Below are positions 1 through 64,000 of a stretch of 64,000 bases of DNA, piece by piece. This stretch comes from Shewanella sp. (GTDB taxonomy: Bacteria; Pseudomonadota; Gammaproteobacteria; Enterobacterales; Shewanellaceae). The notes beneath the pieces are model-generated. The model had not been told where the DNA came from and did no database searches. It saw nothing but the letters and a program-made list of their open reading frames with translations. Made by a program: the position numbers and the translations under genes. The stretch lies in contig JAOIUG010000006.1 of assembly GCA_028223395.1 (NCBI GenBank), forward strand, positions 1 to 64,000, given 5' to 3'. The first letter of the stretch is position 1; each line of letters starts with the position of its first letter.

Positions 1-2
1 AT

Positions 3-686
3 TTGATTATTAGTTTAGGTAGTTGGGGCTTAAATTTGGCGACTCAAGAGGCGAGGAATGTGACTATCAATGTTCAGTCGTCGACTATTTTCCATGAGAT
101 AGGCCATAATCTTGGGCTAGCTCATGGTGGTAACGACAACATTAATCATAAGCCTAACCATGTGAGTTCAATGAACTACCTTTATCAGAACTTCGGTTTG
201 CCAGCGATAGGTCAGCATGACGGTGATCGGTATTTCGCCACTTTCTTCGTCGACGATCCAAAGTGCGGTATAATCGGTGGTAATTTAACCAATGGGCCGA
301 AGGGATCTCCTGCAGATTTTGTCGTGGATTACTCATCAGGTGGTGGGCAAGAGATCAGAGAAACGTTAGTTGATGAGCGTCTAGGTTTAGGGTTTCAAGC
401 CTCCCATGGCGTTGATTATAACTGTAATGGCATTTTAAACGAAAAACTGGCCCATTTTGATCTTAACCACGATCTTACACCTAATCAGGTATTTAGGGAT
501 GTAGATGAATGGTCCTTACTGTCACTTCAATTTACTCGGCAGTGGGCTGGAGCGTCTAGCGGCCAAACAATCAGTGGTAAGAGCGATGCAAAGCCGCGAC
601 AAAATGTGATGCATAATGACCGGCAGCGAGTGAGTATTGAATATGCGCCTAGCGCAGCATTTTTTAATATGATCAATACTAAATAG
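3..686 (+). CDS. Metzincin-type zinc metalloprotease, C-terminal part (5' end outside window)
   Basis: HEIGHNLGLAHGG matches HExxHxxGxxH; frame is open from the window edge, with an apparent TTG 'start' at nt 3, so probably partial. Confidence 0.65.
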   Translation: MIISLGSWGLNLATQEARNVTINVQSSTIFHEIGHNLGLAHGGNDNINHKPNHVSSMNYLYQNFGLPAIGQHDGDRYFATFFVDDPKCGIIGGNLTNGPKGSPADFVVDYSSGGGQEIRETLVDERLGLGFQASHGVDYNCNGILNEKLAHFDLNHDLTPNQVFRDVDEWSLLSLQFTRQWAGASSGQTISGKSDAKPRQNVMHNDRQRVSIEYAPSAAFFNMINTK

Positions 687-716
687 CGAGTATGACTCAG
701 ACCCGTTAAGGGCCTT

Positions 717-1628
717 TTATATGGCTTCTAAAAAGGCATTAATAATAGGCTCTGCTATGCGCTTTTCTTTGCAACAGCAACCCAATTCAAAGGGAGGAAT
801 GGCGATCGGCGAGGTCAGTAACTGAATACGGTCTCGGATCGGACTATTATGGATCACCACTTCAGGCGTAATACTGACGCCACATCCTAATGCCACCATT
901 GACGCGATAGCCTCTTGTCCAGAAACTTGAGCATAAATATTGGGCCTTAACCCAAGTGCTTTAAACCAATTATCGATACGTTTACGCCCAGGGCCGTGCT
1001 CTGGCACGATAAAGGGTAGCCTGTCCCAAGGGATATAAGATTCTGTCAGTAATTCTTGAACTTGGCAGCGAAAAGTTGGGGCGATAATCGATAATGCAAC
1101 ATTATCTATTTTAGCAAAATGCAGGTTTTCAGGGAAAGGATCGGGCAGTGCGGCAATGGCGATATCTGCACGATTGTTGCGAATTTCATTAACTGCATTA
1201 GCAGCATCGCCCGTGATTAAAGCAATTTCAACTAATGGATGTTCACGTCTGAAGCGGTCAAGCAGCCCAGGTAAGTGACTGTAAGCGGCGGTAACGGAGC
1301 AATACAGATTAAGCCGCCCCCTGAGCAAGTCTTGCTTAGGATCGATTTTAGTTTTTAATTTTCCCCAATGATCAAGTGTGAGCTCGGCAAAGTGACGATA
1401 CTCAACCCCAGCACTGGTTAAGGTGACGCTACGGTTATCTCGTTGAAAGAGTTGGGCACCCACTTCTTCTTCTAGCCTTTGCATGGCTCGGCTCAGCGTT
1501 GACGGACTCACGTGCATCGCTTGAGCGGTACGGGCGAAATGCAAACTATCGGATAAATGTAAATAGAGTTTAATAGTACGAATATCCAAATCTTCATCCT
1601 CGAGGTGGTATTTTGAGATAGTTACCAT
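717..1628 (-). CDS. ilvY: LysR-family transcriptional regulator, IlvY
   Basis: N-terminal LysR HTH (LHFARTAQAMHVSPSTLSRAMQRLEEEVGAQLFQRDNRSVTLTSAG); divergent from ilvC. Confidence 0.9.
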   Translation of the reverse strand: MVTISKYHLEDEDLDIRTIKLYLHLSDSLHFARTAQAMHVSPSTLSRAMQRLEEEVGAQLFQRDNRSVTLTSAGVEYRHFAELTLDHWGKLKTKIDPKQDLLRGRLNLYCSVTAAYSHLPGLLDRFRREHPLVEIALITGDAANAVNEIRNNRADIAIAALPDPFPENLHFAKIDNVALSIIAPTFRCQVQELLTESYIPWDRLPFIVPEHGPGRKRIDNWFKALGLRPNIYAQVSGQEAIASMVALGCGVSITPEVVIHNSPIRDRIQLLTSPIAIPPFELGCCCKEKRIAEPIINAFLEAI

Positions 1629-1764
1629 GTTGCAAAAAGTGCAATATGATGTTTCGAATATATCATTTTGAGCAATGAAAAGCTTGCGTTATAGTGATCT
1701 CAATCACAGCTTAGCTCGCTTGAGCAAGCCCGTTTACATATCCAGAATCAAGGTGGTATATCAG

Positions 1765-3246
1765 ATGGCTAACTATTTTAACTCTCTGAACTTGCGTCAA
1801 CAATTAGAACAGCTGGCTCAGTGCCGCTTCATGGATCGCAATGAATTTAGCGAAGGTTGTAACCATATTAAAGGGTGGAATATCGTCATTCTTGGTTGTG
1901 GTGCACAAGGTTTAAACCAAGGTTTGAACATGCGCGACTCAGGCTTGAACATCTCTTTTGCACTGCGTGAGCAAGCGATTAACGAGAAGCGTGAATCTTT
2001 CCAAAAAGCAACGGGCAACGGTTTTCGCGTTGGCACTATCGAAGAGCTAATTCCTGACGCTGACTTGGTATTAAACCTAACGCCAGACAAACAACACACC
2101 AACGCTGTCAACACCGTTATGCCATTGATGAAGCAAGGCGCGACATTATCTTACTCGCACGGCTTTAACATTGTTGAAGAAGGAATGCAGGTTCGCTCTG
2201 ATATCACCGTTATCATGGTTGCTCCTAAATGCCCAGGCACTGAAGTTCGCGAAGAATACAAGCGTGGCTTTGGTGTGCCAACACTGATTGCTGTTCACCC
2301 AGAAAACGATCCTAAAGGTGAAGGTTTCGATATTGCCAAGGCATACGCTAGCGCAACCGGTGGCGACCGTGCCGGTGTATTGCACTCCTCTTTCATCGCT
2401 GAAGTTAAGTCAGATCTCATGGGTGAGCAAACCATCTTGTGTGGCATGCTACAAACTGGCGCCATCTTGGGTTACGAGAAAATGGTAGCCGACGGTATTG
2501 AGCCAGGTTACGCGGCGAAGTTAATTCAGCAAGGTTGGGAAACCACAACTGAAGCGCTCAAGCACGGTGGCATCACTCACATGATGGATAGACTGTCTAA
2601 TCCAGCTAAAGTGAAAGCGTTTGAAATGGCTGAAGAGCTGAAAGAGATCTTGCGTCCACTGTTCGAAAAGCACATGGACGACATCATCGGTGGCGAGTTT
2701 TCTAAAACCATGATGGAAGATTGGGCGAACGATGATGCGAACCTACTGAAATGGCGTAGCGAAACCAACGAAACCGCTTTTGAAAACGCGCCGCAAAGCG
2801 ATGAGCATATTGACGAGCAAACATACTTTGATAAAGGCATCTTCTTAGTGGCTATGATCAAAGCAGGCGTTGAACTGGCATTCGACACAATGGTTGCAGC
2901 CGGTATTGTTGAAGAGTCAGCTTATTACGAGTCTTTACATGAAACACCGCTAATTGCTAACACGATTGCGCGTAAGCGTCTGTACGAAATGAACGTGGTG
3001 ATCTCTGATACTGCAGAGTACGGCTGTTACCTATTTAATCACGCAGCAGTGCCAATGTTACGTGACTATGTGGACAACATGTCATCTGAGTTCCTTGGTG
3101 GTGGCCTGAAAGATAACGGTAATGGCGTTGATAACGTACGTCTTATCGAAGTTAACGAAGAAATTCGCGGAACAGCGGTTGAGTTTATCGGTGCAGAGCT
3201 TCGTGGTTACATGACCGAAATGAAGCGTATTGTTGAAGAAGCTTAA
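1765..3246 (+). CDS. ilvC: Ketol-acid reductoisomerase (class II, long form)
   Basis: [23 protein letters not shown] start inside the longer [20 protein letters not shown] Rossmann motif; duplicated C-terminal domain. Confidence 0.95.
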
Positions 3247-3559
3247 TGATATTGATGGCCTTGTCAGTGAGTCGAAAATATAACTGACAAGGCTTGAATA
3301 TGTTGATTTAAATAAGCCAAGCACATTTTAATAAAGTATTAATGATTAACACCTTAGTGATAATAAAAAAGGGCGGCAACCAGCGATTATAACACCAAGA
3401 CAAGCTAGTGCATTGCTCGCCAGTACTTGAGTGTTACTAATAATGTAAACGTTTTCATTGTGTATTTTATTCGCTTTGTGGTAAATATTAATGGTAGCTA
3501 GCTCGATAACAGCTAATATCAAATTTAAGCAAACACCTTACTAGGAATACAAGTCGCGT

Positions 3560-3655
3560 ATGTTTAACCAAGCTGCCCAAATTATTATTGTGATTATTAC
3601 CGTCGTGATTATTAAATCACCGCGGGGGCCGCGCATACTCAATCGACACACCTAA
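3560..3655 (+). CDS. ilvL: ilv operon leader peptide (31 aa), MFNQAAQIIIVIITVVIIKSPRGPRILNRHT
   Basis: Short ORF with an Ile/Val codon cluster directly upstream of a GC-rich hairpin plus T-run and of ilvG; classic attenuation architecture. Confidence 0.85.
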   Translation: MFNQAAQIIIVIITVVIIKSPRGPRILNRHT

Positions 3656-3671
3656 TGAGGTTAAGATTGCC

Positions 3672-3706
3672 AAACCCCCCGCTTCGAAAGAAACGGGGGG
3701 TTTTTC
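3672..3706 (+). terminator. Attenuator terminator of the ilvGMEDA operon
   Basis: Perfect inverted repeat AAACCCCCCG ... CGGGGGGTTT followed by TT. Confidence 0.88.
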
Positions 3707-3789
3707 GTTTTAAGGTTGATGAGCATTATTAAGTGTGTGATTGCACGACAAACTGAGTTATCCAACATTGAGCAGTGGAGCAAAAATTA

Positions 3790-5463
3790 ATGGAACAAGG
3801 TCAGACGATGAGAGGCGCTGACGCCGTGATAAAAGCGATAGCCGCCCACGGTGTTACCACCATATTTGGTTATCCCGGCGGCGCTATTATGCCGATTTAT
3901 GATGCTCTCTATGGTAGCCCTGTAGAGCATTTATTAAGTCGCCACGAACAAGGCGCAGCCTTTGCCGCGGTGGGGTACGCTAGAGCCAGTGGCAAAACAG
4001 GAGTCTGCTTTGCCACCTCAGGGCCAGGAGCGACCAACCTTATCACTTCACTTGCCGATGCCTTGCTCGACTCCGTGCCAGTTGTGGCAATTACCGGTCA
4101 GGTATCCACCGCCGTGATCGGCACAGATGCGTTTCAAGAGATAGATGTACTTGGCATGTCACTGTCTTGTACCAAACACAGCTTTATGGTTACTCGCGTT
4201 GAAGAGTTAGTGCCAACGCTGTATCGGGCCTTTGAAATCGCCGCTTCAGGTCGTCCAGGCCCAGTATTGGTTGATATTCCAAAAGACATTCAAATCGCAC
4301 TGACCCATTACAACGCGCCGCAACAAGTCACGCAGGCAGAGCCTGAGCATACGCTAAGCCAAATCGATGCAGCCAAAGCACTGCTGGAGCAATCTCAACA
4401 GCCAATGCTTTACGTAGGAGGCGGCGTGGGCATGGCCAATGCCGTTGCGCCGTTGAGACAATTTATTACCGCTACGGGTATTCCATCGGTTGCCACCTTA
4501 AAAGGCTTAGGCGCGATTAGCTATGACACGCCCGGTTATTTAGGCATGCTGGGCATGCACGGCTCAAAAGCGGCAAACCTCGCGGTGCAGCAATGCGATT
4601 TACTCATTGTCGTCGGCGCGCGTTTTGACGATCGAGTCACCGGTCGTCTCGCCTCGTTTGCAGAGCATGCCAAAGTGCTGCATTTAGACATCGACGCCGC
4701 AGAGCTGGGTAAATTGAGAATGCCAGATGTGGCAATCGCAGGGGACTTATGCCGCATACTACCTGCATTAGCGCAGCCCATGCAGATAAACCAGTGGCAA
4801 GCTGAAACTGCCAAATTAAAAGTGCAACACCAATGGCGCTACGACCGTCCCGGCGAGCTTATTTATGCGCCCGCCATGTTACATCGTTTAGCACAAAAGC
4901 TTCCACAAAACAGTGTGGTGACATGTGATGTCGGCCAGCACCAAATGTGGGTAGCGCAGCATATGTACTTCAGACGTCCCGAAGATCATTTATCCAGCGC
5001 CGGGCTTGGCACTATGGGCTTTGGTCTGCCCGCCGCAATTGGCGCTAAAGTGGCGCGGCCAGATGCAGCAGTGGTTGTAGTCTCTGGTGATGGTTCATTT
5101 ATGATGAATGTGCAAGAGCTGACCACCATTAAACGTAAGCGTTTAGCGGTAAAGATATTACTGGTCGATAACCAAAAGCTTGGCATGGTAAAGCAATGGC
5201 AACAGTTGTTTTTTGAAGAGCGTTACAGCGAAACAGATTTATCGGATAACCCCGATTTTGTCAAAATGGCTTCCGCTTTTGATATCCCAGGTCGCAACAT
5301 CACTCAAGCTTGTGAAGTTGAAGCTGGCTTAGATGAAATGCTGAACACAGAAGGGGCCTTTTTACTGCATGTATCAATAGATGATGCGCACAACGTATGG
5401 CCTTTAGTGCCGCCGGGGGCATCAAATCACGACATGATGGATGAAATGGAGAAACAAACATGA
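3790..5463 (+). CDS. ilvG: Acetolactate synthase II large subunit
   Basis: ThDP enzyme: [39 protein letters not shown]; first gene after the attenuator; ATG at 3790 preferred over upstream GTG at 3775. Confidence 0.93.
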
Positions 5464-5726
5464 ACCATTACACACTCGCAATCAAAGTGCAGCACCAGCC
5501 AGAAGTGTTAGAGCGGTTACTGCGCGTTGTGCGCCATCGTGGTTTTGACGTCATCAACCTCGCAATGCAAACACATGAAAACGACACGAGCAGTATTGAG
5601 TTTTCCGTGCGCAGCGACAGAGCCATTGCTTTACTGACTAACCAACTTAATAAACTGATTGATATTGTTGATTGCCAAGTATTGGCGAGCGAAATAAACA
5701 AGACAACCGAATTTGCAAAAGGATAA
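5460..5726 (+). CDS. ilvM: Acetolactate synthase II small subunit (ACT domain)
   Basis: 88 aa; ATGA overlap with ilvG; ACT-like sequence. Confidence 0.9.
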
Positions 5727-5730
5727 AAAT

Positions 5731-6654
5731 ATGGCGGCTAAAACAGCGGAGTTAATCTGGTTCAATGGTGAAATGATGCCTTGGGGTGATGCAAAGGTTC
5801 ATGTTATGTCTCATGCGCTGCATTACGGTACATCGGTATTTGAAGGGATCCGCGTCTACGATACGCCAAATGGGCCGGCAGGTTTTCGGTTAACTGAACA
5901 TGTGCAGCGACTATTTGACTCCGCCAAAATTTACCGTATGCCTATCCCATATAGCTTTGATGAAGTGATGCAAGCTTGCAGCGATGCAGTCCTAGGTAAT
6001 GGTTTAGCCAGCGCGTACATTCGACCACTGGCCTTTTACGGGGATGTGGGCATGGGCATTACGCCTCCAAAAGATGCTCAATGTGACTTACTCGTAGCAG
6101 GGTTTGCATGGGGAGCCTACTTAGGAGAAGACAGCATGGACGCAGGAGTGGATGTTGCGGTCACATCTTGGAATCGCCTAGCGCCTAATACCATTCCAAC
6201 AGGCGCGAAAGCTGGAGGCAATTACTTGTCATCGCTACAGGTTTCTACCGAAGCCAAGCGTAATGGTTTTGATGAAGGTATCGCCCTTGATACCAATGGC
6301 CTGGTGAGCGAAGCCGCAGGTGCCAATATTTTTGTGATCAAGAAAAACAAAATCTACACACCGCCAGCCACAGCCGCTATTCTAATGGGTTTAACCCGCG
6401 ATACGATCATCACACTCGCCCGTGATAAAGGCTATGAAGTGGTTGAAGAGAACATGTCCCGTGAGTTTTTATACTTGGCTGATGAAATATTCATGACGGG
6501 AACCGCCGCAGAAATCGTGCCAGTGCGCAGCGTTGACAGAATTGACATCGGCTGTGGTAAGCGCGGTGAAATCACCAAAGAGATCCAGCAGAGTTTCTTT
6601 GGTTTATTTAACGGTGAAACAGCAGATAAATGGGGTTGGTTGGAAGTTTTATAA
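5731..6654 (+). CDS. ilvE: Branched-chain amino acid aminotransferase
   Basis: Fold-type IV aminotransferase: HYGTSVFEGIRVY, GTAAEIVPV; internal ATG at 5731 gives the canonical N-terminus. Confidence 0.94.
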   Translation: MAAKTAELIWFNGEMMPWGDAKVHVMSHALHYGTSVFEGIRVYDTPNGPAGFRLTEHVQRLFDSAKIYRMPIPYSFDEVMQACSDAVLGNGLASAYIRPLAFYGDVGMGITPPKDAQCDLLVAGFAWGAYLGEDSMDAGVDVAVTSWNRLAPNTIPTGAKAGGNYLSSLQVSTEAKRNGFDEGIALDTNGLVSEAAGANIFVIKKNKIYTPPATAAILMGLTRDTIITLARDKGYEVVEENMSREFLYLADEIFMTGTAAEIVPVRSVDRIDIGCGKRGEITKEIQQSFFGLFNGETADKWGWLEVL

Positions 6655-6778
6655 CCATTAATGTTCTGATAAAAATAATAAAATCTGAGACAATCGCTTA
6701 GGTTAAAAAATGAAATAAAAGGTCGGATTGGCGCAATACCCTACGCCCCAACTGTCCTCTCTCAATAAGGATAAAGCA

Positions 6779-8626
6779 ATGCCAAAATTACGTTCAGCAA
6801 CCAGTACAGAAGGTCGTAACATGGCCGGAGCGCGCGCACTTTGGCGTGCAACAGGCGTAAAAGACAATGATTTTGGTAAGCCTATCATTGCCATTTCTAA
6901 CTCATTTACTCAATTTGTACCAGGTCACGTGCACCTTAAAGATATGGGCTCGCTTGTGGCAGGCGCAATTGAAGAAGCGGGTGGTATTGCCAAAGAGTTC
7001 AATACCATTGCGGTTGATGACGGTATCGCGATGGGCCACGGCGGTATGCTTTATAGCTTGCCATCACGCGAGCTCATTGCCGACAGTGTTGAGTACATGG
7101 TCAACGCACATTGCGCCGATGCGCTGGTGTGTATCTCTAACTGCGACAAAATCACTCCTGGCATGCTGATGGCTGCGTTAAGGTTGAATATTCCCGTGAT
7201 TTTTGTCTCGGGCGGGCCGATGGAAGCAGGCAAAACCAAGCTGTCAGATAACATTATTAAGCTTGATTTAGTCGATGCCATGGTAGCCGGCGCTGACGAG
7301 CGAGTCTCTGATGCTGATAGCGAACAAATCGAGCGTAGCGCGTGCCCAACGTGCGGATCATGCTCAGGCATGTTCACCGCCAACTCAATGAACTGCTTAA
7401 CCGAAGCCCTTGGTTTGTCACTGCCAGGTAATGGCTCTATGTTGGCCACTCATGCCGATCGCCGCGAGCTATTTTTAGAAGCGGGACGCCGTATTATGGA
7501 CTTAGCTACGCGCTATTACCGCGATGATGATGAGTCGGCATTGCCGCGCAACATCGCGAATTTCAATGCGTTTGAAAATGCCATGACCCTAGACATCGCC
7601 ATGGGCGGATCAAGTAACACCGTTTTGCATCTCCTTGCTGCGGCAATTGAAGCTGAAGTCGACTTCAATATGGATGACATTGACCGTTTGTCTCGTCTTG
7701 TTCCCCACTTGTGTAAAGTGGCGCCAGCGACGCCTAAATATCACATGGAAGATGTACACCGCGCAGGCGGCGTGATGGGGATTTTGGGCGAGCTTGATAG
7801 AGCAGGTCTATTACATAATGATGCTTATCACGTAGCGGGTAAAAACTTGGCTGAAGTATTGGCCAAATACGATATCGCCCAAAGCAAAGATCAAGCGGTA
7901 CACAAGTTCTTCTCAGCTGGCCCTGCTGGTATTCCAACCACTAAAGCCTTTAGTCAAAGTTGCCGCTGGGATAGCGTTGATATTGACCGTGAAGGTGGCT
8001 GTATTCGTACTCGTGAATTTGCGTTTAGCCAAGAAGGCGGCCTAGCCGTTTTATCCGGTAATATCGCCGTCGATGGTTGTATTGTCAAAACCGCTGGCGT
8101 TGAAGTAGAAAACCATACCTTTATCGGTAATGCTCGGGTGTATGAAAGCCAAGACGATGCCGTTGCTGGTATTTTAGGCGGCGAAGTGGTGGAAGGTGAC
8201 GTAGTGGTTATTCGCTACGAAGGCCCGAAAGGCGGCCCCGGTATGCAAGAGATGCTGTACCCAACTAGCTACCTTAAATCGCGTGGTTTAGGCACTAAAT
8301 GTGCGCTGATCACCGATGGTCGTTTCTCCGGTGGAACGTCAGGTTTATCGATTGGCCATGTGTCACCAGAGGCAGCCGCTGGTGGAATGATCGCACTGGT
8401 TAACACCGGTGACAAAATTGAGATAGACATTCCTGCACGCTCAATCAAATTGGCGGTAAGCGAGGTAGAGTTAGCCGCACGTCGCACCGCGATGGAAGCA
8501 CTCGGTAAAGATGCTTGGAAACCGCTTGGACGTGTTAGGCAAGTGTCTATGGCGCTTAAAGCTTATGCATTACTTGCTACCAGTGCCGATAAAGGTGCTG
8601 TACGCGATACTAGCAAACTCGGTTAA
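6779..8626 (+). CDS. ilvD: Dihydroxy-acid dehydratase
   Basis: [26 protein letters not shown] start; [32 protein letters not shown]. Confidence 0.96.
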
Positions 8627-8644
8627 TCGATTTAAGGGGCGTTT

Positions 8645-10204
8645 ATGTTGGCGTTAGCATCACAATCACAACTGGATCTGGCCCACTATTATTTACAGAA
8701 GATTTTACTGTCTTCTGTTTACGATGTGGCCAAGGTGACTCCACTTGCCAGTCTTAACAAGTTGTCGGCACGTATTGGTTGTCAGGTTTTTTTAAAGCGT
8801 GAAGATCTGCAACCTGTGCACTCTTTTAAGTTACGCGGCGCGTACAATAAAATTGCCGAGCTGACAAAAGATGAGTGTGACTGCGGCGTAGTATGCGCCT
8901 CAGCAGGTAACCACGCGCAAGGGGTCGCGATGTCTGCTGCGGCTCGTGGTATTAGCGCGGTTATTGTGATGCCAGAAACCACTCCCGATATTAAAGTCGA
9001 TGCGGTGAAACGCTTAGGCGGTGAAGTGGTATTGCATGGCCAAGCGTTTGACCAAGCCAATGCTTACGCCCAAAATCTATCTAAGACTGAAGGGCGCGTG
9101 TATGTGGCGCCTTTTGATGATGAAGCAGTGATTGCTGGCCAAGGTACGGTGGCACAAGAGATGGTGCAGCAGCAGCGCGATCTTGAAGTGGTCTTTGTGC
9201 CTGTTGGCGGCGGTGGCTTAATTGCAGGCATTGCCGCTTATTATAAAGCGGTAATGCCGCAAGTTAAGATCATCGGTGTAGAGCCTGAAGATTCAGCCTG
9301 TTTAAAGGCAGCGCTCGATGCTGGAGAGCGAGTGGTGCTGTCCCAAGTTGGGCTGTTTGCCGACGGCGTGGCAGTTAAGCAAATTGGCGCAGAGCCCTTC
9401 AGGTTGGCTCGTGAATATGTTGATGATGTCATTACAGTGACCTCAGATGAAATTTGCGCAGCAGTGAAAGATATCTTTGAAGATACCCGCGCCATTGCAG
9501 AGCCCTCAGGTGCCTTGTCGCTGGCGGGCCTTAAAAAGTACATGGGCAATAATGGCAACGGCGAGAAAGTTGCCGCGATTCTCAGCGGCGCTAACGTCAA
9601 TTTTCATGGTTTGCGTTATGTGTCTGAGCGTTGTGAACTTGGCGAGCAAAAAGAAGCCATTTTGGCGGTTAAAGTGCCAGAGCGCCCGGGGATCTTCCTA
9701 CGTTTTTGTGAGCTATTAGGCAAGCGAGCGATGACGGAGTTTAACTACCGCTTTAGTAGTCGCGATAAAGCCGTGGTCTTTGCGGGCATTCGTTTATCTG
9801 AAGGGCAAAAAGAAGTAGACGAAATTGTTGCTAACCTTGAGTCTGAAGGCTTTGGCGTGCAAGATTTATCACAAGATGAAACGGCAAAATTGCATGTGCG
9901 CTATATGGTCGGCGGCCATCCGCCAGAGCCGTTAGAGGAGCGCTTGTTTAGCTTTGAGTTTCCAGAGCATCCTGGCGCGCTGTTTAAATTTTTAACCACC
10001 TTGCAGAGTAAGTGGAATATCAGTTTATTCCATTATCGTAACCACGGCGCCGCCTACGGCAGAGTGTTAGCAGGTTTTGAAGTGCCTGAGCGCGACAACC
10101 TGGCTTTTCAGCAGTTTTTGACAGAGCTTGGTTTTATCTATCATGAAGAAACCCAAAGCCCTGCTTACCAACTGTTTTTAGATAACCGTACAGAGTCAGT
10201 ATAA
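8645..10204 (+). CDS. ilvA: Threonine ammonia-lyase, biosynthetic (two ACT-like domains)
   Basis: PLP motif HSFKLRGAYNKI, GGGGLIAG, C-terminal regulatory domains. Confidence 0.95.
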   Translation: MLALASQSQLDLAHYYLQKILLSSVYDVAKVTPLASLNKLSARIGCQVFLKREDLQPVHSFKLRGAYNKIAELTKDECDCGVVCASAGNHAQGVAMSAAARGISAVIVMPETTPDIKVDAVKRLGGEVVLHGQAFDQANAYAQNLSKTEGRVYVAPFDDEAVIAGQGTVAQEMVQQQRDLEVVFVPVGGGGLIAGIAAYYKAVMPQVKIIGVEPEDSACLKAALDAGERVVLSQVGLFADGVAVKQIGAEPFRLAREYVDDVITVTSDEICAAVKDIFEDTRAIAEPSGALSLAGLKKYMGNNGNGEKVAAILSGANVNFHGLRYVSERCELGEQKEAILAVKVPERPGIFLRFCELLGKRAMTEFNYRFSSRDKAVVFAGIRLSEGQKEVDEIVANLESEGFGVQDLSQDETAKLHVRYMVGGHPPEPLEERLFSFEFPEHPGALFKFLTTLQSKWNISLFHYRNHGAAYGRVLAGFEVPERDNLAFQQFLTELGFIYHEETQSPAYQLFLDNRTESV

Positions 10205-10216
10205 AGATTTAGTATA

Positions 10217-10239
10217 AAAGGCGCTTAGCGCCTTTTTTG
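10217..10239 (+). terminator. Rho-independent terminator after ilvA
   Basis: AAAGGCGC TTA GCGCCTTTTTT. Confidence 0.8.
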
Positions 10240-10349
10240 TCGGTAAAATCAGCCTTCACCATGCATTATTAACGTAACTTAGCCGCTTCCCTCATTGCTA
10301 AGGCAAAGCAGCCTAATGCACTTTGTCGGTTCAACTCCTTTAAATCTGC

Positions 10350-11066
10350 CTATGCTTCTTGTTTATCGCGCATAATTTTGGCGTTATCACTGGCTGGAAC
10401 GGTGACTTGCCATTGCGGCACAATGTCTATTTTATTGCCATCAAGGTTGTTGGGTTGCGGTCTATCGTGGGCGCGCGGCTTGATATTTTTGAAGTCGTGA
10501 TCGACATAATCTTGATGATGAGCTTGTGAGGACCAAAAGCTGACCACCAAAAACTGGTTATCTTGCCGACTTGAACGCAATAAAAACCCGCCGAGCATGC
10601 CTTTTGCTGCCGACATGGCAGGGTTCCACAGTGTGCGCTGCTCGTCGATAAAGCCATCAATGTTATCTGGATCAAGCTTGCATAGGGCGGTGCGGATAAA
10701 TGCACTGCGGGCGATCATGGTTGTGACTTTGGTTTTGTCGTCGCTGCTTGCTGGGGAGGTCGCGGTGTAATGGCTGGGAATATCGATTATTTTCTGCCAG
10801 TAGCTGACGGTTAAATGACGATAGCTTGCTTGTTGATCTGCGGCTTCGGCAATCGGATCATGGTCATATTCCATAAAAGTATCAATGGAAGCTTTATCCT
10901 TCCACACGGCAAAAATATGTGCATGGTTTGCTTGCCAACCACCAGTTTGTGCAATAAAACCTGCAGAGTCTGCGGTGCGTTGCCAGCAGGTTTGCCCTTT
11001 ACTAAAGGTCGGTTGCATAGCGTCTTTTACTTGGCAACAAATGTATTTAATGATCACCTTTATCAT
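10350..11066 (-). CDS. Antibiotic biosynthesis monooxygenase (ABM/YdbC-like) domain protein
   Basis: MIKVIIKYICCQVK... HAHIFAVWKDKASIDTFM... YWQKI, followed by a second ABM-like half (FLLRSSRQDNQFLVVSFWSSQAHHQDYVDHDF). Confidence 0.6.
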   Translation of the reverse strand: MIKVIIKYICCQVKDAMQPTFSKGQTCWQRTADSAGFIAQTGGWQANHAHIFAVWKDKASIDTFMEYDHDPIAEAADQQASYRHLTVSYWQKIIDIPSHYTATSPASSDDKTKVTTMIARSAFIRTALCKLDPDNIDGFIDEQRTLWNPAMSAAKGMLGGFLLRSSRQDNQFLVVSFWSSQAHHQDYVDHDFKNIKPRAHDRPQPNNLDGNKIDIVPQWQVTVPASDNAKIMRDKQEA

Positions 11067-11351
11067 CTCCTTGTGAAATGGCGACTCACACTCTGGCAAA
11101 ATAGTTACCGTGATACAAGCATATTGTTCTGATCATCTTTAGCTCATGTTCTGTTAATGCGCTGAGTTTATCGTGCCACTCTTTATTCGGAAAAACAGAT
11201 TAAGATAATAGCTTTTATCCGTTACCTTATTTTTTGGTGTTGCTCTATTATTCTCACATCGAAAACAAACGGGCTGACAAGTTGCTTGTCAATCTTGCTT
11301 GTCTATTTGTTGAATTTATAGTTTTAATACAGACGTATAGCGGAGCTTAAC

Positions 11352-11921
11352 ATGCATCAATCAATCATCAACTCAACCATCAAACCTTTTTCAGCAACAG
11401 CGTTCCATAAAGGTGATTTCCACCCAGTAACAGAGCAAGATCTACTCGGTAAATGGTCAGTTGTGTTTTTCTACCCAGCAGATTTTACCTTTGTTTGCCC
11501 AACTGAATTAGGCGACATGGCAGACCATTACGAGAAACTGCAAGCCATGGGTGTAGAAGTGTACTCAGTCTCAACTGATACTCACTTTACGCACAAAGCG
11601 TGGCATGCAAGCTCAGACACTATCAACAAAATTCAATACCCAATGATCGGTGATCCAACTGGCACCATTACTCGCAACTTTGGTGTGATGATTGAAGAAG
11701 ATGGTCTAGCACTTCGTGGCACGTTTGTGATTAACCCAGAAGGCGAAATCAAAGTTGCTGAAGTACATGACTTAGGTATTGGTCGTAGCGCTGCAGAATT
11801 GGTACGTAAAATCCAAGCGGCACAATATGTGGCGACGCACGACGGTGAAGTTTGCCCTGCAGCATGGCAGCCAGGTGAAGAAACACTGGCTCCATCAATT
11901 GACCTAGTCGGTAAGATTTAA
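11352..11921 (+). CDS. ahpC: Alkyl hydroperoxide reductase subunit C (2-Cys peroxiredoxin)
   Basis: [21 protein letters not shown]; resolving Cys in GEVCPAAW. Confidence 0.96.
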
Positions 11922-12157
11922 TAGAAGTGAGTGCGCACTCACGCTATTGAGTTGACTGCGCACTACACCTTATTACGGAGCTCAGTGTTACCCCTGTACT
12001 TACGCTGAGCTCTGTTCATTTATTCAATATTATCCGCTCTTTTTTTATTTTTCAGCTCCATTTTTATTTTCTCTTATAAGCGTTAAGCGCAGGCTTACGG
12101 CGACGGCTGCCTGCGAGTTGAACTAAACCAGATTGCTGTACTTATTTAGGAGTCATC

Positions 12158-13705
12158 ATGTTAGATGCAAACGTAAAAAATCAACTGAACACTTACTTAC
12201 AAAACCTCAAACATCCAGTTGAGCTTGTTGTATCTGCCGATGACAGGGCTAAAGCGCAAGAGCTTAAATCGTTAGCGAACGATATAAATCAGTTGTCATC
12301 TCTTATTTCCGTCACTGAAAAAGTGGGCCAACGCACACCTTCTATGGCTGTGATTAATCCAGAGCTTGGCAGCCAAATAACATTTGCTGGCTTGCCGATG
12401 GGCCATGAATTTACCTCGTTGGTGCTTGCATTACTGCACAGCGGTGGACATCCGATTAAATTGGATGCGGACATTATTGAGCAAATTCGTGATCTTCCAG
12501 GTCAATATCAGTTTGAAACCTATGTTTCACTCAGTTGCCAGACTTGCCCCGAAGTTGTGCAAGCGTTAAACATGATGGCAGCAATCAACCCTAATATCAC
12601 TAACGTGATGATTGATGGGTCTTTGTTCCAAGATGAAGTGAACGAGCGTGATGTCATGGCTGTGCCATCGGTGTTTCTTAATGGTGAGCAGTTCTCAATG
12701 GGCGCGATTAGCACGGCTGAGATCCTCAATAAGTTAGATGTGAATGCTGCTGGCCGTAAAGCTGAGCAATTAAATGAAAAAGAGCCCTTTGAAGTTCTAG
12801 TGGTCGGTGGTGGTCCAGCGGGAGCGTCTGCCGCCATTTATGCGGCGCGAAAAGGATTACGTACCGGCATTGTGGCTGACAAATTTGGTGGCCAAGTGGC
12901 TGAAACGGTAGGTATTGAAAACTTTATCTCCGTAAAAGCGACTGAAGGGCCTAAGCTTGTGGCCAATCTTGAGGCGCACGTACATGAGTACGATGTTGAT
13001 ATCATGGATAACCAGCGCGCGCTAAGCTTAAAGTCAGGCGAACTATTTGAGCTAGAGTTGGAAAACGGAGCCGTGCTGCGCAGTAAAACAATATTGCTTG
13101 CAACTGGTGCACGCTGGCGCGAAATGAACGTCCCCGGTGAGCAAGAGTACCGCGGTAGTGGAGTCGCATACTGCCCGCATTGTGACGGCCCATTGTTTAA
13201 AGGTAAACGAGTCGCAGTGATTGGAGGCGGTAACTCAGGTATTGAAGCTGCCATTGATTTAGCCAATATTGTTGAGCACGTTACCGTGCTTGAGTTTGAT
13301 AGTACATTACGAGCAGATGAAGTGTTGCAGCGTAAAGCCAAAACCATGGGCAATATCGATATTATTACCCAAGCTATGACCACTGAAGTCACTGGCGATG
13401 GAAGGCGAGTTAACGGACTTAACTACACTGACAGAGCAACAGGTGAGTCTCACCACGTTGAACTAGCAGGTATTTTTGTTCAAATTGGCCTAGTGCCAAA
13501 CTCTGAATGGTTGCAAGAAACCATTGAAATGACACCCAGAGGCGAGATCCTTGTCGATGCGAAAGGTGAAACATCATTGCCAGGTGTATTTGCTGCAGGG
13601 GATGTGACTAACTCAGCTTATAAGCAAATTATTATTGCCATGGGCAGCGGCGCAACAGCATCGTTAGGCGCATTTGATTACCTTATCCGTCACAATGTGG
13701 ACTAG
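12158..13705 (+). CDS. ahpF: Alkyl hydroperoxide reductase subunit F
   Basis: N-terminal double Trx-fold (CQTCP), FAD/NAD domains ([27 protein letters not shown]). Confidence 0.96.
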
Positions 13706-13740
13706 TCTAGCGAGACACCGTGTTTGCTAAAAATCGTGTA

Positions 13741-13766
13741 AAAAGCCAGTCAATACTGGCTTTTTT
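13741..13766 (+). terminator. Terminator after ahpF
   Basis: AAAAGCCAGT CAAT ACTGGCTTTTTT. Confidence 0.8.
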
Positions 13767-13779
13767 GCTATCTGGGCAG

Positions 13780-13992
13780 TTAAGCCTTCGTGCTAATAAT
13801 ATGGCCAGTATTACCTCGCGGTGATGGAGCGCTGTCGGGCAAAGCGGACTGGATTAAGCTTAGCGCAATATCACCTTCGATTTTTTGTTGATCTTTTGAC
13901 ATCTGTGCGACTTTTAAGCCCACGTTACCGTGGCTCATATTGGGTTCAAGATTGGGGGTAGACAGAGAAATGGCCATGTTAAGACTCATCAT
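13780..13992 (-). CDS. Small conserved-looking protein, possibly YjfB-type putative motility family
   Basis: 70 aa, starts MMSLNMAISLS, central KVAQMSKDQQKIEGDIALSLIQSA; convergent to ahpF; family assignment tentative. Confidence 0.45.
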   Translation of the reverse strand: MMSLNMAISLSTPNLEPNMSHGNVGLKVAQMSKDQQKIEGDIALSLIQSALPDSAPSPRGNTGHIISTKA

Positions 13993-14090
13993 AAAGGTAT
14001 GTTTCTTTATATCGGCGTTACACTCCGCCTCTTGAGTGCAGCAGTGTTACAGTGTGTAACGCCTCGTGATGAGTAAAAGCACGTTAAGCG

Positions 14091-15500
14091 TTAACGCGAC
14101 TTTCTCTCGAGTGCCTTACGGGCTAAAGTGATCATTGCCGTCAGTATGATTGAGCCAATAATAAGCCCGATAGCTAACGCCACATTTTGTAACGCGCTAG
14201 GGTCAAACGCTAGCATGCCGCCCAGCCCCATCATCATGATCCCAGACATTAATTTGAGCGTTTGGCCTTCTTTTTCGGTTAATTTACGTTTACCCAATGA
14301 CACACTAAAAGCGATAACAATTGCAGCTAATGGGATCACATACACAAGGTTATACATAATCAAATACAGGTAGCGTTCATAGTGTTGAAGATCATGCATC
14401 GACAGCACACTGGTATAGATCATCGGAAAACCAGCTGTGCATAGTAACTCATAAGCATTAGCCAAGCATGACAACACAACAGTCCCGGCTATCATTGCGC
14501 TCATGCTACTGGCATTGGTGAGTTTGCCCATACGTTTAATTAAACTGGTGCGATTTTGCGCCGACATCGACAAGCTGACATCTCCCCGAGTTAAGCAGTA
14601 ATCTTTAATATTAATCGCGCCTGCGACTAACGCGAGTAAGCCTGCGCCAAGGATAATCCAGCCGCCGTCGCTACCCGCGCCGAGTAACTGAAAAATATTG
14701 AGCCAAGCGCTCATAAAAAGGAAATATATAAAGCCTGAGAAAAACACAAAAATACCGCCCACAATCAACATACGTGCGCGGCTTTTAGCGTTAACCATAA
14801 TGGAAAGTAAAAACAGCAGCACAAAGAACGCACAAGGATTAAATGCATCCACTCCAGCGAGCACCACCGTTAATAGTGGTAAAGACATTTGCTCAGGGTT
14901 GACCACTCCAAGGATGGGCAATTCAACAGGTTGCACCGTTGCCGCCAGTGTTTGAGTCGTCAAGGTGGGGCTTAAATCACAGCGGCCTTCAGTGGCACCT
15001 TGCTCAGCACTGCAGGTGGTAAATAACCCCACGGGATCAGCGCCAATATTGGCAGGCTCAGAGGAAGGAGAGTCCGCGAGTACGCCGCCGACAGAGACAT
15101 AATAAGCGATAAGTTTTTGCAATAAAAACGCACCAGTGACCGCTTGATTACTATAACCGACAACGGCTGTTTTTCCGCTGGCAAAGTAAGGGACTGAGCG
15201 CGCGTGTGTACCGGTTTGGCTGGCTATCTTTTGCCATATTTCCATCGTTGCGGGATCTGAGATCAAATGCTGCTCCACCTCAATCCACGGGTATTGCATG
15301 GGTAGGCTGTCAATAAATGGGTGCGCGGCTTTGCAGTGTGGACAAGTTTTTGACCAAAAAAAGTAAAGCTTGACCTTGAGCTCACCGGCATCATTTACAT
15401 AATGCCAGTTTGTGGAGGAAGGTGTAGCTGTGGTGGCAACACTGGGTTGGATCCAGCTCATTAATAATAAGGTGAGTAAAAATGGAATATGTTTCGCCAT
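14091..15500 (-). CDS. Thioredoxin-fold domain fused to DsbD/CcdA-like multi-TM protein
   Basis: N-terminal signal and FFWSKTCPHCKAAHPF (CPHC), then several TM helices with AGVDAFNPCAFFVLLFLLSIM and VLSCLANAYELLCTAGFPMIY. Confidence 0.75.
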   Translation of the reverse strand: MAKHIPFLLTLLLMSWIQPSVATTATPSSTNWHYVNDAGELKVKLYFFWSKTCPHCKAAHPFIDSLPMQYPWIEVEQHLISDPATMEIWQKIASQTGTHARSVPYFASGKTAVVGYSNQAVTGAFLLQKLIAYYVSVGGVLADSPSSEPANIGADPVGLFTTCSAEQGATEGRCDLSPTLTTQTLAATVQPVELPILGVVNPEQMSLPLLTVVLAGVDAFNPCAFFVLLFLLSIMVNAKSRARMLIVGGIFVFFSGFIYFLFMSAWLNIFQLLGAGSDGGWIILGAGLLALVAGAINIKDYCLTRGDVSLSMSAQNRTSLIKRMGKLTNASSMSAMIAGTVVLSCLANAYELLCTAGFPMIYTSVLSMHDLQHYERYLYLIMYNLVYVIPLAAIVIAFSVSLGKRKLTEKEGQTLKLMSGIMMMGLGGMLAFDPSALQNVALAIGLIIGSIILTAMITLARKALERKSR

Positions 15501-15766
15501 GATGGTTCCAAATTGGCAAATAAGTTAGGTGAAGGGTAAAGCTCATCTTAGCGAGTGAAGATACAAATGATAAATAAATGTGCCGAAATTGTGCAGAGGC
15601 TCGCGAATAAATAACTTTTGAGAACAAGGCTGTACTCTTTAATAGAAGCTGCAAGCAATGTTTCTAGCGGCGATTAAACCTTCAAGTTAACAGATATGTT
15701 ATTTTTGCAGACGTCGCGAAAGAGGGGGCCTTTTTAGTGTGTTGTGATGGATGAATTTTAAGTGCG

Positions 15767-16750
15767 TTAGCGCTCGCATACTCGCTGTATTGTGTGCGAT
15801 GGTAATTCATTAAACAGTTGCTTATACCCTTTAGAGAACCGACCTAGCTCAGAGAACCCCCACGCTAATGCGACATCGGTGACTTTAGTATGATGCGTTG
15901 CACGGCAGAGCTCTTTACGGGCAGCATTTAATCTTATCGCTTGCATGTATCGGTTAGGAGTTAACCCTAAGCGTTCACGAAAGCCGTATTCTAAGCTGCG
16001 CTCACTCAGTTGAGCCACTTGGCACAACTCAGATAAGTTAGGTAAATGTTGCGCATAAGATTGCAGGTAATCCAGCACTCGGTTTACGCCTCTATCTCGG
16101 CGTGATTGTGGTGCTATTTTTTGCTCGTACGTTAATGTCGAGGTTAATATTTTAACCACTAACTCCATTATTTCCCTACTTATAAAGTGACGCATATATG
16201 CGTTTTTTTGTAAAAAAGGATTGAGTTCTTCAGTCGATAATAACCTGCATAATGTGTTACCAAAATGAAGTAATAAAGCAGGCTTAACATGTAATGCTCT
16301 ATTTATCAGCCAGTCGGGCGATATTTCGTGTCCCATCAGACTTTCAGTTAATTCTGCCAGTACAGACTTATCTAAAATAGAGCCAACATAATCTATTTTA
16401 TCTTTAAAGCATAAATCCCACTGGCCACCCGTTGCTTGTAATAAGGTGTTTTTCGGTATTGCATGGCCACAAAATTTAGCAGCTTGAGGTACATGGATCA
16501 TGGTCGCAAAAGGAATAAAGTTTTCCGGTGGCGCAGCCTCTATTTGCATTCCTGCGCCCAGTTGTTCCCGTATTAATATGAGTCCGTCGAGTTGACACAC
16601 TGTCATATTAAAGCCCAATGCACTTGCTTCTAATTGCGTATAACGTCGGTTGGCCCCAATTGTTGATAATGCTAAATCTTCAATATTAGTAGAGTGTGTT
16701 CGTTGTAAAAATTGGCTAGAACTTTGCGGAAATTGCATATTTATTGCCAT
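15767..16750 (-). CDS. AraC-family transcriptional regulator
   Basis: C-terminal AraC HTH (LSELCQVAQLSERSLEYGFRERLGLTPNRYMQAIRLNAARKELC). Confidence 0.85.
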   Translation of the reverse strand: MAINMQFPQSSSQFLQRTHSTNIEDLALSTIGANRRYTQLEASALGFNMTVCQLDGLILIREQLGAGMQIEAAPPENFIPFATMIHVPQAAKFCGHAIPKNTLLQATGGQWDLCFKDKIDYVGSILDKSVLAELTESLMGHEISPDWLINRALHVKPALLLHFGNTLCRLLSTEELNPFLQKNAYMRHFISREIMELVVKILTSTLTYEQKIAPQSRRDRGVNRVLDYLQSYAQHLPNLSELCQVAQLSERSLEYGFRERLGLTPNRYMQAIRLNAARKELCRATHHTKVTDVALAWGFSELGRFSKGYKQLFNELPSHTIQRVCER

Positions 16751-16969
16751 TACCTATTGGTATATTTTCCGAATAACAATGTGTCCATTGTTAAAAACTA
16801 AAATAAAGTTAAACGGAGAATTCTCTAGAGTGTTTTTTAGTATGAGGAGCAACATTGACCAGTTCAATAGAGTGAAATGCATATCATGCTTTAGAACGAT
16901 GAAAGGCACTTTTAACTTAGAGTAATAGCTATGTTGAAAATATGGATATCTAAAAAGTAAGGAGCGCGT

Positions 16970-19012
16970 ATGTCAAAGGTGAGACACGATAATCAAAAAA
17001 GTCCAAATATACTTTTCATTATGGTAGATCAAATGCACTACCCAGGTTATGAAGAAGGCGGGTTTGACAAAGGGATCAGCGATATTCTAGGTTTTAAGCC
17101 GATGAATGATTCAGTTAATGAATTTAGTAAACATTATCCAGGGTTTATGGCATTACGTAAAAATGCTGTCGTCCTTAAAAATCATCGGATAGCTTCAGCG
17201 GCGTGCGTGCCCAGTCGTACTGCATTATTTACCGGTCAGTACGGAACCAAAACTGGGGTAACACAAACTGACGGTGTGTTTAAAAGTGGCACGGATGAAA
17301 ACTTCTCTTGGCTCGACGCAAGCGCAATGCCCACTATAGGCAGTTACATGAATGCGGCGGGTTATCAATCCTATTATGTTGGTAAATGGCATATGTCGGG
17401 AGAGAAAACCTCAAGTTTGGAAGAGTATGGCTTTTCAAATTGGGAGTTAAGTTACCCCGATCCCCACGGTTATTTACCCAATAACCTCGGGCATTATCGT
17501 GACTATCAATTTCGTGATGTCGCCACCAGCCTTTTACGCCGTGAAGGGCTCGCCTTACCGTATAATATTGCTCATGCGCAACAAAATGCAGGTTTAGAAA
17601 ACGCTCAAACGCCTAAAATAGATCCCGCTCCCTGGTTTGCTGTTTGCTCATTTACCAATCCGCATGATATTGCAACCTATCCCTTTCTTCCTTGGGAAGT
17701 GTGCGATCAACGGGTGGATGACGCGCCTTATACCTTAGCTGTTCCTCGTAAAAATACGAAAAGCAATGCAGCGGAAGCTGGCACCATGAAATTAACGCTC
17801 AATAAAACGGGATTGAAGCAAGATAATGCCGACGTATCGCCGACATGGACAGAAGATATTACGGTTAACAAGCCAGATTGTCAGCTCGATTATAGCTATA
17901 AAATTGGGCTAGCACTTGTCGCCGCAGGCGGCTTAATGGCGGCCAATGAAGACGCACAGCAATTAAATTATGTCGAAACTCGTGATGACACCTTGCAAAG
18001 GGCAATTGACTATACATTAAACACACAATATACAGGGGTACCTTTAGCTCTTACACCCGATAGTGAGCTCGCCAGTCGATCGTTTATGCAGTACTACGGT
18101 TATCTTTTTAGTGAGGTTGATCAGCATATTAAATCAGTACTGGATACATTAGAAGAAACCGGTCAAGCAGATAATACCATCGTGGTTTTCTGTCCTGATC
18201 ATGGTGAATACGCTGGGGCGCATCATATGATGATTGAAAAATGGCACAGTGGCTATGAAGAAGTGTTGCACGTACCTATGGTTGTGCGTTTTCCCACAGG
18301 TTATAAGGTTGACTCTGATAAAAAGGGTTTAGATATACGACAAATTACTGAAGCAACCAGCCATATCGATATACTTCCCACCATTTTAGGTTTAGCGGGT
18401 ATTGATATGGATGAGGCATTTGAGAATATGAAGACAACAAATCAGTATTCCAATCTGCAGTCACCAGTTGGCATAAATCTAAGTGGATTAATTAAAGAGA
18501 AAAATCATCGATACACTATTGAGAAAGTAAAAAAACGTGGTGGAGTGTTATTTATTGGACACGATATAATGACAGAACCTCTCAATATTGAAGAGTCAAT
18601 TAACGATCTAGGTCATGGTCCGATAACTTCTTTTGAAGTGTATATGGGGGCCGTAGAACAGTTAATTGATAACAACCAATCTGATAAATACATTAAAGAA
18701 TTACAACGCGGACCCGTTATGAAGCCTGGATACCTTCATTGTGTCGTTGATAATCATAATTGGAAATTAGTTAGGTACTTTGATATCAATGATGAAAATA
18801 TTGATAATCAATATGAGCTCTATAACTTAAATGAGGATGCTAATGAAGTCGATAATCTGATTGTTTATAATGAGGTTTATTTAAATGAGAGCGAATTCCC
18901 TAAACTTTATAACCCTAATCGTTGGGGTTGTGATATTAAATCTGAACGTATAAGACAAAAGGCAAAAGAATTAAAACTGTTAATGACTAAGTTAGAAAGT
19001 GAGATGCTGTAG
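16970..19012 (+). CDS. Type I sulfatase (formylglycine-dependent)
   Basis: AACVPSRTALFTGQYGTKTG matches C-x-P-S-R-x3-L-x-T-G; metal-site FIMVDQMH and CPDHGEYAGAHHMMIEK. Confidence 0.88.
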   Translation: MSKVRHDNQKSPNILFIMVDQMHYPGYEEGGFDKGISDILGFKPMNDSVNEFSKHYPGFMALRKNAVVLKNHRIASAACVPSRTALFTGQYGTKTGVTQTDGVFKSGTDENFSWLDASAMPTIGSYMNAAGYQSYYVGKWHMSGEKTSSLEEYGFSNWELSYPDPHGYLPNNLGHYRDYQFRDVATSLLRREGLALPYNIAHAQQNAGLENAQTPKIDPAPWFAVCSFTNPHDIATYPFLPWEVCDQRVDDAPYTLAVPRKNTKSNAAEAGTMKLTLNKTGLKQDNADVSPTWTEDITVNKPDCQLDYSYKIGLALVAAGGLMAANEDAQQLNYVETRDDTLQRAIDYTLNTQYTGVPLALTPDSELASRSFMQYYGYLFSEVDQHIKSVLDTLEETGQADNTIVVFCPDHGEYAGAHHMMIEKWHSGYEEVLHVPMVVRFPTGYKVDSDKKGLDIRQITEATSHIDILPTILGLAGIDMDEAFENMKTTNQYSNLQSPVGINLSGLIKEKNHRYTIEKVKKRGGVLFIGHDIMTEPLNIEESINDLGHGPITSFEVYMGAVEQLIDNNQSDKYIKELQRGPVMKPGYLHCVVDNHNWKLVRYFDINDENIDNQYELYNLNEDANEVDNLIVYNEVYLNESEFPKLYNPNRWGCDIKSERIRQKAKELKLLMTKLESEML

Positions 19013-19197
19013 TTTTTACCCTCCATTTAAAATGTTAGTTTATGGTATTTACAATGTCGTTCGTTATTAATTAAATGGCTACTTATAGTGAGCATTTTTT
19101 TATGATATGTGTTTACCTATTAATTTGTGTAAGTATTTAAATATAGTGTGATTAATAATTACCTCTGTAAATTTAATAGTACAAGGATAGTTTAATT

Positions 19198-21657
19198 ATG
19201 AAAGTGATAAAGTATATTGTGTTTACCTGTGCCGTATTCCTCACTGGAATTGGGTTAATAAGTGTTGCCAAGACGGGGTCGGATGAGGCTGAAGAACCAG
19301 CACAGGGAAAGCCCGCAACGGACGCCACGATTGAAGCCAATGAAAACGTGCGAGAGCAACTTAATATCCCTAGATATGGTGGTAATTATGCTGCTGATGC
19401 TGATTTCGTTGATGCAAATCATGGGTTTATGGGAAGAACTGAAAACCTAATTGTTTGTCCTGACTCTGCGCAATTGAAAGATGGTGTATGTCAATTGTCA
19501 GGCGGAGGTAAGGTAGACCCTATTTGGGACTTAACAAAATATGAGGCGTTTATTAAAGATAATGATTTGCAAGATGCGCCCAAGACGGTTAACCCTAGTT
19601 TATGGCGCAATGCAAAGTTAAATATGAAGCATGGTTTATATAGCGTGTATAAGAAACCGGATAATACGAAATCGGATATCTCCAGCAAGGTAGGTAATAT
19701 TTATCAAGTGCGTAACTATGACTTGTCCAACATTACCTTTATTTACGGTGAGCAAGGCTGGGTTGTATTTGATCCATTAATTTCACCAGAAACGGCGAGA
19801 GCAGCCCTAGAATTAATTAATGAGAAAGTTGAGCCCCGCCAGGTGTCGGCGGTTATTTTCAGTCATAGCCATACCGATCATTACGGTGGTGTTAATGGCT
19901 TATTCTATGATGCACAGGGAGCTTTACTTGAGGATCAAAAAATCGCTGTCAGCGAAGTCATAATTATTGCACCTGAAGGCTTTACTGAAGAAGCGATTTC
20001 TGAAAACGTGACTGCCGGTAACGCCATGGGACGACGAGCAGTTTACATGTACGGCTCTTTACTGGATCGAGATGCAAGAGGCAGTGTCAATGGTGGTTTA
20101 GGGATGACGACATCTTTAGGGGTGCCAGGGCTAATGTTGCCTACCCAGACTATTAATGAAGACAGTGAAAAGAACGATCCAAAAACGTCTCAACCTTGGT
20201 CTATCGATGGTATCGCAATGGAATTTCAGATGACGCCCGGCACAGAAGCCCCAGCAGAAATGAATACCTGGTTACCTAAACAGAAGGCGCTGTGGATGGC
20301 TGAGAACACGACCAATACAATGCATAATATTTTGACATTACGAGGAGCCAAAGTGCGTGATGCATTACTTTGGGCTAAGTATATAAATGAAACGATTGAC
20401 CTTTATGGAGATCAAGCCAAAGTTAAATTTCAAAGTCACCATTGGCCAATATGGAGTAAAAAGAATATTCGTCCTTATTTAGAAAAGCAACGTGATGTCT
20501 ATAAGTTTATGCATGATCAAACCGTTCGTTTAATGAATAAAGGTTATAACGGTGAAGAAATTTCTGAAATGATGGTACTACCAGAAGCGCTTGAAAAAAA
20601 CTGGGCGACAAGAGGTTATTATGGCACTTTACGTCATAATTCTCGTGCAATTTATCAATATTACATGGGGTGGTACAACGGCAACCCATCAGATTTAAAT
20701 AATTTACCAGATCTACAAGCATCTATTCGTTATGTCGCGTTAATGGGCGGCGCTGATAAGGTGGTAAACAAAGCAAAAGAGGCGTTTGATCGAGGAGAGT
20801 ATCGCTGGGTTGCAGAAGTCATGAAGCAGGTCGTTTTTGCATATCAAGCGAGTCAGTGGGGTTATAACAAGGCGGGTGAGCCGGAACACGTGTACAAGTA
20901 TTGCAGCGAATGTACAGATAGTAGTGTCACGGACAAAGACGCCAAAAAACTGCTGGCTGATACACTTGAGCAGTTAGGTTATCAAGCTGAGTCAGGCCCT
21001 TGGCGGTCAGAATATTTACAAGGCGCAGCGGAGCTACGCGCGATAGTAGATCCATCAGATGACCCTAAACCTGACGCACTGCAAACCGCCACACCTGATG
21101 TGATTGAGAAAATGTCGATTGATATGTTATTGGACTATCTTGCAATACAGGTTAATGCTCAGAGCGCGCATAAAATCAACGAGAAAATAAGATTAGAAAT
21201 TGCCGATGTGCCACAAACGGTTGTAGGTGAAGGTAGTACAGATGAAAACAATGATGACTGTAATTCAAGTCATTTCATTTATGAAATAAGCGAAGGTAGT
21301 AATTGTCTATATGATGTCAGCCTTAATAATTCAGTACTGAGTTACACGTCATATATATCGAGTGCTGCATCTCAACCCACCGCACTTGTTTACATGAAAA
21401 AAGCCACTTTAACTCGATTTGCAACAGGTGAAGTTGCAGCAGGAGATATCATTTATACTACCGAAAAAGATGATGTTGATACCAAGGATGGTGATTATAT
21501 TTACGTAGAAGGTGAGCATGGAGGTCACATCCCTAGGTTACTTTCATTCTTCGATATTCCGAATACTAAAGAGAAGAAGAGTAATAATTTTTGGTTTAAT
21601 ATTATTACCCCAAATCAACCATTTAAGTTAATTGATGACGCTAAAAAAAGTCAGTAG
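19198..21657 (+). CDS. MBL-fold alkylsulfatase (SdsA1/BDS1-like), exported
   Basis: Signal peptide; FSHSHTDHYGGVNGL metal motif; alkylsulfatase dimerisation region (EYRWVAEVMKQVVFAYQAS...). Confidence 0.85.
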   Translation: MKVIKYIVFTCAVFLTGIGLISVAKTGSDEAEEPAQGKPATDATIEANENVREQLNIPRYGGNYAADADFVDANHGFMGRTENLIVCPDSAQLKDGVCQLSGGGKVDPIWDLTKYEAFIKDNDLQDAPKTVNPSLWRNAKLNMKHGLYSVYKKPDNTKSDISSKVGNIYQVRNYDLSNITFIYGEQGWVVFDPLISPETARAALELINEKVEPRQVSAVIFSHSHTDHYGGVNGLFYDAQGALLEDQKIAVSEVIIIAPEGFTEEAISENVTAGNAMGRRAVYMYGSLLDRDARGSVNGGLGMTTSLGVPGLMLPTQTINEDSEKNDPKTSQPWSIDGIAMEFQMTPGTEAPAEMNTWLPKQKALWMAENTTNTMHNILTLRGAKVRDALLWAKYINETIDLYGDQAKVKFQSHHWPIWSKKNIRPYLEKQRDVYKFMHDQTVRLMNKGYNGEEISEMMVLPEALEKNWATRGYYGTLRHNSRAIYQYYMGWYNGNPSDLNNLPDLQASIRYVALMGGADKVVNKAKEAFDRGEYRWVAEVMKQVVFAYQASQWGYNKAGEPEHVYKYCSECTDSSVTDKDAKKLLADTLEQLGYQAESGPWRSEYLQGAAELRAIVDPSDDPKPDALQTATPDVIEKMSIDMLLDYLAIQVNAQSAHKINEKIRLEIADVPQTVVGEGSTDENNDDCNSSHFIYEISEGSNCLYDVSLNNSVLSYTSYISSAASQPTALVYMKKATLTRFATGEVAAGDIIYTTEKDDVDTKDGDYIYVEGEHGGHIPRLLSFFDIPNTKEKKSNNFWFNIITPNQPFKLIDDAKKSQ

Positions 21658-21838
21658 TAATGCACTTGGCTCATTAATCGGCAAGTATGTAAAGAGGTAG
21701 GCAGTGAAAGGCCTCTTTAATTGGCTGCTTTGGCAAAGTGAACCGATGCGCTTTAGTTATTATCCACACATTGCTTTAACGCAGTCACAATCGCCAAAAG
21801 CTGCGTTTCAATATTAAAGTACTGGGTTAATCATTGTC

Positions 21839-21874
21839 GAACAAGCGCTAGCATTATTGCTAGCGCTTTGTTCT
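21839..21874. terminator. Hairpin between convergent alkylsulfatase and ohr genes
   Basis: ACAAGCGCTAGCA ... TGCTAGCGCTTTGT, near-perfect inverted repeat. Confidence 0.6.
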
Positions 21875-21933
21875 AAATGCATTATTTCTCACGCTAAAGC
21901 ACCGAGAAAACTAAGCCCAAAGGTCAACAGGCT

Positions 21934-22359
21934 TTAGTTTATCGCCTGCTGGTTCACAGTGAGTTTCACATCAATATTGTTACGAGTAGCGTTTGAGTAC
22001 GGGCATACTTGATGCGCGGTACGCACTAGCTCAACGGCTGCATCTTGCTCAAGATCTAGCTCAACAAAAAGCGCTGCAGTTAGCGCAAATCCACCTGTTT
22101 CATTAGGACCTATGCCTATTTTTGCACTCACTGGCGCAGTGCTGATGGCCACTTTTTGCTCACGTGCTACATGTAAAATAGCATTTGAGAAACAGGCAGC
22201 ATAACCGGCCGCAAAAAGTTGTTCAGGGTTTGTAGCATTACCTGAGCCGCCCATTTCTTTTGGATAACTTAGGTTGACGTTAAGTAGTCCGTCTTCAGTT
22301 TTGGCAACACCATTACGTCCAGCAGTAGCGTTAGCAGTTGTTTCATAGATCGTTTTCAT
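21934..22359 (-). CDS. ohr: Organic hydroperoxide resistance protein
   Basis: MKTIYETTANATAGRNGVAKTEDGLL; OsmC/Ohr Cys motifs (FAAGYAACFSNAI; VCPYSNATRNNI); divergent from ohrR. Confidence 0.92.
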   Translation of the reverse strand: MKTIYETTANATAGRNGVAKTEDGLLNVNLSYPKEMGGSGNATNPEQLFAAGYAACFSNAILHVAREQKVAISTAPVSAKIGIGPNETGGFALTAALFVELDLEQDAAVELVRTAHQVCPYSNATRNNIDVKLTVNQQAIN

Positions 22360-22472
22360 GTTTACCTCAGTATTTTTGATTGTGTGCAATTTAACTGCTG
22401 GCAATTTTATATCGATTTTTATCTTGATTGCAAGTATATTGTGCACAATTATTTTAAAAAGAGAATTAAATT

Positions 22473-22913
22473 ATGTTAACCGAAACGGAACTCGACTTAC
22501 TTTGCTTGGATAGCCAGATTTGCTTTTCGCTTTACAGTGCGACCAATGCCGTGGTGCGCGCCTATCGTCCTTTGCTAGAAAAGCTTGATCTCACTTATCC
22601 ACAATACCTTGCGATGTTGGTGTTATGGGAAAAAGACGGCATTAGCGTCAAAGAAATGGGAGAAAGCTTGCATTTAGACTCAGGTACCCTAACGCCACTG
22701 CTGAAACGCTTAGCGTTAAAAGGTTTGGTGAACCGAGGTCGCAGCGAAACAGATGAGCGCGTGCGTGTGCTGCACATTACCGAGGCTGCTCACGCTTTAA
22801 AACTTGAGGCGGGCAAAGTGCCTGATCAAATGCTGTGTAAAATAAAAATGTCAGCGGCCAAGCTAAATCAACTTAAAGCGCTGTGTGATGAAGTCTATAG
22901 CGAGTTGTCTTAA
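22473..22913 (+). CDS. ohrR: MarR-family organic peroxide sensor OhrR
   Basis: LLCLDSQICFSLYSA (reactive Cys region) and MarR wHTH; divergent from ohr. Confidence 0.9.
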   Translation: MLTETELDLLCLDSQICFSLYSATNAVVRAYRPLLEKLDLTYPQYLAMLVLWEKDGISVKEMGESLHLDSGTLTPLLKRLALKGLVNRGRSETDERVRVLHITEAAHALKLEAGKVPDQMLCKIKMSAAKLNQLKALCDEVYSELS

Positions 22914-22997
22914 TAGGTAATTAATAATACGCTGCCAACACAGACGACTAAACTTTATGTTGTACTTACAAGGTAAACCATAACCTATGGAGATCAC

Positions 22998-24173
22998 ATG
23001 TCAGCAGTCGATTTAGTCATTATTGGCGGTGGGATAAACGGTGTCGGTATTGCGCAATGCGCCATCGCCGCAGGTTACAGTGTAACCTTGTTAGAAAAAA
23101 ACACGCTTGCAGGGCAAACTTCAGCCAACTCCAGTAAGCTCATTCATGGTGGATTACGCTACCTTGAAACAGGCCAATTATCACTGGTTAAGCATGCATT
23201 AGCGGAGCGTAAAACGTTGCTTACGCTTGCGCCTTCGTTAGTCAATCCTATCGAATTTTATATTCCAATCTACAAAGAAAGTCGGCGCTCAGCGCTGACT
23301 GTTCGGGCTGGGTTGAGTTTGTATGCACTGCTCAGTAAATTTGACCGGTTGGGTCAATTCAAATCCATTCCATCGGTGTATTGGTCAAGCATTAAAGGGC
23401 TTAAACTTGAAGGGCTGCAGGCGGTTTATCAATATTGGGACGCGCAAACTGACGATAAACAACTCACACTCGCCGTTGCCCGTAGCGCTCGCAGTTTAGG
23501 GGCAAACATACTTGAGCACGTCACTTGCAGCAAGATTGAGCATCAAGCCACGCATTGTGTTGTGCATTATCAGCATCAAGGCGCACAGCAGCAACTGCGA
23601 GCATCAGCGGTGATTAACGCCGCCGGCCCTTGGGTAAACCAGGTGCTTGATTGCGTGACACCTGCGATAAAACCGGTGGATATCGATTGGGTGCAAGGCA
23701 GCCACTTATTGCTCGATATTAAAGCGCCAAACGGTATTGTTTATTTAGAATCGTGTTTTGACCAGCGGGTGATTTTTGTCATGCCTTGGCATAACAAAAC
23801 GTTGGTTGGCACCACTGAGGTAACGCTTGATAAGCTCAGTGGCGATCCAGCCGTCAGCCCAGAAGAGGTCGACTATCTTTTGGGTATTTACCAGCATTAT
23901 TTTCCAGCTCATGGCGACTGTGACAGCCTAAAATTAAAGATTATTGGCCACTTTTGCGGCGTAAGGGTATTACCCAAACAAGCAGGCAATGCTTTTGAGC
24001 GCACGCGAGACACATTGCAACAAACCAGCGTGAGTCACCCACAATTGCTCACCCTTTACGGTGGCAAACTCACCACCTATCGCAGCACAGCCTTAGAGGC
24101 TATTGATTGGTTGAAATCGCGTATTGGTCAGCGCTCACCACTTGCTGATTTTAATCATTTGCCCCTTGAGTAA
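22998..24173 (+). CDS. FAD-dependent glycerol-3-phosphate dehydrogenase-like protein (short)
   Basis: VIIGGGINGVGIAQCAIAAGYSVTLLEKNTLAGQTSANSSKLIHGGLRYLETGQ, GlpD-like; 391 aa, lacks much of the usual C-terminal domain. Confidence 0.75.
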   Translation: MSAVDLVIIGGGINGVGIAQCAIAAGYSVTLLEKNTLAGQTSANSSKLIHGGLRYLETGQLSLVKHALAERKTLLTLAPSLVNPIEFYIPIYKESRRSALTVRAGLSLYALLSKFDRLGQFKSIPSVYWSSIKGLKLEGLQAVYQYWDAQTDDKQLTLAVARSARSLGANILEHVTCSKIEHQATHCVVHYQHQGAQQQLRASAVINAAGPWVNQVLDCVTPAIKPVDIDWVQGSHLLLDIKAPNGIVYLESCFDQRVIFVMPWHNKTLVGTTEVTLDKLSGDPAVSPEEVDYLLGIYQHYFPAHGDCDSLKLKIIGHFCGVRVLPKQAGNAFERTRDTLQQTSVSHPQLLTLYGGKLTTYRSTALEAIDWLKSRIGQRSPLADFNHLPLE

Positions 24174-24402
24174 ACCGCGCTATCAACTAGCAACTATCGG
24201 CTAGCAACTACCAACTACCAACTATCGATAGCCAGCTATCAGTAATCGATAGTCGGCGTCTGCTTGGTTAACCTCACTCGCTACAGTAAAGATCAACAGC
24301 CCCTAAAAATTTACCACCAATGGCAGTGTTATCGCCATGGCATAATTAAACTGTCATATTTGTGTAATATTGTTGGTTGATGACTCTCTAAGGGCGATAA
24401 GC

Positions 24403-25599
24403 ATGTTACAAATATTTATACGATTTTTCTCACTGGGGCTGGTTTCTTTTGGCGGTCCAGCAGCGCATATTGGCTACTTTAGGCAAACATTTGTGCAAGA
24501 GCTGCAATGGCTGGATGATAAACATTATGGCAGCCTAGTGGCGTTGAGCCAGTTTATGCCTGGGCCAGGTTCGAGCCAAGTCGGGTTTGCAATAGGCTAC
24601 CATCGCGGTGGTTTACTCGGTGCAATAGCAGCTTTTTTAGGTTTCACACTGCCATCGTTTGTGTTGCTATTTTTACTGGCCGTGACCAGTAGCCAATGGC
24701 TAGAATACTCGCTAACCCAAGGGATTATTCACGGATTAAAATTGTTAGCAGTGGTGGTGGTAGCGGATGCGGTTTTAATCATGTTTAAGCAATTTTGTCA
24801 GCGTAAACAAGCCAAGTTACTGATGATCGCCAGCGCGGTAGTCATGCTGTTATCGCCCTCAATGCTGGGGCAATTTTTGTTACTGCTTTGCGCCGCAATC
24901 GTCGGCTGGGTCACTTTAGCGGCAAGTCCAGAGCCAATATCAGAATCAATATCAGAGTCAGGCAGTGAGCAAGCGCCAGTGCAGCTTAACTTTTTTTGGT
25001 TGAGTATGTTTGCTGGATTACTAATTGCCTCACTCGTGGCGATTGGCTTATCTCAGTCCTCATCAATTAATAGTTTAACTGAGTTGTTTAGCCAGTTTTA
25101 CCAAGTCGGCAGCATGGTATTTGGTGGCGGACACGTAGTGTTACCTCTATTAGAGTCCAGCATTGGTGGCGCCATTAGTAACGATCAGTTTTTAACCGGT
25201 TATGCACTCGCCCAAGCTGTACCCGGGCCGATGTTTGCGCTGGCGGCATTTTTGGGAGCAGAGATCTGGATTGCCAATCCATTGATGGGAGCATTAGTCG
25301 GGAGCCTTGCGATTTTTCTACCCGGTTTTTTACTGATGCTCGTCGCCCTTAAAGGATGGCAGGGGCTAAGTCGTCGCCCGCATATCACCGGTGCCATAGC
25401 AGGTGTTAATGCGGCAGTGGTCGGTTTTCTACTCGCTGCACTCTACAACCCCATTTTTAATAGCGCAGTATTATCGCCCCTGGATATGGCGCTAGTGGTA
25501 TTAGGCTTTGGATTATTTAAAGTGTTTAAACCAAACATCTTTATGCTAGTGGCAGGTTTTGCCATGGTTGGAGCAGCCACTGCTGGGCTGGGATTGTAA
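24403..25599 (+). CDS. chrA: Chromate transporter family protein (two CHR domains)
   Basis: FFSLGLVSFGGPAAHIGYFRQTFV and second half GGGHVVLPLLE; PGPGSSQVGFAIGYHRGG. Confidence 0.88.
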   Translation: MLQIFIRFFSLGLVSFGGPAAHIGYFRQTFVQELQWLDDKHYGSLVALSQFMPGPGSSQVGFAIGYHRGGLLGAIAAFLGFTLPSFVLLFLLAVTSSQWLEYSLTQGIIHGLKLLAVVVVADAVLIMFKQFCQRKQAKLLMIASAVVMLLSPSMLGQFLLLLCAAIVGWVTLAASPEPISESISESGSEQAPVQLNFFWLSMFAGLLIASLVAIGLSQSSSINSLTELFSQFYQVGSMVFGGGHVVLPLLESSIGGAISNDQFLTGYALAQAVPGPMFALAAFLGAEIWIANPLMGALVGSLAIFLPGFLLMLVALKGWQGLSRRPHITGAIAGVNAAVVGFLLAALYNPIFNSAVLSPLDMALVVLGFGLFKVFKPNIFMLVAGFAMVGAATAGLGL

Positions 25600-25664
25600 A
25601 GCGAACATCGCTCGCACAACTCACCTTGTGATGGTTGCGTCATAGGTAAGAAAGCGTAAGCGCG

Positions 25665-25711
25665 AGCGCGAGCCACCATGTTATGTATTGGCTAACATGG
25701 TGGCTCGCGCT
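25665..25711. repeat. Perfect 19-bp inverted repeat (long stem-loop, 9-nt loop)
   Basis: AGCGCGAGCCACCATGTTA - TGTATTGGC - TAACATGGTGGCTCGCGCT. Confidence 0.85.
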
Positions 25712-25886
25712 GTGGTTTGACTCTAAGGCCTAGCTTTTTAGTACTCAGTGTTGAGGGTGTAGCAAACCCATCCATCCATTCTGTTCTTGCTCTTGCTCAT
25801 TCATCACCCATCAATTACAAGGAGTGTATTTTTTATAAGCCGTGAATGATTTTTTAGGCATGCCATTAATAGAGTTGTGGTTTAAA

Positions 25887-25900
25887 ATGAAAACACATAG
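25887..25900 (+). repeat. Left copy of 14-bp direct repeat flanking the RT island
   Basis: ATGAAAACACATAG, identical to 30303-30316. Confidence 0.7.
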
Positions 25901-26120
25901 ACAGGCATAGTTAATAGCATTTCATTGGCAGCGTTATTTTGCCTCAAAGCCTATGGTTGTCCACAATTATCGACAGTGTAAACCTTACCTCTAAAAATTA
26001 ATTAATCACTATAAATCAATGTCTTATGGAATCTTAAAGTAGATGGGACTCGACTAACTTTTGAAGGAAAGTCGCTCTTTTTACAATGGCTGTCTATGTT
26101 TGGCTTTCTTCTAGATTCAA

Positions 26121-26163
26121 TAAACTCTGACATTATATGGAAACCAAATAATGTCAGAGTTTA
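26121..26163 (-). terminator. Putative terminator of the RT/nitrilase operon
   Basis: Perfect 16-bp inverted repeat TAAACTCTGACATTAT ... ATAATGTCAGAGTTTA, 9 nt downstream of the last ORF. Confidence 0.65.
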
Positions 26164-26172
26164 ACTATAGAA

Positions 26173-26628
26173 TTATGAATTTTTAACTTTTTTAATCAAC
26201 GAGTCTAAATCTTCAAACCAATGCTTACTATTGGCCGTCTTTGATTTTTGTATATGAAACTTATGCTTATTCAGTTGTGACGCTATAGTATCTTTCCACT
26301 TTTCATCTTTTGGTTTTGCTTCAAGTATTTGTTCGAATGCAAACAACATGTTTGAAAAAAACCAAGTGTATTGTGCATACCTTTCATCTTGGGCTGATGA
26401 CGGCCTGTACTCACCACTCGCCAAATCAGGGTTGTCCATACACAGAACTAAATATTGTTGGTATATATTATGAGCTTGGGCTGTAGCTGTAGCGCTACGC
26501 CCAACTTGAACTTGATAATAAGCCGTACAAAGGGCGCCAATAGCAACAACTAAGCTCAACATTGGCATCCAGCTATCCCACGTTTTAATATCAAGCAACA
26601 CTGAAAACCCAGTTTCAAAACATGTCAT
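26173..26628 (-). CDS. Small membrane-anchored protein encoded with the RT-nitrilase (candidate DRT1 accessory protein)
   Basis: 151 aa; one predicted TM helix (SWMPMLSLVVAIGALCTAYYQVQVG) then soluble helical tail; 12-nt gap to the upstream ORF. Confidence 0.7.
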   Translation of the reverse strand: MTCFETGFSVLLDIKTWDSWMPMLSLVVAIGALCTAYYQVQVGRSATATAQAHNIYQQYLVLCMDNPDLASGEYRPSSAQDERYAQYTWFFSNMLFAFEQILEAKPKDEKWKDTIASQLNKHKFHIQKSKTANSKHWFEDLDSLIKKVKNS

Positions 26629-26640
26629 TTATAAAGTCTC

Positions 26641-28881
26641 TTATCTTGGAGGTAATATTTTTCTAGAAGCAGATATCTTAAACCCTTCAGGAACTGGTTT
26701 GAAAGGATCTGAATCTTTTGGCCAACGTTTAGCTCTACTTTGAAATTCTCTTAACTTCTTAATATCGAGTTTAACAGTTACAAAGAAATCGTTTTCGCCA
26801 CCTTTAATTCGAGCAAGATCTCGAAGAAAGCTTTGTTTCGCTGGAGAACGAACTCTACTATCACCATAATTTCTATTGTTGACGAAAATAGTATATGCAT
26901 GAATATCAAGTACCGCGGACTCAACTAATGTTGAGAATGTCTCAAGGTCTTTATTCCATGATAAGACAGCTAGTGCGTCAATATTGCCTTGAAATGCCAC
27001 TCTTGCTTTACTATTTTGTAATTCAGAACAAACCATAACGCCAAAGTGGAAACCATTATGATCGTAAACAGGCTTAACCCACTTAGAGCTCTTTTGAGGT
27101 GCCCAACTTTTTCCAAAGAACTTCGTTAGGTTTTCCTCTTCAGAAGGTGCTGGCTCGAGCTTTTGTTGCCATATACGTGTCCAATGTGGGTATCCTAATC
27201 TATCATCTTTTAAGACAAGGCAAGCTTCACTTACCAAGTTGTCGTTTTTAAAATGACGATATTCAGTACCTGCTATTAAGTTAATACCTACTGCAGTTAG
27301 ACGATCAGCAATACTATCAACCCATTTTAAAGGAAGTGATAACTCAGGCATGAAAAGGTAATCAGGTCGGGGTTTTGATGAAATAACCCCATTAATTAAT
27401 TCGCAAATTTGCTTATATCGTTTAAGTGAGTGATCTGGGTTGTCACATGCTGTTTTCTCCCAGCAACTCTCTTTGGTTGATAGACTGGTTACAGCCACAA
27501 TAACGCTATCAGTCTTCTTCATTCCAATTTTAATTTTAGAAGAAGGTTTTGTTTTATTGATTATTGGCTCTAGGAGGTTTGGTGAAACCCATGAGCCACG
27601 TAAAACAGAAATATATCGAGCTAAGCTTCTCATAGGGATTGAGTTTTTCTTAGCATTTTTACCTATGCATTCTGGCAGTAAATGAACGATTTCTGATGAC
27701 GTATAAGGCCTAGTAGGAAACACGTATGGAAGAATATTTTCATAGACCAATTTTCCACGTTTGTTTAACCTAGACTTTTGTGTCTTTGCTAAGAATTTAA
27801 TTAAGTGAACAGTATTTAAAAAATTGCTGCCATATAATATTTTTATTAATTCCTTTTGTGTGGTTATATTTTCATCATTACTATCTAAATGTCCGAATAT
27901 ATTTTGGACTAACTTGTAAGGAGTTTTAGCAAGATCGCTTTTTTGTAGCTTTGGTGCAATTTCGTAAAAACCATTATCTAAATAGCTGGAGAAAAACTCA
28001 TCGTTTGCACTAAAACGTTGTAATAACGTTTCCATAAACGTGTGAGCAAGCTTTTTAACTGTAATATTAGCATATTCCGATTTTAACTCGGTAGGATATG
28101 CTTTAGCTGCACAATCAATAAATGAATGAGCTAGTGACTTGTAAAGTTCATCCCATACATTGCTGGTTAGCTCACAATTCTCTATGCCATTAATAACTCC
28201 CTTATGGCCTTCGCTTTTTAGGTGCTCGATAAGTTCATCTAAAGCATCAAAAGTTACGGTTACTATTTTATTAGCGTCATCCCAATCTTTTAAAGAAATA
28301 GCTAAGCTAAGAAGTCTAGGCAGGTAAGTATAGTGGTTAAGGATTTTTTCTGAGCATAGGATATGATCATACGCAAATTGATAGAAGCCTTTACGCTCTT
28401 TTTGCCAGCCTGATGCTGGAATGTCTCTGGCAAGGGTTTCGACTTGGCGTAACTGAATTGACCAGCTCAACCTGTGTAAACTTAATCCATCAGCTCGCCT
28501 AAGTGTGTCTGCACTTTCGCTAGAGGATTCTGCTGCAATCAATACTTTTGCTGCTGTTGATTTCTCAAATTGATCTATTGAAGGCATTAACCTGTGTTCA
28601 CTAGACAATTTGTGCATCTCTTGTTCAATACTGTCAATAAGGTCAAAACCAGCTTCACCCTCTAAGATGAATAGTTTCTGTTTAGTTGATTGAAATTGAA
28701 TTTTTGTATCTTTAAAGTAGTATTTTGGAAAATCAATCGACCAAATCTCAGCGTTGTTCTCATCAGCCTTTAATACAAATTTATCAGTGTTTCTGAATCT
28801 AAACTTTAATCGCTCCGAAATAAAATTCATAAATGATTTTGTATCATTTATCTTGCCACCATCATGAAGAACTAGGAACAT
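26641..28881 (-). CDS. C-terminal part of split UG1/DRT1-like RT-nitrilase: rest of RT/thumb and helical region plus C-N hydrolase (nitrilase) domain
   Basis: Starts MFLVLHDGGKI, the expected continuation of an RT YVDDM motif; C-terminal nitrilase triad candidates PELSLP (Glu), QQKLEP (Lys), VMVCSEL (Cys). Confidence 0.8.
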   Translation of the reverse strand: MFLVLHDGGKINDTKSFMNFISERLKFRFRNTDKFVLKADENNAEIWSIDFPKYYFKDTKIQFQSTKQKLFILEGEAGFDLIDSIEQEMHKLSSEHRLMPSIDQFEKSTAAKVLIAAESSSESADTLRRADGLSLHRLSWSIQLRQVETLARDIPASGWQKERKGFYQFAYDHILCSEKILNHYTYLPRLLSLAISLKDWDDANKIVTVTFDALDELIEHLKSEGHKGVINGIENCELTSNVWDELYKSLAHSFIDCAAKAYPTELKSEYANITVKKLAHTFMETLLQRFSANDEFFSSYLDNGFYEIAPKLQKSDLAKTPYKLVQNIFGHLDSNDENITTQKELIKILYGSNFLNTVHLIKFLAKTQKSRLNKRGKLVYENILPYVFPTRPYTSSEIVHLLPECIGKNAKKNSIPMRSLARYISVLRGSWVSPNLLEPIINKTKPSSKIKIGMKKTDSVIVAVTSLSTKESCWEKTACDNPDHSLKRYKQICELINGVISSKPRPDYLFMPELSLPLKWVDSIADRLTAVGINLIAGTEYRHFKNDNLVSEACLVLKDDRLGYPHWTRIWQQKLEPAPSEEENLTKFFGKSWAPQKSSKWVKPVYDHNGFHFGVMVCSELQNSKARVAFQGNIDALAVLSWNKDLETFSTLVESAVLDIHAYTIFVNNRNYGDSRVRSPAKQSFLRDLARIKGGENDFFVTVKLDIKKLREFQSRAKRWPKDSDPFKPVPEGFKISASRKILPPR

Positions 28882-28915
28882 ATCATCAACATATCATCAA
28901 CATATCATCAACATA
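28877..28915. repeat. 11-bp tandem repeat (AACATATCATC)x3 + AACATA inside the RT catalytic motif
   Basis: Read directly: AACATATCATCAACATATCATCAACATATCATCAACATA; on the minus strand TATGTTGATGA encodes Y-V-D-D. Confidence 0.97.
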
Positions 28916-29860
28916 TCGACCATAATGAACAGGTGTCAATTCTTCTCTAATTAATTGGTCCAATTTCCAAAGTAACACATTTGAAATTATTCTTGAAACC
29001 GTTAACCCTATAACTAATCCACCGGGTATGGCTGTATCAGTATTAGTTAAGCCTTTAGCAAATTTGGTGGCGTTAGTCCCCCAGTTTTTTAGTAGCTTTA
29101 CAATTTTCTTAGTGAAATCTTGTTCGTCTTCAGATAGTTTTTTATCTTTATCTAAACCAATGGTGTCTTGGAAATCCTGGCTTGTTAAGAAGCTAGGGTC
29201 GATAGTGTGATAGTAACTTTTTAAATCTAATGAAACCGCGACTACAGCTCTTTTGTTTTCAAGCTCACTTCTGATAGCTGAAAGCCCATTATTTCTCCAT
29301 TGCTGATAAGGTTGATAATATGGTTTAAAAGAGCCTACAGATGTTAAATTGAAAGGTCTCTCAATATTTTTATTATTGCTTTTTAATCGCTTAAGTCGTG
29401 CTCCATAAACATCACCTTCATTCAAACATGAATCAAATTTATGACCAACCATATTGATCCAAAGTGCTGATAGAATATGTGTCTTTACGGGGAAATTACC
29501 TACAATTCTAAACTCTGGGATTATAGTATTTGATCCGCAGAAATGTTTAAAAGCTCTCTTTTTATTGGAAAAATGAGTGTGCCCATTTTTGCTATTTTCT
29601 TTGGGTTTGCTAGATAGTTTTTTAGGTACGACTCTAAAGTGGCCAAGATAGCTGCTGATGCTTTTAGGGCCATTATGCTCTTTCCATTCTTCAAGGAGCT
29701 TATCTAAATTGGTTAAAAGATCTTCTTCGAATTCAGCAAAGTCGATCGCTGAAGGAAAGCCATCTTCAATAAAACAATCTGCTTTTGCCTTGCGATAAGC
29801 AACGATTAAATCTATTTGAGTTAGGTTATCCCAACCTTCAAATTGCGCTGTATAACTCAT
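28886..29860 (-). CDS. N-terminal part of split UG1/DRT1-like reverse transcriptase
   Basis: RT motifs VAVSLDLKSYYHTIDP (A), IPGGLVIGLTVSRIISNVLLWKLD (B), VHYGRYVDDM (C); ends four codons after YVDDM at a repeat-induced stop; SD AAGGA before ATG. Confidence 0.85.
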   Translation of the reverse strand: MSYTAQFEGWDNLTQIDLIVAYRKAKADCFIEDGFPSAIDFAEFEEDLLTNLDKLLEEWKEHNGPKSISSYLGHFRVVPKKLSSKPKENSKNGHTHFSNKKRAFKHFCGSNTIIPEFRIVGNFPVKTHILSALWINMVGHKFDSCLNEGDVYGARLKRLKSNNKNIERPFNLTSVGSFKPYYQPYQQWRNNGLSAIRSELENKRAVVAVSLDLKSYYHTIDPSFLTSQDFQDTIGLDKDKKLSEDEQDFTKKIVKLLKNWGTNATKFAKGLTNTDTAIPGGLVIGLTVSRIISNVLLWKLDQLIREELTPVHYGRYVDDMLMIC

Positions 29861-29875
29861 ACTAAGTCCTTTAAA

Positions 29876-30223
29876 TTAAACAGCCTGATCGACGATGGCG
29901 TTTGTGAGGTGGAGTTGGGTTGTTTGCGCGTCGCTTAAACGGGTGCAATCTAGACCTTGCTGCAATCCTTTATCTAAACTGTGCTTGTTAGCCTTAGCTT
30001 CAATAACAGCAAGCGGCATGCTGGGTTTATGGTAGAGCACAATATCAGCTGACTTGACCGTTTTACGCACGCCTAATTGGCCACGTACAATGACTTTACC
30101 GTCACGCAGCTTTACCTCTTGGCGAATTTGCGCCATATCATCCCAACCCGCACTTTTAATCGCTGGCATGATGAATTTGGTGATGATATCCGTTTCAGTT
30201 AGCTTTGCTTTATTGATGGCCAT
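29876..30223 (-). pseudogene. HsdR N-terminal domain remnant (type I restriction endonuclease)
   Basis: [18 protein letters not shown] ... [38 protein letters not shown] (D...ExK nuclease core), then an abrupt end at 115 aa with no helicase domain. Confidence 0.7.
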
Positions 30224-30302
30224 TGCTAATCGAGGTCCTTCTTAGAAGATGATAAACAGTTTCGGGCGTATTATACCTGTTTTAGTTGCGCCATAAACCA
30301 TT

Positions 30303-30316
30303 ATGAAAACACATAG
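30303..30316 (+). repeat. Right copy of 14-bp direct repeat flanking the RT island
   Basis: ATGAAAACACATAG, identical to 25887-25900. Confidence 0.7.
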
Positions 30317-30515
30317 TTTTGCTCTAAACTGGTGAAATAAACCTGAATGTTGATAGGGTCAACAGATATGGCTCAGCCGTTAAAATGCCACAAGATTTAG
30401 CTTGGATGGTTGAAGGTTTTTGGAACGTATGAAAACTGCGGCTTTACTCATATTTTTAATGGATATGACTGTATGGTTTTTTAGTGCGTGTAACCATGCG
30501 TGTAACATATAAACA

Positions 30516-30549
30516 AAAACGGGCTTTCCATTGCTGGAAAGCCCGTTTT
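30516..30549 (-). terminator. Terminator of dusB-fis operon
   Basis: Perfect 15-bp stem AAAACGGGCTTTCCA - TTGC - TGGAAAGCCCGTTTT. Confidence 0.85.
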
Positions 30550-30574
30550 CTTACAGTCATTTAAGAATTGCTTC

Positions 30575-31866
<1,292 letters not shown>

Positions 31867-32017
31867 TTATCCAATCACCTTGTTCGTCAAAGGGGCGCTA
31901 TAGTACGACTTTTTCAAGCCTGTGAAAAGGTCAATAAATGACCTGAGGGCAACTTTTTTGCTTGACTTTTGCTAGGTGAGAAGTCTGTCGCGGCGCAGGC
32001 TGCGCCGCTTAATACCG

Positions 32018-32899
32018 TTATTTACGTATGCCTGTCAAGCGGCACCAGTCGTCTTTGTGAGCAGGTGCGTCCATCTCAAACCATTGGCTGTAGAATGTTG
32101 AAATTTCTTCAGCTTGCTCGCTGAGCAAACCTGACAGGGCGAGTTGACCGCCTGATTTGACTTTTTCGGCCATTAAGGGCGCAAGTTCTCGCAGTGGGCC
32201 TGCAAGAATGTTGGCAACGAGGATGTCGGCAATGAGGCCTTGCGGCTGATCTTCTGGCAGGTATAGGGCAAGTTGATCTTCAACGCCGTTACGCTCTGCA
32301 TTTGCTTTTGAGGCTTCTATCGCTTGGTAGTCGATATCAACGCCGGTGACTTTTTCTGCGCCAAGTTTCAGGGCGGCTACGGCTAAAATACCTGAGCCAC
32401 AGCCAAAGTCGATCACTTCTTTATTGCGGTAATCTAAGCTGTCGAGCCATTCTAGGCACAGCGCTGTTGTGGGGTGAGTACCGGTACCAAAGGCCAAGCC
32501 GGGATCAAGGATCACGTTGACGGCGGTTGGGTCAGGGATCTCTCGCCAGCTGGGGCAGATCCATAAACGATCGCCAAATTTGATGGGGTGGAAGTTATCC
32601 ATCCATTCGCGTTCCCAGTCTTTATCTTCTACTTGCTCTATTTTGTAGCTGAAATTGTTGCCTAGGTAAGGCTGTAACTTGAGGCGTTCAACCACTGGGA
32701 TTAAGTCGTGATCAGCTTCAAACAACGCAATAATCACGGTGTGATCCCACAGCGGCGTTTCACCCAGCGTGGGTTCGTAGATCGGGTTATCTTTACCGTC
32801 TTCGAAGGTAATTGAAATTGACCCTTCTTCCATTAGCTGATCGCTCAGGGCGTCGGCATGGGGTCCATCGGTGTCAATTCTGAGTTGGATCCAAGGCAT
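32018..32899 (-). CDS. prmA: Ribosomal protein L11 methyltransferase
   Basis: [42 protein letters not shown]. Confidence 0.96.
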
Positions 32900-33033
32900 G
32901 GGCTTTCTCGTTGGTTAGTTATTGCGGCGTATTGTAAACCATCTACTGGGTTTGCGTGAGGCTTTGGTAACGCCAAAGCTGTTTTCTGGCACAAATGACA
33001 ATGCGTTACTCGAGCGGCGGTTTAACGCAGGCA

Positions 33034-33064
33034 CAAAAAAACCGCATTAACTGCGGTTTTTTGT
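33034..33064 (-). terminator. Terminator after rho
   Basis: AAAAAACCGCA TTAAC TGCGGTTTTTT. Confidence 0.8.
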
Positions 33065-33079
33065 CAGCATTGCCAAGGG

Positions 33080-34345
33080 TTAAGTCTTGGCGCGCTTCAT
33101 TGCGGTGAAGAATTCATCGTTAGTTTTGGTCATGGCTAACTTATCGATAAGGAATTCCATGCCGGTCACTTCATCCATTGGGTTCAAGATTTTACGCAAG
33201 ATCCACATTTTCTGAAGTTCATCTGGCGTGGTGAGCTTCTCTTCACGGCGAGTGCCTGAGCGGTTGAAATCAATCGCGGGGAATACGCGTTTTTCAGCGG
33301 CTTTACGAGAAAGGTGTAACTCTTGGTTACCTGTCCCTTTAAATTCTTCGTAAATCACTTCGTCCATCTTAGAGCCGGTATCCACAAGCGCTGTCGCGAT
33401 GATAGTTAAGCTGCCGCCATGTTCGATGTTACGAGCGGCACCGAAAAAACGCTTAGGGCGGTGTAGTGCGTTGGCGTCAACACCACCGGTGAGTACTTTA
33501 CCTGATGAAGGGATCACTGTGTTATAGGCGCGGGCTAGACGAGTAATTGAGTCGAGTAAAATGACCACGTCTTTTTTATGCTCAACCAGGCGCTTGGCTT
33601 TTTCGATAACCATTTCTGCGACTTGTACGTGACGGCTTGCTGGCTCATCAAAGGTTGAAGCAATCACTTCACCTTTTACCATGCGTTGCATTTCGGTCAC
33701 TTCTTCTGGACGTTCGTCAATCAGTAGTACCATTAATACAACGTCGGGATTGTTGTAAGTAATGCTTTGCGCCATGTTTTGTAGCAACAGTGTTTTACCG
33801 GCTTTTGGCGGCGCAACAATCAAACCACGTTGACCTTTACCAATAGGTGAACATAAATCCAGAATACGTGAGGTAATATCTTCAGTTGAACCGTTACCGC
33901 GTTCCATACGCAAGCGCTCTTCGGCATGCAGCGGGGTTAGGTTTTCAAAAAGAATTTTATTACGAGAGTTTTCTGGACGGTCAAAGTTGACCTCAGTCAC
34001 TTTTAGCAGTGCAAAATAACGTTCACCGTCTTTAGGTGGGCGAATTTTGCCGAAGATACTGTCACCGGTACGCATATTAAAACGGCGAATTTGGCTCGGC
34101 GATACATAAATATCATCTGGACCCGCTAAGTAAGACCCATCAGAGCTACGTAGGAAGCCAAAACCGTCTTGTAAGATCTCAAGGACTCCGCCACCAAAAA
34201 TATCTTCACCGCTTTTGGCGTGGGCTTTTAAAATCGAGAAAATGATGTCCTGCTTGCGGGCTCGGGCCATATTTTCTAGCTTCATGTCTTGGGCTAGTTG
34301 TACTAAATCTGAAATCGATGTGTCTTTTAATTCTGATAAATTCAT
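33080..34345 (-). CDS. rho: Transcription termination factor Rho
   Basis: [53 protein letters not shown]. Confidence 0.98.
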
Positions 34346-34578
34346 CTTGGTGGGTCTTGTTTTTGCGTGACGATGCCATCTTTAATCAATGAAGTTGAAA
34401 CTTTTGAATATCGATTGGATAGCGAGAAGTGGGTTAGTTAGAATAGTTTCGGTTATTAAAGTAGCACTAACTGGACAGGGCGTCTATCAATTTAGTGAAA
34501 CCCGACACATTTTCTTGTTGAAGCTGTGCCGAGAATCACTCTAGCTGACTTTTATGAGGACGCGAGACCTCTTAAGTA

Positions 34579-34905
34579 TTACAGCTGTGCGTCAATAAAC
34601 TCTTTTAGTTGCGTCTTTGAAAGTGCGCCAACTTTGGTTGCTGTAAGCTCGCCGCCTTTAAACATTAGTAAGGTCGGGATGCTACGTACACCGTATTTAG
34701 CTGGTGATACACTGTTTTGATCGATGTTTAATTTTGCCACCGTGACTTTGCCTGCATACTCGTCTGCAACGTCATCTAAAATGGGGGCTATCATTTTGCA
34801 GGGACCACACCATTCAGCCCAAAAATCAACTAGTACAGGTAGTTCTGAGTTGATTACGTCGTTTTCGAAGCTATCGTCGCTTAGGTATACAATCTTGTCG
34901 CTCAT
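34579..34905 (-). CDS. trxA: Thioredoxin 1
   Basis: [33 protein letters not shown] start. Confidence 0.96.
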
Positions 34906-35312
34906 GTTGTTCTCCAGTTTGGCTGCCATTGCTGGTTTGTTAATGGCTTAACCTGTATATTGGGATGGTGAAATAGCTTTTCAAGCTAAAAGTTAATCAT
35001 TTAATAAAGCCGCTACTCTCGAGTATCGAAAAACGCTTTAGACAAGACGATGATTTATAGGCATAGTGAGCCTAAGTCAACGATGACTAACGCCTAAAAA
35101 CGTATTATATTCGCCTTAAGAGAACGCTCAATACACGCTAAAATTTCATCGCATCACCAGAAATAGAGGGAATAGTGATTCCGTCACCGATGCTGCAAAT
35201 ACCGTGAAAAACGTTTCTCTGAGTGTGTACCAATTATTCAGCAATAAATACGCCTACGTTATTTCAAACGATAGTGCTTTTTATTGCAACCTTTTATGGG
35301 TAAACCTGCGCT

Positions 35313-36626
35313 ATGAGCGAAACACATTTATCTACCAAAAAGTTTGCTGACTTTCCGCTACATTCTGATGTTCACCAGGCTCTTAATGAGGCTGGTTTTG
35401 AGTTTTGTACTCCGATCCAAGCGTTATCATTACCTATTTTATTAGCTAAAAAAGACATTGCAGGACAGGCACAAACGGGGACGGGTAAAACACTTGCCTT
35501 TTTGGTTGCAACATTTAACCACCTGTTAACTGAAGCGCCGCCTACTGAGCGTAAAATCAATCAACCTCGCGCCATTATCATGGCACCCACACGTGAGCTT
35601 GCCATTCAAATTGCTAAAGATGCCAATCTATTAGCTAAACATACTGGTCTTAAAGTCGGTATTGTTTATGGTGGTGAAGGTTATGAAGCACAACGTAAAG
35701 TGCTTGATAAAGGTATCGATATCCTGATTGGAACGACAGGTCGTATCATCGATTATGTTCGCCAGGGGGTGATTGATGTGAGTGCGATTCAAGCGGTGGT
35801 GCTTGATGAAGCGGATCGGATGTTTGATTTAGGCTTTATTAAAGACATTCGCTTCTTGTTTAGACGTATGCCAGATGCAAAATCTCGTTTAAATATGCTG
35901 TTCTCTGCAACGCTTTCAATGAAAGTGCAAGAACTGGCGTATGATCATATGAACGAGCCTGAAAAAGTTGAAATTGCGCCGAATGAGAAAACCTCTAAAA
36001 ATATTAAAGAGGAGATCTTCTATCCATCGATGGAAGAGAAGATGCCGTTGCTATTGTCTTTGCTCGAAGAAGATTGGCCTGAAAAAGCCATTGTGTTCTC
36101 AAATACCAAACACAGTTGTGAAAAAGTCTGGTCATGGCTTGAGGGAGACGGACATCGCGTTGGCTTGCTGACAGGTGACGTGCCGCAAAAGAAACGTTTG
36201 CGTATTCTTGAGCAATTTACAGAAGGCCTCATAGATGTGTTAGTCGCAACGGACGTCGCTGCACGTGGGCTGCATATTTCAGATGTCTCGCATGTTTATA
36301 ATTATGACTTACCTGACGACTGCGAAGATTATGTACATCGTATTGGCCGTACTGGACGTGCGGGCCAAAAAGGCGTGTCGGTGAGCTTTGCTTGTGAAGA
36401 ATATGCCTTGAACCTACCTGCAATTGAGAGCTACATTCAGCACTCCATTCCGGTGACATCTTACGACAGTGAAGCGTTGCTTGACGACATCCCCGCGCCA
36501 AAGCGTATTCATCGTAAGCCTAGCAATCACAGCCGTAATTCACGTGATCGTAGTGGCTCTCGTCCACAAGGTGGCCACCGTGGTAATGCACCACGTCGCC
36601 ATGATAAAACACGTCGACACTCGTAA
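35313..36626 (+). CDS. rhlB: ATP-dependent RNA helicase RhlB
   Basis: [31 protein letters not shown]; divergent from trxA. Confidence 0.95.
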
Positions 36627-36643
36627 CTAGAGGCTCTGCATCA

Positions 36644-37582
36644 ATGACTTCAGCTCGCTATGCAGCGATTACGTTAGGCTCAAATAGTTTTAATATGATG
36701 GTGGCTGAAACGGTTGACCATCATCCTAAAATTGTTGCCAAATATAAACGTAAAGTGCGTTTAGCAGAAGGTATAGAAGTGGACGGGTCGTTAAATTCGG
36801 CAGCGATAACGCGAGGTATTGATTGCCTCGCAATGTTCTCTGAGATGCTGATTAAAGAAGGGGTTTTTGCAGATAATGTAGCGATCATCGCGACGGCAAC
36901 CTTACGAGAAATTAGCAATGCTGACGATTTTTGTCAGCAAGCGCTCACAGTGTTACCTCATCCTATTCGTATTATTTCGGGTAGTGAAGAGGCGCAGTTA
37001 ATCTATCAAGGTATGGCGGCCACCACCGAAGGGTCGGGTCGACGTTTAGTCATTGATATTGGCGGTGCAAGTACCGAGTTTATTATCGGTGACGGTGATA
37101 ATATTTTACTTAAAACCAGTTTAGCGTTCGGCTGTGTGACCTTTAATCATCGTTTTTTTGATCAGTTTCCTTTCCAGAATTTGGATTTTGACCAAGTTAA
37201 AAACAGTGTCAAAGCAGCGTTAAGGAGTGATGAGCCACAGCTCACACATCTTGGCTGGCACAGTGTGGTTGGAGCTTCTGGCAGTGTGCAATCGGTTGTA
37301 GAACTGCTTAATGCCCGTGGTCAATCAGCGGTTATTAGTCTAGATGTTTTACATACACTCAAGCATGAAATTCTCACTCAAGAGTCAGCCTCAATGCTGA
37401 CTATTGTTGGCTTAAAACCAGAGAGAGCCCCAACCTTTGCAGCTGGCGTGGCAATACTGCTTGCACTGTTTGAACTGCTTAACATTGAAAAGTTATTTCT
37501 ATCCGGTGGCGCGCTAAGAGAAGGGCTTTTACACCAACTTGCCCAGCGCATTGTTACCGTACCGGCTTGTAAACTTAAATAG
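36644..37582 (+). CDS. Ppx/GppA phosphatase family protein (short form, 312 aa)
   Basis: AITLGSNSFNMMVAE; VIDIGGASTEFIIGDGD; follows rhlB; no C-terminal HD domain. Confidence 0.85.
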   Translation: MTSARYAAITLGSNSFNMMVAETVDHHPKIVAKYKRKVRLAEGIEVDGSLNSAAITRGIDCLAMFSEMLIKEGVFADNVAIIATATLREISNADDFCQQALTVLPHPIRIISGSEEAQLIYQGMAATTEGSGRRLVIDIGGASTEFIIGDGDNILLKTSLAFGCVTFNHRFFDQFPFQNLDFDQVKNSVKAALRSDEPQLTHLGWHSVVGASGSVQSVVELLNARGQSAVISLDVLHTLKHEILTQESASMLTIVGLKPERAPTFAAGVAILLALFELLNIEKLFLSGGALREGLLHQLAQRIVTVPACKLK

Positions 37583-38069
37583 CCGGCGATAATACAAATC
37601 CACACACTTTCCTCCAGGACTAGAATAAGGTTTGTTAAATTCATTTAGCACTGAATATGTCAGCGCTATTAGGCTATATGTACGGCGACTATATTCTCTA
37701 ATACTTGTAAGGAAACCGTAAATAGCCGCACCGTTTGTTTTGCATGTGCTTGTTACAAAGTTTTGCAAAGTCTTACAAAGTCTTACAAGATGTGTTTATA
37801 CCCCGCCCTTGCTGATAATAAGAACAACTCCATTGTATTAAAAGTGTTATTAAATGTTCGGAAAATGCATTCCTTTTTTAATTTGACTGTTTATTTGTGG
37901 TTTTAAATCAATTGCTTATGTTTTTTCTTTTGTTTTTTGTAACATGAAAAAATTAAAGGTTAAATATATTGTATAAAATAGCCCTTAAATGTTAGTGTGT
38001 TGTTGCAATATTTCTGCTTGATGAAATTTGCACGATAACTAATAACGATAGAGTTAAGGGAAATTAGGA

Positions 38070-41000
38070 ATGAACGGAAATAGCACTATAAAGCGATTTA
38101 CCGCTAGAAAAACACTTGCAGCACTTGCTGTTGGTTCTGTTTTAATGATGTCTACTCCAGCTGCAATCGCAGCTGATAAAGTCAATGGCACGATTGGTGG
38201 CCAGGTTTATGTCGGCTCTGGTGAGGAGCTACAAGGAGTATCTGTTGTTATCACACATGATACTAAAGGTTTGACACGAACTGTTACTACTGATAGCGAT
38301 GGTCGCTTTTCTATAAGATCGTTACCTATTGGTTTATATACTCTTAAATTTTTTAAGAACGGCTATGAAACACTAGAAGAAAAAAAATTAAGAATTAATG
38401 CAGGTCAACGTTCAACTATTGACGTTGAGATGTTATTGGCTGGCGTAGAGAGGATCTCTGTGACTGGCTCTAAAATCCGTAGATTGGATTTAGAGAACTC
38501 TTCAACCTCTTTGGTTATGACTGCGCAGGATCTAGAGCTTCTTCCTATTGCTTCTAATTTAGCCTCAGTAGCTTTACTTGCTCCAGGCACTTCTAGCGGA
38601 GATTCTGATTTCGGTAATCACGCATCATTTAATGGCGCATCGGTAGCTGAAAATGGATATTTCTTAAACGGTATTAATATAACCAATATCCGTACTGGTA
38701 TTGGTTATGTAGATTTACCTTGGGCTTCTATTTCCCAGATTAGCGTCATTAGTGGTGGTGTAAGCGCAGAATATGGTAACTTCATTGGCGGTGTTACTGA
38801 CTTAGTAAGTAAGTCTGGTGATAATGAATTTAATTTCGGAGTAGAAGTTAAGTATACTCCAAAGGACTTCCTTGATGGCGACTCTCCAGATGTATGGCTG
38901 AGTCAAGAAAATGATCCATCGTCGGCTTACATGGATGTTAACAATCAAGACGACACCTACGAAGAAACGGAAGCTAGTTTTTGGGCAAGTGGTGCAATTA
39001 TAGAAGATCATCTGTTTTTCTATGGTGTATATAACCCTAAATCTCAAAATGAAAACCGAGCCACTTCGGGTTCAATGATCAGGCGTGATACTACAGGGGA
39101 TTTCTGGTTAGGTAAGCTAGATTGGTATATTAATGATGACCATAGATTAGGAATAACGGGCTTTGGAAATGAGTTTGAGTGGGATGATGCGAGCGCAGCT
39201 TACAACGCTCAAACCAACAGAGTTATTGACGCAAGTGGGCAAGTATCTCCAGCAATAGCTGCAGGTCTGTATAAAAATGCCTCTAATGGGTTGTGGAGCC
39301 CATCTGCAGGCAACAAAAGCGGTGGCGAACTGTTTTCAGTTAATTACTCTGGAACGTTCACCGACTGGTTATCTGTATCGGCAGTATACGGTAAGTTGAC
39401 ACAGACACAGGAAACGATTAACCCTACAGCGGGTATTAATTACACCTATGATATTACGGGCCCTAGCCAGATTAATGTATTTAATTATGCGGCTATAAAT
39501 GATATCGATAAGCAAAAAGATACCAGAACAAACTTCCGTATTGATTTTGATATGGAGTTTGGTGATCACAATGTGAAACTTGGTTATGCAAATGAAAAAA
39601 TAGAAACATTTGATCACATCGTAGGTGCAGGTAGTGGCTGGAGAGCTGAAATTCGTCAGGTTACCAGTGATACTGATTGGACTGGCCTTGCAAATGGATC
39701 TTTTTACACTGCTAACCGAAAATTTGCTGTTCACGGCTCAACTGCTTCAACTTTGGAATCACTCTATATTCAAGATACTTGGTCTATAACGGACAACTTG
39801 GTTGTGAACTTAGGCTTACGTCATAGTGGCTTTAGTAATGAAAACAAGCAGGGTAATGAATATGTCTCTATGGAAAACCAGTTAGCTCCTAGAGTGGGTG
39901 TTAGTTATGACTTTATGGGTGATGGCTCTTCTAAACTGTCACTGAACTATGGTCGTTACTTCATGCCTGTTTCTCCTAATACCAACGTGCGTATGACTCT
40001 TGGAGAAACAAATAAATACGAGTATTTTGAAATTGACGGTATAGATCAGAACGGTGTACCAATTAGAGCTGACAATGGTAATGCGCCACTTTTATGGTCT
40101 AAAACTTATCAAGACGGTGTTCCTGCACAACCATGGGAAACAATGGCTGATGCTAAACTATCACCTATGTATTCAGACGAATATGCAATTGCGTATCAGC
40201 ATGAGTTAAACGATGATTGGGCTGCTGGTCTTCGCATGACTTACATCAATTTAGAATCATCAATTGAAGATGTTTCTATGATGTATGCTTTGAAAAACTT
40301 GCAAAAAAATGATCCTGAGGCATATAAGAAACTAGGTATTGATACGAGTAATACTGATCTATGGATAGCTTCTTTGATTAATCCAGGACAACCTGTACAC
40401 ATGAGAGGCGATCTAAATGGCGATGGTGTTATTGGTGATAACGAATACCATACGTTTAGCGCTGAAGAGCTAGGGTATCCTGAAGCTGAGCGTAAGTATC
40501 GTTCTATAGAACTGACATTAGATGGTAATGTCAATGAAGACTTTAAATTGAATGCTAGCTATACGTATTCTAGATCTGAAGGTAATACAGAAGGTCTGCT
40601 TAAGTCTGATAATGACCAAGCTGATCCGGGTTGGACACGTTCATTTGACTCTCCAGAGTTGACTGATAACTCGTATGGTCGCCTTCCAAATGATACTCCT
40701 CATAACTTTAAACTACGTGGTACTTACCGTGTGACTGACGAGCTTTCTGTTGGTTTTGTTTCAAGCATAGTTTCAGGTCGCCCAATCAATGCGTTTGGCT
40801 ACCACCCTACAGATGCTGGATCTTGTGCAACTAGTGTTTCTCAGTGCTGGGATAACGAGGATCCAAACTTCTATGTCAATGGTCAGCCATCAGAGCGTGG
40901 TAGTGCTGGTCGAACACCAACAATTTACAACTTTGATTTAAATGTACTTTACACTCAACAAGTTGGGCCTGGAGATTTGACGTTGCAAGCTAGTCTTTTC

Positions 41001-41147
41001 AACGTATTTAACTTCAAGTCAGTGACGCAAGTTGAAGAACAGTATGAAATTAATAAAACGATTGGTTCAGAAAACCCGAATTATGGTACGGGAACTAATT
41101 ATCAATCACCTCGATATGTGACGCTAACGGCTCGTTACGAGTTTTAA
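38070..41147 (+). CDS. TonB-dependent receptor, Oar-like with N-terminal carboxypeptidase-regulatory-like domain
   Basis: Signal peptide; IGGQVYVGSGEELQGVSVVIT... plug domain; C-terminal beta-strand ending YVTLTARYEF. Confidence 0.88.
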   Translation: MNGNSTIKRFTARKTLAALAVGSVLMMSTPAAIAADKVNGTIGGQVYVGSGEELQGVSVVITHDTKGLTRTVTTDSDGRFSIRSLPIGLYTLKFFKNGYETLEEKKLRINAGQRSTIDVEMLLAGVERISVTGSKIRRLDLENSSTSLVMTAQDLELLPIASNLASVALLAPGTSSGDSDFGNHASFNGASVAENGYFLNGINITNIRTGIGYVDLPWASISQISVISGGVSAEYGNFIGGVTDLVSKSGDNEFNFGVEVKYTPKDFLDGDSPDVWLSQENDPSSAYMDVNNQDDTYEETEASFWASGAIIEDHLFFYGVYNPKSQNENRATSGSMIRRDTTGDFWLGKLDWYINDDHRLGITGFGNEFEWDDASAAYNAQTNRVIDASGQVSPAIAAGLYKNASNGLWSPSAGNKSGGELFSVNYSGTFTDWLSVSAVYGKLTQTQETINPTAGINYTYDITGPSQINVFNYAAINDIDKQKDTRTNFRIDFDMEFGDHNVKLGYANEKIETFDHIVGAGSGWRAEIRQVTSDTDWTGLANGSFYTANRKFAVHGSTASTLESLYIQDTWSITDNLVVNLGLRHSGFSNENKQGNEYVSMENQLAPRVGVSYDFMGDGSSKLSLNYGRYFMPVSPNTNVRMTLGETNKYEYFEIDGIDQNGVPIRADNGNAPLLWSKTYQDGVPAQPWETMADAKLSPMYSDEYAIAYQHELNDDWAAGLRMTYINLESSIEDVSMMYALKNLQKNDPEAYKKLGIDTSNTDLWIASLINPGQPVHMRGDLNGDGVIGDNEYHTFSAEELGYPEAERKYRSIELTLDGNVNEDFKLNASYTYSRSEGNTEGLLKSDNDQADPGWTRSFDSPELTDNSYGRLPNDTPHNFKLRGTYRVTDELSVGFVSSIVSGRPINAFGYHPTDAGSCATSVSQCWDNEDPNFYVNGQPSERGSAGRTPTIYNFDLNVLYTQQVGPGDLTLQASLFNVFNFKSVTQVEEQYEINKTIGSENPNYGTGTNYQSPRYVTLTARYEF

Positions 41148-41198
41148 GTATACTCATATCAACAGTGTGTATTAAGCAGTAAAAGCTATCACATTATT

Positions 41199-41232
41199 AA
41201 TGCCAGTAAGTTAAGCTTGCTGGCATTTTTTA
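41199..41232 (+). terminator. Terminator after TonB receptor
   Basis: AATGCCAG ... CTGGCATTTTTT. Confidence 0.75.
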
Positions 41233-41597
41233 ATGAGAGTGTGATGATTATCCTGCTAACTCTTGAAAGTGTTTAATCGCAATTTAAAATGTATATAGAC
41301 TCTTTTTGGTGAGGCTTTAAGATCGTGGCTAATATTAGTTAATCACTACACCTAAATACACAAGGTAAATAGTCGCTAAATAGGCACCGCCACCATTTTT
41401 TTGACTATTAAATAAACGGAGACTAGACGTGTTAACTCGTTGCTTCACTGACAAAGACAAGTGATAGCGAGATAAATTTCAAACGAAAATATCAATATAA
41501 AGTGTACTGAGTACAGCCCATTAGTATACAGTCTTAACGCGTGTAAGCTTTCAGTTAACTTCCTCTAATAGAGTACGCTTTTGGTTGTTATATTGAA

Positions 41598-42137
41598 CTA
41601 TCTTTTTAAAATACTCATTAAGTCCTGCTCTAAACTCACTTCAGGCTTTTCAATAATACGCCCAAGCTCGTTATGGCCTTGTTCAACAATAATGGTTGGA
41701 ATACGGCTGAACTGATAGTGCTTAGCCAACCCTTGTGGATCTTCTTTCGCTCTATCAACGCCAATGAACTGCACGGTAATATTCGGGTTATTAACTTGCT
41801 CCATAACACGGATTAACCGCGGAGTTTCACGGTGACAATCTGGGCACCAAGTACCTATAATAACCGTGATTTCAGTCGGCTCCGTGATAGTTTGTAGTTG
41901 TGCAATAGTGGCTCGATCAGCTTTGTAATCGTTATATTCTTGGCTGAACCAGTCAAACACATTGAGTTGTTCGTTGGTCACTAATCCGGTTAAGATCACG
42001 TCTTGTTTCTCCTCGCTACAAGTGGCTATAAAGCCCTCTTGCTCGCCTTTTTCGAATGCACAACCACTGCTGGCCATGCTTTGGCTGCTAAAAAATAAAA
42101 CGGTGGTGGCAAGTAATGCTTTGACGTTATTGTGCAT
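41598..42137 (-). CDS. Thioredoxin-family secreted protein
   Basis: Signal peptide; TVIIGTWCPDCHRETPRLIRVM (CPDC). Confidence 0.75.
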   Translation of the reverse strand: MHNNVKALLATTVLFFSSQSMASSGCAFEKGEQEGFIATCSEEKQDVILTGLVTNEQLNVFDWFSQEYNDYKADRATIAQLQTITEPTEITVIIGTWCPDCHRETPRLIRVMEQVNNPNITVQFIGVDRAKEDPQGLAKHYQFSRIPTIIVEQGHNELGRIIEKPEVSLEQDLMSILKR

Positions 42138-42357
42138 GATTGTCTTGTTCACTTGAAGCAATGAATTTGACTTTATTCAATCACGTCTAAAGCGGGAGAT
42201 AAAGTGTGTTGAGACGAGGTGTTACGCAGATCACGAGCATATTATTGATTTAGTGGTTGATGTCACATTAAATCGATTTTGAGCTAACCCGCAACGGGAA
42301 GGCTTTGCGCTGCTAAAATATGCCACTGTGAGTCAGTGGCATTTTGTTGGTTTCGGG

Positions 42358-43392
<1,035 letters not shown>

Positions 43393-43403
43393 TCAGTCTT
43401 GCT

Positions 43404-45281
43404 TTAGACGTCATCGAGTTCAACGTTATAGAGTATGACGCGATTACGGCCTTCATTTTTCGCACGGTAAAGTGCTTTATCTGCCTGAGCTAATAGCAAG
43501 GTTGTGTGTTGGTCCGATGAGGCTATATCGACGCTCACTCCAATACTCACCGTTAGCGGAATAGTAATATCGCTCCAGCTTATCGGCAACTCAAAAATGG
43601 CTTTGCGGATTGATTCGGCAACTTGCAAAGCGCCTTCTTGATTGGTATTGGGCAGTATAATAGCAAATTCTTCACCGCCAAAACGTGACACTAAGTCTGT
43701 TGGTCGTTTTAACTGTTGTTTTAATCTGGTGGCAGTCATACGTAAAGCATGATCACCGGCGAGATGACCGTAAGTATCATTAATGGCTTTAAAGTGGTCA
43801 ATATCGAGCATGACGAGGGCGATGGGAGTATGTTGTCGACGACTGATCCGGCATTCTGCATGCAGCCGTCTATCGAAGCTATTTCTATTTTTGAGCCCGG
43901 TTAAACTATCAATGGTGGCTTGCTCTGTGAGTTTTTGATTGGCTTCGTTGAGTTCACGAAGCGCCACTTCAAGCTCGAGTGTACGCTCTTGTACAATTTG
44001 CCCTAATTGCTCACGGTTTCTGGCTTCAATACGCAGGGCTTCATCGCGCGCTTGTTTCACATTTTCTGCTTGTTGTAGCGCTTCTTGTTGGATCTGTAGC
44101 TTGGCTAAGCGCTCGTCATTGTACCGAATGGCTAATAAAGCAGCCATAAAGACGATTTCAAAACTCAGACCGAACAAGAAAGGGGTCGTGGTTTGTATAT
44201 CTAACTCTATATAGTCTAAATACATCAAGCCTGAAAGCAGTGCACCGCACATCATAGCTGACCAGCCTAGCGCGAATAACTTGGCTAACTTATGGCCTCT
44301 AAACCCTTGCAATAGAGCGATGTACATGAGCAACACGCTCGTCAGCATCATGGCCCATACATCTATCATTAGCGACAAGTGATAATCGAGAAATAAGCCT
44401 ACAGAGAGCAATAATAACGAGGCTGCAGCGCCAGTACGACACACCTCTAGCATCGCGGGGCTGTGGTATTTAAGTTGCATGACCTTTTCTGAGAATAAAA
44501 AGGCAAATGACATCGATATACACAGTAAAATTTGTAAAATGAACGTTTGTACAACTGGCAAGTGTGGCCAAAGAAAGCGAAAGCCTACTCCGTGTAAGGC
44601 GGTCACAAATAAGGTTAAAGACAGCACATAGCCTGCATAGTAGCTATAGCTGAATGAATGTGAAGTTAGCGCGATGAATAAACTGAAAAGGCCAATTGCG
44701 CAAAGAACACCGATTTGAAAGCCATAGATTAATGACTCTTTCTCGATATTTTGGTAATAGGCGTTATCGGTCCATAATTTTATGTCGAGACTTTCTGATC
44801 CTGTGGTGGTGATTTTAAAATAAAATGTTTGTAATTCTTTGCTTTTATTATTAAAAGGGTACGAAAAAGTGTTTGCGATAATAGGCCTTTTTGCAAAGGG
44901 GAGTGTATCGCCCATACGCGTTTTATAGAGCAGTCGATGTCGATTGAAATGGTATAACTCGATGAGATCTAAATGAGGGTTAATAAAAGACAACACTCTA
45001 TTGGTGGTGAAAGCGCCGTGGCTGTGTAGGCTGAATTTAACCCATAAGTGTTGGGTCTTTAAATCTTTTAGCGTCTCTTTTGATAGCTTTTGCCAGTGGG
45101 TTGCTGGCAATTGACGAATCTGTGAAATATCGCTGTCTTGCATCGCAGGCATCACATATAGCCAATTTTTTAAGTCCAACTCTGCTGGGGTATGACCATC
45201 GATGAAAAGAACATCCTCAGCATTTGTCAGGCATGAGAATAACAACAGCGCGAGCGATATAAAGCGAGTAATGGATAACAT
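43404..45281 (-). CDS. 7TMR-DISM sensor diguanylate cyclase
   Basis: DISMED2-like periplasmic domain, 7 TM segments, GGDEF domain with RFGGEEFAIILPN. Confidence 0.88.
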   Translation of the reverse strand: MLSITRFISLALLLFSCLTNAEDVLFIDGHTPAELDLKNWLYVMPAMQDSDISQIRQLPATHWQKLSKETLKDLKTQHLWVKFSLHSHGAFTTNRVLSFINPHLDLIELYHFNRHRLLYKTRMGDTLPFAKRPIIANTFSYPFNNKSKELQTFYFKITTTGSESLDIKLWTDNAYYQNIEKESLIYGFQIGVLCAIGLFSLFIALTSHSFSYSYYAGYVLSLTLFVTALHGVGFRFLWPHLPVVQTFILQILLCISMSFAFLFSEKVMQLKYHSPAMLEVCRTGAAASLLLLSVGLFLDYHLSLMIDVWAMMLTSVLLMYIALLQGFRGHKLAKLFALGWSAMMCGALLSGLMYLDYIELDIQTTTPFLFGLSFEIVFMAALLAIRYNDERLAKLQIQQEALQQAENVKQARDEALRIEARNREQLGQIVQERTLELEVALRELNEANQKLTEQATIDSLTGLKNRNSFDRRLHAECRISRRQHTPIALVMLDIDHFKAINDTYGHLAGDHALRMTATRLKQQLKRPTDLVSRFGGEEFAIILPNTNQEGALQVAESIRKAIFELPISWSDITIPLTVSIGVSVDIASSDQHTTLLLAQADKALYRAKNEGRNRVILYNVELDDV

Positions 45282-46075
45282 TAATAGGGCAAACCAAAGA
45301 GTGAACGGCTGTTTTTATAAGTCATAGCGGCAAAATCATGTAATGGTTGTTGCCGTAGTTGAGCGATATACTGGGCAATGTAAGGTAAATACTTGGGTTC
45401 ATTTTTAGACGATTTAGGCTTAGGGCGTAAACTTCTTGGCAGTAAATAGGGACTGTCTGTTTCGATCACAATGCGGTTATCTGGGATCAGTGGCACTAAC
45501 TGTGCGAGTGTTTGCCCTCTGCGCTCATCACATACCCAACCGGTGATCCCTAAGTAAATATCGAGATCTAAATAGGCCATTAAGCTGTCTTTATTGCCGG
45601 TAAAGCAGTGCAGCAGTACCGCAGGGAGCTCTGAGCGGTACTCTTTTAAAATCGCTAAAAAATCGTCGTGTGCGTCGCGCTCATGCATTAAGACCGGTTT
45701 TTGCAGCTCAACGGCTAAGGCGAGCTGCTCTGCAAAGGCGTGCCTTTGTTGCGCGCGGGGGGAAAAATCACGGTTGTAATCTAAGCCACATTCTCCCACA
45801 GCGACAACACATGACGCTGCACTTAAACGTTTGATGCTATTGCGACTGTCTTCATCCCACTGGCTGGCATGATGAGGATGAATCCCGGCTGTGGAATAAA
45901 GCTGCTCAGGGAAAGCTGCACATAGCGCTATGGCGTCACGGCTTTCTTGTATATGGCTGGCGATCACCAGCATTGAATTGACGCCAACCTGAGCCGCCTC
46001 TGCAATGACTCTATCAGCCTCAGCTGCTAATTTATTGCCAATGAAATTGACCGCAATGTCCATATACTGTGGCAT
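45281..46075 (-). CDS. tatD: TatD-family deoxyribonuclease
   Basis: YSTAGIHPHHASQW; GECGLDYNRDFSPRAQQ; ETDSPYLLPRSLRPK. Confidence 0.9.
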   Translation of the reverse strand: MPQYMDIAVNFIGNKLAAEADRVIAEAAQVGVNSMLVIASHIQESRDAIALCAAFPEQLYSTAGIHPHHASQWDEDSRNSIKRLSAASCVVAVGECGLDYNRDFSPRAQQRHAFAEQLALAVELQKPVLMHERDAHDDFLAILKEYRSELPAVLLHCFTGNKDSLMAYLDLDIYLGITGWVCDERRGQTLAQLVPLIPDNRIVIETDSPYLLPRSLRPKPKSSKNEPKYLPYIAQYIAQLRQQPLHDFAAMTYKNSRSLFGLPY

Positions 46076-46557
46076 TATTTGATACGTTTCACTCTAATGG
46101 TGGAGTTACGCTCTGCAGTACCGAGCATGAAGGAGCTTAGCGCCGCTGTTTTTATGAATACTTTTTGTTGAGGTTCAAGTTTAAATCGGCGGGTACCTGT
46201 TTGTTTCCATATTTGGCCATTTTCAAAGGTGATCTTCAAAGCGCCATATGGATCTTTGCTCACTTGTTTGACGATAAGGTGGATCGTGTCGAGCTTTTCT
46301 TCTTTGCTAGGCTTTTTTAGGTTGCCAAATTCATCGACTTTTTCTGCTGCGGTTTTTACAGGCTCATGGACTGGGTTTCTTTTTGCCGCGACAGGCTGGT
46401 TGCCTATTGAGTGGGCAAGATTGTCGTAACAAATAAGGCGTTCAAGCTTATCTTGTTTGGCGGCGCAGTTTGATAGTTGTGACGCAATAGTCGCATTTGC
46501 ATGCGCTGAAAATGCAATTGTTGCTACAGTAAATAATAAAAGCGAAGATTTGAGCAT
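46075..46557 (-). CDS. Hypothetical secreted protein
   Basis: Signal peptide MLKSSLLLFTVATIAFSAHANA; IASQLSNCAAKQDKLERLICYDNLA. Confidence 0.6.
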   Translation of the reverse strand: MLKSSLLLFTVATIAFSAHANATIASQLSNCAAKQDKLERLICYDNLAHSIGNQPVAAKRNPVHEPVKTAAEKVDEFGNLKKPSKEEKLDTIHLIVKQVSKDPYGALKITFENGQIWKQTGTRRFKLEPQQKVFIKTAALSSFMLGTAERNSTIRVKRIK

Positions 46558-46704
46558 AAAAATATCCTTTCTTATTAGAATACGAACACTTAAGCGTTCG
46601 GTCACCCGTCATCTTCAAAGCTTAACAGTTAATGAGGCTAAGTCCTATATGTGACTGTTTTGTTTTTATATTAAAAAAGAAAATGTAGCAGTCTATAAAG
46701 TAAA

Positions 46705-46732
46705 AAAGGCATTGCCTTATTGGCAATACCTT
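46705..46732 (-). terminator. Terminator after tatC
   Basis: AAAAAAGGCATTGCC TTAT TGGCAATACCTT inverted repeat. Confidence 0.65.
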
Positions 46733-46763
46733 CTTGTATTTGGTGTATTAAAGTGGCTGTATG

Positions 46764-47525
46764 TTAGCTTTTTTCATTACCAATAGACGGTTGCTGTTGG
46801 TCTTCTTCATCCTCTTTTTTGCTGTAAAAGCGTGCAGCAATTAAGCCGCCTTCAAACAAAATCAGCATCGGGATCGCAAGCATGGTTTGAGAAATAATAT
46901 CGGGTGGTGTGAGTAACATGCCGATAATAAATGCACCGACGACAATATAGGGTCGTTTTTGCTTTAATTCTTCAGGGGTTGTTACTCCGGCCCAACACAA
47001 CAACACGACCGCAACGGGGATTTCAAACGCCAAACCGAATGCAAAAAATAACTTTAAAATAAAGCTTAAATAACTGCTTATGTCAGTAGCAACTTGCACT
47101 CCATCAGGTGCAACGCTGGTGAAAAAACCAAATACCACAGGAAACACGACGTAATAGGCAAAGGCTATACCGAGATAAAATAAAAAAGTGCTGCTTGCAA
47201 GCAGTGGCACCACTAGGCGTTTTTCATGTTTATATAGCCCTGGTGCAACAAACGACCATATTTGCAGCAGGACGTAAGGGATCGCAATAAAAAATGCCAA
47301 CACTAATGTGAGTTTAAAGGGCGCAAAAAAAGGCGCTGCAACATCGGTTGCAATCATGCTGCTCGATTCCGGCAGCACTTGCATTAAGGGAGTGGCCATA
47401 TAATGGTAGATATCGTTGGCCCAATAGACCAAGGCAATAAATACTAATAAAACGCTACCAATTGCTCGAAGTAACTTGGTTCGTAATTCAAGCAAATGGC
47501 TGATTAATGGCTGTTGTTGTGACAT
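46764..47525 (-). CDS. tatC: Sec-independent protein translocase TatC
   Basis: [13 protein letters not shown]; multi-TM; tatABC order. Confidence 0.96.
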
Positions 47526-47528
47526 GGA

Positions 47529-47924
47529 CTACCCGTTAGGTTTGTCTGATTTAGCGTTGTCTGCTGAAGTTGCCTTGGTAGTTGGTGTCGCTGAGGCCGG
47601 TGCTTTGTCTGCCGCAGGGGTATCTTCTACTTGATAAGGACGGTTAACAGATTCTGCCGCTTGTTTAAGTTGATCGATTGAATCTTGTAACTCAGGAGAA
47701 AGGTTTTTTAGCCCTTCTTTTTCTGCTTTTTTTAAATCATTATGCAACTGATCTATTTTTAGCTCTTGCTCTAATTCGTCTTTTACTGAGTTAGCCATTT
47801 TCTTCATGGCACGGATCCAGCTAGAAATTGAGCGCACCGCTGTAGGGAGCCTTTCAGGGCCGAGTACAACCAGCCCTAAGATCCCAATCAACAGCAACTC
47901 CATAAAACCGATACCGTCGAACAT
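47529..47924 (-). CDS. tatB: Sec-independent protein translocase TatB
   Basis: [27 protein letters not shown]. Confidence 0.95.
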
Positions 47925-47930
47925 AGTCGA

Positions 47931-48176
47931 TTACGCCTGTTCTTTGCTCTTAGGATCAGCCACTTTCTCAGCTGTATTAAGCGTGCTTTTTTCTGTGTTG
48001 TCAGCCGCAGTGTCTTCTAAGGCTTGTTTCTTTTCTTCTTCAGGAGACATGGCGTTCTTGAAGCCTTTTACTGCACCGCCTAAGTCACCACCTAATGAGC
48101 GTAACTTCTTAGTTCCAAATAATAATACTACGATTAATGCAACAATGAGAAGTTGCCAAATGCTAATTCCGCCCAT
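47931..48176 (-). CDS. tatA: Sec-independent protein translocase TatA
   Basis: [43 protein letters not shown]. Confidence 0.95.
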
Positions 48177-48236
48177 GATGAATCCTCTTAATTTAGGTGC
48201 TGGTTCTATTATGAACCTTTAGTTATTTAGATCTAG

Positions 48237-49886
48237 CTAAAACTTGTGATTCTTTGGCCTTGATCGCCATCCGATCACCCATAAGGTGAGCCCTGTGCTG
48301 ATCGCGCCGTATGAAGCCCATAGTGTAGCGTGTTGGTTTAACAAAATCGTGCCGCAGATCACTAAAGCTGCGGATGTGATCAAAAGGTAATTACTTTTAT
48401 GGGCTTTTTGCTGATATTTTAGATATCGGTCAAGTAATTTATTCTGGGTTTTAGCCAGGTTACGCCCCATTTTTAGATTATCGTAGATAAGTTCGGGCAG
48501 TTCTGGCAGTTGATCAGCCCAGTAAGGCAGCTGCTGCTTGATTTTTCCTGCCATTGCTTTAGGGCCAACTTGTTCTGCCATCCAGCCTTCTAAGAAAGGT
48601 TTGGCTGTTTGCCACAGATCCAACTGAGGGTATAACTGCCGACCTAAGCCTTCTATGTACAGTAAGGTTTTTTCAAGCAGTACTAATTGCGGTTGCACCA
48701 CCATATCGAAGCGACGCGCGATCCTAAACAGCTCCAATAATACGTGGCCAAATGAGATCTCATCTAACGGCTTGTTGAACATCGGCTCGCAAACAATTTT
48801 GACGGCTTGCTCAAAGGCGCTGAGATCAGTATCAGGCGATACCCAACCAGACTCGATATACAATTGCGCTATGCGGCGGTAATCTCGATTAAAAAAGGCT
48901 AAAAAGTTCTCGGCTAGGTAGCGTTTGTCTTCGTCGGTGAGTGTCCCCATGATCCCGCAGTCTAAGCCGATGTAAAACGGATCGTTGGGATGTTCACGGC
49001 TCACAAAAATATTGCCAGGGTGCATATCTGCGTGAAAGAAGTTGTCGCGAAAAACTTGCGTAAAAAACAGCTCAACCCCACGTTCAGCTAATAACTTAAG
49101 ATTGGTGCCTTGTGCTATCAATCCTGCTTTGTCAGACACCGGAACGCCATCGATCCGCTCCATTACAATCAGCCGTGTAAAGCAAAGCTCCTCATACATA
49201 TAAGGAATATAAAGGGCTTGTGAATCAAGAAAGTTATTGCGCAGCTTGATGGCGTTTAAGGCTTCGAGTTTTAAATTTAACTCGCCTTCAATGGTGATGC
49301 GATAGTCTTCAACAACTTCAGCGGGGCGTAGGCGATTATTGGCACCTAACAAGGTTTCTAATACATTGGCGGCTTGTGACATAAGCTGAATGTCAGCATG
49401 CACTTTTTGTTCGACGTCAGGGCGCAAAACCTTAAGTACAACTTCTGCACCATTGGATTTAAGTGTGGCTGTATGCACTTGTGAAATGGATGCTGATGCG
49501 AGTGGAATGTCTTCGAAATCATCGAAATAAGTATCGATTGGGGCATTAAGTGCTTGTTCAATTGACGCGCGCGCAATAGCGGAATCAAAAGGCGGTACTC
49601 TGTCTTGCAACATGGCAAGTTCTTCAGCCCACTCATCATTGAGTAAATCGCGGCGAGTCGACAGCATTTGTCCAAACTTGATATAAACCGGGCCAAGCTC
49701 TTGCATGGCAAGCTTTAAGCGCTCACCACCGACTTTATCTTTATGTTTGTTTCTTAACCAAAAAAGACAACCTCTTAATAACTTAAAATACCAAGGCGTC
49801 ACTGTTGCTGGAAGTAAATCATCGAGCCCGTAATGGAGCGTAGTGCGGATGACTTGGTAAGCGCGCTTCATACTTTTTGCCGTCAT
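48237..49886 (-). CDS. ubiB: Ubiquinone biosynthesis atypical kinase UbiB
   Basis: [44 protein letters not shown]. Confidence 0.95.
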
Positions 49887-50506
49887 TATTTTGCTTCAAC
49901 TCTGTTGATTAGTTGCGCTATGCGTACGCCTAAGGCGTCAACGTCGAGTGAGATAGTCTCAATACTATCACTTAAATGAATGTATTCGAGCTTATGGGGC
50001 GCTAACCGGTACTCTTCGGTGGTCAATTGCCCTATATGAGAGTGAGTTTTTTGTAATACCTGACTGATATTTTGCTTTGCTTGCTTTAATCCTTTACTCA
50101 CCATGTGGGTTGGAGCGTCGCCAATATACCGTGACAGGGGTTCGGCAAAGTCAAACTCAACAGTTTGCAGGTAATGGCTGAAGCTTTGTAATACGCTTAA
50201 ATCGCCTTCAAGGCTGAGTTTATCTTGTTTGATGAGCTCGGTGAGGTTAGCGCCTTCGGTCAGTTGGTATAAGGTCGTGAGATCGGCATTAACTTGAGTG
50301 TTGACTTCACCTTCGTAGTGGCTAAAGACTTGCACTTGTTTTGCAAATAACAGGTAAACAGGCCAACTAAGCTGCGTCAGTTGAATACATAATACTTTGC
50401 CTTGCAGGTGGCGCAGCGCATCAGCGCCACCGGGTGACTGCGAAATGAGCGTGTTAAGGCTCATTTCCACTGCCGCGCTCGTCAACAATGGAATATTACG
50501 CGACAT
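49886..50506 (-). CDS. ubiJ: Ubiquinone biosynthesis accessory factor UbiJ (SCP2 domain)
   Basis: Position between ubiE and ubiB; SCP2-like sequence. Confidence 0.88.
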
Positions 50507-50517
50507 TGCTAAGCGGA

Positions 50518-51273
50518 TCAGAATTTATAACCTTTATGCAATGCCACAATCCCATCGGTCATGTTGGTGTAACTGACTTGCTCAAAACCGGCGTCAACCA
50601 TCATTTGCTTTAAGGTGTCTTGATCTGGGTGCATACGAATCGATTCCGCTAAGTATTCGTAACTGTCGGCATCTTGGGTGATAAGTGCGCCCATTTTAGG
50701 CATGACTTTAAAGCTGTATAGATCATATACTTTTCGCATAATGTCATGTTTAGGTTTAGAAAACTCTAACACAAGTAACTTCCCGCCAGGTTTTAATACT
50801 CGTAGCATGGAGGCGATGGCGGCGTCTTTGTCGGTCACATTACGTAATCCAAAGGCGATGGTAATGATGTCAAAGTGATTGTCTGGAAACGGTAGAGCTT
50901 CTGCGTTGGCTTGCACGTAATTAACATTGCCTACAATGCCTTTGTCGCGCAGTTTTTCGCGGCCTACTTTGAGCATTGAATCGTTAATATCAGCTAAGAT
51001 CACTTGGCCTTTGTCGCCAACGATGTGTGAAAACTTAGCGGTTAAATCACCTGTTCCACCAGCGAGATCCAGCACTTTCATGCCTGGACGAGCCCCAGCG
51101 CTTTCAATCGTGAATCGTTTCCACATGCGGTGGATCCCAAAAGACATGACATCATTCATGATGTCATATTTAGCGGCAACAGAATGGAATACACCGGCCA
51201 CCATATCGGCCTTTTGTTCAGCTTCCACTGTTTTGTAACCGAAGTGAGTGCTTTTTGGCGTGTCCTCTGACAT
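50518..51273 (-). CDS. ubiE: Ubiquinone/menaquinone C-methyltransferase
   Basis: [41 protein letters not shown]. Confidence 0.96.
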
Positions 51274-51603
51274 CGATTTATTCCTATTCGTTAACGGTTG
51301 AATTATCGCGATTGTAAGCCATCACACAACATTGCTGAATGATCCATCTACCACTGTGTGATGAAGTTATCAGTCAGTCGCTAAATTTAGCGAAAATGAG
51401 CCACAATACAGGCAATCGTAAATTGGGCGCATATTACACCATAATACAGACAAAGATTGAATTGTTATTGTTGTGCTCTGATTAAGTTACTTTTAATTTT
51501 TATGCTGGAATGTGTGTCGCCACAAACAAGGCGTGAGTGGATTATTGTAATTTGTGGCTTGTTTAATAGTCAAACGAGGCGCTATGGCTGAAAAGGGCGC
51601 GAT

Positions 51604-51629
51604 AAAAAAGCCAGCTGCTTAGCTGGCTT
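51604..51629 (-). terminator. Terminator after rraA-like gene
   Basis: AAAAAAGCCAGCT GCTT AGCTGGCTT. Confidence 0.75.
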
Positions 51630-51653
51630 AGAACCAAAATTGGTGCAAGATCG

Positions 51654-52139
51654 TTAGTCAATATCTAATGGCTCTGGCGATAAAATTATCCCCGTGTTAT
51701 CCGCATAAATGTGATCGCCAGGTAAGAACGTCACACCGCCAAAGTTGACAGGGATTTCTACTTCACCCACAGCATTGCCATCGGCACCAACAGGGATAGA
51801 CGCTAATGCTTGCACGCCAATATCCAGATCTTCTAGTGCATCAACATCACGTATAGATCCATAGATAATAATTCCTTCCCAATGATTGTCGACAGCCACC
51901 TGCGCTATTGATGCATCGAGTAATGCCCGGCGTAATGAACCGCCGCCATCAACCAACAGCACTTTTCCTTCTCCTTCTTCTTGTAGGGCATCGATGATCA
52001 GTCCGTTATCTTCGAAACATTTGACGGTGCTAATTGAACCACCAAAAGAGTTACAGCCACCGTAATTACTGAACATCGGTTCAACAACATCAACCACATC
52101 GATATAGGTGTCACACAGTTCTGAAGTGTTGTATTCCAT
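51654..52139 (-). CDS. rraA: RraA family protein (regulator of RNase E activity A)
   Basis: [45 protein letters not shown]. Confidence 0.9.
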
Positions 52140-52413
52140 AAGAAGGCTCCCGCTGGATAGGCATAGCTCATTATTATGAGCAAAGTAATTTTTACCAGTA
52201 TATAAGGGTTTTTTGAAAAGAAAAGCGTTATCAATCACGCAATTGTCATGAAAGCTAATCCTTGCATTGTTTGTTGTAATATTTCAGTGCATTGGTTCAA
52301 AATAAGACTAAACTATGATTTAAGTCATCAAATGACGTTTTTTTATTACAAACTGGATGGCTTTTTGGTAACATCGCGCAGTTATTTTAATCTTACTTAA
52401 ATTTAGAGTCGCT

Positions 52414-52470
52414 TTAGGGGCACGGAACCCCCTGTAAGCCTACGGAAGGCTGAGGGGCTAATATAGGGTG
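52414..52470 (+). ncRNA. Candidate structured 5'-UTR element upstream of 52475 ORF
   Basis: Two small hairpins with the same ACGGAA loop segment (GGGG-CACGGAA-CCCC; AGCC-TACGGAA-GGCT) and a third GGGG that could pair alternatively with CCCC, just before the SD. Confidence 0.4.
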
Positions 52471-52474
52471 CCTT

Positions 52475-52726
52475 ATGGAAGCTATTAATACTGTTGAAAT
52501 CATCGGTTACGCTGCGTCAGTGATGGTTGCAATTTCGCTAATGATGAAAGACATCGTCTGGTTAAGATGTGTCAACTTTGTTGGTTGTTCGTTGTTTGTT
52601 ATTTATGGTGCATCAATTGAAGCTTGGCCTGTCGCAGGTATGAACGCTTTTGTTGCGTGTATCAATATTTACCATCTGATCAAACTTTACCGCAACCGTA
52701 ATAACACGGACTCGGTAGAGAGCTAA
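52475..52726 (+). CDS. YgjV-like inner membrane protein
   Basis: 83 aa, 3 TM-like segments, ...NFVGCSLFVIYGASIEAWPVAGMNAFVACINIYHLIKLY. Confidence 0.7.
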   Translation: MEAINTVEIIGYAASVMVAISLMMKDIVWLRCVNFVGCSLFVIYGASIEAWPVAGMNAFVACINIYHLIKLYRNRNNTDSVES

Positions 52727-53087
52727 ACGACTTGAGTGTAATGAGCTTTAATCATAGGCTCATTACCTTCTTTAAGCTCGAGGACTTGAGCTGCGAGGCG
52801 TTGACTCACGCGTGCTCGCTTTTGTCGTTAGCATGTTCATCAAACTAGAGCTAGCACTAGAACAAAAACTAGCACTAGAGCAATACGCATTTATTTAACA
52901 TCAACAACGCTGACTGTAATGCTGCGAGACTCCCACCGACAGATGCGCCGTTATTTGGGTTAACCTCTTGTGTTAATTTATTCTTTTTCACCGCCGCTTT
53001 TTACGTCATAAAACTTTAGATTCTCTGTCACCTTGCTGTCATAGCTTTTTCATAGCTTGCTACTAAACAATTGTTTGGGAGTTTGCC

Positions 53088-53600
53088 ATGTTGACTCGGA
53101 TTGCCAGCTTAGACAGACATTATTATCAGTGCGTCGTACGTCAGGGTAAAGCGCAAGGTCTACACCCTTTGGCGCTTCGGCTCTCTTGGTCTGGCAACGG
53201 CCCGTTTTATCTTTATATTACGGTGCTTTGCTTACTGCTAGACAAACAAGGTGAATCACTGCTTAATATGCTGGTATCTGCCTATCTAATTGAACTTCCT
53301 CTCTATTTTATACTTAAAAATATGGTGCGCCGCCAACGCCCTTGCCACGCATTGGCTGATGGTGTTGCCAGCTTTGAGCCGGCAGATAAATTCAGTTTGC
53401 CATCAGGCCATACTGCGGCGGCGTTTGTGATGGCTGGCAGTATTTATTGCATCTATCCGGCATATTTTTTCTTAGCGGCTTTATGGGCGATTGGGATCGG
53501 AATGTCACGCATTGTATTAGGTGTTCATTACCCATTAGATATTGTTGCAGGAGCCATTTTAGGCATTGTGTCTGTGCTATTGTGTCAGCCGTTACTCTAG
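53088..53600 (+). CDS. PAP2-family phosphatase (membrane)
   Basis: KNMVRRQRPC, PSGHTAAAF, SRIVLGVHYPLDIVAG. Confidence 0.88.
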   Translation: MLTRIASLDRHYYQCVVRQGKAQGLHPLALRLSWSGNGPFYLYITVLCLLLDKQGESLLNMLVSAYLIELPLYFILKNMVRRQRPCHALADGVASFEPADKFSLPSGHTAAAFVMAGSIYCIYPAYFFLAALWAIGIGMSRIVLGVHYPLDIVAGAILGIVSVLLCQPLL

Positions 53601-53609
53601 GAGAGTACA

Positions 53610-54665
53610 TTGAAAATTCTATATGGTGTGCAGGGGACTGGAAACGGCCACCTAAGTCGTGCTCGAGTGATGGCTAAGGCAATGAAAAAGCAAGGTGTTG
53701 ATGTTGACTTTTTCTTTTCAGGTCGAGAAAAAGATCAATTTTTTGATATGGATTGTTTTGGTCAATATCAGGTACAACCTGGGCTGACGTTCGCGACTAA
53801 AAATGGACGAGTGGCGTTACTTGAGACCGCTAAAATAAATGCCTGGTTTGGTTTTTTTAAAGACGTAAACAATTTAGATTTAAGTCACTATGATCTTGTG
53901 TTGAATGATTTTGAGCCGCTCACAGCGTGGGCCGCCAAAAGGCAAGGCGTACCTTCAATTGGGATAAGTCACCAAGCCGCGCTTAATTTTTCAGTCCCCA
54001 AAATTGCTGACAGTTGGTTTAACGATGCGATTCTCAATTATTTTGCGCCTGTTGATCTTGCGCTGGGTTGTCATTGGCATCATTTTGGCTTTCCTATATT
54101 GCCTCCTTTTGTTGAGGTGAATAAAGCTGAGCAGCTTTTATCGCATCAAGTGTTGGTTTATCTGCCTTTTGAATCACCAGAGTCGATCGTTGATTTTCTT
54201 ACCTCTTTTTCAGATTACACCTTTTTGGTGTACCACGCGGGCCAAAGTCCCCGTGGATTACCTGCACATATAAAATGGCATCATTTTGATCGAGAGGGAT
54301 TTAAAGCAGCGATGGCAAGCTGTGGCGGCGTGATCGGCAATGCTGGTTTTGAGCTGGCTAGCGAAGCGTTAACCTTGGGGAAAAAATTACTGATCAAGCC
54401 ATTGTTAGGGCAATTTGAACAACAATCTAATGTGGCAGCATTAGAATTATTAGGTGCAGCGGAGTGCATGCGTTCCCAATTAGAACCTGCGGTGTTACGT
54501 CGTTGGTTAAAAGGTTCAATGCCTGCACCGATAAATTACCCTGAAGTGGGTGATGCATTAGTTAGTTGGTTACTCAAGGGTAATTGGCGAGAGCCCGAAG
54601 CTTTGTGCCATTCGCTATGGTCGCAAGTCAATTTGCCTTTAAGTTGGCAAAAGAAAAGCGGTTAA
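53610..54665 (+). CDS. Glycosyltransferase-like protein (MJ1255/VC2487 type)
   Basis: MKILYGVQGTGNGHLSRARVMAKAM; C-terminal GGVIGNAGFELASEAL; TTG start. Confidence 0.75.
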   Translation: MKILYGVQGTGNGHLSRARVMAKAMKKQGVDVDFFFSGREKDQFFDMDCFGQYQVQPGLTFATKNGRVALLETAKINAWFGFFKDVNNLDLSHYDLVLNDFEPLTAWAAKRQGVPSIGISHQAALNFSVPKIADSWFNDAILNYFAPVDLALGCHWHHFGFPILPPFVEVNKAEQLLSHQVLVYLPFESPESIVDFLTSFSDYTFLVYHAGQSPRGLPAHIKWHHFDREGFKAAMASCGGVIGNAGFELASEALTLGKKLLIKPLLGQFEQQSNVAALELLGAAECMRSQLEPAVLRRWLKGSMPAPINYPEVGDALVSWLLKGNWREPEALCHSLWSQVNLPLSWQKKSG

Positions 54666-54963
54666 CGGTTGTGGTGCATCGTGGCTTGTATGGACTGGTT
54701 TTGTTGTTTACACGTTTATAGTGTTGCTTATCGTTTCATTGGTGCTCGCTGTATTGTGGCTTTCAAAGCATTGAGCGTTTTGCATTAGCAAGATCTCACT
54801 GAACGGTCAGTACCTTGCCAGTGATAGAGAAAATAAAGGCTGATGATGAATACATCGGTTAATTCGCCAGTTTGCTAGCGCAAACTGGCGAATTGAAGCG
54901 TCGACTCATGATTGAGGGAGGTTATCAGCAGCCATTTTGTTTTGAATGATCAGCTCTGTAATA

Positions 54964-56094
54964 TCAGCTTTGTAATATCGTCAAAGGTAAAGAGAGCATG
55001 TTATCGCCAGAGCCGGCAATATACCAAATGATGGCAATCAGACTGCCTACAGTCAGTAAATACCAACAGGCTGAGAAGATCTGTCCATAGCGATCAAGAG
55101 GTAACAAGTGGCTTTGATGACGAGACTCCCATTCAAATGCAATTTCAGCACTCCCAATTAAGAGTAAGAAGCCTAGTAATGGTAACCCTAAACTGTAACT
55201 GAGATAGACACCGATCGCCGCGCCGCTAATGCATGCAATTAACCCCACCATGCTGTTCATCGAAAAACTGATGCTTTTAAGAATATGCCCACCATCAAGC
55301 GGCAATATTGGCAACAAGTTAAACAAGTTGAGTAATGCGTTAAAGGCAGCTAAACCAGCAAAGAAAATATTGCCTGTTATCCAGTAGGCGAGCAACGAAG
55401 CAATAGACATCAATAGACCGAAGCTCGGCCCCATGATGGAGATCACCACATCTTGCCATCGAGTATTTATTTTTTCATCGCTCAATGCTAAGCCACCAAC
55501 AAATGGGATCAGGTAGATCCCTTTTGTTTTCATGCCAAAATATTTCATTGCACGAATGTGGCCATACTCATGAAATACAAGACAAGCGATAAGCGCAAGC
55601 GCAAATTGAAATGAGAATAACCAAGAGTAGGCGGCCACACTGGCTGCCGCGAATACCACTTTAATGACCTTAGCACTTTTTAATAGCTTAAAACCCAATG
55701 AAGCTAAGCCAACGACGCTAAACTGCTTTTTTGTTGCGATAGGGGTCACGGGTTGCTGTTGTTCGATGTCTTTACTGTCGCGCTGGCCATTGGCTACCTG
55801 CTCGTTATCGCATAGTAGCCGATAAACGATGCTAAACGGTTGCCAATATAGCTCCGTCTCTAACGTGATTGTTATTGTTTTTGGCGGGGTTTCATCGAGT
55901 GATTCAAGGGGCGCAGGGGCGACAGTGTTTAGCTCAAAAGTGTGACTTTTTAATCCTTCATTATCGCTACTGGCTTGAATGACTGACACTAAATTGTCAC
56001 CCCAAAATAGTTGTTGCCAACCTGCCATCGAGCCTTCTAGGCGCAGTGGCTGACCTAAGCAGTCAATTTTTAGTAATTCCACGTTACATCTCAA
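54964..56094 (-). CDS. M50-family (site-2 protease-like) membrane metalloprotease
   Basis: ALIACLVFHEYGHIRAMKYFGM (HExxH), LFNLLPILPLDGGHIL (LDG). Confidence 0.82.
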   Translation of the reverse strand: MRCNVELLKIDCLGQPLRLEGSMAGWQQLFWGDNLVSVIQASSDNEGLKSHTFELNTVAPAPLESLDETPPKTITITLETELYWQPFSIVYRLLCDNEQVANGQRDSKDIEQQQPVTPIATKKQFSVVGLASLGFKLLKSAKVIKVVFAAASVAAYSWLFSFQFALALIACLVFHEYGHIRAMKYFGMKTKGIYLIPFVGGLALSDEKINTRWQDVVISIMGPSFGLLMSIASLLAYWITGNIFFAGLAAFNALLNLFNLLPILPLDGGHILKSISFSMNSMVGLIACISGAAIGVYLSYSLGLPLLGFLLLIGSAEIAFEWESRHQSHLLPLDRYGQIFSACWYLLTVGSLIAIIWYIAGSGDNMLSLPLTILQS

Positions 56095-56174
56095 CGAGTT
56101 TAAGTGGGCATATTATGCCGTCATTGATGACATAGTGGCAATCAATGGTTCAACTGCGTGGTATTTTTCGTATG

Positions 56175-57809
56175 TTATTTAGGGCTTGTTCCATGACTAT
56201 TGCTCCTATAGTCATAGTGAATTTCTCGATCACAGTGGCTGATCCGGCAGGGGCCGTGCTCTCGTTGAGTGCGCGAAAATGCATTGCCAATGTGAATGTC
56301 GACATTAGCGAAAACATGTTTTAATGCCTCAATGTGGTTGTGTTTGTAGTCATCGTCAATGGCGCTATGGATAGCTTCAAGCTCAGCTTTCTTTTTTTGT
56401 ATTGCGCTGGTTATTTGCCGCTTTTTATCAGCTAAGTTCTCGCTTGGTGGGTTATCGATACGACTAAGGGCTATTTCCAACGCCGCAATTCGCTGGGCTA
56501 ATTGCGTTGCGTCATGTTTAAGCGTATTGATATTGATAGCACAAAATATATCGGTTTTCGTGCCCGCAGTTGCACCAATCGCCACGGCTGTTAAACCTTT
56601 ACCGACCTCAATTTTACCACCAACTAAGTCGCCCCTGCTTGCTGAGTGATCACACACTGTGAGTTGTTGCTGGGTTTTAACATGGCTGTGGAGCAGCTGC
56701 TTAGTGATGACGATATTACCGTTAGCTTCAAGGTTGGAGTACTGCACAAATTGAGCGCTGATCTGCCCTTGGGCGTTGAGAGTGCTTGAGAGTTGGTTGT
56801 CTTTTAACTGACGACCAATGACGCTTTTACTGACAGTGATATCGCCTTGGGCGCGTAATGTCGCAGAATCAACAAACCCTAATACCGTAATGTCGCCTGA
56901 GCTGTTTATCACCATACCTTCGCCAACATCTCCAGTGACTAACACGCTGCCTTTAAAATTAACGTGCCCATAGCCGACGTTAACGTTTTCAATATGCAAA
57001 ACCTTATCCACTCGCATTCCGTTTGGAGTGGCGATGGGCTGGCCGAGCACACTGGCAATGAGGAGGTTGGGGTTGCTTGGGCACAAATGGCTGCCTTGTT
57101 CGGCGCTTAATACACGATCTTTTCCGATGTTCGCCGGCAAGGTGTCACCTAACACATTGTAGCCATCAACTCCTTGTACCACAGGGTGTTTTAATATCAG
57201 TGAGCTGCCAGGCTTAACCATAATGATTGCGCCGAGGTTGCGCATATCAACGCTGCCATCTTGATTGGCTTGAGGTTGAAGTAGCCGCTCCCTCGCCAAC
57301 ATGGCTTTGCGTTCTAAGTATGCCGATTTACCATGAATGGGCGGGCGCCCTTGTGCAATAATGTGGCAACAGCTATCCCCCGGGCTGAGTAAAGCAAGTT
57401 GCTGTAAAGATTGCTCAATTTTGGCTTTTAGCAAACCTTGTTGTATTTTTTGTTGTTTAAGGTTTTGTAAAATATCTTTCAGAGTTAGATTTTGGCCACC
57501 ATAAGCGGCGGTTAACGTCATTGACGCCTGCATGTTGTCATCGGTGAGTGCAAGCTGCATGCGAGCATCTCGCCGCTCTGCGATCTCAAAGTGCACTTTT
57601 TCTAGCCCCGCAGGTGTTTGGCTTAATGCATTGATTTGACTGACCGCCATGGCTACGGTTTTTGTCAATGGGTAAAGATCAGCAAACTCTGGCAGTGCTA
57701 GCAGCGCCACCACGTCTTTTTCTGTTATTGGGGCGTGGGCATTGGGAGAGAGTGTTAATACGGCTTTATTGCCATCTGTACTTAGCGCGATTAACTCCGG
57801 GGGCAGCAT
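56175..57809 (-). CDS. DUF342/FapA-family protein
   Basis: Beta-helical centre GSVLVTGDVGEGMVINSSGDITVLGFVDSATLRAQGDITVSKSVIGR; coiled-coil C-terminus. Confidence 0.8.
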   Translation of the reverse strand: MLPPELIALSTDGNKAVLTLSPNAHAPITEKDVVALLALPEFADLYPLTKTVAMAVSQINALSQTPAGLEKVHFEIAERRDARMQLALTDDNMQASMTLTAAYGGQNLTLKDILQNLKQQKIQQGLLKAKIEQSLQQLALLSPGDSCCHIIAQGRPPIHGKSAYLERKAMLARERLLQPQANQDGSVDMRNLGAIIMVKPGSSLILKHPVVQGVDGYNVLGDTLPANIGKDRVLSAEQGSHLCPSNPNLLIASVLGQPIATPNGMRVDKVLHIENVNVGYGHVNFKGSVLVTGDVGEGMVINSSGDITVLGFVDSATLRAQGDITVSKSVIGRQLKDNQLSSTLNAQGQISAQFVQYSNLEANGNIVITKQLLHSHVKTQQQLTVCDHSASRGDLVGGKIEVGKGLTAVAIGATAGTKTDIFCAININTLKHDATQLAQRIAALEIALSRIDNPPSENLADKKRQITSAIQKKKAELEAIHSAIDDDYKHNHIEALKHVFANVDIHIGNAFSRTQREHGPCRISHCDREIHYDYRSNSHGTSPK

Positions 57810-58512
57810 AAAACCTCTATGGCTATTTTATGAATAGAATGTGGCTCGATTATAGCGATAAACACAACCTATTATTAACATTTAATGGGTAGAATAATTC
57901 ATGCAAAACAGCATAATACGTTAATAGTTATTCTCAATAATATTGCAGTTATAACATAAACAGGCTTAGATTAAAAAAACGTACCAACAAGAGTTAGCTT
58001 TGCGTTTTCAAGCCTTTTTAACGTTGTTTAACCGAACATATGGCACCAGGCGGGTTATTTAATTTTTTATCTCGAATTGACGTTATTTAGAGAATAAGCT
58101 TTGGCTGATTTGCAAGCTCAATTCTATCATCGCGTTTTCGCTTTACTGGCAATCACGTCAGCTTGGACGCTTTGCTACCGATATCTGCAACTCGGGTTAT
58201 TTCCGGCTATGTAGCAGTTAGGTGCTAAGGCTAGTCATTTAGTATTGGCTAGATGGAAGGGCTCAGCTGACCTGCTTAATTTATGTGACCCCGCGTTGTT
58301 TGCGCAAGCATTTCACTTTGGCATCGTTTAGGTGCATCGACAGGCGCGGTGATGTGTCTGTTGATACAGCTAAGTCGGTAAAAGAGGCTGAGCGCAGTCT
58401 GCCTCTTTTTGATTTTCTTTTAGGCTAAATCCCTTCACGCTCCACACATAAGGCTTATGCGTGCTGCGCTGTTACTTGCTTGGCCAAGTAACTGAGCGCT
58501 GAGATAACAGGG

Positions 58513-59541
58513 TTAACGTTTGATGTTAGAGTAGATTTTGTAATGGTTGTTTTCAGCGCACACATTAACGTCACCAAATTGGGTGGCGATACAGTCTGAA
58601 TAAGGAAGGTGGCGGTTAGCGACAATATGAAAGATACCGCCACGGACCAAGTGCTCAGCACTGTCTTTAACAAAATCAGTGGCAATGCTGGTGGTGCTGG
58701 TTAAGCCATCATGAAACGGTGGGTTGGAAATAATACCATTGTATTGACGATTGATTTGCGCCATGCCGTCAGATGCAAACACATTAGCGCTGAGCCCATT
58801 GGCCTGCATGGTGAGCTCGCAAGAAGCTAATGCCATAGCATTAATATCAACACAATCAATCTTTAATGTGGGCTGAGCTGTGAGTAACGCAGCGGCTATC
58901 ACGCCTGCACCACAGCCAAAGTCGAGTACATTGGCGTGCATTTTGGGTAAGTTTTCGAGTAATAATTTAGTGCCGGCATCGAGCTTTTTCTCGCTAAAGA
59001 CACCGACCAGATTACAAATAGTGATTTCGCCTTGTGGGGTTTGCAGCTGATACTGGCTGTACCAATCTTGCAGTTTTATCGCGGGCGGCTGTCGATTTAG
59101 TTCACTGGTAAATACGATACAGTGACGAGCGTTATCCACTTTAAGTGGCTTGTCAAAATAGTCCGGTAGCTGTTTAGGCAGCGATTTAACCCCACCTTTA
59201 TTTTCACCTATAACAATAAGCTGACCTTGAGGTTTAAGGTGCTGCGCGGCTAAATTAAATAAATAAGGAGCAAGTGCTTTGGCTTTTGGAAAATAAACGA
59301 TGACGCTATCAAAGCGCTCTTGACTAGGCAATTGGTGGCCAAAGTGTAACTGCAAATTTGGGGCCGCATGGGGCTGCATGATCAGATGATGATGAAAATC
59401 CAATGCTAACGCACACACATGTGAGGCGGACGCTAATAGTGCTTTAGGGAGTGTATCACCTTCATAATTGAGTATTAATACGGCATGATTGTGGACTAAA
59501 TCACTATTTCTAAGAAGGGCTTGCGAAGGGTTCGTTAGCAT
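58513..59541 (-). CDS. rsmC: 16S rRNA (guanine1207-N2)-methyltransferase RsmC
   Basis: [36 protein letters not shown]. Confidence 0.93.
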
Positions 59542-59613
59542 GAGTTTTCAAGGTCGAATATTAAGTGGCAATATTATACTGAACTGACGTTAATATGCAC
59601 TGTTAAGCGCTAC

Positions 59614-59645
59614 AAAAATGCCAGTCGACAGCGACTGGCATTTTT
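59614..59645 (-). terminator. Terminator after alkaline phosphatase
   Basis: Perfect 14-bp stem AAAAATGCCAGTCG - ACAG - CGACTGGCATTTTT. Confidence 0.85.
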
Positions 59646-59672
59646 ATTTATTTTGCAGCGCCAAAGGTGGTG

Positions 59673-60971
59673 CTATTTAGGCAGTAGGCTCATCACCTTT
59701 TCTGCAATGTTGGTATTATCTTGGCTACCTTTAAACAGATCTGCCGCCGGACCAATGGCAAAAACTTGCACATCACCTGCAGTATGACCACCGGTGGTCC
59801 AGCCGGTGTGGCTGCGGGTATCGATAAGTGTGTTTAGGGCGCTTTGTAATGCTTCATCGCCCTTGGCTCGTGCTTGGCTTAGTTGCTGTTGTTCTGATGT
59901 GGTGAGCGTTAACCCAAGACTTTGACTGATCGCACTTTGCCAGTTTTCATCTGTAAGCGCTGCACTGCTAATACGCGCAGGGCTTTCAGTGATCTTTTTA
60001 AGCAGTTCAGTATCCCAGCGGTAGTGGCCATTTGCGCCAATAGACAGCCCACCGGTATTATGATCAGCTGTCGCGACAAGCAAGGTATCAGGATGTTGGC
60101 GTACGTACTGCTCGACAACTTCCATTGCGTTAGCAAAGCTGTGCATCTCAGCCATAGCGGCGACAATATCATTATTGTGCCCGGCCCAATCAATTAAACT
60201 GCCTTCAACCAATAGCACAAAGCCGTTGTCGTTTTGTGATAATAAATCTAAAGACTTTTGTGTTAAGCGACTTAACGTGTCGATATTGTTGTCATCTATC
60301 GCCCATGGGAGCTGCACCTGGGCAAAAAGGCCTAATACTTTACCTTGAGTGATATTATCGAGCTGAGACAAGTTATCTATGTTTTGGTAGCCTTTGTTTT
60401 TAAACTGCTCAAGCAGCGCAGCAGAAAAATATTTCTGCCCACCGCCTAAAATGACATCGGCTTGAGTGTGTAAATAACTTGCGGCTATTTCATCATAATG
60501 TCGTCGATTTTCGTTATGCGTTAAAAATGCCGCTGGAGTGGCGTGATTGACTTGCGATGTAACAGCCACGCCTATGGACATGCCCTTAGCCTTGGCCATT
60601 TGCATAATGGTTGTCAGTGGCCGCTTGTTGATATCAACAGATATTGCACCATTATAACTTTTAACGCCTGTTGCAAGCGCCGTTGCTGACGCTGCGGAGT
60701 CTGTCACGTAACCACTTTCTTTTGCAGGATAAGTGGAGGCCATTCCTACCAGTAAGCGATCAAATACCGTTTGCTCTATTTCTTCAGTGTCAGCGTTGTC
60801 TCTAAAATAGCGATAAGCACTGGTGTAAGCAGGCCCCATGCCATCGCCTATCATAATGACTATGTTTTTAGGTCGTGATGGTGCGTTATTGATCTCAACA
60901 TTGGCTGAAGCCAAAAATGGTAAAAAAATCAGCGTGGCAACGGCCCAGCTGTAGGTACGTTTTAGATCCAT
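59673..60971 (-). CDS. Alkaline phosphatase (PhoA family)
   Basis: VIMIGDGMGPAYTSAYRY; YVTDSAASATALATGVKSYNGAISVD; ATADHNTGGLSIG. Confidence 0.9.
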   Translation of the reverse strand: MDLKRTYSWAVATLIFLPFLASANVEINNAPSRPKNIVIMIGDGMGPAYTSAYRYFRDNADTEEIEQTVFDRLLVGMASTYPAKESGYVTDSAASATALATGVKSYNGAISVDINKRPLTTIMQMAKAKGMSIGVAVTSQVNHATPAAFLTHNENRRHYDEIAASYLHTQADVILGGGQKYFSAALLEQFKNKGYQNIDNLSQLDNITQGKVLGLFAQVQLPWAIDDNNIDTLSRLTQKSLDLLSQNDNGFVLLVEGSLIDWAGHNNDIVAAMAEMHSFANAMEVVEQYVRQHPDTLLVATADHNTGGLSIGANGHYRWDTELLKKITESPARISSAALTDENWQSAISQSLGLTLTTSEQQQLSQARAKGDEALQSALNTLIDTRSHTGWTTGGHTAGDVQVFAIGPAADLFKGSQDNTNIAEKVMSLLPK

Positions 60972-60985
60972 ATCCGCTCCTCAGT

Positions 60986-61939
60986 TTAAGCCGACGGGCT
61001 TATTCTTGCTTCTATTGCATCCATTAACATGCCGCTAATATCGACATCAAACGCCGCTTCAATCTCTTTTATGCACGTTGGGCTGGTCACGTTAATTTCA
61101 GTCAGCTTGTCGCCGATAACGTCTAGCCCAACAAAGATCAGCCCGCGCTTTTTGAGTTCAGGACCTATGGTACGGGCGATATGCCAGTCAGATTCTGACA
61201 GTGGCTGCGCCACTCCGCGTCCACCTGCTGCTAAGTTTCCACGGGTTTCGCCTTTTTGAGGAATGCGCGCTAACGAATAAGGGACAGGCTCGCCATCGAC
61301 AACCAAAATACGTTTATCGCCAGAAGTAATATCTGGAATAAAGGCTTGTGCCATTGCGTATTGCTGGCCTTCATTGGTTAAGGTTTCGATGATTACGCCT
61401 AGATTTGGGTCGTCTTTTTTGACTCGGAAAATAGAGCTGCCACCCATACCGTCTAATGGTTTAACAATGATATCGCCTTTTGCTTTGTGAAAAGCACGAA
61501 TACGTTGTTCATCGCGGGTCACGACTGTTTCTGGGGTAAATTCAGAGAACCAAGCGGTAAACAGTTTCTCGTTAGCATCACGCAGGCTTTGTGGCTTATT
61601 GACGATTAACACGCCTTGCTCTTCAGCGCGCTCAAGCATGTAGGTTGAGTACACAAATTCAGTATCAAAAGGGGGATCTTTACGCATTAAAATCACGTCG
61701 AGTTCGGCAAGCGGCGTGTCGATTGCCTCTTCAAGCTGATACCAATCAAGTGGATCTTGTTTGACCGTTAACGCACGCATGGTCGCCATTGCTTGGCCAT
61801 TGACCATGGCTAAATCATTCATCTCCATGTAAAACAGCTGATAACCGCGCGATTGTGCAGCCATTAACATGGCAAAGCTTGAATCTTTTTTAATATTAAT
61901 GTCGCTGATGGGATCCATCACGATACCGAGTTTTATCAT
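60986..61939 (-). CDS. gshB: Glutathione synthetase
   Basis: MIKLGIVMDPISDINIKKDSSFAMLMAAQ; VKPLDGMGGSSIFRV. Confidence 0.96.
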   Translation of the reverse strand: MIKLGIVMDPISDINIKKDSSFAMLMAAQSRGYQLFYMEMNDLAMVNGQAMATMRALTVKQDPLDWYQLEEAIDTPLAELDVILMRKDPPFDTEFVYSTYMLERAEEQGVLIVNKPQSLRDANEKLFTAWFSEFTPETVVTRDEQRIRAFHKAKGDIIVKPLDGMGGSSIFRVKKDDPNLGVIIETLTNEGQQYAMAQAFIPDITSGDKRILVVDGEPVPYSLARIPQKGETRGNLAAGGRGVAQPLSESDWHIARTIGPELKKRGLIFVGLDVIGDKLTEINVTSPTCIKEIEAAFDVDISGMLMDAIEARISPSA

Positions 61940-62060
61940 GGAGTATATTCCTTATTTCATATTCGTATTCAAGGCTAAACATGGGGGCGATTAAGCCTGT
62001 TTTCTAGCATTGAAGCGATAATCTTATCGTTGAGGCCGTCAGTTTACTGCGGCGCTATAT

Positions 62061-62792
62061 TTAACCAATATCACCAAATTTTAGCTGTAAAGCGGTAATG
62101 GTTGTTAGCGCTGCGGTTTCAGTGCGCAGCACTCTTGGGCCAAGCAATACATCGGTAAATTTATGGGTTTCAGTCATGGTAATTTCAGTGGCAGACAATC
62201 CACCTTCAGGGCCAATCACTAAACGCACACGCTTGTTAGGTAAATTGAGACCATTAACCCCGTGAGAAGCTCTAGGGTGCAAATTAAGCTTCAGTGAGCT
62301 TGTCTCCTCTGCGCACCAGTCGCTCAGCTGCATAGCGGGGCGAATAACCGGTACTACGCTGCGGCCTGATTGCTCACAAGCACTGACCACTATCTTCTGC
62401 CACTGCTGGATCTTTTTCTCTAAGCGCTCACCGCTTAATTTAACGCCACAGCGCTCAGAGAAAAGCGGCGTAATAGTGTTCACTCCTAATTCGACAGATT
62501 TTTGAATGGTAAAGTCCATTCGATCACCTCGGGAGATCACTTGGCCTAAATGCAGGTGCAGCGGTGACTCGCTGTTATTGCTCTGACAAGATAAGACCTT
62601 CACTGTGACATTTTTCTTACTGGCACTGATAATTTCAGCTAGGTAATCATGACCATCGCCATTAAATAAACAGACTTGCTCACCTGCTGCCATTCTCAAT
62701 ACGCGGCCAACATGGCCTGCAGCTTCTTCGTGTAATGACACTGTTTCATCAACGGCCAACGATGAGGCTTGGTAAATTCTTGGAACTCTCAT
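62061..62792 (-). CDS. rsmE: 16S rRNA (uracil1498-N3)-methyltransferase RsmE
   Basis: MRVPRIYQ start; [32 protein letters not shown]. Confidence 0.94.
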
Positions 62793-62806
62793 GATACAAG
62801 TTTGCC

Positions 62807-63556
62807 TTATTCTGCGATATTGGATGCTGAGATCAGCTGTTGGCACTGAGTGAGCACAAAAGGATTGTGATTGCCTTGCACTTTTGCAATGGCTTGATCT
62901 CGCTTGCACTCAATAGTATCAACTGGGTAGCTTTTATCCCATGCTTTGAATAACTTTAATTGGCTAGTGGATATTTGCAACGCATAAGCGCTTTGCATAT
63001 ACAGGTAAATTCGCGCGATTTGCCCTCGGGTATCACTCGGTGGCTGAACTTTTCTTGCTTTAAAATCAACACTAACCGCACATTGACCATACTGTATAGG
63101 CTTGGCATTCCATTGACTAAAGCGGTAGTTACTACGATCGCCGTTCACCTCGCCAATCGCTGGCACGAGATTGTGTAGATCTGACTCCATTTTTTTGAAT
63201 AACTTGTCAGTTTTGCCGCAGTGTTTACGTCCACCTTGTTGCCAACATTGGCGCTGGTGACCAAACTCCCAAGCAGGAACAATATGTTCCCACTCAATTC
63301 TCGCGGCCCTTTTTGGCTGTTTACGCACTTGGTAACCACAATTATTGAGTTCCGTTTGCCATTTTTTGCCCGTAATTTTGATGTCGCAACCACAATAAAA
63401 GCTGCTCACTGGTAAGGATTCAAGATAGAGTTTTTTGGCCAGTCGTTTGGCTTGGCTAAAGCTGGTTGGGTGTTTGGCTTGGGCAAAACTCTGTTGAGGT
63501 GTAAAGGCGGTAATACTAAGCGTTAATAAACACGCTATAAATGCAATGTTGTTCAA
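62807..63556 (-). CDS. endA: Endonuclease I
   Basis: Signal peptide; [33 protein letters not shown]. Confidence 0.92.
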
Positions 63557-63648
63557 TGTTAATCCCCGAAGTAACGAATCGTAAGCTCGTTTGCGGCGAT
63601 TGTAAGTCAGTCGGGGAGTTGGAGCAATATGTTAGCTGAATGAAAGCG

Positions 63649-64000
63649 TTAGCCGCTTTTTGTTTGTTGCAAGTTTTGGCCACATTGACGACAGCGGTAT
63701 TGGCTGTCACCACGTACAACTTTGTTGTGACGCCGAATGCTTAAGTGGACGCAACCACAATGGCAGAAATATTCAAAGGTTTTTCCTTCAACAGATTGCG
63801 TATTAAAGTGATGGGTCGTACGTGGCTGACACTGAAAAATGTGCAGCATCAAAGTTTGCCATTCAACGCCGTGAGGTTTGACTTTGCCATAAAGTTGGAA
63901 AGCTAATAAGTGGCAGATCTCATGTGGCACGACTTCATCGATAAAAGCTTGTGGGTTGTCTTGAAGCAACAGCGGATTAAAGCGCAGTTTATTGAGCTGT
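63649..64000 (-). CDS. sprT: SprT-family zinc metalloprotease (partial, 5' end outside window)
   Basis: DEVVPHEICHLLAFQLYGKVKPHGVEWQTLM; zinc-ribbon CHCG...CRQCG. Confidence 0.88.
   Translation of the reverse strand, partial: QLNKLRFNPLLLQDNPQAFIDEVVPHEICHLLAFQLYGKVKPHGVEWQTLMLHIFQCQPRTTHHFNTQSVEGKTFEYFCHCGCVHLSIRRHNKVVRGDSQYRCRQCGQNLQQTKSG

What the first reader, a model, noticed from the sequence alone, without database searches (positions are those of the whole stretch)
28877..28915. An 11-bp tandem repeat inside the YVDD catalytic motif splits an RT-nitrilase gene: candidate slippage ON/OFF switch
Seen directly: on the minus strand the RT gene reads ...GGT CGA [TATGTTGATGA]x3 TATGTT CCT AGT TCT..., i.e. 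3.5 copies of an 11-bp unit whose first copy encodes Tyr-Val-Asp-Asp. As sequenced, frame 1 reads YVDDMLMIC-stop (ORF 28886-29860) and the rest is in another frame (ORF 26641-28881, starting MFLVLHDGG). Deleting exactly two units (22 bp) gives ...VHYGRYVDDMFLVLHDGG..., one open frame of about 1065 aa with the hydrophobic residues expected after an RT motif C. By hand translation, two units also hit a stop (...ATA TGT TCC TAG), and in-frame four units stop at the same TGA, so only the one-unit allele makes the fusion. The inferred one-unit sequence TATGTTGATGATATGTT already has a 6-bp direct repeat (TATGTT) at 11-bp spacing, so the codons for Y-V-D-D-M-F are themselves prone to duplication. Inference: reversible silencing (phase variation) of a possibly costly defence enzyme, by a repeat placed on its active-site codons. 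A one-off inactivating mutation or an assembly artefact are the alternatives.
Basis: partly seen in the sequence, partly recalled or inferred. Interest (0 to 1): 0.92.

Follow-up and report, generated by a model that had tools for sequence, protein, structure and literature searches.

The report
Phage-defence gene broken by short repeat
A bacterial anti-phage enzyme gene (a reverse transcriptase fused to a nitrilase) is split in two because 11 bases over its catalytic motif were copied in tandem twice; this is most likely a recent knock-out that could revert, and nothing yet shows that it is a working on/off switch.

Summary
On the minus strand at 28877-28917 there are 3.73 perfect copies of an 11-bp unit on the YVDD codons of an RT gene, splitting a UG5/DRT5-type RT-nitrilase into ORFs 28886-29860 and 26641-28881. 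Only the one-unit form would encode a single 1065-aa protein; zero units and two to seven units all truncate it at 321-325 aa. No homologue examined has more than one unit: 18 relatives from other genomes and 252 E. coli genomes. The one-unit form carries an 8-bp direct repeat at 11-bp spacing, longer than in any relative (2-6 bp), which explains the expansion as microhomology-mediated tandem duplication. Both halves keep 130 of 132 residues that are invariant in 15 homologues, so the break is recent.

Phase variation is possible but unproven: the ON form has no tandem array, no other alleles are known, and no other frame-breaking array lies inside an evident gene in 262 kb of this genome. The operon carries a second lesion. 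A relative has hsdR-hsdM-hsdS-DRT5-drt1b; here hsdRMS is deleted between 8-bp repeats, leaving an HsdR'-HsdS' hybrid. The same junction arose independently in another species whose DRT1 is intact. Best reading: recent, potentially revertible loss of function.

The parts
28877..28917 (-). perfect 11-bp tandem array, 3.73 copies (GA + 3x TATGTTGATGA + TATGTT)
   Evidence: unique in the own genome
28904..28915 (-). RT motif C codons Tyr-Val-Asp-Asp in the frame of the upstream ORF
   Evidence: array starts in codon phase 0 at gene nt 946; aligned with YRYVDD of DRT1 (PDB 9yfd)
28886..29860 (-). 5' fragment, 324 aa: RT fingers and palm up to motif C, then MLMIC-stop
   Evidence: PADLOC RT_UG5-nitrilase PDLC03780 profile 9-286, E=3.1e-102
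26641..28881 (-). 3' fragment, 746 aa: rest of RT plus nitrilase domain (Glu513, Lys574, Cys618 of this ORF are invariant in homologues)
   Evidence: PDLC03780 profile 283-901, E=7.6e-192; invariance; Cys matches DRT1 Cys1116 region
26173..26628 (-). drt1b, small predicted membrane protein of DRT systems, 151 aa, intact
   Evidence: PDLC03821 Drt1b/RTasTM, E=4e-57, full length
29876..30223 (-). 115-aa hybrid ORF: HsdR residues 1 to about 97 fused in frame to the last about 19 residues of HsdS; remnant of a deleted type I R-M operon
29936..29943 (-). deletion junction CCCGTTTA, 8-bp microhomology present in both hsdR and hsdS of G042
   Evidence: (L074 2272-2279 and 7820-7827)
30575..30880 (-). 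fis, the host gene beside which the operon lies
26121..26163 (-). inverted repeat just after drt1b (arms 20 nt, 95% complementary), terminator candidate

Best explanation
The locus is a UG5 (DRT5-large type) RT-nitrilase plus drt1b defence operon that has recently lost function. A tandem duplication, followed by one further copy gain or a single two-unit event, occurred between the two copies of an 8-bp direct repeat (GATATGTT, 11 bp apart) created by the codons around Tyr-Val-Asp-Asp-Met-Phe. The +22-bp change shifts the frame inside the second strand of the motif C hairpin, so the RT palm is cut and the nitrilase is separated from it. The allele could revert in principle (exact loss of two units, guided by 19 bp of homology), but only as a mechanical by-product of the duplication; there is no sign that selection maintains it as a switch. 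Shown: the array, the frames, the single-unit state of every relative examined, the otherwise intact residues, the deletion of hsdRMS from the same operon. Inferred: the order of events, loss of enzyme function and defence, the possibility of reversion.
For: Array and ORFs. Both halves match one profile end to end with no gap between them, and the profile search of the own genome reports the gene as two pieces. All 18 relatives read at this site carry one unit, although their exact repeat at spacing 11 is only 2-6 bp against 8 bp here. 253 E. coli places in 252 genomes carry the motif segment uninterrupted (252 at >=99% identity, one at 97.6%), and in 252 of 253 E. coli genomes most of the gene is covered; the other is broken by an IS element. 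130 of 132 residues invariant in 15 homologues are kept, the two changes being I to M and L to I, and 3.2 kb have no other stop or frameshift, so the break is young. In a model of the intact G042 homologue, motif C is strand 310-314, turn, strand 317-323, with local pLDDT about 67-84 in a globally poor model; the frame breaks in or just after that second strand. For the relative DRT1, mutating either RT aspartates D324/D325 or nitrilase C1116 abolishes immunity (PMC13275509). Short in-gene duplications that knock genes out reversibly are documented in pneumococcal capsule genes (Waite 2001, 2003, cited in PMC4243769) and fission yeast (PMC13207564).
Against: No reads, no second isolate of the species and no functional test. 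Direct repeats of at least 8 bp at spacing 9-20 are common (25 in the window, 80 in a 198-kb sample), so microhomology alone does not explain why this one expanded. Three units imply two gains or one double gain, which could also mean the array is actively changing length.
Confidence: 0.72

Rival explanations
1. True phase variation: the population switches the DRT5 gene between one unit (ON) and two or more units (OFF) often enough for selection to use it, silencing a costly abortive-infection enzyme when phages are absent.
For: Only one unit is ON. With three units present, loss of two units is guided by 19 bp and loss of one by 30 bp of homology, so OFF to ON is plausible. Pneumococcal capsule genes show high-frequency phase variation by spontaneous sequence duplication (Waite titles). 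The gene is otherwise intact, as expected for a revertible allele. Phase variation of other defence enzymes (type I and III R-M) is known.
Against: No multi-unit allele in 18 relatives or 252 E. coli genomes. Microhomology is not conserved (2-6 bp elsewhere). The ON allele has no tandem tract, so ON to OFF needs a rare founding duplication. No other frame-breaking array inside an evident gene in 262 kb of the own genome. The DRT1 authors report no growth cost of DRT1 without phage, which weakens the supposed benefit of OFF.
Confidence: 0.14
2. Split but functional: translation re-initiates at the ATG 4 nt after the TGA (TGA TGAT ATG), or frameshifts, giving two chains or a fused product that still works.
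For: Stop and next in-frame ATG are 4 nt apart; the 5' piece keeps YVDD plus a hydrophobic tail and the 3' piece starts MFLVLHD, so both halves carry part of the hairpin.
Against: No Shine-Dalgarno-like sequence before that ATG; no homologue is split there. The one relative with an interruption (G1126) has it between the RT and nitrilase domains. RT-dead DRT1 is not protective.
Confidence: 0.05
3. Assembly or amplification artefact: the cell has one unit.
For: Fragmentary 52.6%-complete genome; the array is in a critical codon and all relatives have one unit.
Against: A 41-bp array is shorter than ordinary reads, and assemblers tend to collapse rather than expand such arrays (general knowledge). 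The copies are perfect, and other arrays of 7-20 bp units were assembled in the same genome.
Confidence: 0.06
4. Decay driven by loss of a partner (a cause for the knock-out, compatible with the best explanation): after hsdRMS was deleted from the operon the orphan RT-nitrilase became useless or harmful and was inactivated.
For: hsdRMS-DRT-drt1b is the intact arrangement in G042 (DRT5) and G056 (DRT1), with hsdRMS-DRT1 in G015 and G107; the window lost hsdRMS.
Against: G123 has the same hsdRMS deletion but an intact 1225-aa DRT1 and drt1b; E. coli homologues stand without hsd genes. The order of the two lesions is unknown.
Confidence: 0.15

Closest known systems
Spontaneous sequence duplications in pneumococcal capsule genes (cap3A, cap8E, tts), Waite et al. 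2001 and 2003 (known here through PMC4243769)
   Same: Short tandem duplication inside an ORF inactivates an enzyme gene and can revert by exact loss of the copy
   Different: There, switching was observed experimentally; here only one allele is seen, with two extra copies, in a defence gene
Microhomology-mediated tandem duplications (MTD), e.g. fission yeast ssp1 (Dan et al. 2021, described in PMC13207564)
   Same: Direct repeat of a few bases at both ends of the duplicated segment, frame disruption, possible stepwise expansion
   Different: Bacterium; three copies; no frequency data
Simple-sequence-repeat contingency loci (phase-variable type I and III R-M genes and others, review PMC11868660)
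   Same: Repeat number sets the reading frame of a gene, including defence genes
   Different: Those keep a repeat tract in ON and OFF states; here the ON form has no tandem repeat and all multi-unit forms are OFF
DRT1 (UG1 RT-nitrilase), structure 9yfd, PMC13275509; DRT5S/L in the same paper
   Same: RT plus C-terminal nitrilase, YVDD motif, drt1b partner; the window gene is UG5 (DRT5-large type)
   Different: UG5 is a separate family within class 3; the window copy is broken

Membership tests
UG5 RT-nitrilase (DRT5-large type) | Full-length match to the UG5-nitrilase profile | tested here: met
   PDLC03780 positions 9-286 and 283-901 of 907 matched by the two fragments
UG5 RT-nitrilase (DRT5-large type) | RT catalytic aspartates (motif A, YxDD) and nitrilase Glu-Lys-Cys present | tested here: met
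   D212, D318, D319 in the 5' ORF and E513, K574, C618 in the 3' ORF, all invariant in 15 homologues; assignment to motifs by position and from knowledge of the families
UG5 RT-nitrilase (DRT5-large type) | RT and nitrilase in one continuous open frame | tested here: not met
   Frame broken at 28886-28888; the family is met at sequence level only, as a disrupted gene
UG5 RT-nitrilase (DRT5-large type) | Protein-primed DNA synthesis and phage defence | not testable with these tools
   Protein-primed synthesis reported for DRT5S/L and defence for DRT1 in PMC13275509
Phase-variable (contingency) locus | Repeat number changes the reading frame | tested here: met
Phase-variable (contingency) locus | Repeat tract kept in the ON state | tested here: not met
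   The one-unit allele is 8 bp + 3 bp + 8 bp, not a tandem array
Phase-variable (contingency) locus | More than one allele in related strains or in the population | tested here: inconclusive
   One unit in 18 relatives and 252 E. coli genomes; no other strain of this species and no reads available
Phase-variable (contingency) locus | High reversible switching rate | not testable with these tools
   Needs a fluctuation assay or deep sequencing
Microhomology-mediated tandem duplication | Direct repeat of a few bases flanking the duplicated unit in the pre-duplication allele | tested here: met
   8-bp GATATGTT at spacing 11 in the inferred one-unit allele
Microhomology-mediated tandem duplication | Pre-duplication arrangement seen in relatives | tested here: met
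   All relatives have the one-unit arrangement, for example L029 TATGTTGATGATATGTTT; no very close relative is held (best about 53% protein identity)

The most novel reading that the evidence does not exclude
A defence-associated RT is genuinely phase-variable by gain and loss of an 11-bp unit that lies on its own catalytic codons, so that the YVDD-Met-Phe coding sequence of some RTs is itself the switch.
Probability: 0.12. Interest if true: 0.75.

Novelty: new member of a known kind. Interest (0 to 1): 0.36.

Why it matters
If it is only a recent knock-out, it shows how easily the catalytic motif of such RTs can be hit when codons Tyr-Val-Asp-Asp-Met create a direct repeat, and it documents the recent loss of a DRT system. 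If it is a switch, it would be the first phase-variable DRT that I know of. Independently, the comparison shows RT-nitrilase genes, DRT1 or DRT5 interchangeably, as the last genes of one type I R-M operon in this genus, and recurrent deletion of hsdRMS at the same microhomology with the DRT genes kept. That raises the testable question of whether the two defences work together.

Tried and rejected
Scans of viral contigs for relatives, for an 11-bp duplication in other RT motifs and for the exact one-unit allele found nothing usable. Phage records: no relative. A first conservation script missed several homologues through a bad motif expression and was replaced. The structure model of the intact homologue was poor overall (mean pLDDT 51.5) and was used only for the local motif C hairpin; no fold search was made with it. 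RNA folding of the array region gave z = -1.76, not notable. Natural two-ORF encoding at this point was considered and rejected: none found; G1126 has an interruption at the domain boundary instead. Guard-type toxicity after hsdRMS loss was considered and weakened by G123.

Full report
What is there. On the minus strand the RT gene reads GGT CGA [TATGTTGATGA]x3 TATGTT CCT AGT. TRF and an exact scan give 41 bp, 28877-28917, period 11, 3.73 copies, no mismatch. The 39-bp string occurs once in the own assembly. As sequenced, the upstream frame gives 324 aa ending RYVDDMLMIC-stop (28886-29860) and the next frame gives 746 aa starting MFLVLHDGG (26641-28881). In a script that only varied the unit number, one unit gives a 1065-aa frame; zero units gives 321 aa, two units 325 aa and three to seven units 324 aa.

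More than chance. Eight Markov simulations of the window gave at most 21 bp and 2.33 copies for arrays of period 7-15. In 262 kb of the own genome (window plus 198 kb sampled), other perfect arrays of three or about three copies with period at least 7 exist, but they lie between genes or at gene ends, or have a period that is a multiple of three (for example a 9-bp unit in a slyD-like gene); none other breaks the frame of an evident gene. The genome thus shows no general habit of frame-breaking arrays in genes, as far as sampled.

What the gene is. Both fragments match PADLOC RT_UG5-nitrilase end to end (profile 9-286 and 283-901 of 907), and the next gene, 26173-26628, is drt1b (E=4e-57). The intact E. 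coli relative aligns weakly with DRT1 (PDB 9yfd) over the nitrilase end, at DRT1 Cys1116, and in a sub-threshold stretch over YRYVDD. In DRT1, D324N/D325N or C1116A abolishes immunity, and DRT5S and DRT5L also make DNA without template (PMC13275509). The break therefore falls on residues whose equivalents are essential in a relative. That the window allele is inactive is an inference from this.

Relatives. Intact UG5-nitrilase genes were found in genome collections, plasmids and E. coli. All 18 read at the motif have one unit, and their exact repeat at spacing 11 is 2-6 bp. In E. coli 253 of 5426 genomes have the gene; the 42-nt motif segment is uninterrupted in 252 genomes, and one genome has the gene broken by an IS element. 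One other relative, G1126, has an in-frame stop between RT and nitrilase, a different lesion. Against 15 full-length homologues the window fragments keep 130 of 132 invariant residues; the changes are I to M and L to I. Neutral drift for long would have altered more, so the frame break is recent.

How it arose. The codons CGA TAT GTT GAT GAT ATG TTC contain GATATGTT twice, 11 bp apart. Slippage or template switching between the two copies adds one 11-bp unit; once two units exist the homology is longer and further gains and losses are easier. Three units need two gains or one double gain. Loss of two units (19 bp of homology) would restore the frame; loss of one (30 bp) would not. This is the pattern called microhomology-mediated tandem duplication in yeast (PMC13207564) and is like the reversible duplications in pneumococcal capsule genes (Waite 2001, 2003, cited in PMC4243769). 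The rate arguments are inference; nothing was measured.

Is it a switch? Against: no second allele, no conservation of the microhomology, no tandem tract in the ON form, no similar arrays in other evident genes of the sampled genome, and for DRT1 no growth cost without phage. For: the gene is otherwise intact, and the array is perfect and could revert. The data cannot exclude a switch because only one assembly of the species is held; I give it about 0.14.

Wider anatomy. The 115-aa ORF 29876-30223 is not simply a truncated HsdR. Its first about 97 residues are HsdR (88.5% identical to HsdR of G056 over 1-96) and its last about 19 are the C terminus of HsdS. In G042 of the same genus the operon is hsdR-hsdM-hsdS-DRT5-drt1b and CCCGTTTA occurs in hsdR at L074:2272 and in hsdS at L074:7820; the window has a single copy at 29936-29943, so 5.5 kb (in G042 coordinates) was deleted between 8-bp repeats, in frame. 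G123 has the same junction before an intact DRT1 and drt1b. In a tree of the 291-bp hsdR part, G123 groups with G035 and G042 (G123 with G035 98/90) and the window lies in another group (95/91), so the deletion arose at least twice. G056, G015 and G107 have hsdRMS followed by DRT1. So DRT1 and DRT5 genes replace one another at the end of one type I R-M operon. The order of the two lesions in the window is unknown, and G123 shows that losing hsdRMS does not force loss of the DRT gene.

Verdict. Observation confirmed; interpretation partly supported. Best explanation: a recent, mechanically revertible knock-out of a DRT5-type RT-nitrilase by short tandem duplication at its catalytic codons, in an operon that also lost its R-M genes. 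Reads over the array are the decisive test.

Noticed in passing
window 29876-30223; L074 2272-2279 and 7820-7827; L088 10338-10688: In-frame HsdR'-HsdS' hybrid ORF left by deletion of hsdRMS at an 8-bp microhomology (CCCGTTTA, codons for Ala-Arg-Leu in both genes); the same junction arose independently in another species of the genus (G123), each time keeping the downstream RT-nitrilase and drt1b.
   Followed up: yes
L077 4203-18838; L074 4598-11617; L089; L090: RT-nitrilase genes (DRT1 or DRT5) sit directly after hsdS in the same type I R-M family in several species of this genus, mostly followed by drt1b: exchangeable RT cassettes in one R-M operon.
   Followed up: partly
window 30499-30589; L072 14821-14910; L073 13686-13764; L077 18753-18838: About 80-90 bp of the 3' end of fis recurs roughly 4-35 kb away in many genomes of the genus, with an integrase gene next to the copy in G056: the fis 3' end looks like an island integration site. 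The window has no second copy.
   Followed up: partly
L076 591-3629 (G1126): A UG5 RT-nitrilase relative interrupted by an in-frame stop between the RT and nitrilase parts.
   Followed up: partly
E. coli NZ_AP022287.1 4058441-4061264: The one E. coli copy of the UG5 gene of 253 that is disrupted carries an ISKpn26-type insertion; only 51% of the gene is covered.
   Followed up: no
window 26641-29860: G+C of the RT-nitrilase region is 35.6% and of drt1b 37.5%, against 43.8% for the window and 46.3% for the HsdR-HsdS hybrid, consistent with separate acquisition of the RT cassette.
   Followed up: no
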